Shown in pieces: positions 1 through 44,083 of a stretch of DNA of 44,083 bases. Numbering within the stretch: the first letter of the stretch is position 1; every line of letters begins with the position of its first letter. Origin of the DNA: Sedimentisphaerales bacterium (GTDB lineage Bacteria; Planctomycetota; Phycisphaerae; Sedimentisphaerales; UBA12454); contig JAFGGI010000049.1 of NCBI GenBank assembly GCA_016930635.1, positions 1 to 44,083 on the forward strand, given 5' to 3'. The notes below the pieces were generated by a model. It saw only the letters and a program-made list of their open reading frames with translations. It made no database searches and had not been told where the DNA came from. The position numbers and the translations under genes are program-made.

Positions 1-788
1 ACGACCTGGCGCAGCGTCGTTCCATAATATTTAGCATTGGGATAAGCTTTTTGTACCCTGCCGATCATTTCCTTGAAACTGTCAATTTTCGCGTCCAGTC
101 CCTGTCCACCGGCTTCGGGACCCTCAATGCCCAGGCAAAGCTGAAAGTCTTCTTCGTTGCCGATCAGAATATCACTAAGAGACGCAATTTCCGCAAATGC
201 CTCGGACAGTTCTTTTTCTCTGCCCTTCCAGAAACTGGCACGGTGATTCAAATCGAACGATATCATCGAACCGTTTTTCTTGGCAATACGGGCAACGTCC
301 AGACAGAACTTGCTGGTCTTCGGCGACAATGCCCCGATAAGTCCTGAAAGGTGCACGATCTTAGCTCCTTCTTTTGCAAAAATGCGGTCCATATCGAAAT
401 GCTCGGTACTAAGCTCACGTCCGACTTCGCCGGCCCTGTCGTTCTGTACCCTTGGACCCCGTGAACCCCAGCCGCTGTCAGCCATATTGATCTGGTGGCG
501 ATAGCCCCACGGACCGCCCTGCTCAATTTCAGGCCCTTCGAAATCCATCCTCCGGCTTCCGAGATTGTCCTTTATAAAATGCGCAACCGGACTGCCTTTA
601 ACAAACGCCGTCAAAACCTTGACCGGCTCGCCGAGAAAAGAAGAAACGCTTGCAACATTACTTTCTGCACTGGTCGCCTGCATTTTGAACATGTCACTGC
701 AATGAAAAGGCTGCGAATTAACCGGAGTTAATCTAAGCCCCATACTTGTTGCGACGAGCAGAGAATATTTTTTCTTACTATCAGCCAT
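1..788 (-). CDS. kdgK: PfkB-family sugar kinase, probable 2-keto-3-deoxygluconate kinase (C-terminus beyond window)
   Basis: Partial gene: reading leftward from ATG at 788 the frame stays open for about 262 codons to the window edge. The protein starts MADSKKKYSLLVATSMGLRL. The KDG-kinase-like signatures are SFDLNHRASFWKG near residue 195 and IGNEEDF near 220, both typical of the ribokinase/PfkB fold; the C-terminal GAGD catalytic motif would lie outside the window. KDG kinases phosphorylate 2-keto-3-deoxygluconate to KDPG in sugar-acid breakdown. The start is supported by GGAG seven bases upstream. It follows the LarA-like gene by 16 bases, so the two are probably co-transcribed. The kinase family is clear; the exact substrate is inferred. 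Confidence 0.8.
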   Translation of the reverse strand, partial: MADSKKKYSLLVATSMGLRLTPVNSQPFHCSDMFKMQATSAESNVASVSSFLGEPVKVLTAFVKGSPVAHFIKDNLGSRRMDFEGPEIEQGGPWGYRHQINMADSGWGSRGPRVQNDRAGEVGRELSTEHFDMDRIFAKEGAKIVHLSGLIGALSPKTSKFCLDVARIAKKNGSMISFDLNHRASFWKGREKELSEAFAEIASLSDILIGNEEDFQLCLGIEGPEAGGQGLDAKIDSFKEMIGRVQKAYPNAKYYGTTLRQV

Positions 789-804
789 TATCTTACTCCA
801 AAAA

Positions 805-2076
805 TTATTTAAATCTGTCTTTATAAGCCCATAAGCCCAGGCCTGGATTGGAAATGTAATAGATTTCCTCACCGTCTCCAAGGCGGTTAACACCATCTTT
901 TAAATGCTGGGGATTATATCTTTTCATCATCTGCAAAAGGTCTGCGTAATTGAAATTGACCGATTCGACCTCTTTCCGTGTCAATTTTCCGGGACAGTAC
1001 GTAATTTTGAACCTGCCTTCGCTCGAACCATGAATAAGATGTGCAGCAGCACTTAGATTGTCCTTTAAATTCTCGTTTTTATCCACCAGATCCAGCACTC
1101 GTTCTGTGCCTACATACCCGTATTCCCGGATAAGCTCATCGATCTGTTCATCCTCGCCGAATTCTCTTACTCCCGGGGCAAGTACTATCAGTTCCCCATC
1201 GTCAGCCATAGCCATTCTTGTTCGATAGATGCTTTTATTTCCCAGCCAGGTGCTTTTATATTCTTGTGGGTCAAGATAAACCACAGCCTTTTTCAACGGC
1301 TTATCAAGCATGGTGAAATTAACTCTTAAGGAAAGCTTGCAGGCATCGTAGAAGCATTCTGAATCATCACCTATGAACAGGCCCCTGGTTTTAAGTTCGT
1401 TCTGCTCATTCGTTGATAAAACTGTCAGGACATAAACGATAGGCAGGCCTTTAGCAAAATTATCAGAAGCGTAGTTCAGCACTTTTCTCACGGGTGTATC
1501 TGCCCTGCCCATTATTGTTTCCATATTGCAGACCGCGCCGAGATAATGGCTCTTATTAATACCTTCCGACCCGCCTGTGCCTACGAATATATTCTTATTA
1601 TAATTCGCCATACCGACAACTTCGTGCGGAACAACCTGACCGATAGACAGTATCAGATCGAAGTTCCCTTCCACCAGTAGCTTATTTACCTGTGCAGGCC
1701 AGTCAAATTCTATCTTGCCATCGCTGACCTTGCTGATGAAATCGGCAGGCACGTGGCCAAGTGTAGTAATATCTGTCCGCCAGTTATGCTTTCTAAATAA
1801 ACCTATCGGGGTTTGGCCGTACATCTTCTTTATTTCAGCCTCGGTCATCGGGAAATGTGTTCCCACAGCAGGCAGGATATCTGTCAGCTTATCGCCGTAA
1901 TACTCCCAAGCCATAAAGGTAATTTCGCCTGCACGTGAGTAAAAACGGGTAATATCAGGCCCGATTACAAGCACCTTTTTGCGTGGACCGAGCTTTTCAA
2001 GTGCAGCATATAGACCGTCTTTGAGGTCATCTGCACTCAAACCGGCATCAGGATTTCCTTTTTTATACAGCAGCAT
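805..2076 (-). CDS. larA: LarA-family nickel-dependent hydroxyacid racemase/epimerase (DUF2088)
   Basis: 423 residues, normal length for LarA homologues. The family interconverts the two configurations of 2-hydroxyacids with a nickel-pincer nucleotide bound to a lysine. Visible residues: DITR with Arg44 (substrate-binding arginine region), GTH with His74 (first catalytic histidine), PHEVVG with His151 (second catalytic histidine), Lys161 (cofactor lysine) and His177 (nickel ligand). The spacings His151-Lys161 (10) and Lys161-His177 (16) equal those of H174-K184-H200 in Lactiplantibacillus plantarum LarA, which argues that the cofactor site is intact. No larB, larC or larE cofactor-synthesis gene lies in the window. 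The adjacent sugar-acid kinase suggests a sugar-acid substrate (as for gluconate 2-epimerases of this superfamily) rather than lactate; that is inference. Confidence 0.85.
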   Translation of the reverse strand: MLLYKKGNPDAGLSADDLKDGLYAALEKLGPRKKVLVIGPDITRFYSRAGEITFMAWEYYGDKLTDILPAVGTHFPMTEAEIKKMYGQTPIGLFRKHNWRTDITTLGHVPADFISKVSDGKIEFDWPAQVNKLLVEGNFDLILSIGQVVPHEVVGMANYNKNIFVGTGGSEGINKSHYLGAVCNMETIMGRADTPVRKVLNYASDNFAKGLPIVYVLTVLSTNEQNELKTRGLFIGDDSECFYDACKLSLRVNFTMLDKPLKKAVVYLDPQEYKSTWLGNKSIYRTRMAMADDGELIVLAPGVREFGEDEQIDELIREYGYVGTERVLDLVDKNENLKDNLSAAAHLIHGSSEGRFKITYCPGKLTRKEVESVNFNYADLLQMMKRYNPQHLKDGVNRLGDGEEIYYISNPGLGLWAYKDRFK

Positions 2077-2200
2077 ATAGACCTATTTACATAAACCCTT
2101 TACAAATAAGATATTGCAACTCCATAGATGGGACAATAATAGAACCAGATTTTATATCAAAACTGAGAAGCATTTTCAAGCATTATTATAAAGGCCAGAT

Positions 2201-2230
2201 TTGCACGCAAAAGCCCTTTTGCTTTACAAT
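2201..2230 (+). promoter_or_regulatory. Candidate sigma70-type promoter of tRNA-Thr
   Basis: TTGCAC (2201-2206) and TACAAT (2225-2230) are separated by 18 bases, about 70 bases upstream of the tRNA. The spacer holds a perfect palindrome, GCAAAAG-CC-CTTTTGC at 2207-2222. Assigned by eye only. Confidence 0.45.
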
Positions 2231-2299
2231 AATCGCTGATGAAGTTATATTCTCAACAGAGCCGCGACCGTAAGGGAGCGGTAAATTACTTCTTTTTCC

Positions 2300-2371
2300 G
2301 CCGATGTAGCTCAACGGTAGAGCACGGCTTTCGTAAAGCCGGGGTTGTGGGTTCAAGTCCCGTCATCGGCT
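2300..2371 (+). tRNA. tRNA-Thr (anticodon CGT)
   Basis: A complete 72-base cloverleaf folds here. The acceptor stem is GCCGATG with CATCGGC, the D arm GCTC/GAGC, and the anticodon stem CGGCT/AGCCG with loop TTCGTAA, giving anticodon CGT (reads ACG, threonine). The T arm has loop TTCAAGT closed by GTGGG/CCCGT with two wobble pairs. The discriminator base is T2371 and CCA is not encoded, so it must be added after transcription. Confidence 0.96.
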
Positions 2372-2408
2372 TTAACAAACAATTCAAGGATGATTTGAGG
2401 TTGTGCGT

Positions 2409-2891
2409 ATGTTCAAGTATATCGCAAAACTATTTATGATCTACGCAGGACTGCTGGCAGGAGTATATCTGGCGGTAAGATATTCGGTTTACAGGCAAGG
2501 AGGCACAATTGTACCTTACAAATTTATGTTTACTTATTGCTCAAGTGTTGTCTTTGCGCAATTTTATATCATTAATATACTATTTCTGGTTACAGCCAAG
2601 CTGCTTAGGCTGGATTTGAAGCGGGGACCAATAAGATATTTTATTATCTCCTTTATGTATTCTCTTCTTTATATGTTGGTCATAGAGTATTTCCCCATTA
2701 AGGTTATAACCAATGAAGTCAGGATGAATTTGATCATAGTTTACGCAATTATACCCGTGATAGTCTTTCTTGTAATTGCCATAGCCGAAATATTAATAAT
2801 CCATCTATTATACAGAAAAGCCAGATCAACTGCTAAAAAAGGGCCTGACCCAGATATGGCCTATGGCCTGCCGTTCAAACCCAGCCAATAG
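2409..2891 (+). CDS. Small integral membrane protein, unrecognised
   Basis: About 160 residues with four likely membrane segments (near residues 5-25, 40-65, 75-98 and 108-135, counted from ATG 2409) and a hydrophilic tail. I do not recognise a family. ATG 2409 is preferred to GTG 2403 because TGAGG (2396-2400) sits eight bases before it but only two before the GTG. It lies 37 bases after the tRNA and converges with the ROK kinase, leaving three bases between the two stops. Hydrophobic composition and a clean frame support a real gene; function is unknown. Confidence 0.6.
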   Translation: MFKYIAKLFMIYAGLLAGVYLAVRYSVYRQGGTIVPYKFMFTYCSSVVFAQFYIINILFLVTAKLLRLDLKRGPIRYFIISFMYSLLYMLVIEYFPIKVITNEVRMNLIIVYAIIPVIVFLVIAIAEILIIHLLYRKARSTAKKGPDPDMAYGLPFKPSQ

Positions 2892-2894
2892 TTT

Positions 2895-3833
2895 TTACAG
2901 GTTTACTGCCAGGGCGGCAGCACCGATTATCCCGGCATCTTCGCCAAGGGTTGCAAAGCAGATCTCCACGCTGTCCTCAGGCTTAATTTTCCAGACGTGC
3001 TGTTTGAAATAAAACCTGATTCTCTCAAGAAGCACATCCCCTGCTGCGATCATTCCGCCTGCAAAAACGATTTTCTCAGGTTCGGTGCAATGTAAAGTAT
3101 TGATACAGAGAACCGCCAGAATTTCAGCAGTTTCATCAGTGATTTTTTTCGCAAGCTCATCGCCGCCGGCCAAATGTTCATATACATCTTTACAGGTAAT
3201 CTGTCCGTTTTGCTCGAGTACCTCTTTAAGACTTGATTTTTCGCCGGCCTCTATCGCTTCCATTGTCCTTTTTGCAGTGGCCGAGGCTGATGCGTATGCC
3301 TCAGCGCAACCCTTCTGGCCGCAGTTACATAATCTGCCATTGATTTTAACAATTATATGCCCCAATTCAGCAGCATTATCACCGCTGCCATGCAACAATT
3401 TGCCATCTGATATGATCCCGCCGCCAATACCGGTACCCAGGGTGAAAAATACCATATTTTTTATATCTTTACCCGCCCCCGCGACAAATTCGCCAAAACA
3501 TGCAGCATTTGCATCATTTTCAAGAATCACCGGTTTGTCGAATTTCTCCTTGAGCATATTGCTTATCGGCACATTTGTAAACTTCGGCATATTAGTACAC
3601 CGTATAAGGACCCCCTCTGAATATTTTGCAGGACCAGGGGAACCGATACCGATTGCCTTGATAGTATCTGTTTTATCTTTGACTGCTTCTGCAATCCTGT
3701 CGATGACAACCCCGGGCCCCATTTGGGCATCGGTTGGAATTGAAGTTTTCCAGAGAAGTTTAAAATCAGCTGTAATAATGCCGATCTTAATATTTGTGCC
3801 GCCTAAATCTATTCCTATAAAATTATCCGCCAT
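2895..3833 (-). CDS. ROK-family sugar kinase, probable glucokinase
   Basis: 312 residues from the ATG at 3833. ROK kinases phosphorylate glucose or related hexoses with ATP in the cytoplasm. Motifs: phosphate-binding IGIDLGGTNIKIG at residues 6-18, catalytic Asp107 in ENDANAA, LGTGIGGG near 132-139, and the ROK zinc site His159, Cys169, Cys171, Cys176 (CNCGQKGCAE). A longer reading from 3875 would add 14 residues that overlap galE; it was set aside because the family fold begins at MADNFIGIDLG. It starts five bases after the galE stop and has no strong Shine-Dalgarno of its own, suggesting translational coupling. Glucokinase is the likeliest activity; an N-acetylhexosamine or mannose kinase cannot be excluded. 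Confidence 0.88.
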   Translation of the reverse strand: MADNFIGIDLGGTNIKIGIITADFKLLWKTSIPTDAQMGPGVVIDRIAEAVKDKTDTIKAIGIGSPGPAKYSEGVLIRCTNMPKFTNVPISNMLKEKFDKPVILENDANAACFGEFVAGAGKDIKNMVFFTLGTGIGGGIISDGKLLHGSGDNAAELGHIIVKINGRLCNCGQKGCAEAYASASATAKRTMEAIEAGEKSSLKEVLEQNGQITCKDVYEHLAGGDELAKKITDETAEILAVLCINTLHCTEPEKIVFAGGMIAAGDVLLERIRFYFKQHVWKIKPEDSVEICFATLGEDAGIIGAAALAVNL

Positions 3834-3838
3834 AGGTT

Positions 3839-4822
3839 TTAATCTGCATAACCGTTGGGATTTTCGCTGTGCCACTTCCAGGCTGTCTCAATAATTGCCT
3901 CAAGCTCAGGATATTTGACTTCCCAGCCAAGCCCTTCTATAGCTTTCGTTGCATCTGCTGTAAGAATGGGCGGGTCCCCTGCTCTGCGAAGATCATTGAC
4001 GACTCTGAAATTTTTTCCGGAAACTTTTTTTACGGTCTCTATGACCTGCTGAACCGAATATCCCTTGCCGTTGCCGAGATTATAGATCAGTTCATTTTCA
4101 TAATTGAGTTTTTCAAGAGCCAACAGATGAGCCGAGCACAAATCCTCGATATGTATATAGTCCCTTATACAAGTGCCGTCGTCCGTTGGATAATCGACGC
4201 CAAAGATTTTGATTTCGTCTTTTTTACCAAGTGCTGCCTCAATTGCAAGCGGTATCAAATGGGATTCCAGCTTGTGATCTTCACCGAGACTGCCGTCTGC
4301 ACCGGCACCTGCAGCGTTGAAGTATCGTAAAGCTGCATATTTGAGTCGGCCGGTCTGACTTTGACAATGGCACATCCGCTCGACCGCCAGTTTTGTCTGG
4401 CCGTAAGGATTGATAGGGTTTGTCGCAGCATCTTCGGTTATCGGGGTTTTTTCCGGGGTCCCGTAAACTGCAGCAGAGCTCGAAAAGACAAACTTATCGA
4501 TATTACACTTTTCCATCGCAGCCAATAGTGTATGAGTATTACATACATTGTTGCGATAAAACTCGAGAGGATTTTCAACTGATTCGCTGACCTCTATAAA
4601 AGCGGCAAAATGCATCACAGCATCTATTTGTTTGTAAGTCAGTATCTTGACAAGCATATCAAAATCAGCCAAATCTCCTTTGACAAAGTCTGCTGTCTTG
4701 ACTGCCTTTTGATGTCCTGAACTTAAATTATCATAAACGACCGGCTCATGTCCTGCTTCTCTGAGCATAGCTGTCATATTACTGCCTATATATCCTGCTC
4801 CGCCGCAAACCAAAACTTTCAT
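3839..4822 (-). CDS. galE: UDP-glucose 4-epimerase
   Basis: 327 residues, standard GalE length. It interconverts UDP-glucose and UDP-galactose with bound NAD, feeding galactose use and surface glycan precursors. The NAD-binding motif GGAGYIGSN is at residues 7-15. The catalytic Ser region FSSSAAVYG is at 113-121 and Tyr140-x3-Lys144 lies in NPYGQTK; RYFNAAGA and the C-terminal half are also typical of GalE. It sits in a run with a lipoprotein gene six bases upstream and the ROK kinase five bases downstream, so glucose phosphorylation and UDP-hexose interconversion are probably co-expressed. Confidence 0.95.
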   Translation of the reverse strand: MKVLVCGGAGYIGSNMTAMLREAGHEPVVYDNLSSGHQKAVKTADFVKGDLADFDMLVKILTYKQIDAVMHFAAFIEVSESVENPLEFYRNNVCNTHTLLAAMEKCNIDKFVFSSSAAVYGTPEKTPITEDAATNPINPYGQTKLAVERMCHCQSQTGRLKYAALRYFNAAGAGADGSLGEDHKLESHLIPLAIEAALGKKDEIKIFGVDYPTDDGTCIRDYIHIEDLCSAHLLALEKLNYENELIYNLGNGKGYSVQQVIETVKKVSGKNFRVVNDLRRAGDPPILTADATKAIEGLGWEVKYPELEAIIETAWKWHSENPNGYAD

Positions 4823-4828
4823 AGAATT

Positions 4829-5392
4829 CTACCTTTGTGTATTTAACTTTTTATTAATCTCATCAAGAATAACGGTTTCAAGTTTAGCATCCCGCCCAAG
4901 GTCTATCCATTCCATAAGTGCCAGTTGTTTACCTGCCAGTTCCAGGCTCTGTGACGTTTCGCTGCTTGCCGAAAACATACCATATGCTCTTGCAGCACTG
5001 TCTATTTCCTTTTCCGGTATCGAAAGTCTTTCGACCCTGGCAACACAGTCGATACAAAGCTGTCCGTTTTTCGAGGTGAAGCTAAGCTCAACTGTCTTTT
5101 GTATGGTATGGAGATTTGACATCGCCCCATTGTAGTCGTCCTGATTATCTTTTTTCCAGAACTCGAAGAACTGACTCCCCGCCAATGGTCTTGTCCGCAT
5201 TATTCCCACATCACTGTCAGACTTTTCGACAACGAAATTCATCTTCAATAAAACCAGTTCAGCCTGCTGCATAGCAGATTCAATATCTGCCTGGGCTAAA
5301 CAAACAGGTTTGGATTCTATTTGTTGTTGTGAACAGCCAAAGAATAAACCAGTTACGGTAATCAGCATCCAGAGAACTTTTTGCTTTGTCAT
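4829..5392 (-). CDS. Putative lipoprotein, unrecognised
   Basis: 187 residues. The N-terminus has a positive start, a hydrophobic stretch and a lipobox-like GLFFGC, so the mature protein should be lipid-anchored at about Cys20. The rest is a soluble domain with no family I recognise; the CIDC pair near residue 117 could form a disulphide. AAGGGA lies seven bases before the ATG. It is the first gene of the lipoprotein-galE-ROK run. The link to sugar metabolism is by position only. Confidence 0.72.
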   Translation of the reverse strand: MTKQKVLWMLITVTGLFFGCSQQQIESKPVCLAQADIESAMQQAELVLLKMNFVVEKSDSDVGIMRTRPLAGSQFFEFWKKDNQDDYNGAMSNLHTIQKTVELSFTSKNGQLCIDCVARVERLSIPEKEIDSAARAYGMFSASSETSQSLELAGKQLALMEWIDLGRDAKLETVILDEINKKLNTQR

Positions 5393-5564
5393 TGTTCAAT
5401 CCCTTAAAAGTACCGGTTTTCGCAGATTATAAACTTAAAATCCCCAGTTCTCAAGCTGAATTTATTAAGGTTAAAAGAGCCTTTTTGACGAAAAAACTAA
5501 TGGCAATGAAACATCTATCGGGTTTTGAGCGTAAAGGCAGTATTTTTTAGGACTAAACGCCAAA

Positions 5565-6500
5565 ATGACTACACAAGTGCAAAATTTAACTCAAAAAATA
5601 GCCGCTCAGCGATTGGGCAAGGTCATAAAGGCTTTTCTGGACTACCTTAACGTCGAGGCCGGCCTCAGTGAAAATACTATTCTCGCCTACGGCCGGGACC
5701 TGAAGGATTTCGCTGCTTTCGCTCATTCCAAAGGCATCAAAAAGCCTGACGATATTGATGCCAATGTACTTTTCAGCCATGTAAAAACTCTGGCCCGTAA
5801 AAGCAAAGCTGAGGCCTCCATAAACCGCGCCGTGGTCGCACTAAAGATGTTCCTGCGTTTCTGCCGGCTCACGGGACATATCGCCGACGATCTGACGGTT
5901 TTTCTCGAAGGCCCCAAACTCTGGCAGAAATTGCCGAGCATTTGCAGTAAGGACCAGGTTGCAAAACTATTAGCCTGTCCCGATGAAAAGGAAGCCTTTT
6001 ATCTGCGGGACCGTGCCCTGCTTGAGTTGCTCTATGCTACAGGAACCAGAGCCAGCGAGGTCGCAGGATTAAAAATCGGTGATGTGAATCTGAAGATCGG
6101 ATACGTAAGATGCCTGGGCAAAGGCAAAAAGGAAAGAATCGTCCCTCTTAATAAAACCGCAATAGCTGCTGTAGTCGAATATATTGAACAGTTAAGGCCG
6201 AATCTTGCTAAACCATTCAGCAAAGATTTTCTCCTTTTGAGCCGAACAGGCAGAGCACTAAGTAGAATAGAGATTTGGCGGCTCGTCAAAAAATATGCTC
6301 ACCGCGCAGGCCTGGCCAGGCAGATGACCACACATACGCTTCGACATTGCTTTGCAACACATCTTTTAAGCGGCGGGGCCGACCTGCGAAGCCTGCAGGA
6401 AATGCTCGGCCATGTTGATATATCCACCACACAGATATATACACACGTTGACCAGGACAGATTGAGAAATATCCACAAAAAATTTCATCCGAGGCCGTAA
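5565..6500 (+). CDS. xerD: Tyrosine recombinase, XerD-like
   Basis: 311 residues, the size of chromosomal XerC/XerD. These enzymes resolve chromosome dimers at dif during division. The N-terminal SAM-like domain (about 18-105) contains GLSENTILAYGRDL. All catalytic residues are visible: Arg162 (TGTRASE), Lys186 (LGKGKKERIVPL), His257 and Arg260 (HTLRHCFATH), His283 (LGHVDISTT) and the nucleophile Tyr292 (QIYTHV). The tail HPRP resembles the XerD rather than the XerC end. It is followed without a gap by a DUF503 gene. No att sites or phage genes surround it, so a housekeeping role is more likely than an integrase. Confidence 0.92.
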   Translation: MTTQVQNLTQKIAAQRLGKVIKAFLDYLNVEAGLSENTILAYGRDLKDFAAFAHSKGIKKPDDIDANVLFSHVKTLARKSKAEASINRAVVALKMFLRFCRLTGHIADDLTVFLEGPKLWQKLPSICSKDQVAKLLACPDEKEAFYLRDRALLELLYATGTRASEVAGLKIGDVNLKIGYVRCLGKGKKERIVPLNKTAIAAVVEYIEQLRPNLAKPFSKDFLLLSRTGRALSRIEIWRLVKKYAHRAGLARQMTTHTLRHCFATHLLSGGADLRSLQEMLGHVDISTTQIYTHVDQDRLRNIHKKFHPRP

Positions 6501-6797
6501 ATGTTCACAGGAACTGCGACAGTCTGTATGCATCTTCACGGGATCGGCACACTTAAGGACAAAAGAAAGATAGTCAAATCTGTCATCGGCAGGCTCAAAA
6601 GCAAATTCAATGTATCTGCCGCTGAGATTGACAGACTCGACAACAAAAAAGTGGCAATTATCGGTTTTGCGGTAGTATCAAATGATCATACCTTCACAGC
6701 CAGCCAACTCGATACTATCATAAGCTTCATACATAATGATGGCAGGTTTTTCCTCGGCGATGTTAAAAGAGAGATAGTTTCATTCGAGGGCGACTGA
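6501..6797 (+). CDS. DUF503 (YlxP-like) family protein
   Basis: 98 residues. LKDKRKIVKSVIGRLKSKFN near residues 17-36 followed by an acidic ERD-like stretch and a C-terminal beta segment is typical of DUF503, known from Bacillus ylxP in the nusA-infB region. Function is unsettled. Its ATG directly follows the xerD stop, implying coupled translation. Its 3' end overlaps the APH-type kinase on the other strand by 18 bases. Confidence 0.85.
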   Translation: MFTGTATVCMHLHGIGTLKDKRKIVKSVIGRLKSKFNVSAAEIDRLDNKKVAIIGFAVVSNDHTFTASQLDTIISFIHNDGRFFLGDVKREIVSFEGD

Positions 6798-7715
6798 CAT
6801 TTCGATAGCATTATCTCTATAGGCCCTTGCCTGCGCCAAATCCTGAGTCCTTAATGTGCGGATAACAATATATTTCTGCAGTTCATATAAATAATAATAT
6901 AGCCAGCGTCTTTTGACAATCGGGCTGTTATCTCTCACTCTGCCGTAGCCGTCCCAGAAAGCTTCTTCCGATATCCCGCAGTAATCAAGCACAGCAAATT
7001 CAATTTCAACATCACCCCATAGTGCTCTGTCCCAGTCAACTATCCCCGTTACCCTGCCTTCTTCATCGGCAAGAATGTTCTGGTGCCAGATATCCATATG
7101 AAGCAATGAAGATTTGACGGGCCTGTCGAAAATATCTCTGTCCTTATCGAAAAGCCTTCTGAAACGATCGGCTTCCTCTTTTGTATATCCGCCGCAGCCG
7201 ACTATATCGTCAAGCAGTTTATTCCACATTATCTCGAAAGCCTCGACCCAGCTGTCAGCGGGTATCATTACCTTATGTTCGCCCAGATAGCCGTAACTTT
7301 GGGCCGTTATCGAATGCAGTTGTTTAAGATATTGGCCTACCTGCCTAAGCACCTTGGATAAGCCAAACCTTGTCGTATATGAAAGAGGCGCCCCTGCGAG
7401 TTTTTCCATTATCAGATACGGCCTTGGCGCAATTTCTCGGCTGTCATCGTAAACAAGGATCCGGGCAACGGGAATATCCGTTTTTTCTCTTATGATTTTA
7501 TGCAGAGATGGCTCCTGAGCCATCATATTCTTTTCATAGAACAAAAATCCCGCATCATCAGGCGGAGCCATTCTGAAGACATAATCTTTACCGGCAAGTG
7601 AAAAGAAAAGACTTTCATTGAATTTACCTGTCGCAGGTCTTTTTATATCGGTCGGCCTTTCTCCCCGGCCGAGCTTTACCCTGCATATTTCTTCGAGATA
7701 TTCAGTGTTTTTCAT
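6780..7715 (-). CDS. Aminoglycoside phosphotransferase/choline kinase-like protein
   Basis: 311 residues with the APH protein-kinase-like fold. The catalytic loop HMDIWHQN gives His206, Asp208 and Asn213; the metal-binding Asp227 lies in GIVDWDRA. The N-lobe contains ESLFFSLAGKDYVFRM with a likely nucleotide-binding stretch, and the hinge reads YLIMEKL. Such enzymes phosphorylate small hydroxylated molecules; substrates range from antibiotics to homoserine, choline and sugars, and cannot be told from sequence. It starts inside the end of the MFS gene (four-base ATGA overlap), so the two are co-translated. No evidence supports calling it a resistance gene. Confidence 0.82.
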   Translation of the reverse strand: MKNTEYLEEICRVKLGRGERPTDIKRPATGKFNESLFFSLAGKDYVFRMAPPDDAGFLFYEKNMMAQEPSLHKIIREKTDIPVARILVYDDSREIAPRPYLIMEKLAGAPLSYTTRFGLSKVLRQVGQYLKQLHSITAQSYGYLGEHKVMIPADSWVEAFEIMWNKLLDDIVGCGGYTKEEADRFRRLFDKDRDIFDRPVKSSLLHMDIWHQNILADEEGRVTGIVDWDRALWGDVEIEFAVLDYCGISEEAFWDGYGRVRDNSPIVKRRWLYYYLYELQKYIVIRTLRTQDLAQARAYRDNAIEMSVALE

Positions 7716-8941
7716 TGTTTTTTAATCACCTCTAATCTCTTATTCCTGCCGATGCAGAACCATAAAATTACCTGAACAACCCATCCTGCGATAATAACAG
7801 CGAAAATAAACCAGTAAGGTGAATATCTGCCGAATCTGTCACTCAGCATTCCGCCTATGAGTGAACCTATCGAAATGCCCGCTCCTATGAGTGTTTCATG
7901 TATAGCCATAAGACCGGACCGCCTCCTGCCGCCTGAAACGCCATAATACTGATGAGAACTGTACACAACTCCATAACCAATACCGACCATGCCGGCGGCT
8001 AAAAGCTGAAACATAAGGCCTGAAGACATAATAATCATTAAGATACAGATTAAAATAGAAGACTGTGTTATCGCAAACAGATATTTGTTATGGTGCCAGT
8101 AGTGGCTTCTTGCCATCATCCAGAAAACCGTAACGTTAAAAAGACACATCAGCGATATCGCCCACCCGTAAGATGATTCAGAAAAACCAAGCTGGAATTT
8201 ATAGAAAATCCCAAGGTGGCTTCTAAATACACCCATACATATAAAGGTCGAGAACAATGCAGCACGAGACATCCATAGAAACTGTCTGCTCTGGCGATAC
8301 ATCTCCTGACTAACGATAGTGCTGTCGCTTCTTTTTGGCGGTTCGAGACTCTCGCTGATACATTTTACCAGGCATACCGTTACCAGGCATAAAACAGCCA
8401 TCGAACCTGCCAGTACAAGAGGCAGGAAATAGTTGATCTCCATAAGATAGCCGCCGATGATCGGGAAAACCATATTTGCCATTCCCCAGGTTACATTATA
8501 AAACCCGAACCTTTTCGTCAGTTCCGCTCCTTCGTAACCTGTGGAAATCCATCCCATCATCACGGGCCAGAAAAATGCTGTAATAATACCGTTGGCAGAC
8601 ATTAGAAAAACCAGCCGCATCACGGGGCTTAAGAACATAACATCTTTATCGCCATACAAGACTGTTGCCAGTAAACCTGCTGCTACGAAAACCTCCGCCG
8701 CAGCGCCAAGTACGAGGATCCTTTTGGGCCTGAATCTGTCTATCATTATACCTGCCAGCGTGCAGAAGATGACATATACCCCCATCTGACCCATAAAGCA
8801 AAGCCCTACATCAGTATCACTGCCCCCGATAAACTTGACTATAAACGGCATAACAACCCATATCAGTTGAAGACAGGAACTCAGAAAAAGAGTTGCAAGG
8901 CATAATTTGATAAAATTCCTGTCTTTGAATAGCTGCCGCAT
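7712..8941 (-). CDS. Major facilitator superfamily transporter
   Basis: 409 residues with about twelve hydrophobic segments. The loop GIMIDRFRPKRILVLG near residues 64-79 matches the MFS motif A between helices 2 and 3, and a second copy, GMLSDRFGRYSP, occurs in the C-terminal half. MFS proteins move small solutes through the inner membrane by ion coupling; the substrate is unknown. It overlaps the APH-type kinase by four bases and follows the DUF2905 gene by six, so transport and phosphorylation of one compound is possible but unproven. Confidence 0.85.
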   Translation of the reverse strand: MRQLFKDRNFIKLCLATLFLSSCLQLIWVVMPFIVKFIGGSDTDVGLCFMGQMGVYVIFCTLAGIMIDRFRPKRILVLGAAAEVFVAAGLLATVLYGDKDVMFLSPVMRLVFLMSANGIITAFFWPVMMGWISTGYEGAELTKRFGFYNVTWGMANMVFPIIGGYLMEINYFLPLVLAGSMAVLCLVTVCLVKCISESLEPPKRSDSTIVSQEMYRQSRQFLWMSRAALFSTFICMGVFRSHLGIFYKFQLGFSESSYGWAISLMCLFNVTVFWMMARSHYWHHNKYLFAITQSSILICILMIIMSSGLMFQLLAAGMVGIGYGVVYSSHQYYGVSGGRRRSGLMAIHETLIGAGISIGSLIGGMLSDRFGRYSPYWFIFAVIIAGWVVQVILWFCIGRNKRLEVIKKQ

Positions 8942-8947
8942 AAAAAT

Positions 8948-9178
8948 TTATCTTCTAAGAAAGCTGATTGCCCATAAAATCAATGTAAGTACGATTGAAA
9001 TGATTACAGAACTCGTAATCGGTATGAATATCCGCCAGTTTTTACCGGTCATTTCTACATCGCCCGGCAGACGGAAAAAACCGATTTTACCCAGCAGCAG
9101 AAAAATCACCCCCGCAGCCAGCAGAATTGCACCGGTGTAAATAAGTATTTTCGCAAGTTCATTACCAAAAGAATTCAT
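8948..9178 (-). CDS. DUF2905 family small membrane protein
   Basis: 76 residues with two membrane helices around the family-typical loop GKIGFFRLPGDVEMTGKN, followed by IPITSSVIISIVLTLILW. DUF2905 proteins are widespread and uncharacterised. It lies 27 bases after the upstream gene and six before the MFS gene, inside the polA run. Confidence 0.85.
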   Translation of the reverse strand: MNSFGNELAKILIYTGAILLAAGVIFLLLGKIGFFRLPGDVEMTGKNWRIFIPITSSVIISIVLTLILWAISFLRR

Positions 9179-9205
9179 ATAAACTTTCCTGCGGATTGCT
9201 ACATA

Positions 9206-9946
9206 CTAATAAACATATATCGATGCATTCGGATTAAACGGATTAGTCCGCATAGCAAGGCTGAATAGATACGGATATTCTTTCTTGAGGTGTTTGGCAT
9301 ACTCAATCCATTCGAAAACAATGGCTCGATAGGCTCTTTTCATATCACCCATCAGATGGGTGATATCGGTTTGAGGCAGGTCTTTCAGCTTTTCTCTGTA
9401 GATCAATTCCTCTGTTAGATGTAACACCGCCCAGAGCATACCGGTAAATCTGTCGTGTTCGAGCAAATTCGGATTTTCGAGCAGCCGAATTAAAAATTCC
9501 CTTTTACCAATAAGATATGCCCTGAGTTCTTCCAGGTCCGCCCTGTCAATTTGCAGATTATATTCATGTCTCCTGAGGATTTTGACTGCTGAAGCAAATT
9601 CCTTGTCGCCCCAGTCTGCTTCAACATCAAGCTGGTCGCGTATAGCTTCAGCATCCCGGTCAAGTTCATAAAATTTCTCGGCAAGTTTAGTACCCACATC
9701 GCTGAAAAAAGCACCTATAACCATATTCATTTTAGACAGCTTACTCTTCTTTTCACGAATACTGAGCAAATTGTGTATTATTAGTGTCACCAGCAGTACC
9801 TCCATCGGCACGAAAGCTATGTCACCCAGAAGATATATGAAAATGTGATGCGCATCGTGGAAATAAAGGAAGTGAATATAATATAAAACTGCCGATAGAA
9901 GAACTAAAGTTGCTCCGAAAATTATCTGCCATCTGTACTTTCTCAT
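9206..9946 (-). CDS. Conserved membrane protein with cytoplasmic helical domain
   Basis: 246 residues from ATG 9946. Two membrane segments (about residues 6-27 and 34-57) flank the histidine-rich short loop FHDAHHIFIYLLGDI; the rest is a long, charged, mostly helical domain (LDRDAEAIRDQLDVEADWG). I recognise the N-terminal pattern as recurring in hypothetical proteins of diverse bacteria but know no function. The start is set by GGAG seven bases upstream, lying at the end of polA; an upstream start at 9976 would overlap polA and add ten unlikely residues. It is coupled to polA by four bases. Confidence 0.75.
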   Translation of the reverse strand: MRKYRWQIIFGATLVLLSAVLYYIHFLYFHDAHHIFIYLLGDIAFVPMEVLLVTLIIHNLLSIREKKSKLSKMNMVIGAFFSDVGTKLAEKFYELDRDAEAIRDQLDVEADWGDKEFASAVKILRRHEYNLQIDRADLEELRAYLIGKREFLIRLLENPNLLEHDRFTGMLWAVLHLTEELIYREKLKDLPQTDITHLMGDMKRAYRAIVFEWIEYAKHLKKEYPYLFSLAMRTNPFNPNASIYVY

Positions 9947-9950
9947 GTTA

Positions 9951-12665
9951 TTACTCCGATAACCAGCTGTCACCAATTGTTACATCAACCTTTAAAGGTA
10001 CGTTGAGTTTTATTGCTCCGGTCATTTCGTCACTGAAAATTTTTACCAGCTTTTCAGTCTCTTTTCCTTCCGTCTCAAAAACCAGTTCATCATGGATCTG
10101 TAAAATCATCTTTGCCGGCAGCTTTTCTTTTTCTATTCTTTTATGGATTTTTATCATTGCGACTTTTATCAAATCGGCAGCAGAACCCTGGATAAGCGTA
10201 TTTACCGTCAGTCTTTCCGCCTGCGACCTTATATTCCCATTTTTACTTCTAAGGCCGGTGATCTTTCTCCTCCTGCCGCAGATAGTCTCGGCAAATCCGG
10301 TTTTCTTTGCCCTCTCTATTGCATCCTGCTTGAACTTCTGTATGGATTTATAACGCCCGAAATAATCATCTATAAATTTTCTCGCCTCAGCCATAGTCAT
10401 ACCCGTTGTCCTGCTCAGGCCGAAAGGCCCCTGTCCATAAATCAGGCCGAAATTAACCGCCTTGCACCGCGAACGCATCTCGCTGGTCACCTCATCTATA
10501 TCCACATTGTAAATTTGCGATGCTACAAAACTGTGAATATCCTTGTCCTGCTCAAAAGCCTGTATCAAGGCCTTGTCGCCTGAAAGGTGCGCCAGCACGC
10601 GAAGTTCTATCTGCGAATAGTCAAGACTGATGATTGCACCGTCCTTACTGGCCGGCACAAATGCTGAGCGGATATTTTTACCTATCTCGGTCCGTATAGG
10701 AATATTCTGCAGATTAGGATTCGACGAGCTCAATCTTCCCGTAGCGGTTATCGTCTGATTGAAGCTCGCATGCACCCTGCCGGTTCGGGGACTTATAAGC
10801 GTACCAAGTTTATCGGTATAAGTATTCCTGAGTTTACTCAACTGGCGATGTTGAAGTATCAATTCGATAATAGGATGTTCCCCTGCCAGGGCTTCAAGAA
10901 CACCTGCATCGGTACTCGGGCCGGTTTTACCGCTGCGAACAGGCTCCAGTCCTAATCTTTCGAACAAAATCTCTCCGAGCTGTTTGGGAGAATCTATATT
11001 AAATGGACCGCCTGCAAGGTCATGAATTTGATTTGTAGTTTCTTCAAGCTGATTATTTATCTCGATTGACATTTGTTTGAGTATATGTACATCGACCTTT
11101 ACGCCGGCCAGTTCCATCGCGCATAATACCTCAACAAGAGGTATCTCAATATCCTCGAAAAGCTGCTTGAGCTTTGGTTCTTCTTCCAGCCTGGCGTTTA
11201 AGTATTTATAAAGCTGAAAAGTAATATCCGCATCTTCAGACGCATAGTCGCAGGCCGATTCGGTATCGACAATGTCAAAAGTGGCCTGATTTTTACCCTT
11301 ACCTATTAAGTCTGAAATAGGAATGTTCCTGTAATTTAAAAAATCCTCTGCCATGCTGTCAAGTGAATGACTCCTCCGCTCGGCATCAAGCACATAAGAA
11401 GCTATCATCGTATCGAAAATAAGACCCTTGATCGGCATGCCGGCATTATGGAGAACTATCATATCATATTTTGCATTCTGCGCGATTTTCTTAACTCTTT
11501 CATCCGCCAATATAGCTGCCAGCTTTTTCTTTACCGCCTCTTTGCCCAGGCATTTTGCTCCCATCGGCGCTTTTACCGCCAGGTAATAGCCGTTATGTGC
11601 CTTGAAGGAAAAACTCATCCCCACAAGTTCGGATTTATGAGCTGATATCGATGTGGTCTCGGTATCAACAGCAAAAAGCTTTTGTTCTTTAAGTTTAGCG
11701 GCAAAATCGTCAAGTTTTTTAGGTGTATCTACCAGTACATAATTATGCTTTACCGTTTTTATCGACCCCAATTCTGCTCCAACAGCAGTTTCGACAATAT
11801 CTTCTTCCACAGGTTCCAGCCCCAATTGCACCAGGAGCTTTTTAAAACCCAATTCTGTAAAAACAGCGGCAAGTCTTTCTTCATTGAATTTCTTTACTGC
11901 AAAATTTTTCTTGTCGAGCTTTACAGGCATTTTACAATTTATAGTAACAAGTTCTTTGCTCAGGCATGCCAGTTTTTCGGATTCTCGAAGATTCTCGCCT
12001 CGCTTGCCGCCGATTTCATCCGCGTGTTTATAAAGATTTTCAAGCGAACCGTATTTTTTTATCCACTCCATCGCCGTTTTCGGTCCCACATCAGGTACGC
12101 CCGGTACGTTATCTGCAGTATCACCCTGAAGCGCAAGAACATCAATGAATTGTTCCGGACCCAGACCTGTCTCTTTCTTAAAAGACGTTGTAGTAGTTAC
12201 AGCATCTGTCTTGACGTCATATATACAAACACCTTTATCAAGAAGCTGGAGCATATCTTTATCTTTGGAGCAGATATATACATCTATACCTGCCTTTGTA
12301 CCCTTAGCCGCAAGCGTACCGATTATATCATCCGCCTCGAATTTACTTTCACGAATGATAGGTATATTCATCGCTTCTAAGATCTCTTCAATACGCTCTA
12401 TCTGCCCCGGCAGCTCATCCGGCATCGGCGGCCTGTTGGCCTTGTAATCTTCGTAAACTTCTGCACGGAAGCTCGGCTCCTTCGAATCCATCGCCACTAC
12501 AAGCATATCAGGCTTTTTTGTCTCAAGCAGCTTTAAGATCATATTGGTAAAAATATATACCGCCTTGGTAGGCTCACCGGAAGGACTGGTAAGCGGTCTC
12601 ATAGGCGCATAATACGCCGCATAGATATGTGCGTGACCGTCAATAATGTAAAGTGTTTTCGCCAT
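9951..12665 (-). CDS. polA: DNA polymerase I
   Basis: 904 residues with all three domains of bacterial Pol I, which fills gaps and removes RNA primers. The 5'-nuclease domain (about 1-290) has IDGHAHIYAAYYA, FEADDIIGTLA and SKDKDMLQLL. The 3'-5' proofreading domain (about 320-510) keeps its acidic residues: FAVDTETT, NAKYDMIVL and YASEDADIT. The polymerase domain shows motif A DYSQIELRVLAHLSGD, motif B RSRCKAVNFGLIYGQG and motif C QIHDELVFE. Proofreading thus looks intact, unlike many Gram-positive and Thermus enzymes. It lies in the middle of a minus-strand run, five bases after a TPR membrane protein and four before the next gene. Confidence 0.98.
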   Translation of the reverse strand: MAKTLYIIDGHAHIYAAYYAPMRPLTSPSGEPTKAVYIFTNMILKLLETKKPDMLVVAMDSKEPSFRAEVYEDYKANRPPMPDELPGQIERIEEILEAMNIPIIRESKFEADDIIGTLAAKGTKAGIDVYICSKDKDMLQLLDKGVCIYDVKTDAVTTTTSFKKETGLGPEQFIDVLALQGDTADNVPGVPDVGPKTAMEWIKKYGSLENLYKHADEIGGKRGENLRESEKLACLSKELVTINCKMPVKLDKKNFAVKKFNEERLAAVFTELGFKKLLVQLGLEPVEEDIVETAVGAELGSIKTVKHNYVLVDTPKKLDDFAAKLKEQKLFAVDTETTSISAHKSELVGMSFSFKAHNGYYLAVKAPMGAKCLGKEAVKKKLAAILADERVKKIAQNAKYDMIVLHNAGMPIKGLIFDTMIASYVLDAERRSHSLDSMAEDFLNYRNIPISDLIGKGKNQATFDIVDTESACDYASEDADITFQLYKYLNARLEEEPKLKQLFEDIEIPLVEVLCAMELAGVKVDVHILKQMSIEINNQLEETTNQIHDLAGGPFNIDSPKQLGEILFERLGLEPVRSGKTGPSTDAGVLEALAGEHPIIELILQHRQLSKLRNTYTDKLGTLISPRTGRVHASFNQTITATGRLSSSNPNLQNIPIRTEIGKNIRSAFVPASKDGAIISLDYSQIELRVLAHLSGDKALIQAFEQDKDIHSFVASQIYNVDIDEVTSEMRSRCKAVNFGLIYGQGPFGLSRTTGMTMAEARKFIDDYFGRYKSIQKFKQDAIERAKKTGFAETICGRRRKITGLRSKNGNIRSQAERLTVNTLIQGSAADLIKVAMIKIHKRIEKEKLPAKMILQIHDELVFETEGKETEKLVKIFSDEMTGAIKLNVPLKVDVTIGDSWLSE

Positions 12666-12670
12666 ATAAA

Positions 12671-14515
12671 TTAATTCTTATTCTGCTTAGCCATTATAAC
12701 AGAAAGATTCTCCCGTGCAGCTCTGTGATTAGGATTTATTTCCAGAACCCGCTTGAAAAGCCCAATAGCCTCATCCACTTTTTTCTGCCCGTAAAGCGAC
12801 GAGGCAAGGTTGCAAAGAACATCCGGATTATGAGGGTCTGCCGGTAAAGCCTTACGAAATGCCTTCTCTGCTTCTTCATATCGGCCAAGCTGCAGCAAAG
12901 CCTTGCCGTAATCAAAATAGTTCTGAGGCGCATCCGTTGCCTCAGCAACTATCCGGTAATGTTCTACAGCCTCAGCAACTTTACCCTGGGATGTAAGGGC
13001 CATAGCAAGATTAGCACGGGTAACTGCCATATTAGGATCCATCTGGAGTATTTGTATATAGTAATCGACAGCCTCGTCGATCTTTCCGGCGCTGTGCAGA
13101 GAAACCGCCAGCCCGTTAAGCGCCTCGAGACTGTTTGGACGAATCCGAAGAGCTTCTTTATTATGCCGTATCGCCTCTTCAAATCGGCCATTTTCTATAA
13201 GTATCGGCCCTATGCTGAAATGTGCCTTATAATTATCCCTGGTTACCAACAGCGCATGCTCACAAAGCGTCAATGAGTTCTTCCAGTAACTTTGTTGTAA
13301 ATGAGCGCACACAGCCAGAACGAACAAAATCATTATCGAAGCCGTCCAGCCGACGGATTTGTGACGATGCCATTTTACAAACAGCTCGGCCCCGCCCCAG
13401 GCAATGATTATGAACAAACCTGTCAAAGTAATATAACTATACCTGTCGGAAAACGCCTGCGTCCCGACCTGTACTATCCCGATGACAGGTACAAGCGTCC
13501 CAAGATACCAGAACCAGCCCGTAATAAGGTAACGCCTTTTCACGCCAAACCTGAGTATAACAATTGTTATTAACAGTAATAAGACTGCTGCTCCCCCTGC
13601 CAGCCCGAACGATATATTTTTACCCTGGTGCGGATAAAACATCGCCAGCCTCACAGGCCAGAGCATCTTGATAATATACTGCACGTAAGAAATAGCGGCA
13701 TTTGCAATACGTACTACAGGACCGTATTCTTCGCCTACGGTCATTGCCCCGGCTTTTCTCTGGACAATAAAAGTGACTACACTCGATGCAATAACCATCA
13801 GAAACAGCGGAATTTTTTCGATTACCAGGTAAAGAATCGAACGTCTCGAATCGTCCTGTTCGCTTTTGAAACTCATCCTTTCCAAGGGCCAGAAGTCCAA
13901 AAGCAAAAGTACGAAAGGCACAGTCACCAGCATCGGTTTTGACATCAGCCCCAGCGCAAAAAACAATAATATAAGAAGATACCGCCGGATCTTAGGCTTA
14001 TATACATAACTTGCATAAGCCAGCATCGTAAGCATCCAGAAAAAAGTACTCAAAACATCCTTGCGCTCAGAGACCCACGCCACTGATTCAACATGCATCG
14101 GATGCAGAGCAAACAAGGCCGCAACATATGCACTCGGCCAGAAAGCTTTTGTCATTTTATACAGCACAATAAACAGCAGCACTGTATTTGCGACATGAAA
14201 AATAAGGCTGGTAACATGATGACCGCCAGGCCTGAAAGAGTAAAGCTGCCAGTCCATCGCATGTGACAGCCACGTCAGTGGATGCCAGTTAGCTGCATAA
14301 CCAGCCGTAAGGGCCCATTTGATAGTCTCGCCCGTCAAACCTGTGCGGATATGAGGATTTGCATAAACGTAAACAGGATCATCAAAATTGACAAATTCAT
14401 AGCTGTAAACCTGGTAATAAACAGCCGTAGCAGCAGCTGCCAATACCAGGCAGATCCAAAACTGTTTGGCACCATCACCTGCGGACTGTGTTCTATTTAC
14501 ACGTTTATTAACCAT
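12671..14515 (-). CDS. TMTC-like multi-pass membrane protein with C-terminal TPR repeats (copy 2)
   Basis: 614 residues: about ten membrane helices (residues 20-400) followed by roughly five TPR units (about 415-610). The first periplasmic loop has YEFVNFDDPVYV with the paired acidic residues expected of GT-C glycosyltransferases, then NWHPLTWLSHAMDWQLY, HPMHVESVAWVSERKDV and the DUF1736-like MSKPMLVTVPFVLLLLDFWP. Animal TMTC proteins with this layout are O-mannosyltransferases; bacterial homologues are common in planctomycetes but mostly uncharacterised. It is a paralogue of the neighbour at 14527-16536, 11 bases upstream. Glycosyl transfer is an inference from the family. Confidence 0.83.
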   Translation of the reverse strand: MVNKRVNRTQSAGDGAKQFWICLVLAAAATAVYYQVYSYEFVNFDDPVYVYANPHIRTGLTGETIKWALTAGYAANWHPLTWLSHAMDWQLYSFRPGGHHVTSLIFHVANTVLLFIVLYKMTKAFWPSAYVAALFALHPMHVESVAWVSERKDVLSTFFWMLTMLAYASYVYKPKIRRYLLILLFFALGLMSKPMLVTVPFVLLLLDFWPLERMSFKSEQDDSRRSILYLVIEKIPLFLMVIASSVVTFIVQRKAGAMTVGEEYGPVVRIANAAISYVQYIIKMLWPVRLAMFYPHQGKNISFGLAGGAAVLLLLITIVILRFGVKRRYLITGWFWYLGTLVPVIGIVQVGTQAFSDRYSYITLTGLFIIIAWGGAELFVKWHRHKSVGWTASIMILFVLAVCAHLQQSYWKNSLTLCEHALLVTRDNYKAHFSIGPILIENGRFEEAIRHNKEALRIRPNSLEALNGLAVSLHSAGKIDEAVDYYIQILQMDPNMAVTRANLAMALTSQGKVAEAVEHYRIVAEATDAPQNYFDYGKALLQLGRYEEAEKAFRKALPADPHNPDVLCNLASSLYGQKKVDEAIGLFKRVLEINPNHRAARENLSVIMAKQNKN

Positions 14516-14526
14516 CCTGTTTTTCT

Positions 14527-16536
14527 TTATTTTTTAAGCTTTTCTTTCTCAGCCACGGCATAAGCTAAATTGGCTTTAGCATCTGCATAGTTCGGGTTTA
14601 TACGAATAGCCTGATTAAAGTTTGCGATCGCATCATCGAACCTGTTTTGCCGCAGAAAGACCGTCCCAAGGTCATTATATGCTGCTGCATTCCGAGGCTG
14701 AATAAGCAGTATCTGTTTATATTCTCTAATTGCCTCATCAAACCTCCCGCCGCTGGCCAGGGCGAACCCGAGATTAAGACGCACCTCGACAAGCTCGGGC
14801 CTTCTTAGCAAAACCTGGTTACAAAGAGAGATCGCTTCGTCATATTGTCCATTTCGCACCAGCGCATAAACTAACGCATTGACAGCCGTAGGATTATCAG
14901 GCATCGCCGAATAAACCTTGCGATACTCCGCAACAGCCTCCGAAAACCTGCCCAGGTTCAGCAATACATAAGCATATGTATTATGTGCCGTGATATTATC
15001 CAGTTTCTCCGCCGCAATTCTGCAATGCTCAGCTGCCTCTTTAAGTCTTCCCTTACTCACCAGGGCCAGCCCGATATTAGAATGCACAGAACCGGGCTCA
15101 GGATCTATCTCAATCGCCTTTTTATAATAACCGATAGCCTCATCTACCCTGCCTGCCTGCTGCAGTATCATTCCGTGACCGTTAAGAGCGCTTGGGTTAT
15201 TCGGCTGAATACGCACCGTCTTTTCGCTGTGCCAAATCGCCTCATCCATCCGCCCCTGCTTAACAAGCGGCGGCACTATACAAAAATGCGCCTGATAATT
15301 ATCATCGGTCACCGCCAGCGCATGCTCGCAAAGCGTTATAGTATCTTTCCAGTACTTCTGCTGAAAATGTGCACGCAGAGCTAATCCTGCTAAAACTGCT
15401 ATCGAGACAACCCACAGCACAGTCTTCCGCCTGGACCATTTCCCCAGCAGCTCCGGTATTCCCCAGGCGATAATAATGAACAATCCTGTCAAAGTAATAT
15501 AGCTGTACCTGTCTGCCATCGCCTGCTCACCGACCTGAACAATACCAATGACAGGAACCAGCGTCCCAAGAAACCAGAACCACCCCGTAAACAGATACCT
15601 GTGATTCTTAGAAAACAAAAGGATGATAACCGTCACAACTAACAAACCCGCCCCCGCTGCTGCCGCAAGCCCAAGCGATATATTCTCCCCGGCGTGTGGA
15701 TAAGCCATCGTCAGCCCAAAAGGCCAGAACATCTTGCCTATGTACCGCACATAAGATATAGCAGCATTGGCAAAACGCACCACCAGGCCGAAATCCGCCG
15801 TCGAACGCACCGCACCAACCTTTTTCTGTATAACAACCGTAAGTACACAAACCCCCAGAATTATTATAAACAGCGGTATCTTCTCTATTACCAGCCGAAC
15901 AAAGCTGCGCCCCGAGTTTAATCTCTTCAAAGGCCAGTAATCTAAAAGCAAAAGCGCAAACGGCAGAGTAACCACCATAGGCTTGGCCATCACAGCAAAT
16001 CCAAAGAACATAACCACCAGCAGGTAGCTGGTAACTTTAGACCTGCGGACATAACCAACATAGGCCCACATAGTCAGCAACCAGAAAAAATGACTCAGCA
16101 CATCTTTTCGTTCAGTAACCCACGCCACCGATTCGACATGCAGAGGGTGAACCGCGAATAAACCAGCTACAAATGCGCTTGGCCAAATCGCCCCTGTCAT
16201 CTGCTTTAAAACAATAAATAAAAGTATCGCGTTCGCTATATGAAATAAAAGGCTCGTTATATGATGACCTGCCGGATTATCTTTATAAAGCTGCCAGTCC
16301 AGCGCGTGCGACAGCCACGTCAATGGATGCCAGTAGCTGAAATAATCCGTCGTCAATGCCCATTTAATAGTCTCAGGCGTAACCCCCTTCTGTATCTCGG
16401 TATTCTCAAGCACATACCCCGGGTCGTCATAGTTGACGAAATCGTAGCTGTAAACCTCATAAAAAACCGCCACAGTAGCCAACACCAATGCTGCGATAAT
16501 ACAAAAAGTCAGATTTTGTTCTGTTACTTTATTCAC
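14527..16536 (-). CDS. TMTC-like multi-pass membrane protein with C-terminal TPR repeats (copy 1)
   Basis: 669 residues starting with GTG at 16536. The layout is the same as the downstream copy: YDFVNYDDPGYV, YWHPLTWLSHALDWQLY, HPLHVESVAWVTERKDV and MAKPMVVTLPFALLLLDYWP in the membrane part, then seven or so TPR units (about 425-660) instead of five. The extra length therefore lies in the TPR tail. The aligned blocks show that the two genes arose by tandem duplication. It heads the long minus-strand run containing polA. Possible role: transfer of a lipid-linked sugar to exported proteins or glycans, with TPRs binding the acceptor; inferred only. Confidence 0.83.
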   Translation of the reverse strand: MNKVTEQNLTFCIIAALVLATVAVFYEVYSYDFVNYDDPGYVLENTEIQKGVTPETIKWALTTDYFSYWHPLTWLSHALDWQLYKDNPAGHHITSLLFHIANAILLFIVLKQMTGAIWPSAFVAGLFAVHPLHVESVAWVTERKDVLSHFFWLLTMWAYVGYVRRSKVTSYLLVVMFFGFAVMAKPMVVTLPFALLLLDYWPLKRLNSGRSFVRLVIEKIPLFIIILGVCVLTVVIQKKVGAVRSTADFGLVVRFANAAISYVRYIGKMFWPFGLTMAYPHAGENISLGLAAAAGAGLLVVTVIILLFSKNHRYLFTGWFWFLGTLVPVIGIVQVGEQAMADRYSYITLTGLFIIIAWGIPELLGKWSRRKTVLWVVSIAVLAGLALRAHFQQKYWKDTITLCEHALAVTDDNYQAHFCIVPPLVKQGRMDEAIWHSEKTVRIQPNNPSALNGHGMILQQAGRVDEAIGYYKKAIEIDPEPGSVHSNIGLALVSKGRLKEAAEHCRIAAEKLDNITAHNTYAYVLLNLGRFSEAVAEYRKVYSAMPDNPTAVNALVYALVRNGQYDEAISLCNQVLLRRPELVEVRLNLGFALASGGRFDEAIREYKQILLIQPRNAAAYNDLGTVFLRQNRFDDAIANFNQAIRINPNYADAKANLAYAVAEKEKLKK

Positions 16537-16570
16537 TGTTTAAGGCAGACAACCTGTTAGAAAATAACCA

Positions 16571-16650
16571 TTGCGACGAAGTCGCAATTCATCAATTTTT
16601 CACTTTTAATTTTAGATTTTTAATTCTCAAACCGGCTGCCAGCCGGTTTG
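16571..16650. repeat. Two perfect hairpins in the spacer upstream of the TPR genes
   Basis: TTGCGAC-GAA-GTCGCAA at 16571-16587 and CAAACCGGC-TGCCA-GCCGGTTTG at 16628-16650 are perfect inverted repeats. Neither is followed by a T-run in either direction, so they are not clear terminators; they may be transcript-processing or REP-like sites. Confidence 0.6.
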
Positions 16651-16722
16651 AATTACTATTATATCGAACTTCCTATACTTTTCTACCTGTTATATCTTAA
16701 TGAGTCCCAATCCCTGAAAACC

Positions 16723-16755
16723 TGTCATTGCGAGGCCGAAGGCCGCGGCAATCTC
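16723..16755. repeat. REP-like element with TGTCATTGCGAG core
   Basis: The unit TCATTGCGAGGCCGAAGG then CCGCGGCAATCTC is an imperfect palindrome (ATTGC/GCAAT around GGCC-GAA-GGCC). This kind of intergenic repeat occurs in many unrelated bacterial genomes. A partial copy begins at 16849 (GTCATTGCGAGCGCAGTC). Confidence 0.55.
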
Positions 16756-16807
16756 ATCCTGATATCCTGTTACCCTGATTTCCTGCGTCCTGATCTCCTG
16801 ATAACCC
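16754..16807. repeat. Degenerate CCTGAT/TCCTG tandem tract
   Basis: The words ATCCTGAT, ATCCTG, CCCTGAT, TTCCTG, GTCCTGAT and CTCCTGATAACC follow each other with unequal spacing. No ORF fits. It resembles the other low-complexity spacers of this window. Confidence 0.5.
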
Positions 16808-16827
16808 GGTATCCCTTCCCGCCTTTC

Positions 16828-17292
16828 CTACTTTTCGCACCTTTTTCCGTCATTGCGAGCGCAGTCATGTTTTTCACTGGTAAAATGCCCGGATTTACGC
16901 TTTAAAATAATTAATTCAAAAGTCATAATTGACAATAAAGAGCCTAATCCGCTTCCTAAAATATCGAATAAGTCACAGTATGTACTCGCTCCCCACATTG
17001 GTTTTAATTCTTCAACAGTCAATATTACAAATACCAATACCGAACTTATATAAACAATATGACGTCCATATTTTGGCTCTGCCGTCACAACTGGATTTAC
17101 AAAAGCAAGGCTGATAATGTATGCAGCAATAAAATTAGGAAAACTCCCGGCCAGAATTCCTGCAAATGGTATATGACTGAACATAGGCCTTAAAACTTCT
17201 TTATTTAAAGTAACTAATCCGAATAAAAGGCCAAATAGAAATACATTTATTGCCATAATTCTTATTTTGCTTTTTCGATTCAATTTTACCAT
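16828..17292 (-). CDS. Small membrane protein, C-terminus running into a REP-like element
   Basis: 154 residues with about four hydrophobic segments. I do not recognise it firmly; the block VEELKPMWGASTYCDLFDIL followed by GSGLGSLL has the shape of the VanZ-like E...D..D..G pattern, which is weak evidence. The last 16 or so residues (SEKHDCARNDGKR) are the translation of the partial TCATTGCGAG repeat at 16849-16866, so the ancestral stop was probably upstream and was lost or displaced by the repeat. ATG 17292 has no good ribosome site. It may be a separate unit from the TPR genes, 291 bases downstream. Confidence 0.5.
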   Translation of the reverse strand: MVKLNRKSKIRIMAINVFLFGLLFGLVTLNKEVLRPMFSHIPFAGILAGSFPNFIAAYIISLAFVNPVVTAEPKYGRHIVYISSVLVFVILTVEELKPMWGASTYCDLFDILGSGLGSLLSIMTFELIILKRKSGHFTSEKHDCARNDGKRCEK

Positions 17293-17412
17293 TCGTTTAG
17301 TTCAACTCCGGTTTATATACTTGACAATAAATATACATCTCTTTCCAACACCTCTCAACAAAAAATCCCGCCCCCGGCGGCTCCTAAATTTGATATTCTA
17401 TGTCCTAACCCC

Positions 17413-17435
17413 TATACGCTAAACGCTCTACGCTA
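17413..17435. repeat. Short ACGCT tandem tract
   Basis: TATACGCTAAACGCT followed by CTACGCTA gives three ACGCT words at 7-8 base spacing in the spacer upstream of the catalase promoter. No gene fits here. Confidence 0.45.
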
Positions 17436-17448
17436 TTTTTATTTTCTC

Positions 17449-17478
17449 TTGCCTGTGGTTCGCTGCCAGCCTTATAAT
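17449..17478 (+). promoter_or_regulatory. Candidate catalase promoter
   Basis: TTGCCT (17449-17454) and a perfect TATAAT (17473-17478) are 18 bases apart. Predicted transcription would start near 17485, giving an 80-base leader before katA. Confidence 0.55.
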
Positions 17479-17521
17479 AGCCTCTGCCAAGAGATTAGTA
17501 TCATCCAGGGAACGATCCGAA

Positions 17522-17539
17522 TTAGTTAAATATAACTAA
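17522..17539. promoter_or_regulatory. Palindromic candidate operator in the catalase leader
   Basis: TTAGTTA-AATA-TAACTAA is a perfect inverted repeat with seven-base arms, just before the katA ribosome site. Catalases are often controlled by PerR or OxyR, but this is not the 7-1-7 PerR/Fur box, so the regulator is unknown. Confidence 0.4.
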
Positions 17540-17566
17540 ACCAGAAAGGGGTAAAGGTGGATTAGG

Positions 17567-19003
17567 ATGAAAAAGAAAAAACTCACCACATCGGCAGGGG
17601 CGCCCGTAAGCGACAATCAAAATTCTCTCACCGCCGGTGAGCGGGGCCCGACATTACTCCAGGACCATGTCCTGCTCAACAAACTGGCACATTTCAATCG
17701 TGAACGCATCCCCGAACGGGTCGTCCACGCCAAAGCCGCAGGAGCCCACGGCACATTTACCGTAACCAAAGACGTAACGCAATACACAAAGGCCAGCATC
17801 TTCGCAAAAGTCGGCAAGAAAACCCCGATGTTCGGCCGATTCTCCACCGTCGCAGGCGAAAAAGGTTCCGCCGACACCGTCCGCGACGTCAGGGGCTTCG
17901 CACTGAAGTTCTACACCGACCAGGGCAACTGGGACATGGTAGGCAACAACACTCCCGTCTTCTTCATACGTGACGCGATAAAGTTCCCCGACTTCATACA
18001 CACGCAAAAGCGGATGGCACAGACAAATTTACGCTCCCACACAATGTGGTGGGACTTCTGGTCCCAGGTCCCCGAGGCACTGCACCAGGTTACAATACTC
18101 TTTTCAGACCGCGGCATCCCCAAAGGCATCCCATATATGAACGGCTACAGCTCACACACATACAGTTTCATCAACGCCAGGAACGAACGCTTCTGGGTAA
18201 AGTTCCACTTCAAAACCCAACAGGGTATCCAGTGCATGCCCCAGGCCCAGGCCGACGAGCTCGCAGGCCAAAACCCCGACTACCATACCGAACAACTGTT
18301 CAATATGATAGAAAAAGGCGAATACCCCAAGTGGACCCTCTACGTACAGGTAATGCCCGAGCTCGAAGCCGAAAATTACCGCTGGAACCCCTTCGATTTG
18401 ACAAAGGTTTGGCCGCACGCCGACTATCCGCTTATCGAAGTCGGCGAAATGGAGCTGAACAAGAACCCTGAAAACTATTTCGCCGAGGTCGAGCAGTCCG
18501 CCTTTTCACCTGCCAACGTTGTGCCCGGCATATCATTTTCACCTTGCAAAATGCTCCAGGCCCGTATCTTCTCTTATGCCGATGCCCATCGTTATCGTTT
18601 AGGCGCAAATTATGAGCACCTGCCCATCAATCGGCCGCAATGTCCCGTCAATAACTATCAGCGAGACGGTGCTATGCGCTTCGACGGCAACGGCGGCGCA
18701 TCTGTAAATTACGAGCCCAACAGTTTCAACGGCCCCGAAGCCGACCCTGCATTTGCCGAACCTCCTTTAAAAATTTCAGGCAATGCTGACAGATACGACC
18801 AGAAGCGTGGTGTTGATGACGACTATGTCCAGCCGGGCAATTTGTTCAGACTGATGCCTGATGATGAAAAGAAGCGGCTGATACAGAATATTTCAGCGAG
18901 CTTGAAACAGGTCTCTAAGGATTTGCAGGAAAAGATGGTCGCCCATTTCCGCAAGGCGGATAAAGACTATGGCGACGGTATCGCCAAAGAAATAGGTTTA
19001 TAA
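17567..19003 (+). CDS. katA: Heme catalase (small-subunit type)
   Basis: 478 residues, the length of clade 3 monofunctional catalases, which convert hydrogen peroxide to water and oxygen. Catalytic His54 lies in [12 protein letters not shown], Asn127 in [13 protein letters not shown], and the heme-ligating Tyr337 in [14 protein letters not shown]. The N-terminal [13 protein letters not shown] is typical. No export signal is visible, so it should be cytoplasmic. GGTGG lies upstream of the ATG. It forms its own unit with a promoter, a candidate operator and a terminator. Codon use in the first two thirds is strikingly rich in C-ending codons compared with neighbours, suggesting high expression or past transfer. 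Confidence 0.97.
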
Positions 19004-19015
19004 TAAAATAATTAG

Positions 19016-19043
19016 CCCCCGGACCTGTGCCGGGGGATTTTCT
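19016..19043 (+). terminator. Intrinsic terminator of katA
   Basis: CCCCCGG (19016-19022) pairs with CCGGGGG (19030-19036) across a seven-base loop, followed by ATTTTCT. It lies 12 bases after the katA stop. The T-run is short but the stem is strong. Confidence 0.7.
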
Positions 19044-19078
19044 GTGCCGAGGGGTTTTATTTTCCTTTTAATATTTAG

Positions 19079-19100
19079 CCCCGGCAATACCTTGCCGGGG
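19079..19100. repeat. Second GC-rich hairpin downstream of katA
   Basis: CCCCGGC-AATACCTT-GCCGGGG is a perfect seven-pair stem. It shares the AGCCCCxGG...CCGGGG design of the preceding terminator but has no T-run. It could stop minus-strand transcripts from the gene ending at 19186 or be a REP-like copy. Confidence 0.5.
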
Positions 19101-19185
19101 TCATAAAATCCGTTTAACCCGTCGCTTCACGGCAAGTCTTTTGTCATTTGACCCTAATAAAACCCAACATATGTACAAAACGGTT

Positions 19186-19653
19186 TTAGGCATCACGTGT
19201 CTGCTCCAAGTATTCTTGCGCAACACGATACCATGAGTGGGCAGGTAACACGGCTCTTTTGATAAAAGCTGTAATCTCTTTGGAAAAATCTGATGACCAC
19301 GATTCATTAGGCAGAGAAACACATTCTTCGATTAAATACTTAGCTTTGCCTGACCATAGAACTGTCGAGTAACCAACTGTGTTGGAATGTTTTGAACGGT
19401 CATCCCACCAGACTTTAGGAAGAGGTACTTTCGGATCATTTGATACCGCTAGCGTTATATCTACAGAATTAGGTTTTGTGCGCAAGTGCAGATGAAATAC
19501 GTGAATATACGAGCTGCAGTTGCGCTGAAAGCAAACCGACCACGAATCAGAAGAGGCGTCACGAAGAGTCCAATCCTCGCCAAGATACTTTTTTACAGCA
19601 CTCTCAGATGTTGAGCGAAAGACTTGCTTAAGAAAGGCATTCTTATTTGACAT
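19186..19653 (-). CDS. Hypothetical protein, unrecognised
   Basis: 155 residues, soluble, with many Trp and Ser residues (SDSWSVCFQRN, KVWWDDRSKHS, HSWYRVAQEYLEQ). The start SNKNAFLKQVFRSTSE and overall size vaguely recall DUF4304-type proteins, but I cannot confirm this. It carries no signal peptide or membrane helix. It is the last of three small minus-strand genes between katA and ileS. AGAAG precedes the ATG weakly. Confidence 0.55.
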   Translation of the reverse strand: MSNKNAFLKQVFRSTSESAVKKYLGEDWTLRDASSDSWSVCFQRNCSSYIHVFHLHLRTKPNSVDITLAVSNDPKVPLPKVWWDDRSKHSNTVGYSTVLWSGKAKYLIEECVSLPNESWSSDFSKEITAFIKRAVLPAHSWYRVAQEYLEQTRDA

Positions 19654-19707
19654 TCTTCTTTTTTACCTAATAATTCTTACAAGGTTTATATAAAACAAAA
19701 AAACAGA

Positions 19708-19956
19708 CTATTCCGTTTTTTCCTCTGCTTTATCCCTTATTTCGCATAACCAGCCTTTCAGCATTATACCAAGCAGTGATGATGCCGCTATAATTGAACC
19801 CATGATTAAAAAGGCCGGCCAAACTTTCGCATTTTTAGGATACCAACCGCCTATAACGAGAAATAACATACTCCCGGCACACCAAAGCACCGAATACATT
19901 ACAACGAACCACACCGCCATATATAATGTCTTAATTTTACTGTATTTTTTACTCAA
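19708..19956 (-). CDS. Small two-helix membrane protein, unrecognised
   Basis: 82 residues with two clear membrane segments (about 10-35 and 46-65) and a charged tail (CEIRDKAEEKTE). The longest frame starts with TTG at 19956; an ATG 12 codons in would shorten it to 70 residues and cut into the first helix, so TTG is kept tentatively. Function is unknown. It lies 54 bases before the next minus gene. Confidence 0.5.
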   Translation of the reverse strand: MSKKYSKIKTLYMAVWFVVMYSVLWCAGSMLFLVIGGWYPKNAKVWPAFLIMGSIIAASSLLGIMLKGWLCEIRDKAEEKTE

Positions 19957-19988
19957 AACTTTTTCTCTCTTATACGCCGTCTTTTTCT

Positions 19989-20411
19989 CTAATCTATTTT
20001 GTCAAAACGTTCACCATAGCCTGGAATGGGAAAATCCTGATATACCCAATATCCACCATCATCAAAAACAAGTTTTCCCTTAATAGTTTTATTCCAGACA
20101 TCGCTAAAAATCTCTACAACAAGAGTATTTCTGTCACGTGAAAGTATTCTGACTTCATCCGTTTCTACATAGTCATCTGATATTAAAGTACATCTCTTCC
20201 CATCAAGTTCCACTTTGGTAGTGCCAAGTATTTCTGATACTTTATCAAGCCTTTCTCCTGATAAGACATTATTTTCTTTAAGGTAACTTATAGTTTGATC
20301 TTTGTTTGAAATATACATCCCATCGTATTTATGGATTCCAAAATAATACAACCCATATATGATCAGGCATATAACAATGACTAGAGCTATAATAATTCTC
20401 AATTGCTTCAT
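19989..20411 (-). CDS. Single-pass anchored protein, unrecognised
   Basis: 140 residues: one N-terminal membrane anchor (about residues 5-26) followed by an extracytoplasmic domain of about 110 residues. That domain has a beta-rich look and ends VYQDFPIPGYGERFDKID. No lipobox and no family I recognise. First of the three small minus-strand genes; no strong ribosome site is visible before the ATG. Confidence 0.5.
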   Translation of the reverse strand: MKQLRIIIALVIVICLIIYGLYYFGIHKYDGMYISNKDQTISYLKENNVLSGERLDKVSEILGTTKVELDGKRCTLISDDYVETDEVRILSRDRNTLVVEIFSDVWNKTIKGKLVFDDGGYWVYQDFPIPGYGERFDKID

Positions 20412-20460
20412 TGTAAATCTAATGAATTATTAGCCTTTTATCTTCCATTTTTTCCTCGCT

Positions 20461-20609
20461 AAATACTATATACTAAATACCAAATACCAGATACCTTAAC
20501 AATCATAAAAATTTATGCCATAGGTATCTGCGATTCTGATAACCGATAACTGAATACTGATAACTGTATGATAACTGATAACCGAGTTCTGATAACTGTC
20601 AACTGAATT
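20461..20609. repeat. Low-complexity spacer tract (AATACC and GATAACTG words)
   Basis: 20461-20496 repeats AATAC/TATAC words (ACTAAATACCAAATACC). 20534-20609 repeats CTGATAACCG, CTGATAACTG and variants at irregular 8-15 base spacing. Units are too degenerate and too close for a CRISPR array. No ORF fits. Confidence 0.6.
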
Positions 20610-20621
20610 GTTAAGTTCTGC

Positions 20622-20650
20622 TTGACTTATGCCGAAATAACTGGTATAAG
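20622..20650 (+). promoter_or_regulatory. Promoter P1 of the ileS leader
   Basis: TTGACT (20622-20627), a 17-base spacer and TATAAG (20645-20650) with an extended TGG just before it. The expected start of transcription, 20656-20658, falls on the ATG of the leader ORF, so the leader would be translated from a leaderless or nearly leaderless message. Confidence 0.65.
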
Positions 20651-20657
20651 GATACTA

Positions 20658-20753
20658 ATGACTAATGTTTCGAGACAATTCGTTCCAGGCCTTTCAAAAG
20701 CCATCACTGGCATTGCTATTATTATCGCTATTATCATAGGTGGTCCCGGCTGA
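20658..20753 (+). CDS. Isoleucine-rich leader peptide of ileS
   Basis: A 31-codon ORF that begins MTNVSRQFVPGLSK and continues AITGIAIIIAIIIGGPG before TGA. Isoleucine fills positions 16, 19, 21-23 and 25-27: eight of twelve codons, using ATT, ATC and ATA. AAGGA lies five bases before the ATG, but it overlaps the P1 -10 box and may not be transcribed from P1. The ORF overlaps pairing segment 1 (20690-20702), and its stop codon opens segment 2. The peptide most likely serves only as a ribosome-stalling sensor of charged tRNA-Ile. Confidence 0.8.
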   Translation: MTNVSRQFVPGLSKAITGIAIIIAIIIGGPG

Positions 20754-20813
20754 AAGGTTCTTTAAAACGATGATTTAAAAGCCTTTCAGGACAAAACCTT
20801 GAAAGGCTTTTTT
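20688..20813 (+). promoter_or_regulatory. Ribosome-mediated transcription attenuator of ileS
   Basis: Four segments alternate between two complementary sequences. Segment 1 is CCTTTCA (20690-20696, helped by GCC 20700-20702). Segment 2 is CTGAAAGG (20750-20757). Segment 3 is GCCTTTCAG (20781-20789). Segment 4 is TGAAAGGC (20800-20807). Pairing 2:3 gives an eight-pair antiterminator; 3:4 gives the terminator; 1:2 permits termination when the leader is untranslated. A ribosome held at the Ile codons leaves segment 2 free for 3; one reaching TGA at 20751 masks segment 2 so 3:4 forms. This matches the classical trp/his/ilv logic. Confidence 0.82.
20777..20813 (+). terminator. Attenuator terminator upstream of ileS
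   Basis: AAAAGCCTTTCAGG pairs with CCTTGAAAGGCTTTT (up to 14 pairs with one wobble, short A-rich loop) and ends in six T residues at 20808-20813. It lies 67 bases before ileS and between the leader ORF and the gene. Confidence 0.9.
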
Positions 20814-20824
20814 GTTATAACTGC

Positions 20825-20853
20825 TTGACAGATAAAGAAGTTAAAATTATGAT
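20825..20853 (+). promoter_or_regulatory. Promoter P2 of ileS, downstream of the attenuator
   Basis: A perfect TTGACA (20825-20830) and TATGAT (20848-20853) are separated by the optimal 17 bases. Transcription would start near 20860, leaving a 20-base leader with AGGA before the ileS ATG. It would bypass the attenuator. Confidence 0.6.
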
Positions 20854-20879
20854 GTTTGGTTTAATTTATTAGGAATTTT

Positions 20880-23723
20880 ATGACTAACGAAAAAAAGAAC
20901 TATCGACCGACGCTTAATTTGCCCAGTACCAGCTTTGGCATGAAGGCTAATTTAACTCAGCGTGAGCCTGCCCAGCGCAAGGCCTGGGACAAGATGGCCA
21001 TTTATGAAAAGATAATGGATGCCAGAGTCGATTCGCCTCAATATACCCTTCACGATGGCCCGCCCTACGCCAATGGCGACATCCACATGGGTCACGTCAT
21101 CAACAAGGTCTTAAAAGATATAGTCGTCAAATACAAAACGATGTCAGGCTTCAAGGCTCCATACGTACCAGGCTGGGACTGCCATGGCCTGCCCATCGAG
21201 GCCAAGGTCTTTGCCGAGCTGGGCGAAAAGGCCAAGACTTTAAGCAAGCTCGAGATCCGCAAGCTCTGCCAGAAGTATGCAAGCAAATATGTCAAGCTTC
21301 AGACAAAGCAGTTCAAGGACCTGGGCGTCTTTGGCGATTTCAAAAATCCGTATTTGACACTCAAGCCTCAGTACGAGGCCGGCATTTGTGAAGTCTTTGC
21401 CGAGCTCGTGGAAAAGGGACTTGTTTATAAGCAGTTAAAACCGATTCATTGGTCAGTTGGCTGTCAGACGGCCCTGGCCGATGCTGAACTTGAATATGAA
21501 GATGTAACTTCGCCGAGTATTTTTGTTAATTTCCCTGCCGATGAGGATTCTGCTAAAAAGTTGAAATCACTCGGGTTAGTTGAAGATGATGATAGCAGTG
21601 TATGTTTTATGATATGGACGACAACGCCGTGGACGCTGGCTGCCAATTTAGCTGTAGCTGCTCATCCGGACCTGGAATATAAAGCCGTAAGTTATTCACA
21701 AAATGGTCAAAAATTTACCTCTATTATTGCCCAGGCAAGACTGGAGGCTGTTGTCGCTGCCGGAAAGCTCGAGGGCCATACGGTTAGTGCCAAGAGCGTC
21801 AAGGGCAAGGACCTTGTGGGCCTGAGGTATAGGCATCCATATATTGAGAATAATCCTACGGACAAGGATGCCTGGGTGGTTATCGGTGCCAATTTCGTAA
21901 CGACTGAGGATGGCACGGGTTTGGTCCATACTGCCCCCGGCCATGGTCTTGAGGACTATATAGCCGGCCAGCAGAATAACCTGGCTGTTTATTCCCCTGT
22001 CAAGGACGATGGCTGTTATGATGACACTGTTCCGGACTGGCTTTGTGGTAAAAATGTCCTGGAGGTAGATAAGGAAGTTAATGGATTCTTAAGCGATAAG
22101 GGTTTACTTTTCGCCGAGGGCGAAATCACCCACAGTTACCCCCACTGCTGGCGAAGCCGAATGCCCGTCATCTTCCGTGCTACCGAGCAATGGCATATTT
22201 CGGTAGATAAGCCGATGGAAAAAGGGAAGAGTTTGAGGGAGCTGGCGATTGAGCGAGTACCTGAGGTTAAGTGGATACCAGCCTGGGGTGAAAAAAGAAT
22301 TTCAGGGATGCTTGAATCAAGGCCCGACTGGTGTATATCAAGACAGCGATGCTGGGGTATGCCGATACCAGTATTCTACAATTCGCAGGGACAGACGCTT
22401 TTGACAAAAGAATCCGTATTGGCTGTCGCTGAACATATGAGACAAAAAGGCTCGGATAGCTGGTTTATCGATTCGCCAAAAGAAATACTCGGTAAAGACT
22501 TTAAACTGCCGGAAGGATTCAGCTTTGACGACCTGCAAAAGGAAGAGAATATCTTCGATGTCTGGTTCGAGTCCGGTTGCTCGTGGTACAGTGTGGCAAA
22601 ACAGGCGGGCTGGGCAATACCAGTCGACCTATACCTGGAAGGCTCAGACCAGCATCGCGGCTGGTTCCAGCTTTCACTGCTACCGGCCTTAGGCGCTATC
22701 GGAAGTGAACCTTTCAAAACCGTACTTACTCACGGATTCACCGTTGATGAGGAAGGCAGGAAACAATCCAAATCGCTCGGCAATTACGTCAATGCCCAGG
22801 ATGAAGTTAATAAATACGGCTCAGATATTTTGAGGCTGTGGGTTGCAAGTGTTAATTACCAGGAAGATATGCGGTGCAGTGATGCGCTTATCGGCAGACT
22901 GCAGGATGCCTACAGAAAAATGAGAAATACCGTGCGTTACCTGCTGGGTAATATTTCTGATTTTGACCCTGCAAAGAATAGTGTGCCTTACGATAAGATG
23001 TTCGAGATAGACCGCTGGGCAGTTCAAAGGCTGCAAAAACTTATAAGCGAGGTAACAAATGCTTATGAGAATTTCCTGTTCCATAGAGTTTACGGGCTTA
23101 TCTATAACTTCTGCGTTGTAGAGATGAGCAGTATCTATATGGATGTACTCAAAGACAGGCTTTACTGTGACGGTAAGGATTCGGTTTCAAGGCAGAGCAG
23201 TCAGACGGCGATGTATAAAATACTCGATGCTCTGGTCAGGATGCTTGCACCAGTACTTGCACATACGGCAGAAGAGATTTACGCGGCAATGGACGCTAAG
23301 ACAGAGTCGGCAGAAAGCGTTCATTTATTAACTATGGCAAAAGTTGACAAATCGATTGACTGGAAGAAGGAAGATAGAAAATGGAGTAAACTGCTTTCGC
23401 TTCGTGATGAGGTTCTAAAGGAACTTGAAGGCCTGAGGAAAAATGAAGTAATCGCCAGTAACCAGGAGGCCTCTGTAACGATATCGACAGATGATAGTGA
23501 ATTGACGGGTCTGGTTGAGCAGTTAGGTATTGAGAACTTCGCAGCGCTTTGTATTGTAAGTGAAGTTAATCTGAAAAAGGAAAAGGGTGAGAAATTAGTC
23601 TCTGCTCAAAAAAGTGCACATCAAAAATGCCAAAGGTGCTGGAACTACTGGCCAAGCGTTGGCGAGGATGCGGAGAATACAGAGCTTTGCGGAAGATGTC
23701 GCGACGTTATTTCTAATCGCTGA
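20880..23723 (+). CDS. ileS: Isoleucyl-tRNA synthetase
   Basis: 947 residues, standard bacterial IleRS length. It charges tRNA-Ile and edits mischarged valine. The HIGH-type motif HMGH is at residues 69-72 in PPYANGDIHMGHVINK; the KMSKS-type loop is KQSKS at 628-632. The CP1 editing domain lies between them, with TTPWTLAANLAV and GLVHTAPGHGLEDY. The C-terminal zinc finger CQRCWNYWP...CGRC (about 915-942) marks the common bacterial type with a C-terminal zinc domain. AGGA five bases before ATG sets the start. Expression is probably controlled by the leader attenuator and the P2 promoter. Codon use changes from C/G-ending to T/A-ending around 21480. Confidence 0.98.
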   Translation: MTNEKKNYRPTLNLPSTSFGMKANLTQREPAQRKAWDKMAIYEKIMDARVDSPQYTLHDGPPYANGDIHMGHVINKVLKDIVVKYKTMSGFKAPYVPGWDCHGLPIEAKVFAELGEKAKTLSKLEIRKLCQKYASKYVKLQTKQFKDLGVFGDFKNPYLTLKPQYEAGICEVFAELVEKGLVYKQLKPIHWSVGCQTALADAELEYEDVTSPSIFVNFPADEDSAKKLKSLGLVEDDDSSVCFMIWTTTPWTLAANLAVAAHPDLEYKAVSYSQNGQKFTSIIAQARLEAVVAAGKLEGHTVSAKSVKGKDLVGLRYRHPYIENNPTDKDAWVVIGANFVTTEDGTGLVHTAPGHGLEDYIAGQQNNLAVYSPVKDDGCYDDTVPDWLCGKNVLEVDKEVNGFLSDKGLLFAEGEITHSYPHCWRSRMPVIFRATEQWHISVDKPMEKGKSLRELAIERVPEVKWIPAWGEKRISGMLESRPDWCISRQRCWGMPIPVFYNSQGQTLLTKESVLAVAEHMRQKGSDSWFIDSPKEILGKDFKLPEGFSFDDLQKEENIFDVWFESGCSWYSVAKQAGWAIPVDLYLEGSDQHRGWFQLSLLPALGAIGSEPFKTVLTHGFTVDEEGRKQSKSLGNYVNAQDEVNKYGSDILRLWVASVNYQEDMRCSDALIGRLQDAYRKMRNTVRYLLGNISDFDPAKNSVPYDKMFEIDRWAVQRLQKLISEVTNAYENFLFHRVYGLIYNFCVVEMSSIYMDVLKDRLYCDGKDSVSRQSSQTAMYKILDALVRMLAPVLAHTAEEIYAAMDAKTESAESVHLLTMAKVDKSIDWKKEDRKWSKLLSLRDEVLKELEGLRKNEVIASNQEASVTISTDDSELTGLVEQLGIENFAALCIVSEVNLKKEKGEKLVSAQKSAHQKCQRCWNYWPSVGEDAENTELCGRCRDVISNR

Positions 23724-23811
23724 CACCTAAGGCACAAGTTATGCTGATTTTGTTGATTATTTGTTTTAACTAAAGAGGACCGCTCTATTACTGTCGCGGC
23801 TCTGGCCCTGC

Positions 23812-23944
23812 CATGCGGGGATGACGGGGCTAACCGAATAATACAAACCCGCCGTAAAACGGCGGGCTAAATATAAAAATGGATTCCCAATCGAGTTGAG
23901 CATGACAGGGACCCCGTCATGCGGGGATGAGGGGGGCTAAACGG
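23812..23944. repeat. Spacer with duplicated CATGCGGGGATGA element and a GC hairpin
   Basis: CATGCGGGGATGACGGGG followed by CTAACCG (23812-23836) recurs as CATGCGGGGATGAGGGGG followed by GCTAAACGG (23918-23944). Between them lies a perfect hairpin CCCGCCGT-AAA-ACGGCGGG (23848-23866) and GGATTCCCAATCGAG (23881-23895), parts of a common intergenic repeat type. The hairpin has no T-run, so its role as an ileS terminator is uncertain. Confidence 0.6.
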
Positions 23945-23986
23945 ATATTGATGGAATATTTTTCCAATTTGTGGTAATATAAATAG

Positions 23987-24433
23987 ATGGATAATAACGA
24001 GAAGATAATAACTGTCGCAAGATTTAATGACTACTTGAAAGCCGAAATGGTAAAGACGGCACTCGAATCAGAGGGGATCAAGTGCTTTGTTGGCGGTGAT
24101 AATTTTGTTGCGACTTACGGGTTATATTCCAATGCGGTTGGCGGGGTAGAACTTTGTATCCTGGAATCTGACAAACAAAAAGCCCTGGAAATTCTTCAAG
24201 GTATGGGAGAGGTGGAGAAATCATATTCGCAGAGAAGTTCTGATTTACAGTGTCCAGAATGCAAAAGTACTAATATTTATTGCAAAAACTTTTTTCGCTG
24301 GGCATGTGTAGTTTTGGTATTGTTTTTTTGTCGACCACTTTTAAAGTTACCACCCAAGAAATATATCTGCAGAGACTGCGGGCACAAATGGGAAGATCTG
24401 GATGTAGAACTTCAAAGACCAGCATCTACTTGA
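23987..24433 (+). CDS. DUF2007-type protein with zinc ribbon
   Basis: 148 residues. Residues 1-75 resemble DUF2007 (ARFNDYLKAEMVKTALESEG, then GGVELCILESDKQKALEIL), a small domain proposed, without firm proof, to act in signalling. It is followed by a split zinc ribbon, CPEC near 87 and CRDCGHKW near 131. A hydrophobic stretch (WACVVLVLFFC) sits between the two halves, which is odd for a ribbon and may anchor it to the membrane. No clear ribosome site precedes the ATG. Its end overlaps the DUF2062 gene on the other strand by 22 bases. Confidence 0.75.
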   Translation: MDNNEKIITVARFNDYLKAEMVKTALESEGIKCFVGGDNFVATYGLYSNAVGGVELCILESDKQKALEILQGMGEVEKSYSQRSSDLQCPECKSTNIYCKNFFRWACVVLVLFFCRPLLKLPPKKYICRDCGHKWEDLDVELQRPAST

Positions 24434-24969
24434 GGGGCGATTTTTGCGCGGTGGTTTTTGATGATTTTATAGCAGATGAAGTAAGAAACAACGGCGGTTA
24501 ACAGGCCGAGGATAATACTTCCCAACCATAATTCAATTCCGATATTCTTTGTCAGAGCCCAAATCTCGTGCCAGTAATCTTTAGTGAAAAAACCTGCGGT
24601 GATATTGGCAGGAGCAAAAATGTCATTTAAGCATTCTTCAAGCTGTTCTTTACTCAACCTTGTGCCGGGGGCGAATATACTGAATACTGCCCTGCCGAGG
24701 AAATAACTGGCGTAACAAAAGAAGATATAGGTAAAGACATTCGAAATACAGGTGCTGATAAAGCCTACGACTTTATTTGCCCGCAGGAGTATACTCAGGA
24801 AGGCAACGAGTAGTAAACGTGTGCCGAAGATTGGGGTCCAGGCGACAAATATACCGATTGCGAACCCGAGTGCTATTTTGTGTGGTGAGTCATCAATGTG
24901 GAGAATTCTATATTCGAAAAAACGCAGAAGTTTATGATTTTTCCTCTTTAATGTTATCGGCTCATCCAT
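24412..24969 (-). CDS. DUF2062 family membrane protein
   Basis: 185 residues. The signature DDSPHKIALGFAIGIFVAW near residue 26 and the following helix-rich region (LLRANKVVGFISTCISN) match DUF2062, a family of two-to-three-helix inner membrane proteins often found beside glycosyltransferases. Function is unknown. It starts 16 bases after the Kdo-kinase/GT9 gene and is probably co-transcribed with it. Confidence 0.82.
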   Translation of the reverse strand: MDEPITLKRKNHKLLRFFEYRILHIDDSPHKIALGFAIGIFVAWTPIFGTRLLLVAFLSILLRANKVVGFISTCISNVFTYIFFCYASYFLGRAVFSIFAPGTRLSKEQLEECLNDIFAPANITAGFFTKDYWHEIWALTKNIGIELWLGSIILGLLTAVVSYFICYKIIKNHRAKIAPQVDAGL

Positions 24970-24985
24970 AAGCTTTAGTCAGATT

Positions 24986-26842
24986 TTAATCCAGTTGTTT
25001 ACTGATTTTTTCGAAGACTGTATCGACAGTAACATTTTTTATATCGTGTTCAGGGTTTTTGCTTTCCACTTCATTATTTCTTTTTTCTGCATCAACGGCT
25101 GCGGCCGTTTCGATCCTGCCATAGGGACCTACTCTTAACGGATTTGTCAGGCCGAAGATAAGGACCATCGGTACACCGAGAGCTGCTGCTATGTGGGAAG
25201 GTCCTGTGTCATTTCCAACTACAAATCTTGCTGCGGCAAAGAGAGCTATGAGCTGATCTATGTCTGTCCTGCCGGCGAAGTTGGTTATCGGCGATTTAGA
25301 AAGAGTTTTTAATTTTTCTCCAATTGCCTTTTCAATTTCGAGACCGACAACGATGATACTGCATTTATATTTTTCATATACTTTATCTGCGAGAGCAGCG
25401 AAATTCTCTACGGGCCAGCATTTTGCCTGAACCGTTGCGCTGGGGACAAAAACGGCGAAATTGTCTTTGTCGATCTGGCTTTCAGCGAGCATTTTCTGTA
25501 TCTGGTCTGCTGGTTGCTGTTTGGGCCTGAGGCCGAATTCTATTTGACCTTTTTGGGCCCCTGCTGCACAGGCCATATCAAGGAATTGGTCGACGAGGTG
25601 TATTGACTGGGCAGATTGTGTTATCCTGTCTGTATAAAATATGCCGGTAAGTTCCTGGGTTGGTCTGGTTCCTATTCTTTTTTTACAGCCTGTGAGCCTG
25701 GCAAATAAGGCGCTTCTGAATCTGCCCTGGAAGTCGAAGACAATGTCGTACTTTTCTTTTTTCAACTGTTTGACAAGTTTTTTCAGTTCTGCAAAGGCGG
25801 CTGATTTGCACCACCATTTGCCGAGTTTTCTGCGTTCGAAGATAATTGTTTTATGAATACATTTATGATTTTCAACGAGAGGTGCGTATTCGGGTCTGAC
25901 AAACCAGTCTATCTGTGCGTTGGGAAAACTGCATGCCAGGGCACATACGGTGGGCATTGCCTGGATGATATCGCCGAGGGCACTTGGTTTTATTATGAGA
26001 ATTTTTCTTATGTCATTTAATTTGTAAGAATCGGAAGCTGCAGTCAACAGGCGCATAGCAACGGTTGTACGTTCAATTTTAGCAAAAAGTTTTTTTGCCT
26101 GGTCTTTATCGGTTTCCATTGCGCTGCAGTAATATCGATAGCCCCTGTAAAGGTCGGTGAAATTAACTGTTTTGAAGCGTATGAGAGTCTCGGCAAGTTT
26201 TGCAAGGGTTCGTATGTTATTTTCCTGCTGGCCGGCTGAATTCTGTTTTATGCCGTCGAGATCGATAAGTTTGACCCGGTAAATACCGCTATCCTTATAT
26301 ATAATAAAATTTCCTGCTTTCGGGTCCCTGTGGCGGAAATCGGCCTTATGGAGCCTTGCAACTATTTCGGCGACCTGTCTTATTACAGTTTTTCTTGCCG
26401 AGAAATCAGTAAGGATTTCTTTACTTTTGCCGAACGCTATATCATAGAGGTTCAAGCTGTCGGGGATATATTCGGTTATATAGATATTTTCTTTTTTGTT
26501 CCACAGGGCTGCGACAGGTTCGGCAACTTCAATACCTTTTTGCTTCAGGAGAATAGCAAGATAGAAATTTCTGAGTGATTTAGGTGCCCGCAGCAAATCT
26601 GCAGCTGCTTTGGCGCCTTTGGGCCGGGCAGTTTTTTTTATGACAAATGAGACTTCCCTGCCGCCGGCGGTGACTTTCTTTAACGCTGTAAAATCATCGT
26701 TTTCTGCTTTGAATACTTTATCCAGGTCGCAGGTCAGCTTATCCGGTTCGAAGTTAAAGCTGGACCATTTTTCAACGGCAACACCTTTGAAGAGGCCAGG
26801 CAGTTTTAATTTTTCAATTATTGGTATTGCAGAAGGATTCAT
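24986..26842 (-). CDS. Fusion of a Kdo/heptose-kinase-like domain and a GT9 heptosyltransferase
   Basis: 618 residues from ATG 26842 (a GTG two codons upstream is the alternative). Residues about 40-245 form a lipopolysaccharide-kinase-like (WaaP/KdkA) domain with catalytic loop HRDPKAGN (His171, Asp173, Asn178) and metal-binding LIDLDG (Asp194). From about 282 a GT9 domain begins, KILIIKPSALGDIIQAMP, and ends with the donor-binding motif NDTGPSHIAAALG near 545. GT9 enzymes add ADP-heptose to the LPS core; the kinase domain would phosphorylate Kdo or heptose. One polypeptide thus appears to join two inner-core steps. The domains are clear; their substrates are inferred. Confidence 0.85.
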   Translation of the reverse strand: MNPSAIPIIEKLKLPGLFKGVAVEKWSSFNFEPDKLTCDLDKVFKAENDDFTALKKVTAGGREVSFVIKKTARPKGAKAAADLLRAPKSLRNFYLAILLKQKGIEVAEPVAALWNKKENIYITEYIPDSLNLYDIAFGKSKEILTDFSARKTVIRQVAEIVARLHKADFRHRDPKAGNFIIYKDSGIYRVKLIDLDGIKQNSAGQQENNIRTLAKLAETLIRFKTVNFTDLYRGYRYYCSAMETDKDQAKKLFAKIERTTVAMRLLTAASDSYKLNDIRKILIIKPSALGDIIQAMPTVCALACSFPNAQIDWFVRPEYAPLVENHKCIHKTIIFERRKLGKWWCKSAAFAELKKLVKQLKKEKYDIVFDFQGRFRSALFARLTGCKKRIGTRPTQELTGIFYTDRITQSAQSIHLVDQFLDMACAAGAQKGQIEFGLRPKQQPADQIQKMLAESQIDKDNFAVFVPSATVQAKCWPVENFAALADKVYEKYKCSIIVVGLEIEKAIGEKLKTLSKSPITNFAGRTDIDQLIALFAAARFVVGNDTGPSHIAAALGVPMVLIFGLTNPLRVGPYGRIETAAAVDAEKRNNEVESKNPEHDIKNVTVDTVFEKISKQLD

Positions 26843-26925
26843 AAGCACATTATTTTAATCGAATATCGATTATTATCAAATGTCTTTTGTCTTTATTTTT
26901 ATTGGTAATATGTTAAAATTCCAGT

Positions 26926-27375
26926 ATGGCTAAAGAACGAAAATATGTTTATAACTGGCCCAGGCCGATGGTTACAGTTGATGCTGTGGTTTTTAATATC
27001 AGCGGTGATAAACCTGTGATACTGCTTATAAAACGTGGTAACAAGCCTTTTAAAGGTCAGTGGGCCTTTCCGGGCGGGTTTGTAGAGATGGACGAGGAGC
27101 TGGAAGATGCGGTGGTAAGAGAGCTTGAGGAAGAAACGGGGCTTGTCGGGGTTGAACTTAAACAGTTACACACTTTCGGCAAGTGCGGCAGAGACCCTCG
27201 CGGAAGAAATATAACTATCGTATTCATCGGGACAACAAAAAACAGCGAAATCAAAGGCGGAGATGACGCGGCAGAAGCCCGCTGGTTCGATATAGATGAT
27301 CTGCCTAAAATGGGGTTCGACCATAATGAAGTGGCCGCTATGGCAATAGAAAAACTTGAGGAAATGATGAAATAA
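26926..27375 (+). CDS. Nudix hydrolase
   Basis: 149 residues. The complete Nudix box runs from GGFVEMDEE (near residue 49) through AVVRELEEETGL, matching GX5EX7REUXEEXGU. The entry strand MVTVDAVVFNIS and the loop LIKRGNKPFKGQWAFPGG resemble ADP-ribose pyrophosphatases, so hydrolysis of a nucleoside diphosphate derivative is expected. It reads divergently from the Kdo-kinase/GT9 gene. Confidence 0.92.
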   Translation: MAKERKYVYNWPRPMVTVDAVVFNISGDKPVILLIKRGNKPFKGQWAFPGGFVEMDEELEDAVVRELEEETGLVGVELKQLHTFGKCGRDPRGRNITIVFIGTTKNSEIKGGDDAAEARWFDIDDLPKMGFDHNEVAAMAIEKLEEMMK

Positions 27376-27436
27376 AATCGGCTCTCTTCGAACAAAACTG
27401 AGAAATATCGAGTATTAATAATAAGAGGGCTAAATT

Positions 27437-27892
27437 ATGAAAAAATGGATATTTTTCATTGTACTGGTTTTTCCCACAATAGTATTTGCTAATCCAGTTA
27501 TAATTTTTCCAAGCAGCGATCTTAGAATAGTTATTGTTATTGCTATAGCGTTTATGCTCGAGGCTATGGTAACAACCATAATTTTATTCTTCTGTGATAT
27601 GGAAGTATTTCCAACACTTGTTGCTCTGCTCATAGGAAATGCAGGAATATATATTGCAATATTTTTACCAATTCTTAGAGTAATCCAGAGCCTGGTGATT
27701 GCTGAATCAATTATATTTGTAGTAGATGGTATTTATATAAAAATGATAAGCTGGATCGATGCTTTACAAATGCCGGATTTCAAGAGACTGTCGTGGAGAG
27801 CAGCGTTTATAAGCGCAGCAATAGGCAATGCGTTGTCTTATTATGTTGGGCATATAATTGCCAATAGTTCTCGATTTTCGTCAGTTTATTAG
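27437..27892 (+). CDS. Multi-pass membrane protein, unrecognised
   Basis: 151 residues: a signal-like N-terminus ending in VFANP, then three or four membrane segments rich in Ile. I know no family. AGAGGG lies upstream of the ATG. It is 61 bases after the Nudix gene and may be read with it. The 3' end overlaps the alr stop region by four bases. Confidence 0.6.
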   Translation: MKKWIFFIVLVFPTIVFANPVIIFPSSDLRIVIVIAIAFMLEAMVTTIILFFCDMEVFPTLVALLIGNAGIYIAIFLPILRVIQSLVIAESIIFVVDGIYIKMISWIDALQMPDFKRLSWRAAFISAAIGNALSYYVGHIIANSSRFSSVY

Positions 27893-29037
27893 CTAATAAT
27901 TCTTCGTGCTTTTGGAGGGAGCGATGCGAGGACTTCGTGGCAGATCGTATCGGCTAATTCAGCTAATTTATAAACACTGCATTGACTGTCAGGGTCGTTA
28001 TCAATCACCGTTACAGACTGACCTGTTTTTACATCATCAATATCAGTTACATCGAGTATGGTTTTGTCCATGCTGACCCTGCCGATGACCGGCGCAAAGG
28101 CATCGGCAATCCTCATTACCGCCCTGTTCGAATACAGACGCCAATAATTATCCGCATAACCGACGGGAACTATGGCTGCGGTTGTATCACGCTGGGCGGT
28201 AAATGTTCTGCCGTAGCCTACGGTCTGACCTTTTTTGTAGTGATTAAGCTGGACGATGGGGACTTCGAATTTAGTTACAGGTTTTAGTTCTATATCAAGT
28301 GAATCGGGGCATTGGGACCAGCCGAAAAGTGCCAGGCCGCAGCGCACCATATCAAAATGAGCCTGGGGCATATTGAGCATTGCGGCACTGTTGGCGGCGT
28401 GGATAATAATATCTTTACAGGCAAGCAGCGACTGAGTGGAAAGAAACTTTTTGAATGTTTCCAGCTGCTGCTGGGCGAAAGACATACTTTTTTCTGCTGC
28501 TGTTGAAAAATGAGTGTATATTCCAGCCAGTCTGATATTATCGAATTTTCGTATCTTTTTGATCAAATCGGCGGCTATTTCGGCATCTACGCCGCATCGC
28601 CCCATTCCGGTCTCAACTTTTATATGAACATTTAACACATTATCTGATGACTGGAGGGCGTCATGGGCGAATTGGAGTGTTTCGGCATCAACTATGGCGC
28701 AATGGAAACCTTTTTCTGCACAAACTTGCACTGCCCGGGGGCTGCAAGCAGTGTGTAAAGGTTCGAGTATCAGGATTTTCGACTGCTCGACAAGACAAGC
28801 GATAAAATCTGCCTCACGGATATTAGCTACAGCAAAGAAATCGACCCTTCCTTTTTTGAGTATGCTGACAATTTCCCTTATTCCGTGGCCGTAGCCGTCG
28901 GCTTTGACGACCGCACAGAATTTTGTTTCAGGTTTGCATATACTCCTGAGAGCTTTGAGATTGTCCAGCATATTCTGCGAGGAGATATAAACTTTCTGGT
29001 CTTCTCTTATGAACTGAGTGTTTGTTTCAAACTGCAT
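27889..29037 (-). CDS. alr: Alanine racemase
   Basis: 382 residues. Makes D-alanine for peptidoglycan. The PLP lysine is Lys45 in AVVKADGYGHG; the second catalytic base is Tyr275 in GYGRTF; RVSMDKTILDVTDI is a further family block. It is the last gene of a minus-strand run with a GT2, a GT-C-like membrane protein and an aminotransferase; the GT2 stop lies two bases before its start. Its presence in an envelope-glycan context fits cell-wall synthesis. Confidence 0.96.
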   Translation of the reverse strand: MQFETNTQFIREDQKVYISSQNMLDNLKALRSICKPETKFCAVVKADGYGHGIREIVSILKKGRVDFFAVANIREADFIACLVEQSKILILEPLHTACSPRAVQVCAEKGFHCAIVDAETLQFAHDALQSSDNVLNVHIKVETGMGRCGVDAEIAADLIKKIRKFDNIRLAGIYTHFSTAAEKSMSFAQQQLETFKKFLSTQSLLACKDIIIHAANSAAMLNMPQAHFDMVRCGLALFGWSQCPDSLDIELKPVTKFEVPIVQLNHYKKGQTVGYGRTFTAQRDTTAAIVPVGYADNYWRLYSNRAVMRIADAFAPVIGRVSMDKTILDVTDIDDVKTGQSVTVIDNDPDSQCSVYKLAELADTICHEVLASLPPKARRIIS

Positions 29038-29039
29038 AA

Positions 29040-29750
29040 TTATTTATCGTTCTTAATCTGTCTGTATAGTACAAACAATTCTTTAAATGCCCGCAGTATA
29101 ACGCTTAATTTTGCACCGGTCTGCTGCCCTGCCGTCCGCGGATAATGATGAACACCTACCTGAAATATTTTATAGCCTTTACGTGTTGCTCTTGCCAGTA
29201 TTTCTGTGTCGATCAAGGCGCCAGAGCTTTGAAGTTTTATATCATCGAAGATTTTTCGCTTATAAAGTTTGAAGGCGCAATCCACATCTTTTATTTTCAT
29301 TCTGAACAGCAGTCGGCCAAGCGTCGTCCAGCCAAAGGCGTTGAGCTTTCTTATGAAACTGTCCTGTCTTTTTATGCGGTAACAGCTTACGATATCATAA
29401 TCGGCCATATATTTAAAGAGCTGGGGTAATTCTCTGATGTCGAATTGTCCGTCGCCGTCCGTGTAAAAGACATATTCTTTCGATGCGGCGGCGAATCCGC
29501 TTTGCAGCGCGGCGCCATAACCTTTATTTGTACCGTGATGTACGACTTTTATGCGATCATTTTTTGTTGCGATATTATCTGCGATTTGAGCGGTATCGTC
29601 TTTGCTGCCATCGTTAACAATAATAAGCTCAAAATCTATTGATAAGGGTGATAAACAGTCGAGAGCTGACTGTACAGTCTTTTCCACGTTATCCTGTTCA
29701 TTATAACACGGAAAGAAAACGGATAATGATGTAACAGGGCCTGTATCCAT
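29040..29750 (-). CDS. GT2 glycosyltransferase, dolichyl-phosphate mannose synthase-like
   Basis: 236 residues. N-terminal SLSVFFPCYNEQDNVEKTV and IIVNDGSKDDT are the nucleotide-sugar-binding part; the DxD-type motif is YTDGDGQFD near 96. No membrane helices at the C-terminus, so it is the short cytoplasmic type that loads a sugar on a polyprenyl phosphate. The neighbouring 965-residue multi-pass protein could use the product, as GT-C enzymes do; that link is by position. Confidence 0.88.
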   Translation of the reverse strand: MDTGPVTSLSVFFPCYNEQDNVEKTVQSALDCLSPLSIDFELIIVNDGSKDDTAQIADNIATKNDRIKVVHHGTNKGYGAALQSGFAAASKEYVFYTDGDGQFDIRELPQLFKYMADYDIVSCYRIKRQDSFIRKLNAFGWTTLGRLLFRMKIKDVDCAFKLYKRKIFDDIKLQSSGALIDTEILARATRKGYKIFQVGVHHYPRTAGQQTGAKLSVILRAFKELFVLYRQIKNDK

Positions 29751-29765
29751 AGAAGCCTTTGAAAA

Positions 29766-32663
29766 TTACCATCGCGTTGTTTCATTAATTTTCAGCTGTT
29801 CATTATTAGATTCTTCTAAATAATTGTTATATTTCTTTACTAAAGCAGCATTTGTGCGGTTTGCCTTTATAAGGTAGTCAGCTACAATCGTTGACACTAT
29901 TATTCTATGACGATATCCGTCCTTTTTCATATAGTCCTGCTGATTTTCGAGAAAATCATCAAAGTATTGAGTAAAGATATCTTTGAGCAGGTCCGCCAAT
30001 TGCGGGTATCTTCTGACGGTACGAACCAGCTCCAGCGCAGCGACTTGAGACGGCTGTATCGCAAGAGCCTGCACAAGAAGCTCAAAACCTTTTGTAGCCT
30101 CTGATTCATCCTGCAGCCTTAATACATTATATCCGAGAGTCAATCTTTTCGAATGCTCATCAGGAAACTTTGTTTGTCCTTGGAAGACGCCTATATATAA
30201 TTCTCTTCCCTGCTGCTTTCTTACATCAACATATATCCGCTGCATATCTGTTGATAATACTGTTCTCCAGTTTACATTAGTGTCAAGTGATTTGACAAAT
30301 TCCTTGTTGAACTCTGCGGCAGGCATAATGATTACATCAATATCTTCGTTCTGAAGAGCCTGGCTGATCCATTCGCCCGCATCTATATAGTCGGAAGAAG
30401 TGAACATTCTGCCTTCTCGTTTTACCGTTCTTGCGACATCTCCGCCGCTCATTATATACATCCAGTGCCGGTAAGCTTCTGTGTTATAGGCAGCCTGAGC
30501 CCTGCCGTCCATAAAAAGCTGCAGAGGTGTTTTACCGGTATTGGGGTCAGGAAACTGGCCATAGGCAAGGAAGCCGCCTTCGGTCCAGTAATTAAAGACC
30601 TTTCCTTTAATATTGTTATCTCTGAGAAACTGACATGCCCTGAACGGCTTTGCATAAGAGGCCGTCATACGCATAAATTCACTTGTCAGATATGGACTAT
30701 CCGGCCAGGGATCGAGATAAACTTCTTTGTACTGTTTACCCCATCTGCCTGTAAAATACAGCGCCGCCAGAGCCGCCATCACGATAAGGCCCTGCTGTAG
30801 AGACTGAGGCATAACAATTGGCCCGGAGGTTCCCTGCTGCTTACGTGACATAATGAGCATTTTAGCGCCGAGGTCGACAATCACTATCGTCATAATCAGA
30901 CAAGTCGTAATTACAGCAATTTGCATAGATGTTAATATAATAATTTTGTAAACAGCCAGTTGAATAATACTGATAGTCATAATTACAGCTGTAATTACAG
31001 CAATTGGTATAAACCTGCGGGAGTCAACCATCATTTTAATACCGCTGTCAAGAAACATTGCTATAAGCGGACAGGCCGCTATAGCGGCAATCGGTATAAA
31101 TCTTCTCGAGCCTATAGCCATATAAATAGTAAGGGCAGCAATCACTATCATCGGCAAATCTATCTTCGGTTTTTCATACTGAGAGATATCCTCCTGAGCG
31201 GGGGCTTTTTTAGCTTGTTTCGTGTAGGCACCTGACGGTTTGAGTATAAGACAGATAAACCAGAAAATGACCAATATCCAGCCGAGGATATACATAATCA
31301 GGAAAGGTATTTCATCTCCAACCGGATTTGCCCATTCAAAGGCGGGATGCCACTCATTAACTGTTTTCCACAGTTTGGCATCTTCACTTACACTAACAAC
31401 AAATGTATGCGTCAGGTTTGTCAGTCTAAAGGGGTTGGCAATAATCATAACTATAAACGCAGTAATTGCCGCGGCAACGGTATGAATCCATCCTCTCAAA
31501 CTTATCGTTTTGAGCCTGGTTTTAAGCGTCTCCAGAAGTACTGCTACGATTACAAAACCCATAAAGACAATGAAGAAAGAACTTCTTGCATCAGTTACAA
31601 AGGTATTGAAAAACGGCTGTCTCATCATCATTCTCATACCTTCCGGATAGAACGCGATCAAAGCCGTAAAAAAAACAATGAGTGTGCCAAATATATGATA
31701 CAGGCGGGCCATAGCTTCTTTTACATTTTTCACAGCCACAAGAACAATATTTACCCCAACCATAACAGAAGCAAAGAGTATCAGTCCTGATGACGAAAAT
31801 TCTATATTCCTGAGATATATATGCGAGCGGAACTTAACGGCAAGAGCGATTATCAGCAGCCAGCCGGCAGAATAATACACACACATTGCAGTTTTTTTCG
31901 GCAGTAATGTTACCAGATGCAATCCGATAAACGGGACAAGTACGATAAACATGTAAACATACCCGCCATGCAGGTTGCACCATAAAGCTGTAACAGGCAC
32001 AATCAGCCAGATGTAGAGATAATTTTTATAAACAGTCAGAACGAATATAAGCAGCAGAATGGCAGTCAGCATATTCGAGAAGCCGGCCGGTCTGACATCT
32101 AAAAAAGTTCTGCTGATATAAAGTGCAAAGCATGAAAAGACCGCTGAAAGTGCTGGATTTACTCCTAATATTCTGCCCGTGTAATAAACTGCTATTATCG
32201 TAGCGATATACAGCACATATTTCCAGTAAACCAGACTGTTATAACTTATATTCTGTCCTTCGATAGGCTTATCATATGTTTCGGCATCAGCAAAAGGTGA
32301 TTCGTGCGTCAGCCAGTAGAAAAAGACATGTGTCAGCCAGTTCTGATTTACCCATCCGGTCGGATGCCAGAATTTGACCGTATCGATTCCGACTTTTTCA
32401 GTAATCCATTGCGCCCATGCGGGCCAGGTCTGGACCTCTTCTTCGGTCGGTCCTGGTTTGTGTGAATTGAAGCTGAAAGGCTCAACAGTATCGACACCGT
32501 GATTTAGAAAGTGTCTTCCGCAGGCCATTGCCACCCACGTATCACCAGCTCCGACCATATGCGTCGAGGCGTGGAGAGCAAAAAGAATCATTGCCCACCA
32601 GAAAATGAGCATCGCCCATCCGCTGAGAGCGGGCTTATTCTTTGTCATCAGCTCTTGAGCCAT
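29766..32663 (-). CDS. Large multi-pass membrane protein, GT-C glycosyltransferase-like
   Basis: 965 residues: about fourteen membrane segments (residues 15-660) and a soluble C-terminal domain of about 300 residues. The first loop has HMVGAGDTWVAMACGRHFLN and then NQNWLTHVFFYWLTH, the arrangement of GT-C enzymes, but I do not recognise a named family. The C-terminal part has VFNYWTEGGFLAYGQFPD, reminiscent of the post-membrane loops of such enzymes. A start at 32648 (ATG overlapping the previous stop as TGATG) is an alternative to 32663. It lies between an aminotransferase and a GT2. Likely role: moving a lipid-linked sugar to an envelope acceptor; unproven. Confidence 0.65.
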   Translation of the reverse strand: MAQELMTKNKPALSGWAMLIFWWAMILFALHASTHMVGAGDTWVAMACGRHFLNHGVDTVEPFSFNSHKPGPTEEEVQTWPAWAQWITEKVGIDTVKFWHPTGWVNQNWLTHVFFYWLTHESPFADAETYDKPIEGQNISYNSLVYWKYVLYIATIIAVYYTGRILGVNPALSAVFSCFALYISRTFLDVRPAGFSNMLTAILLLIFVLTVYKNYLYIWLIVPVTALWCNLHGGYVYMFIVLVPFIGLHLVTLLPKKTAMCVYYSAGWLLIIALAVKFRSHIYLRNIEFSSSGLILFASVMVGVNIVLVAVKNVKEAMARLYHIFGTLIVFFTALIAFYPEGMRMMMRQPFFNTFVTDARSSFFIVFMGFVIVAVLLETLKTRLKTISLRGWIHTVAAAITAFIVMIIANPFRLTNLTHTFVVSVSEDAKLWKTVNEWHPAFEWANPVGDEIPFLIMYILGWILVIFWFICLILKPSGAYTKQAKKAPAQEDISQYEKPKIDLPMIVIAALTIYMAIGSRRFIPIAAIAACPLIAMFLDSGIKMMVDSRRFIPIAVITAVIMTISIIQLAVYKIIILTSMQIAVITTCLIMTIVIVDLGAKMLIMSRKQQGTSGPIVMPQSLQQGLIVMAALAALYFTGRWGKQYKEVYLDPWPDSPYLTSEFMRMTASYAKPFRACQFLRDNNIKGKVFNYWTEGGFLAYGQFPDPNTGKTPLQLFMDGRAQAAYNTEAYRHWMYIMSGGDVARTVKREGRMFTSSDYIDAGEWISQALQNEDIDVIIMPAAEFNKEFVKSLDTNVNWRTVLSTDMQRIYVDVRKQQGRELYIGVFQGQTKFPDEHSKRLTLGYNVLRLQDESEATKGFELLVQALAIQPSQVAALELVRTVRRYPQLADLLKDIFTQYFDDFLENQQDYMKKDGYRHRIIVSTIVADYLIKANRTNAALVKKYNNYLEESNNEQLKINETTRW

Positions 32664-33835
32664 TTTTCTATTCTGTCAAGTCCTTTAGTTATCTGCTCCA
32701 TTGAACATGCAAAACTAAGACGAACATTATTATCACATCCGAAAGGTCCTCCCGGTACGAGGGCTACATTTGCCTTGTCCAGGAGAGTCGATGCAAAATC
32801 CATACTATTTTCAATTTTTACTCCATCAATAGTCCTGCCGTAATGGGCCGAGACATCCGGGAAGCAGTAAAAAGCTCCGGTAGGTTTCCGGCATTTTATT
32901 CCATCGACAGCATTTAGCCTTTCGGCCATATAGTTACCTCTTTTTTCGAATTCGAGTCTCATTTTTTCGACTTCATCATTCGGCTCAGCAAAAGCAGCCA
33001 CTGCCGCAGCCTGTGCGAAACTTACGGGGTTTTGTGTCATATGTGACTGAAGGCGTCCCATTGCTTTTATAACTTCCAGCGGTCCTGCGGTGTATCCGAG
33101 GCGCCAGCCGGTCATTGCATAAGCCTTGCTGAATCCGTTGATGGTAATAGTGCGATTATATGCATCATCGCTTAGGGAAGCAAAGCTCACGAATTCTGTA
33201 TCTCCATAGACGAGCCTTTCATAGATCTCGTCACTGAGCACCATGATATCCGTACCTTCGAGAGCCTGTGCGATGGCTTCTAATTCATCAGGCGTATATG
33301 CAAATCCGCCCGGATTATTCGGGCTGTTTATCAGCAGCATAGCTGTTTTTTTTGTTATTGCTTTTTTCAACAAATCCGGAGTCAACTTATAGCTGTTTTC
33401 AGGGTCAGTTTCTACAACCTTAGCGATTCCTCCCGCCAGTTTAATAGTTTCGGGATATGTAACCCAGTACGGTCTGGGCAGGATAACTTCGTCACCTTCG
33501 TCGAGGACAGCCTGCATACTTTCATATACCGAATGTTTGGCTCCGATGTTAACAATAATCTGTTCGGGAGTATATTTCAGGCCGTTATCCCTGAGCAGTT
33601 TATCAGAGATAGCTTTGCGAAGTTCCGGAATACCGGGTGTTGCTGTATAGCCGGTTTTGCCGGCCTTCATTGCCTCAATAGCAGCATTTTTGATATAATC
33701 AGGTGTGTCGAAATCAGGTTCGCCGGCTCCGTAACTGACAACATCAACACCCTGTGCCTTGAGTTCTTTTGCTCTTGTAGCTACCGCCATTGTTGCTGAC
33801 GGCGGCACAGACTGTGCCCTTTTGCTTGTTTTCAT
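32648..33835 (-). CDS. aspB: Class I aspartate aminotransferase
   Basis: 395 residues of the subgroup Ib type. PLP lysine Lys237 in NGFSKAYAMTGWRLGY; Asn174 in NSPNNPGG; Asp202 and Tyr205 in SDEIYE; Arg245 also in place. YGAGEPDFDTP near 35 is typical of the prephenate/aspartate aminotransferase subgroup. It transfers the amino group between aspartate and 2-oxoglutarate and may also accept prephenate. AAAGGG precedes the ATG. It overlaps the next gene, suggesting one transcript. Confidence 0.93.
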   Translation of the reverse strand: MKTSKRAQSVPPSATMAVATRAKELKAQGVDVVSYGAGEPDFDTPDYIKNAAIEAMKAGKTGYTATPGIPELRKAISDKLLRDNGLKYTPEQIIVNIGAKHSVYESMQAVLDEGDEVILPRPYWVTYPETIKLAGGIAKVVETDPENSYKLTPDLLKKAITKKTAMLLINSPNNPGGFAYTPDELEAIAQALEGTDIMVLSDEIYERLVYGDTEFVSFASLSDDAYNRTITINGFSKAYAMTGWRLGYTAGPLEVIKAMGRLQSHMTQNPVSFAQAAAVAAFAEPNDEVEKMRLEFEKRGNYMAERLNAVDGIKCRKPTGAFYCFPDVSAHYGRTIDGVKIENSMDFASTLLDKANVALVPGGPFGCDNNVRLSFACSMEQITKGLDRIEKWLKS

Positions 33836-33971
33836 AATACCCTTTCCTATAAAACACTTAAAATTCTACCCGGGCGGGTATTAGAACACAAACAAATGGA
33901 CTGGTCAAGTATTTTAACTCGTCGCGGAATCTGCCTTTAGAGGCGATGTTCAAGCAGAATTGTTATAAAAG

Positions 33972-36900
33972 TCAGGGAGTGCTGTTTATCAGCCAGTGGT
34001 CGGCAAAGCAGGCAAAATCGGAGAAATCAACCCTGCCGCTCTTGTTAATATCACAGTTCTGGCACCAATCAGGCTCAGTACAGCTATCAACCCAATTCTC
34101 TGCGATGGCAGCAAGGTCGAATATATCTATGTCCCCGTCAGGTTCAAAATCTCCTCCTATCGGAGATAACTCATCCATGCCCATATCAACTCTGCCGTAC
34201 ATAACGCGCAGGTCACCATCACTATCTGTCAGGCCGGTATAATCCTGGCCTGAATCGCCGGCATTGATACAGGGCGAACACAAGGTCAAATGATAATCAT
34301 TTGCAGCAGGATTTACAAAAACCGGGTCAGCATCAATGTTACCTGTTCCTGTCCATCCGTATTGAACATTATTGAAGGTAACCGAAGGAGAGCCGGCATA
34401 CTCATCAATCTGTGAATTGTCAATGGCAGTATTATTCCATAAAATACAATTGGTGATAATTGCATTGCTTTCGTAATTGTATAATCCTGCACCGGTATAT
34501 GATGTCGAATTTTCAGTAAATGTGCAGTTGGTCACACTTGGAGTTCCCTGATAGTTGTACATTCCGCCGCCTTCATAGGACGAATTCTGGCTGAATGTAC
34601 AGTTAGTTACAACCGGGCTGCTAATATTATTGTAAATTCCCCCGCCGGCATCTGCATAGTTGTTGTAGAATATACAATTATTTACCACAGGACTATTGGC
34701 ATCATTATACATTCCACCACCATATCCATCAGGGGTAAGACCATTGGCACGGCCATCAGTTATTGTAAAGCCGTCCAGCACAGAGCCTGTTGCCCCTTTA
34801 ACCACATGATAGGAATTATCCGAACTGCTGCCCTGTGTGCCGATATCCCCTGAAAGAATAGTTTGGTTTGTATTCCAGTTGCGCTGACTTCGCTGTGTTT
34901 CAGTCCCATTAAAGCCGCCATATATGGATACACCCGGGGTCATATTAAAAGAAACCGTACGATTTGCAGTTGTTGTGGGATAATATCTTCCCGCTACCAC
35001 CCAAACTTCAAGATTATTTGCCTGGGCGGCGTTAATACCATCCTGCAACCGTCTGTAAGGATCATTCCTTATTCCCGTTCCAGGGTCATTGGGGGAATTG
35101 ACATCAACGAAGACAGCATTTATAAATGTTACAAGCACGTTATGGTCAGCAGTAGGATTAGCTAACATATACTCAGTTGATCCTGTTTGAACACTATTTC
35201 CATCTACATACCATGTATCAACAACATAGTTTGCATCCGGGACAGCGGTGTATTCTATATAGTCATTGTAACATATGATATTTGGTCCTGAAGGTTCGAT
35301 ACTGCCATTAGCACCTGCCGAAGCAGTGACAGTGTACAACGGCAACTCGCTGAATGTTACGTGAACATTATGGTCCGCCATGATATCAGAGAGCGTATAT
35401 ATAGTATCACCTGTTTGTATACTATTACCATCCAAGTACCAGGTATCAACCATATAACAATAGTCAGGGCTGGCCGTAAATACTATTTCATCATTATAAA
35501 ATCTGACTTTAAATGCGCCTGAGGGGTCAATATTGCCGCCTGTGCCGGCGGTAGCACTAATATTACGAGGTATAACATGTTCAAAAGCCCCCATATCCAC
35601 AGTATTGCTGCCGTTGTTGTCTCCATCTATAAATCGCGGGGAAAAATCAATATCCAATGACATAGGCTCATTTACATCCCCGTCATCATCCATATCAGTA
35701 AAATCCATTGGAACGGAGTTGTTGTCACCAGTATCGATACACGGCGAACTCGGTTCCAGTCTGTAATTGCCAGTTCCGAAAAAATATGGGTAACTGTTTA
35801 TATTGCCGGTTCCGGGCGGTATAGTATCCGGATATTGGTAAAGTATTTTTATCTCAGCATCAGATAATGTTCGACTGTAAAGCCGTACCTCATCAAGCAG
35901 ACCATCGAACTCATACTGACCGGTCCCGAATCGTATGGGAGAATTACTGCCATAGTCGATAGTAGAATCAGTTACGCCGTCATATTCACTGATAACTACA
36001 GGTACTTCAAGACCGTCTATGAAAATCCTGCTTCCTGTTTCTGTCCGTCTGTCAATAACAATGACCCCATGATGCCACTGGCCCGGGAAAACCCCCAGGT
36101 CTTCCAGCAAAGATTCTGTTGTTACAGTCAAATGTCCCTGTCCCTGACAAAATTCTAGTTTTCCGTCTTTGATACGTATTTCCCACCACCAGTTGTCATA
36201 ATATGGAAATACATTCTGCTGCTTATATCTGATAAAGCTGCTGGATCCGAGAGTGCTTTGCGGGATATTAGAATCATTATAGTCAGTATCATTGAACCAG
36301 AATGCCCACGTATGCCTCTTTGACGGAGTACCTATTTCGAAGATGGAATTTCCATTCAGAGATACATTACAATCGTTTGGCACAATACCATGGGGTTGAT
36401 AATCATTTGCGTAACCGAAGTTTCCGCTGATACCACGTATGCCATTTGGTTCCCAGAAACTATTGTGGTCCCAGGATAAGTTCTCGTTATAATCTTCTAT
36501 CGTTCCGGTGAAAGTTCCCGGATATGTAAGAGGATATGTTTCCAGCAAAGCAGCATTATTATTTTCGAAGTTCAGGTTGAACTCCATATTAGGATCTGCA
36601 TTAGGATCCCATCCCGGCGATGACCAGCCGCCATACACATTGCTGTAAATAACAGTAGGATAGCTATTGGAGCTTTTATATATCTGCGAACTGCTTGGCG
36701 CGGTATTACTCCACAGAATACAATTGGTTACAGTCGGGTTGCTGACAGAGGTATTATATATTCCTCCGCCGGAATTGGTTGCACTGTTTCCACTCAAGGT
36801 ACAGTTGATAATTGTTGGGCTGGAGTATGAGACATTATATATTGCGCCTCCTTTATCAGTTGCCGAATTTCCGCTGAATACACAGTTAATTAAAGTCGGA

Positions 36901-38285
36901 CTACTGAATGAACTATTATATATACCGCCACCTGAGACAGCGATATTGTTTTTAAACGTACAGTCGATAACCGTAGGACTGCCTGAGATATTATACATCC
37001 CTGCACCAAAACCTGCTGTTCGTCGTCCTCCAGTAATGGTAAAACCTTCCAGGATGGCAGTTTCATCGGCTCCACTGCCTGTGACCACATGATAACAGTT
37101 ATCATTGCTATCGCCTATAGTTCCGATATCACCACTTAGAATGGTCTCATGTGCATTTGGATCTCGATCCTGCCATGTTCCGCCGCCGGGTGGAAATCCT
37201 CCATAGACAGCAATATTATTAAGCATTCGAAATGTTGCATTACGGCTGCCGGTGCCGGCTGGGTTGACAGAATTACAATCAGGCTTATATCTGCCGGCGG
37301 CTACTCGTATTTCTTCATAACAGCATGATGAATTCGCATCTGCCAGTGCATCCTGCAGGTAGTTTTTGGCATTTTCCCATGAGGTTCCGTCATTATTGCC
37401 GATGGCATTTACATCTACGTAAACTACATTTCCCTGCCAACAACACACATCTGTATCTTCGGACGCCCAGCTTGTAATAGTATCGCCGCTTTTTAATTCA
37501 CAATAATTTGTGACCGTACTTCCCGGTTCAGGTGAATTTACATCAACGACCACCGTGAAAGATTCAAAGTCTCCCGGTTCAATTGTTCCTATATACCATT
37601 TAACCGTATGGGTATTGGGATCATAAACTCCGCCATTTGTAGCAAGATTAAAATCTACTGTATACGGCAAATAATCAATAAGATTTACATCATTTATATC
37701 CGGAAGAGTTAACCCGTCAGGATAATTATAGTCAATTGTGTATGTTATTGTTTCACCGGGACTCGTACAACTTTCGCCAACACTATCAACTTTTGTCATC
37801 TGGACCGGACTCAGGTCGAAAGTAAAAGCTTCAAGCTCATTGTTAACACTATTTGTCCTTGTCAGCATTCCATCGCCTGTAACTTCATAGACGGCCCAGT
37901 AGGTATTTCCGTCACCAGACACATTAATATATGCAGGGATGTTTTTAATATATTGGCCGGTAAAACTAAAATGAGGCAGATATTCATGAGTAGGGTCTTC
38001 ATCCCACTGGATAAATACATCGCCAACTTCCAAGTCAGCCACATACCCTGTTGCACCATCCTGGGCTCTGGTATAAACGGTATAGTCGTAAACCACACAT
38101 GAGTCGATTTTAACAATCAGGTTTCCACCGTCAGTACCAACCCTGTCAAGAATCGTGTTCCAGGACGGACAGTCAGCCATCGCTGTACTACAAGTACTGG
38201 CGACAAGAGAAAGTAAAAATAAGATAGATAAAATGGCAAACGTTTTTTTCACTGTCGTCCTTATTACTCCTGCTAATCTTTTCAT
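33972..38285 (-). CDS. Very large secreted beta-helix protein with LamG, InlB-like repeats and a dockerin-like end
   Basis: 1437 residues. Signal peptide 1-37 (STAMA|D). Residues 158-285 look like a DUF11 type domain. First parallel beta-helix 286-555 (repeats such as SPTVIDCTFKNN, GGGIYN), interrupted by a LamG/concanavalin-like domain at about 565-820 and resumed at 824-905. Two bacterial InlB B-type repeats (905-980, 982-1056) with VDTWYxDGNSxQTG. Second beta-helix 1057-1375. The end 1378-1433 has two calcium-loop-like units (DGDIDIFDLAAIAENW, CDINKSGRVDFSDF), a dockerin-like type I module. Suggested role: extracellular adhesion or polysaccharide binding. No catalytic residues for a lyase are evident. 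Confidence 0.88.
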   Translation of the reverse strand: MKRLAGVIRTTVKKTFAILSILFLLSLVASTCSTAMADCPSWNTILDRVGTDGGNLIVKIDSCVVYDYTVYTRAQDGATGYVADLEVGDVFIQWDEDPTHEYLPHFSFTGQYIKNIPAYINVSGDGNTYWAVYEVTGDGMLTRTNSVNNELEAFTFDLSPVQMTKVDSVGESCTSPGETITYTIDYNYPDGLTLPDINDVNLIDYLPYTVDFNLATNGGVYDPNTHTVKWYIGTIEPGDFESFTVVVDVNSPEPGSTVTNYCELKSGDTITSWASEDTDVCCWQGNVVYVDVNAIGNNDGTSWENAKNYLQDALADANSSCCYEEIRVAAGRYKPDCNSVNPAGTGSRNATFRMLNNIAVYGGFPPGGGTWQDRDPNAHETILSGDIGTIGDSNDNCYHVVTGSGADETAILEGFTITGGRRTAGFGAGMYNISGSPTVIDCTFKNNIAVSGGGIYNSSFSSPTLINCVFSGNSATDKGGAIYNVSYSSPTIINCTLSGNSATNSGGGIYNTSVSNPTVTNCILWSNTAPSSSQIYKSSNSYPTVIYSNVYGGWSSPGWDPNADPNMEFNLNFENNNAALLETYPLTYPGTFTGTIEDYNENLSWDHNSFWEPNGIRGISGNFGYANDYQPHGIVPNDCNVSLNGNSIFEIGTPSKRHTWAFWFNDTDYNDSNIPQSTLGSSSFIRYKQQNVFPYYDNWWWEIRIKDGKLEFCQGQGHLTVTTESLLEDLGVFPGQWHHGVIVIDRRTETGSRIFIDGLEVPVVISEYDGVTDSTIDYGSNSPIRFGTGQYEFDGLLDEVRLYSRTLSDAEIKILYQYPDTIPPGTGNINSYPYFFGTGNYRLEPSSPCIDTGDNNSVPMDFTDMDDDGDVNEPMSLDIDFSPRFIDGDNNGSNTVDMGAFEHVIPRNISATAGTGGNIDPSGAFKVRFYNDEIVFTASPDYCYMVDTWYLDGNSIQTGDTIYTLSDIMADHNVHVTFSELPLYTVTASAGANGSIEPSGPNIICYNDYIEYTAVPDANYVVDTWYVDGNSVQTGSTEYMLANPTADHNVLVTFINAVFVDVNSPNDPGTGIRNDPYRRLQDGINAAQANNLEVWVVAGRYYPTTTANRTVSFNMTPGVSIYGGFNGTETQRSQRNWNTNQTILSGDIGTQGSSSDNSYHVVKGATGSVLDGFTITDGRANGLTPDGYGGGMYNDANSPVVNNCIFYNNYADAGGGIYNNISSPVVTNCTFSQNSSYEGGGMYNYQGTPSVTNCTFTENSTSYTGAGLYNYESNAIITNCILWNNTAIDNSQIDEYAGSPSVTFNNVQYGWTGTGNIDADPVFVNPAANDYHLTLCSPCINAGDSGQDYTGLTDSDGDLRVMYGRVDMGMDELSPIGGDFEPDGDIDIFDLAAIAENWVDSCTEPDWCQNCDINKSGRVDFSDFACFADHWLINSTP

Positions 38286-38377
38286 CCAATGAAATTATAC
38301 TCTATATATACATACACCACCCCTGCCAAGGCTGTTCAGAACTAAAATCGGTCTGTCAGCGCACAGGTTTCCTAAGT

Positions 38378-38392
38378 ACTTATATTATAAGT
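38378..38392. promoter_or_regulatory. 7-1-7 palindrome between the secreted-protein gene and the MgtC-like gene
   Basis: ACTTATA-T-TATAAGT is a perfect inverted repeat with the arm length and centre of Fur/PerR-type boxes, 93 bases before the secreted-protein start. No regulator can be named. Confidence 0.35.
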
Positions 38393-38487
38393 GTTTTTTG
38401 CAATTTTGTCAATGAAAAACTGGCTGCAAATATCCCAAGTTACTATCAATAAAGGACTTTTAAAAAATAGTCATTTTTAACGATTTC

Positions 38488-38515
38488 TTGTTTTTGGCAT
38501 ATTTTGTACTATAAT
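38488..38515 (+). promoter_or_regulatory. Candidate promoter of the MgtC-like gene
   Basis: TTGTTT (38488-38493), 16 bases, and a perfect TATAAT (38510-38515). Transcription would begin near 38522, followed by AAGGGG before the ATG at 38548. Confidence 0.5.
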
Positions 38516-38547
38516 GGGCCAAAAAGGGAATTTAAGGGGTTTTTAAT

Positions 38548-38991
38548 ATGGATATTAACTGGCCAGATATCATTTCACTTGTTGTTGCCACTATTTTAGG
38601 CGGAGCAATAGGATTTGAGCGAGAGGTGCACAATAAACCTGCCGGTTTGCGGACCAATCTCTTGATAAGTCTTGGATCCTGCGTATTCACAATTATCTCA
38701 CTGAATTTTGCCGGAGGTGAACCAGCCAGGATAGCTGCCAATATTGTAAGCGGCATAGGTTTTCTTGGTGCCGGTGCTATAATTCAATCCCGCGGCAGTA
38801 TTCAGGGTCTGACAAGTGCTGCGGGGATATGGATAGTGGCCGGTATCGGAATGGCCTGTGGTGCAAAATTTTATTTTCTGGCTATTTCTGCCACTGTTCT
38901 GGCATTGATCGCATTAAGGCTGCTTACACATTTTGAAAGGAAATTTGCAAAAGAACAAGGTGATAAAGCCTTATTTAATCAGGATGACTGA
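38548..38991 (+). CDS. MgtC/SapB family membrane protein
   Basis: 147 residues with four membrane helices. ATILGGAIGFEREVHNKPAG then LRTNLLISLGS, and GIGFLGAGAIIQSRGSIQGL and TSAAGIWIVAGIGMACG, are the family hallmarks. In pathogens MgtC supports growth in low magnesium by acting on the F-type ATPase; in environmental bacteria the role is open. The C-terminal ACT-like domain of long MgtC proteins is absent. Strong AAGGGG before ATG. It converges on the DUF456 gene with two bases between the stops. Confidence 0.92.
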   Translation: MDINWPDIISLVVATILGGAIGFEREVHNKPAGLRTNLLISLGSCVFTIISLNFAGGEPARIAANIVSGIGFLGAGAIIQSRGSIQGLTSAAGIWIVAGIGMACGAKFYFLAISATVLALIALRLLTHFERKFAKEQGDKALFNQDD

Positions 38992-38993
38992 TC

Positions 38994-39518
38994 TTATACA
39001 AAAGCGGTTATTGCAAAGACAAGCCAGATAACAAGGCCTACAATAACTTTTGCACTTGTTCCAAGCATTTGTGCTATTCCTGCGGTTGTTGCGGTTTTGA
39101 CAGAATCCTTGAATTCCTTGCCCGCTTTTTCTTCTACGATCAGAACAGCCATACCGGTTCCTATTGCGGAACCTAAAAGCGTACCAAAGAGTGGAACGGG
39201 GATAAGTACCGTACCTAAGACAGCACCTACTATTGCTCCGGCGATTGCAGCCAGTATAGCTTTTTTTCCGCCCCCTGCTAATTTTGCTCCGCCGGCACCG
39301 GCGAGAAATTCAATTATTTCTCCGATTACGGCAAGGATGATGGCAATTATGATGACATAAATACTGAAGCTGTCCTTTTGCCAGATGGAAAATAAGACTG
39401 TTGTGACGATCATCAACCAGTTACCGGGCAGCGCGAAGAATGAGAGTATCAGCCAAAAGCCGTTTAACAGCATCAATAACATGAGCCAGAAATACAGCAT
39501 AATAGGTAAATATGCCAA
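38994..39518 (-). CDS. DUF456 family membrane protein
   Basis: 174 residues, five or so membrane segments. FFALPGNWLMI and EFLAGAGGAKLAGGGKKA, followed by the Gly-rich AIVGAVLGTVLIPVPLFGTL, match DUF456. Function unknown. The longest frame starts with TTG at 39518; an ATG six codons downstream (39500) is equally possible. It lies 33 bases after carB and may be read from the carB transcript. Confidence 0.83.
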   Translation of the reverse strand: MAYLPIMLYFWLMLLMLLNGFWLILSFFALPGNWLMIVTTVLFSIWQKDSFSIYVIIIAIILAVIGEIIEFLAGAGGAKLAGGGKKAILAAIAGAIVGAVLGTVLIPVPLFGTLLGSAIGTGMAVLIVEEKAGKEFKDSVKTATTAGIAQMLGTSAKVIVGLVIWLVFAITAFV

Positions 39519-39551
39519 TAGTCCGGCTCAAAATCAATTCAAAATTTAAAA

Positions 39552-42500
39552 TTATTTAATATCTGCGTGGTACTCCTGCAGAGATTTAAGTTTACTTTTG
39601 CCTTTTTGTATAGCTTCTATGCCTTTTGCTGTTGCGATGGCCGCTGCAATAGTTGTAATATAGGGAAGTTTATACTTGATCGCAGATTTTCTGATATATG
39701 AATCGTCATACTGGCTTGTTTTGCCGGCCGGTGTATTTACTACAATCTGGATTTCGCCGTTTTTTATGGCGTCGACAATATTCGGTCTGCCTTCCTGCAT
39801 TTTCTTAATTGTCTCAGACTTAATATTATTATCGTTAAGATATTTGCTTGTCCCGGCAGTAGCAATAATCTTAAAGTTTAGTTTTTCAAAGCGTTTTGCG
39901 ACATCAAGAGCTGTTTCTTTATCAGCATCATTTACGGTAATCAAAACAGTTCCTTTTGACGGCAGGGTTTGCTTTGCGGCATCCTGTGCCTTATAGAAAG
40001 ACAGGCCAAACGAATCAGCCATACCAAGCACCTCTCCTGTTGAGCGCATCTCAGGGCCAAGCACTGGGTCAACTTCCTGGAACATATTGAACGGGAATAC
40101 CGCTTCTTTGACGCCAAAGTGCGGGAACTTTTTGGGCTTCAGACCCAAATCAGCTATTTTTTTACTAAGCATTAATTGTGTAGCCAGTCTTGCCATTTGT
40201 ATTCCGCAGACCTTTGAGACCAGAGGAACAGTTCTGGACGCACGCGGATTTGCTTCAAGCACATAAACTGTATCATTGGCAATGGCATACTGCATATTCA
40301 TCAGGCCCACTACATTCATTTCCATCGCGATCTTGCGTGTGTATTCGTAAATGGTGTCGAGGTGTTTCTGTTCAATACTAATCGGAGGGATTACACAGGC
40401 TGAATCGCCGCTGTGGATTCCTGCAAGTTCGATATGCTCCATAACAGCAGGTACAAATGCATCTGTTCCGTCTGCCAGGGCATCAGCTTCACATTCGATA
40501 GCATTTTCGAGGAATTTATCGATAAGTATAGGTCTCTCGGGCGTTACACCGACAGCAGCATCGACATACTGCCTGAGCATTTCGACATCGTGGACGACTT
40601 CCATTCCCCGCCCGCCGAGTACATAAGAAGGCCTAACCATCAGCGGGTATCCGATTTTTTCAGCGATTTTTGCGGCCTGGGCGAATGTGCTTGCCATACC
40701 CGATGGCGACATCGGTATGCCGAGCTTTTGCATTTTCTCTCTGAATCTGTCGCGGTCCTCTGCAAGGTCGATTGTTTCGACGCTCGTGCCGAGTATTTTT
40801 ACACCTGCATCCTGAAGCTGAGCCGCGATATTCAAAGGTGTCTGGCCTCCAAACTGGCATATAACACCTTCAGGTTTTTCCTTCTCATAGATACTGAGAA
40901 CATCTTCGACTGTTAAAGGCTCGAAATAAAGTTTGTCAGAAGTATCATAATCGGTTGAAACGGTCTCAGGATTGCAGTTGACCATTATAGTTTCAAAGCC
41001 TTCATCATGAAGGGCAAATGCGGCGTGCACACAGCAATAATCGAATTCGATACCCTGGCCGATACGGTTGGGTCCGCCGCCCAGCACCATTATTTTCTTT
41101 TTGTTGCTTACTGGCACAGTGTCCGGGGCATTATAACTTGAGTAATAATATGCAGCATTTTCGACACCGCTTACAGGAACTGCGTGCCAGCCTTCGACAA
41201 CGCCGATTGATATTCGCTGTTTTCTAATACTTGTTTCATCGACGTCGAGTATTTGAGCAAGATATTTATCGGAGAAGCCGTCTTTCTTGGCCTGGGTTAA
41301 AAGCTTATCCGGCAGTTTTTTGCCTTTGTACTTTAATACTTCTTCTTCAAGTTCAACAAGCTCTTTCATTTGCTCGATAAAGTAAGGCTTGATATATGTC
41401 TTTTCATAAAGCTCCTGTATATCAGCACCTTTTCGCAGGGCCTCGTACATAACGAATTGGCGTTCACTTGTCGGCTCATTAAGCATTTCCATCAGTTCGG
41501 CAAGCGGTTTGGTGTTAAAATCTTTTGCAAAGCCCAGACCGCTTCTGCCGGTTTCCAGCGAACGAATAGATTTCTGGAATGATTCTTTATATGTCTTGCC
41601 AAGGCTCATTGCTTCGCCGACCGCTCTCATCTGTGTGCCAAGCTTATCTTCTACGCCTTTGAATTTTTCAAACGCCCAGCGTGCAAATTTAACCACGACA
41701 TAATCGCCGCTTGGCGTATATTTCTCTAATGTTCCATCTCGCCAGTAAGGAATCTCATCAAGGGCCAGTCCTCCTGCCAGCATGGCCGAGACCAGTGCTA
41801 TAGGAAAACCGGTTGCCTTCGAGGCAAGTGCGCTTGACCGGCTGGTTCTCGGGTTTATTTCGATTACTACTACTCTGCCGGTTTTTGGGTCGTGAGCAAA
41901 CTGGATATTTGTTCCGCCGATGACCTGAATGGCCTCGACGATATCGTATGAATATTTCTGCAGTTTCTGCTGGAGTTTCGGATCGATCGTCAGCATCGGG
42001 GCAGTACAATATGAATCGCCAGTATGGACTCCCATAGCATCGACGTTCTCGATAAAACAAACGGTAATCATTTGATTTTTTGCGTCACGGACGACTTCGA
42101 GTTCGAGCTCTTCCCAGCCGAGGACGGATTCTTCGATAAGTATTTGGCCTACCAGACTTGCGGCGATACCACGTGCGGCTACGACTCTTAGTTCTTCGAC
42201 ATTGTAAACGAGCCCGCCGCCTGTACCGCCCATAGTATAGGCAGGACGAACCACGACCGGATAGCCAAGTTCTTCTGCGATCTTTTCAGCTTCTTCGACA
42301 GAATATGCGGGAGAGCTTTTCGGCATTTCGATGCCGAGTTTGTTCATTGTGTTCTTGAATGCTATTCTGTCCTCGCCGCGTTCGATAGCATCGACATTGA
42401 CGCCTATTACATTTACGCCGTACTTTTCCAGTACGCCTGCTTTGTGCAGTTCGGAAACAAGGTTAAGACCGCTCTGGCCGCCGAGATTCGGTAAAAGACC

Positions 42501-42752
42501 ATCCGGCCGTTCCTTTTTGATGATCTCCGTCATAGATTCAAGTGTCAGCGGCTCAATATACGTTATGTCCGCCATACCGGGGTCGGTCATAATTGTGGCC
42601 GGGTTGGAATTGGCAAGTATTATCTTGTAACCCAGCTTGCGGAGAGCTTTGCAGGCTTGAGTGCCGGAATAATCGAATTCGCAGGCCTGGCCTATAACGA
42701 TAGGCCCAGAACCTATTATCATAACTTTGCTTACATCGTCCCTTCTTGGCAT
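39552..42752 (-). CDS. carB: Carbamoyl-phosphate synthase, large subunit
   Basis: 1066 residues, full length. Makes carbamoyl phosphate from bicarbonate, ATP and ammonia channelled from CarA, for arginine and pyrimidines. Two duplicated ATP-grasp halves are visible: GSGPIVIGQACEFDYSG and MVLGGGPNRIGQGIEFDYCC, plus PSYVLGGRGMEVV and EANPRASRTVPLVSK in the second half. The C-terminal allosteric domain (about 930-1066) is present. No carA is adjacent. The start has a strong GGGAGG ribosome site and a candidate promoter. Confidence 0.97.
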   Translation of the reverse strand: MPRRDDVSKVMIIGSGPIVIGQACEFDYSGTQACKALRKLGYKIILANSNPATIMTDPGMADITYIEPLTLESMTEIIKKERPDGLLPNLGGQSGLNLVSELHKAGVLEKYGVNVIGVNVDAIERGEDRIAFKNTMNKLGIEMPKSSPAYSVEEAEKIAEELGYPVVVRPAYTMGGTGGGLVYNVEELRVVAARGIAASLVGQILIEESVLGWEELELEVVRDAKNQMITVCFIENVDAMGVHTGDSYCTAPMLTIDPKLQQKLQKYSYDIVEAIQVIGGTNIQFAHDPKTGRVVVIEINPRTSRSSALASKATGFPIALVSAMLAGGLALDEIPYWRDGTLEKYTPSGDYVVVKFARWAFEKFKGVEDKLGTQMRAVGEAMSLGKTYKESFQKSIRSLETGRSGLGFAKDFNTKPLAELMEMLNEPTSERQFVMYEALRKGADIQELYEKTYIKPYFIEQMKELVELEEEVLKYKGKKLPDKLLTQAKKDGFSDKYLAQILDVDETSIRKQRISIGVVEGWHAVPVSGVENAAYYYSSYNAPDTVPVSNKKKIMVLGGGPNRIGQGIEFDYCCVHAAFALHDEGFETIMVNCNPETVSTDYDTSDKLYFEPLTVEDVLSIYEKEKPEGVICQFGGQTPLNIAAQLQDAGVKILGTSVETIDLAEDRDRFREKMQKLGIPMSPSGMASTFAQAAKIAEKIGYPLMVRPSYVLGGRGMEVVHDVEMLRQYVDAAVGVTPERPILIDKFLENAIECEADALADGTDAFVPAVMEHIELAGIHSGDSACVIPPISIEQKHLDTIYEYTRKIAMEMNVVGLMNMQYAIANDTVYVLEANPRASRTVPLVSKVCGIQMARLATQLMLSKKIADLGLKPKKFPHFGVKEAVFPFNMFQEVDPVLGPEMRSTGEVLGMADSFGLSFYKAQDAAKQTLPSKGTVLITVNDADKETALDVAKRFEKLNFKIIATAGTSKYLNDNNIKSETIKKMQEGRPNIVDAIKNGEIQIVVNTPAGKTSQYDDSYIRKSAIKYKLPYITTIAAAIATAKGIEAIQKGKSKLKSLQEYHADIK

Positions 42753-42793
42753 GGTTACCTCCCTAAAGTTATAAAAAGCAACAAATTTGTCGG

Positions 42794-42822
42794 ATTATAC
42801 AGAAATCACGGTTTTCTGACAG
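42794..42822 (-). promoter_or_regulatory. Candidate carB promoter
   Basis: On the minus strand CTGTCA (42822-42817), 17 bases and a perfect TATAAT (42799-42794). Transcription would start near 42787, about 35 bases before the carB ATG, too short for an attenuator. Confidence 0.5.
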
Positions 42823-42979
42823 TAAAAAATTACAAAATTGTTGGTGTTTTTGCCGATACTTATAGGTTAGGCAATCAGGTTTTGGTGCTGTTATAACCGA
42901 AAATCTGTGCGACAATCAAAGCAGCAACAACCGTCTGAATGGAAACGTCAAAAAGACAAATGTTTAGGGAGAAACGGAA

Positions 42980-43372
42980 ATGACAGACAGTCAAATCTTT
43001 CAGCTCTTGGGAATCATTTACTTTGCGGTTGGTATCGGTATGCTCGTCAGTTCAGATTTTTACAGACAGTTACTTGCAGACTGCACCAGGGATTCACTGG
43101 CCCTTTACTTAGGAGGCCTGGTGGCACTGGGTACCGGATTCATCGTGATAACTTTTCACAATGTCTGGGTCAGAGACTGGAGCGTTATAATTACGCTTTT
43201 CGGCTGGGCCGCGATGATAAAAGGTATCTTCCTTATTGTGGCACCGAAGGCACTGCTCAAGGTAACCAACTTTTTCAAAGAAACAGAGAAACTTATGAAG
43301 TTCTGGGCAGTAGTTGTTCTTGTTCTCGGCGCTATACTCAGCGGGCTTGGATTTTTTGCTACAATAGAGTAG
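42980..43372 (+). CDS. Conserved four-helix membrane protein
   Basis: 130 residues with four membrane segments. The pattern IIYFAVGIGMLVSSDFYRQ, YLGGLVALGTGFIVITFHN, VIITLFGWAAMIKG recurs in uncharacterised bacterial inner-membrane proteins that I have no function for. GGGAGAAACGG precedes the ATG. It is followed 78 bases later by mscL, and diverges from carB. Confidence 0.75.
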   Translation: MTDSQIFQLLGIIYFAVGIGMLVSSDFYRQLLADCTRDSLALYLGGLVALGTGFIVITFHNVWVRDWSVIITLFGWAAMIKGIFLIVAPKALLKVTNFFKETEKLMKFWAVVVLVLGAILSGLGFFATIE

Positions 43373-43450
43373 AGATCGGCAATTCTGTTCGGCTTTGCCG
43401 GGCGGTATCACGAGGTACTTCTTAAAGGCATAAAGTCTTAGAGAGTTGAT

Positions 43451-43801
43451 ATGAAAGTATGGAATGAGTTTAAACAGTTCGCTGTAAAGGGAAACGCGAT
43501 CGATATGGCTGTTGCTATTATCATCGGCACGGCCTTTAATAAAATCGTCACATCACTTGTCAATGACATAATCATGCCGCCGATAGGGGTAATGCTGGGC
43601 GGTGTTGATTTTAAAGACCTCGAAATCGTACTCAAAGAAGCTGCCGTCGGGGCGGGAGGAGAAAATATACCTGCCGTCGCCATTCGATACGGCCTGTTTA
43701 TCAACACCGTGATAGACTTCTTTATCGTGGCTTTTTCCATGTTTGTCGTAATAAAAGTAATGAATAGGGTTCTGAGGGTAAGAGGGCTTGTACAGGCCTG
43801 A
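43451..43801 (+). CDS. mscL: Large-conductance mechanosensitive channel MscL
   Basis: 116 residues, slightly shorter than most MscL. It opens under membrane tension to release solutes after osmotic downshock. The first helix block [20 protein letters not shown] then [20 protein letters not shown] is the family signature with the Gly-rich gate; the second helix is [20 protein letters not shown]. The usual C-terminal helix bundle is shortened after [10 protein letters not shown] terminator follows nine bases after the stop. Confidence 0.96.
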
Positions 43802-43809
43802 AAATAGGT

Positions 43810-43838
43810 CCGGCCGGGGGTGTTTTGGCCGGGTTTTT
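43810..43838 (+). terminator. Intrinsic terminator of mscL
   Basis: CCGGCC (43810-43815) pairs with GGCCGG (43827-43832) and is followed by G then TTTTT (43834-43838). Confidence 0.8.
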
Positions 43839-43840
43839 CC

Positions 43841-43869
43841 TTGATTTTAATGGTATTTTGTGCCATAAT
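43841..43869 (+). promoter_or_regulatory. Candidate promoter of the secreted-protein gene at 43910
   Basis: TTGATT (43841-43846), 17 bases, and CATAAT (43864-43869) with an extended TGC just before it. It starts two bases after the mscL terminator. Confidence 0.6.
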
Positions 43870-43909
43870 ACGGGTGTATTATATCTCTAAATATGGAGAG
43901 GGTAAAATC

Positions 43910-44083
43910 ATGAAGAGACTTATCTTAATCCTAACAATCCTTATTGCTGTCCCTGCTTTCGCCCTTGATCTTTCAATCGTTAATAATGGTGACCCTACTA
44001 TCAACATTGAGTATTCTAACGCTGATCCGTGTAATCTGCCTCGTGCTTTCGCACTGGACCTTTCCATTGATGGAACTGGCAGC
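43910..44083 (+). CDS. Secreted protein, N-terminus only (runs off the window)
   Basis: 58 codons are visible. GGAGAGGG lies upstream of ATG. Residues 1-18 (MKRLILILTILIAVPAFA) form a signal peptide, with cleavage after AFA. The start of the mature part, LDLSIVNNGDPTINIEYSN, is echoed by FALDLSIDGTG about 30 residues later. I do not recognise the family; in the Phycisphaerae such leaders often head dockerin-bearing extracellular proteins, which cannot be checked here. Confidence 0.65.
   Translation, partial: MKRLILILTILIAVPAFALDLSIVNNGDPTINIEYSNADPCNLPRAFALDLSIDGTGS

Follow-up and report, generated by a model that had tools for sequence, protein, structure and literature searches.

An isoleucine-codon leader with the architecture of a ribosome-mediated transcription attenuator upstream of ileS in Planctomycetota

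The window analyzed here, a 44,083-nt stretch of DNA from a Sedimentisphaerales bacterium, raises the question of what a short reading frame crowded with Ile codons does in front of the gene for isoleucine--tRNA ligase. This gene, ileS, lies at 20880..23723 on the plus strand, as do all the window features described below, and is recognized by the NCBIfam model TIGR00392 (E = 7.7e-278). The leader ORF (20658..20753) has 31 codons, from the ATG at 20658 to the stop TGA at 20751-20753, and encodes the peptide MTNVSRQFVPGLSKAITGIAIIIAIIIGGPG before the stop. Eight Ile codons (4 ATT, 3 ATC and 1 ATA) occupy codons 16, 19, 21, 22, 23, 25, 26 and 27 (20703..20738), the last of them at -5 from the stop; the original prediction, made from the letters of this DNA, had described the ORF and its Ile run correctly, base for base. 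When 20413-20879 was resampled 3,000 times with first-order (dinucleotide) statistics, the maximum for any short ORF was 7 Ile in 12 codons, compared with the 8 observed.

Four alternating segments accompany this ORF, and their cores are located exactly where the prediction requires: CCTTTCA at 20690-20696, TGAAAGG at 20751-20757, CCTTTCA at 20782-20788 and TGAAAGG at 20800-20806. Segment 1 (20688..20702) is able to pair with segment 2 (20743..20766), which includes the leader stop codon, the TGA opening its core, while segment 3 (20774..20792) pairs either with segment 2 to give an antiterminator or with segment 4 to give a terminator. The 3:4 hairpin forms an intrinsic terminator (20777..20813), the stem of which (20777-20788/20800-20811) is complementary at 12 of 12 positions and leads into the expected six T's (T20808-T20813). 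Because segment 3 is common to both structures, antiterminator and terminator are mutually exclusive, so that this feature of the attenuator class is present. The 1:2 pairing reaches -15.7 kcal/mol in the window alone, a value equalled by 26 of 200 shuffles.

A search for IleRS gave 80 loci, nearly all in Phycisphaerae and many labelled Sedimentisphaerales. In a first pass, Ile-rich leaders were seen at about 28 of 82 ileS upstream regions, with NIAIIIIIAEKLKLP directly before the stop as their commonest ending, and a covariance model (R1) built from 30 of the Ile-rich leaders found the module at 45 of 83 ileS loci. Matches at E <= 0.01 occurred in 57 of 397 genomes of the class and in 89 of 161 genomes of the order. 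The class-wide search confined the strong, ileS-type matches to the order, with ileS beside the match in 29 of the 30 best loci and GNAT genes appearing after the thirtieth. These loci yielded 64 distinct leaders of the Ile type, almost all of them preceding ileS; their order is probably Sedimentisphaerales. The distribution is patchy, since only 2 of the 13 genomes of the window's own family, its own genome included, carry the Ile leader, and the element is missing from most of the nearest relatives, whose ileS is 79-83% identical. The window's own genome has the ileS copy of the module only; three other weak places turned out to be ordinary terminators behind other genes.

The Ile run is conserved column by column in the 64 leaders. 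In the five columns from -12 to -8 relative to the stop, Ile fills 247 of 320 cells (41, 52, 47, 55 and 52 of the 64 leaders, respectively), and the third codon position is free, with ATT, ATC and ATA all used. The last Ile codon falls at -8 or -9 in 55 of 64 leaders, the stop codon lying within segment 2. Over 11 codons, Ile makes up 320 of 704 residues, while Leu (15), Val (23) and Phe (2) together account for less than 6%. As far as aligned sequences can tell, this codon usage fits a selection for Ile codons, not for hydrophobicity or RNA sequence. Four leaders (L027, L089, L092 and L194) retain the RNA but keep only 2-3 Ile codons near the stop, and the signal that they sense may differ.

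Both hairpins are conserved as well. In the 64-sequence alignment, 96.5% of the terminator cells are paired, and 9 of 13 pairs show double changes (59 double changes versus 18.6 in shuffles); for the 2:3 antiterminator the paired share is 87.1%, and 7 of 14 pairs show double changes (27 versus 13.9; slid controls were 33-45% paired). For each structure, the paired cells and the covariation score were higher than in all 500 shuffles and far above the slid controls. The terminator structure, not the antiterminator, guided the fitting of these 64 rows, and the first, unfitted alignment agrees with the result for both. Segment 1 behaves differently from one leader to another: where at least 55 nt precede the Ile run it is favored, with a mean z of -0.9 and p<=0.05 reached in 10 of 41 leaders; it is strong in L025, L027, L057 and L097, and it was not found in short leaders, which rules it out as a constant feature and makes it optional in the family. 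Hence, of the three pairings originally proposed, 2:3 and 3:4 hold across the relatives, while 1:2 does not stand as a constant element. The check proposed at the outset, whether related genomes conserve the Ile run and the alternative pairings, is thus answered in the affirmative by 64 distinct leaders.

Taken alone, the window might suggest a coincidence, namely an A/T-rich intergenic region with a fortuitous Ile run and the ordinary terminator of an upstream transcript; the base composition does favor ATT, ATC and ATA codons, and the 1:2 pairing is not significant there. However, conservation in 64 distinct sequences refutes chance, as does the fact that 0 of the 3,000 resamplings reached the observed Ile count, so that we give this explanation practically no weight.

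By comparison among relatives, then, the Ile coding constraint, the mutually exclusive pairings, the spacing between run and stop, the association with ileS and the conserved second promoter described below are shown at the level of sequence, and the element very probably attenuates ileS transcription by the ribosome-mediated, peptide-leader route. From this architecture we infer that the leader is translated, that ribosomes stall on it, that transcription ends prematurely and that the system responds to isoleucine. RNA polymerase starting at the upstream promoter P1 would transcribe the short ORF, which a ribosome would translate at once. With plentiful charged tRNA-Ile, the ribosome would pass the Ile codons, reach the stop inside segment 2 and cover this segment, allowing 3:4 to pair and transcription to end at the T run. 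With scarce charged tRNA-Ile, it would stall in the Ile run and leave segment 2 exposed to pair with the emerging segment 3, and the polymerase would continue into ileS. In longer leaders, including that of the window, segment 1 could occupy segment 2 if the leader is untranslated; short leaders lack segment 1, and therefore untranslated short leaders should default to read-through. If this reading is true, shortage of charged tRNA-Ile should raise ileS transcription.

A masking model, in which the downstream edge of the ribosome lies ~12 nt past the A-site codon, agrees with this sequence of steps. In the window, when the A site holds any of the Ile codons as far as 20736, 15-19 antiterminator pairs are free to form before arm 4 is made; when it holds the stop, none are, so only the terminator can form. 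Over the 64 leaders, the mean 2:3 energy is -15.1 kcal/mol with segment 2 exposed versus -2.3 kcal/mol with segment 2 masked. The minimum-energy fold of the complete RNA favors the terminator at every ribosome position; with the terminator thus preferred at equilibrium, antitermination must be kinetic, as in known cases.

The leader is preceded by promoter P1 (20622..20650; TTGACT-17-TATAAG with a TGG extended -10), whose spacer contains a conserved GCCGA box (20631..20635) that recurs in P1 of 31 relatives. Just 5' of P1, 20551-20609 holds imperfect repeats of TGATAACTG, probably a simple repeat expansion. The P1-type motif beginning TTGACAnnnGCCGA is present in 31 of 44 ileS-type leaders, and the motif TTGACnnnnnCCGA likewise in 31 of 44, against 0.02 expected per region. 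A longer P1 pattern, searched in 159 genomes of the order, gave 11 matches, all of them 78-117 nt upstream of ileS-type R1 matches. None of 19 sibling leaders of other genes proved to have the full P1 motif ahead of it, and its restriction to ileS leaders in the 159 genomes rules out the GCCGA box as a general promoter element; the box is possibly an operator for a regulator. Because the -10 box of P1 ends 7 nt before the leader ATG, the leader mRNA in the window is probably leaderless and would probably be translated in that form.

A second promoter, P2 (20825..20853; TTGACA-17-TATGAT), lies between the terminator and ileS. It matches the consensus at 11 of 12 positions, which 0 of 200 shuffles equalled, and it is conserved at ileS loci both with and without the leader; most sister loci without the attenuator have P2 alone. 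Since P2 is downstream of the terminator, the attenuator governs only part of ileS transcription: it is an upstream add-on, and P2 bypasses the switch. The attenuation proposed for ileS is thus supported by sequence comparison, but not as a control of all ileS transcription. A housekeeping P2 would supply basal ileS mRNA, to which the attenuator would add a starvation-induced boost.

The near-perfect P2 adjoining ileS also permits a different explanation, in which P2 alone serves ileS, while transcription from P1 stops at its own terminator and yields an independent small RNA or the message for a small hydrophobic peptide of the type I toxin-like or membrane kind. The leader peptides are indeed short and hydrophobic, and the distance from terminator to ileS ranges from 58 to >2,000 nt. 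Unlike membrane helices, however, the run is specifically Ile in the residue counts given above, and this almost exclusive composition, in which Leu, Val and Phe are not interchangeable with Ile, leads us to reject a toxin or small membrane peptide. Moreover, double changes accompany the conservation of the antiterminator, which overlaps the stop codon, the leader keeps its position relative to ileS on the same strand, and in sibling modules the leader residues fit their genes, as with an aromatic leader before ADH synthase. We therefore regard an independent P1 product as improbable and retain the attenuator as our explanation.

These sibling modules are found across the order, where R1 also matches leaders before SAM methyltransferase, GNAT, ADH synthase and asd genes. 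Two aromatic-run leaders, L153 (G443:C147) with LFYFWFYFSGRSAP before its stop and L160 (G346:C1:1827903) ending in FYFGYWFWFYYEPTKP, precede the gene for 2-amino-3,7-dideoxy-D-threo-hept-6-ulosonate (ADH) synthase (NCBIfam TIGR01949), and they probably attenuate the synthesis of aromatic amino acids via the alternative shikimate entry. Leader modules also stand before asd (aspartate-semialdehyde dehydrogenase) in L166 (G212:C466) and L234 (G228:C190), the former with many Thr and Trp residues. Modules of this kind before SAM-methyltransferase or GNAT genes, families assigned by Pfam, end in KE(A/N)xP at the stop or similarly; most of those listed here (L128-L131, L133-L138, L142-L145, L147, L150-L152, L154-L158, L204-L207 and L229-L230) have the KE(A/N)xP ending, and they are without an amino acid run. 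These run-less leaders look like putative translation-stress or antibiotic-responsive attenuators. In L237, downstream of the R2 match G259:C182:11054-11137, the leader module is followed by a GNAT gene and then by an ABC-F-like gene, whose product resembles ABC-F ribosome-protection/EttA ATPases at its N-terminus, below the curated cut-offs on a partial sequence.

The same GNAT and methyltransferase families that follow the sibling leaders occur between the Ile leader and ileS in L025, L038, L045, L050, L051, L059, L062, L064, L074, L081, L089, L092 and L097, and L045 has two leaders in tandem, each before a methyltransferase. The NCBIfam model NF040702 describes an IleRS with an N-acetyltransferase domain. 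Such genes, present between Ile leader and ileS in 13 of 44 tabulated loci, would suit an element that senses translation stress in general, or inhibitors targeting the ribosome or IleRS, rather than isoleucine supply as such, and so would the run-less leaders before the same families (once with the ABC-F-like gene following) and the ileS leaders that have lost most of their Ile codons. Nevertheless, most ileS leaders keep the Ile run, which is sensible only if tRNA-Ile charging matters, and an IleRS inhibitor would act via the same stall, so that this reading overlaps the main one; as an alternative to it we hold it to be unlikely. For the ileS leaders, attenuation in response to tRNA-Ile charging remains our interpretation.

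A joint reading of the modules can be offered tentatively, as a conjecture that we believe has a lesser chance of being right. One related module, with its stop inside segment 2, might put very different genes under ribosome control across a planctomycete order: ileS through a run of Ile codons, ADH synthase through an aromatic run, and methyltransferase or GNAT genes (once with an ABC-F-like gene) through run-less peptides whose translation may stall in the presence of ribosome-targeting antibiotics. The attenuator of ileS might then couple the charging of tRNA-Ile to protection from translation inhibitors, a link drawn because GNAT and methyltransferase genes lie behind the ileS attenuator in several genomes.

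The attenuator proposed for ileS would extend ribosome-mediated attenuation to Planctomycetota and to ileS, and it would be a second solution, beside the T-box, to the same control problem. The mechanism requires that translation follow transcription closely, a point of interest given the unusual cell plan of planctomycetes. In addition, the family provides a covariance model, and its dozens of natural variants, some with segment 1 and some lacking it, bear on the minimal needs of an attenuator.

In Firmicutes, ileS is a textbook T-box target, with transcriptional T-boxes upstream of the gene. The T-box shares target gene and signal (uncharged tRNA-Ile) with the ileS element, but there the RNA itself reads the tRNA, whereas here a ribosome would do so; a T-box is ruled out at this locus, with no Rfam covariance match in the window or in the 15 relatives searched. 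In Actinobacteria, ileS is under a translational T-box (PMC1262725). The ilvBNC leader or ilvB-II motif of Corynebacterium contains a uORF rich in branched-chain amino acids (PMC10272879), and a work cited there concerns, by its title, leader peptide formation without a ribosome binding site; to the extent of that title, it resembles the near-leaderless ORF described here. The Corynebacterium leader controls biosynthesis, not a synthetase, and belongs to another phylum. The original prediction knew of no Ile-leader attenuator described for ileS in planctomycetes, and we found none in the open-access literature, nor any peptide-leader attenuator in planctomycetes or any for ileS; Lopatovskaya et al. 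2010 (Mol Biol 44:128), a comparative study of attenuation in amino acid and aminoacyl-tRNA operons cited in PMC10272879, might contain related predictions.

The element matched no Rfam family, and no known Rfam amino acid leader exceeded its gathering threshold in the window, Thr_leader (E 0.91) and His_leader (E 2.5, on the opposite strand) scoring far below theirs. The trp, his, thr, ilv and leu leaders of proteobacteria share the logic of stall, antiterminator and terminator, including a stop placed so that the terminating ribosome masks segment 2, but they control biosynthetic operons, unlike the ileS element. In the pheM-pheST system of enterobacteria, a peptide leader rich in the cognate residue, alternative hairpins and an intrinsic terminator precede an aminoacyl-tRNA synthetase operon. 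The arrangement ahead of ileS is alike in leader, hairpins and terminator, and differs in amino acid, gene and phylum, in the second promoter behind the terminator and in the optional segment 1. The sequence-level defining features of a trp/pheST-type attenuator that we tested are present, except that segment 1 is optional. In mechanism the element would thus belong with the trp, his and pheST leaders, with ileS as the new gene and Planctomycetota as the new phylum.
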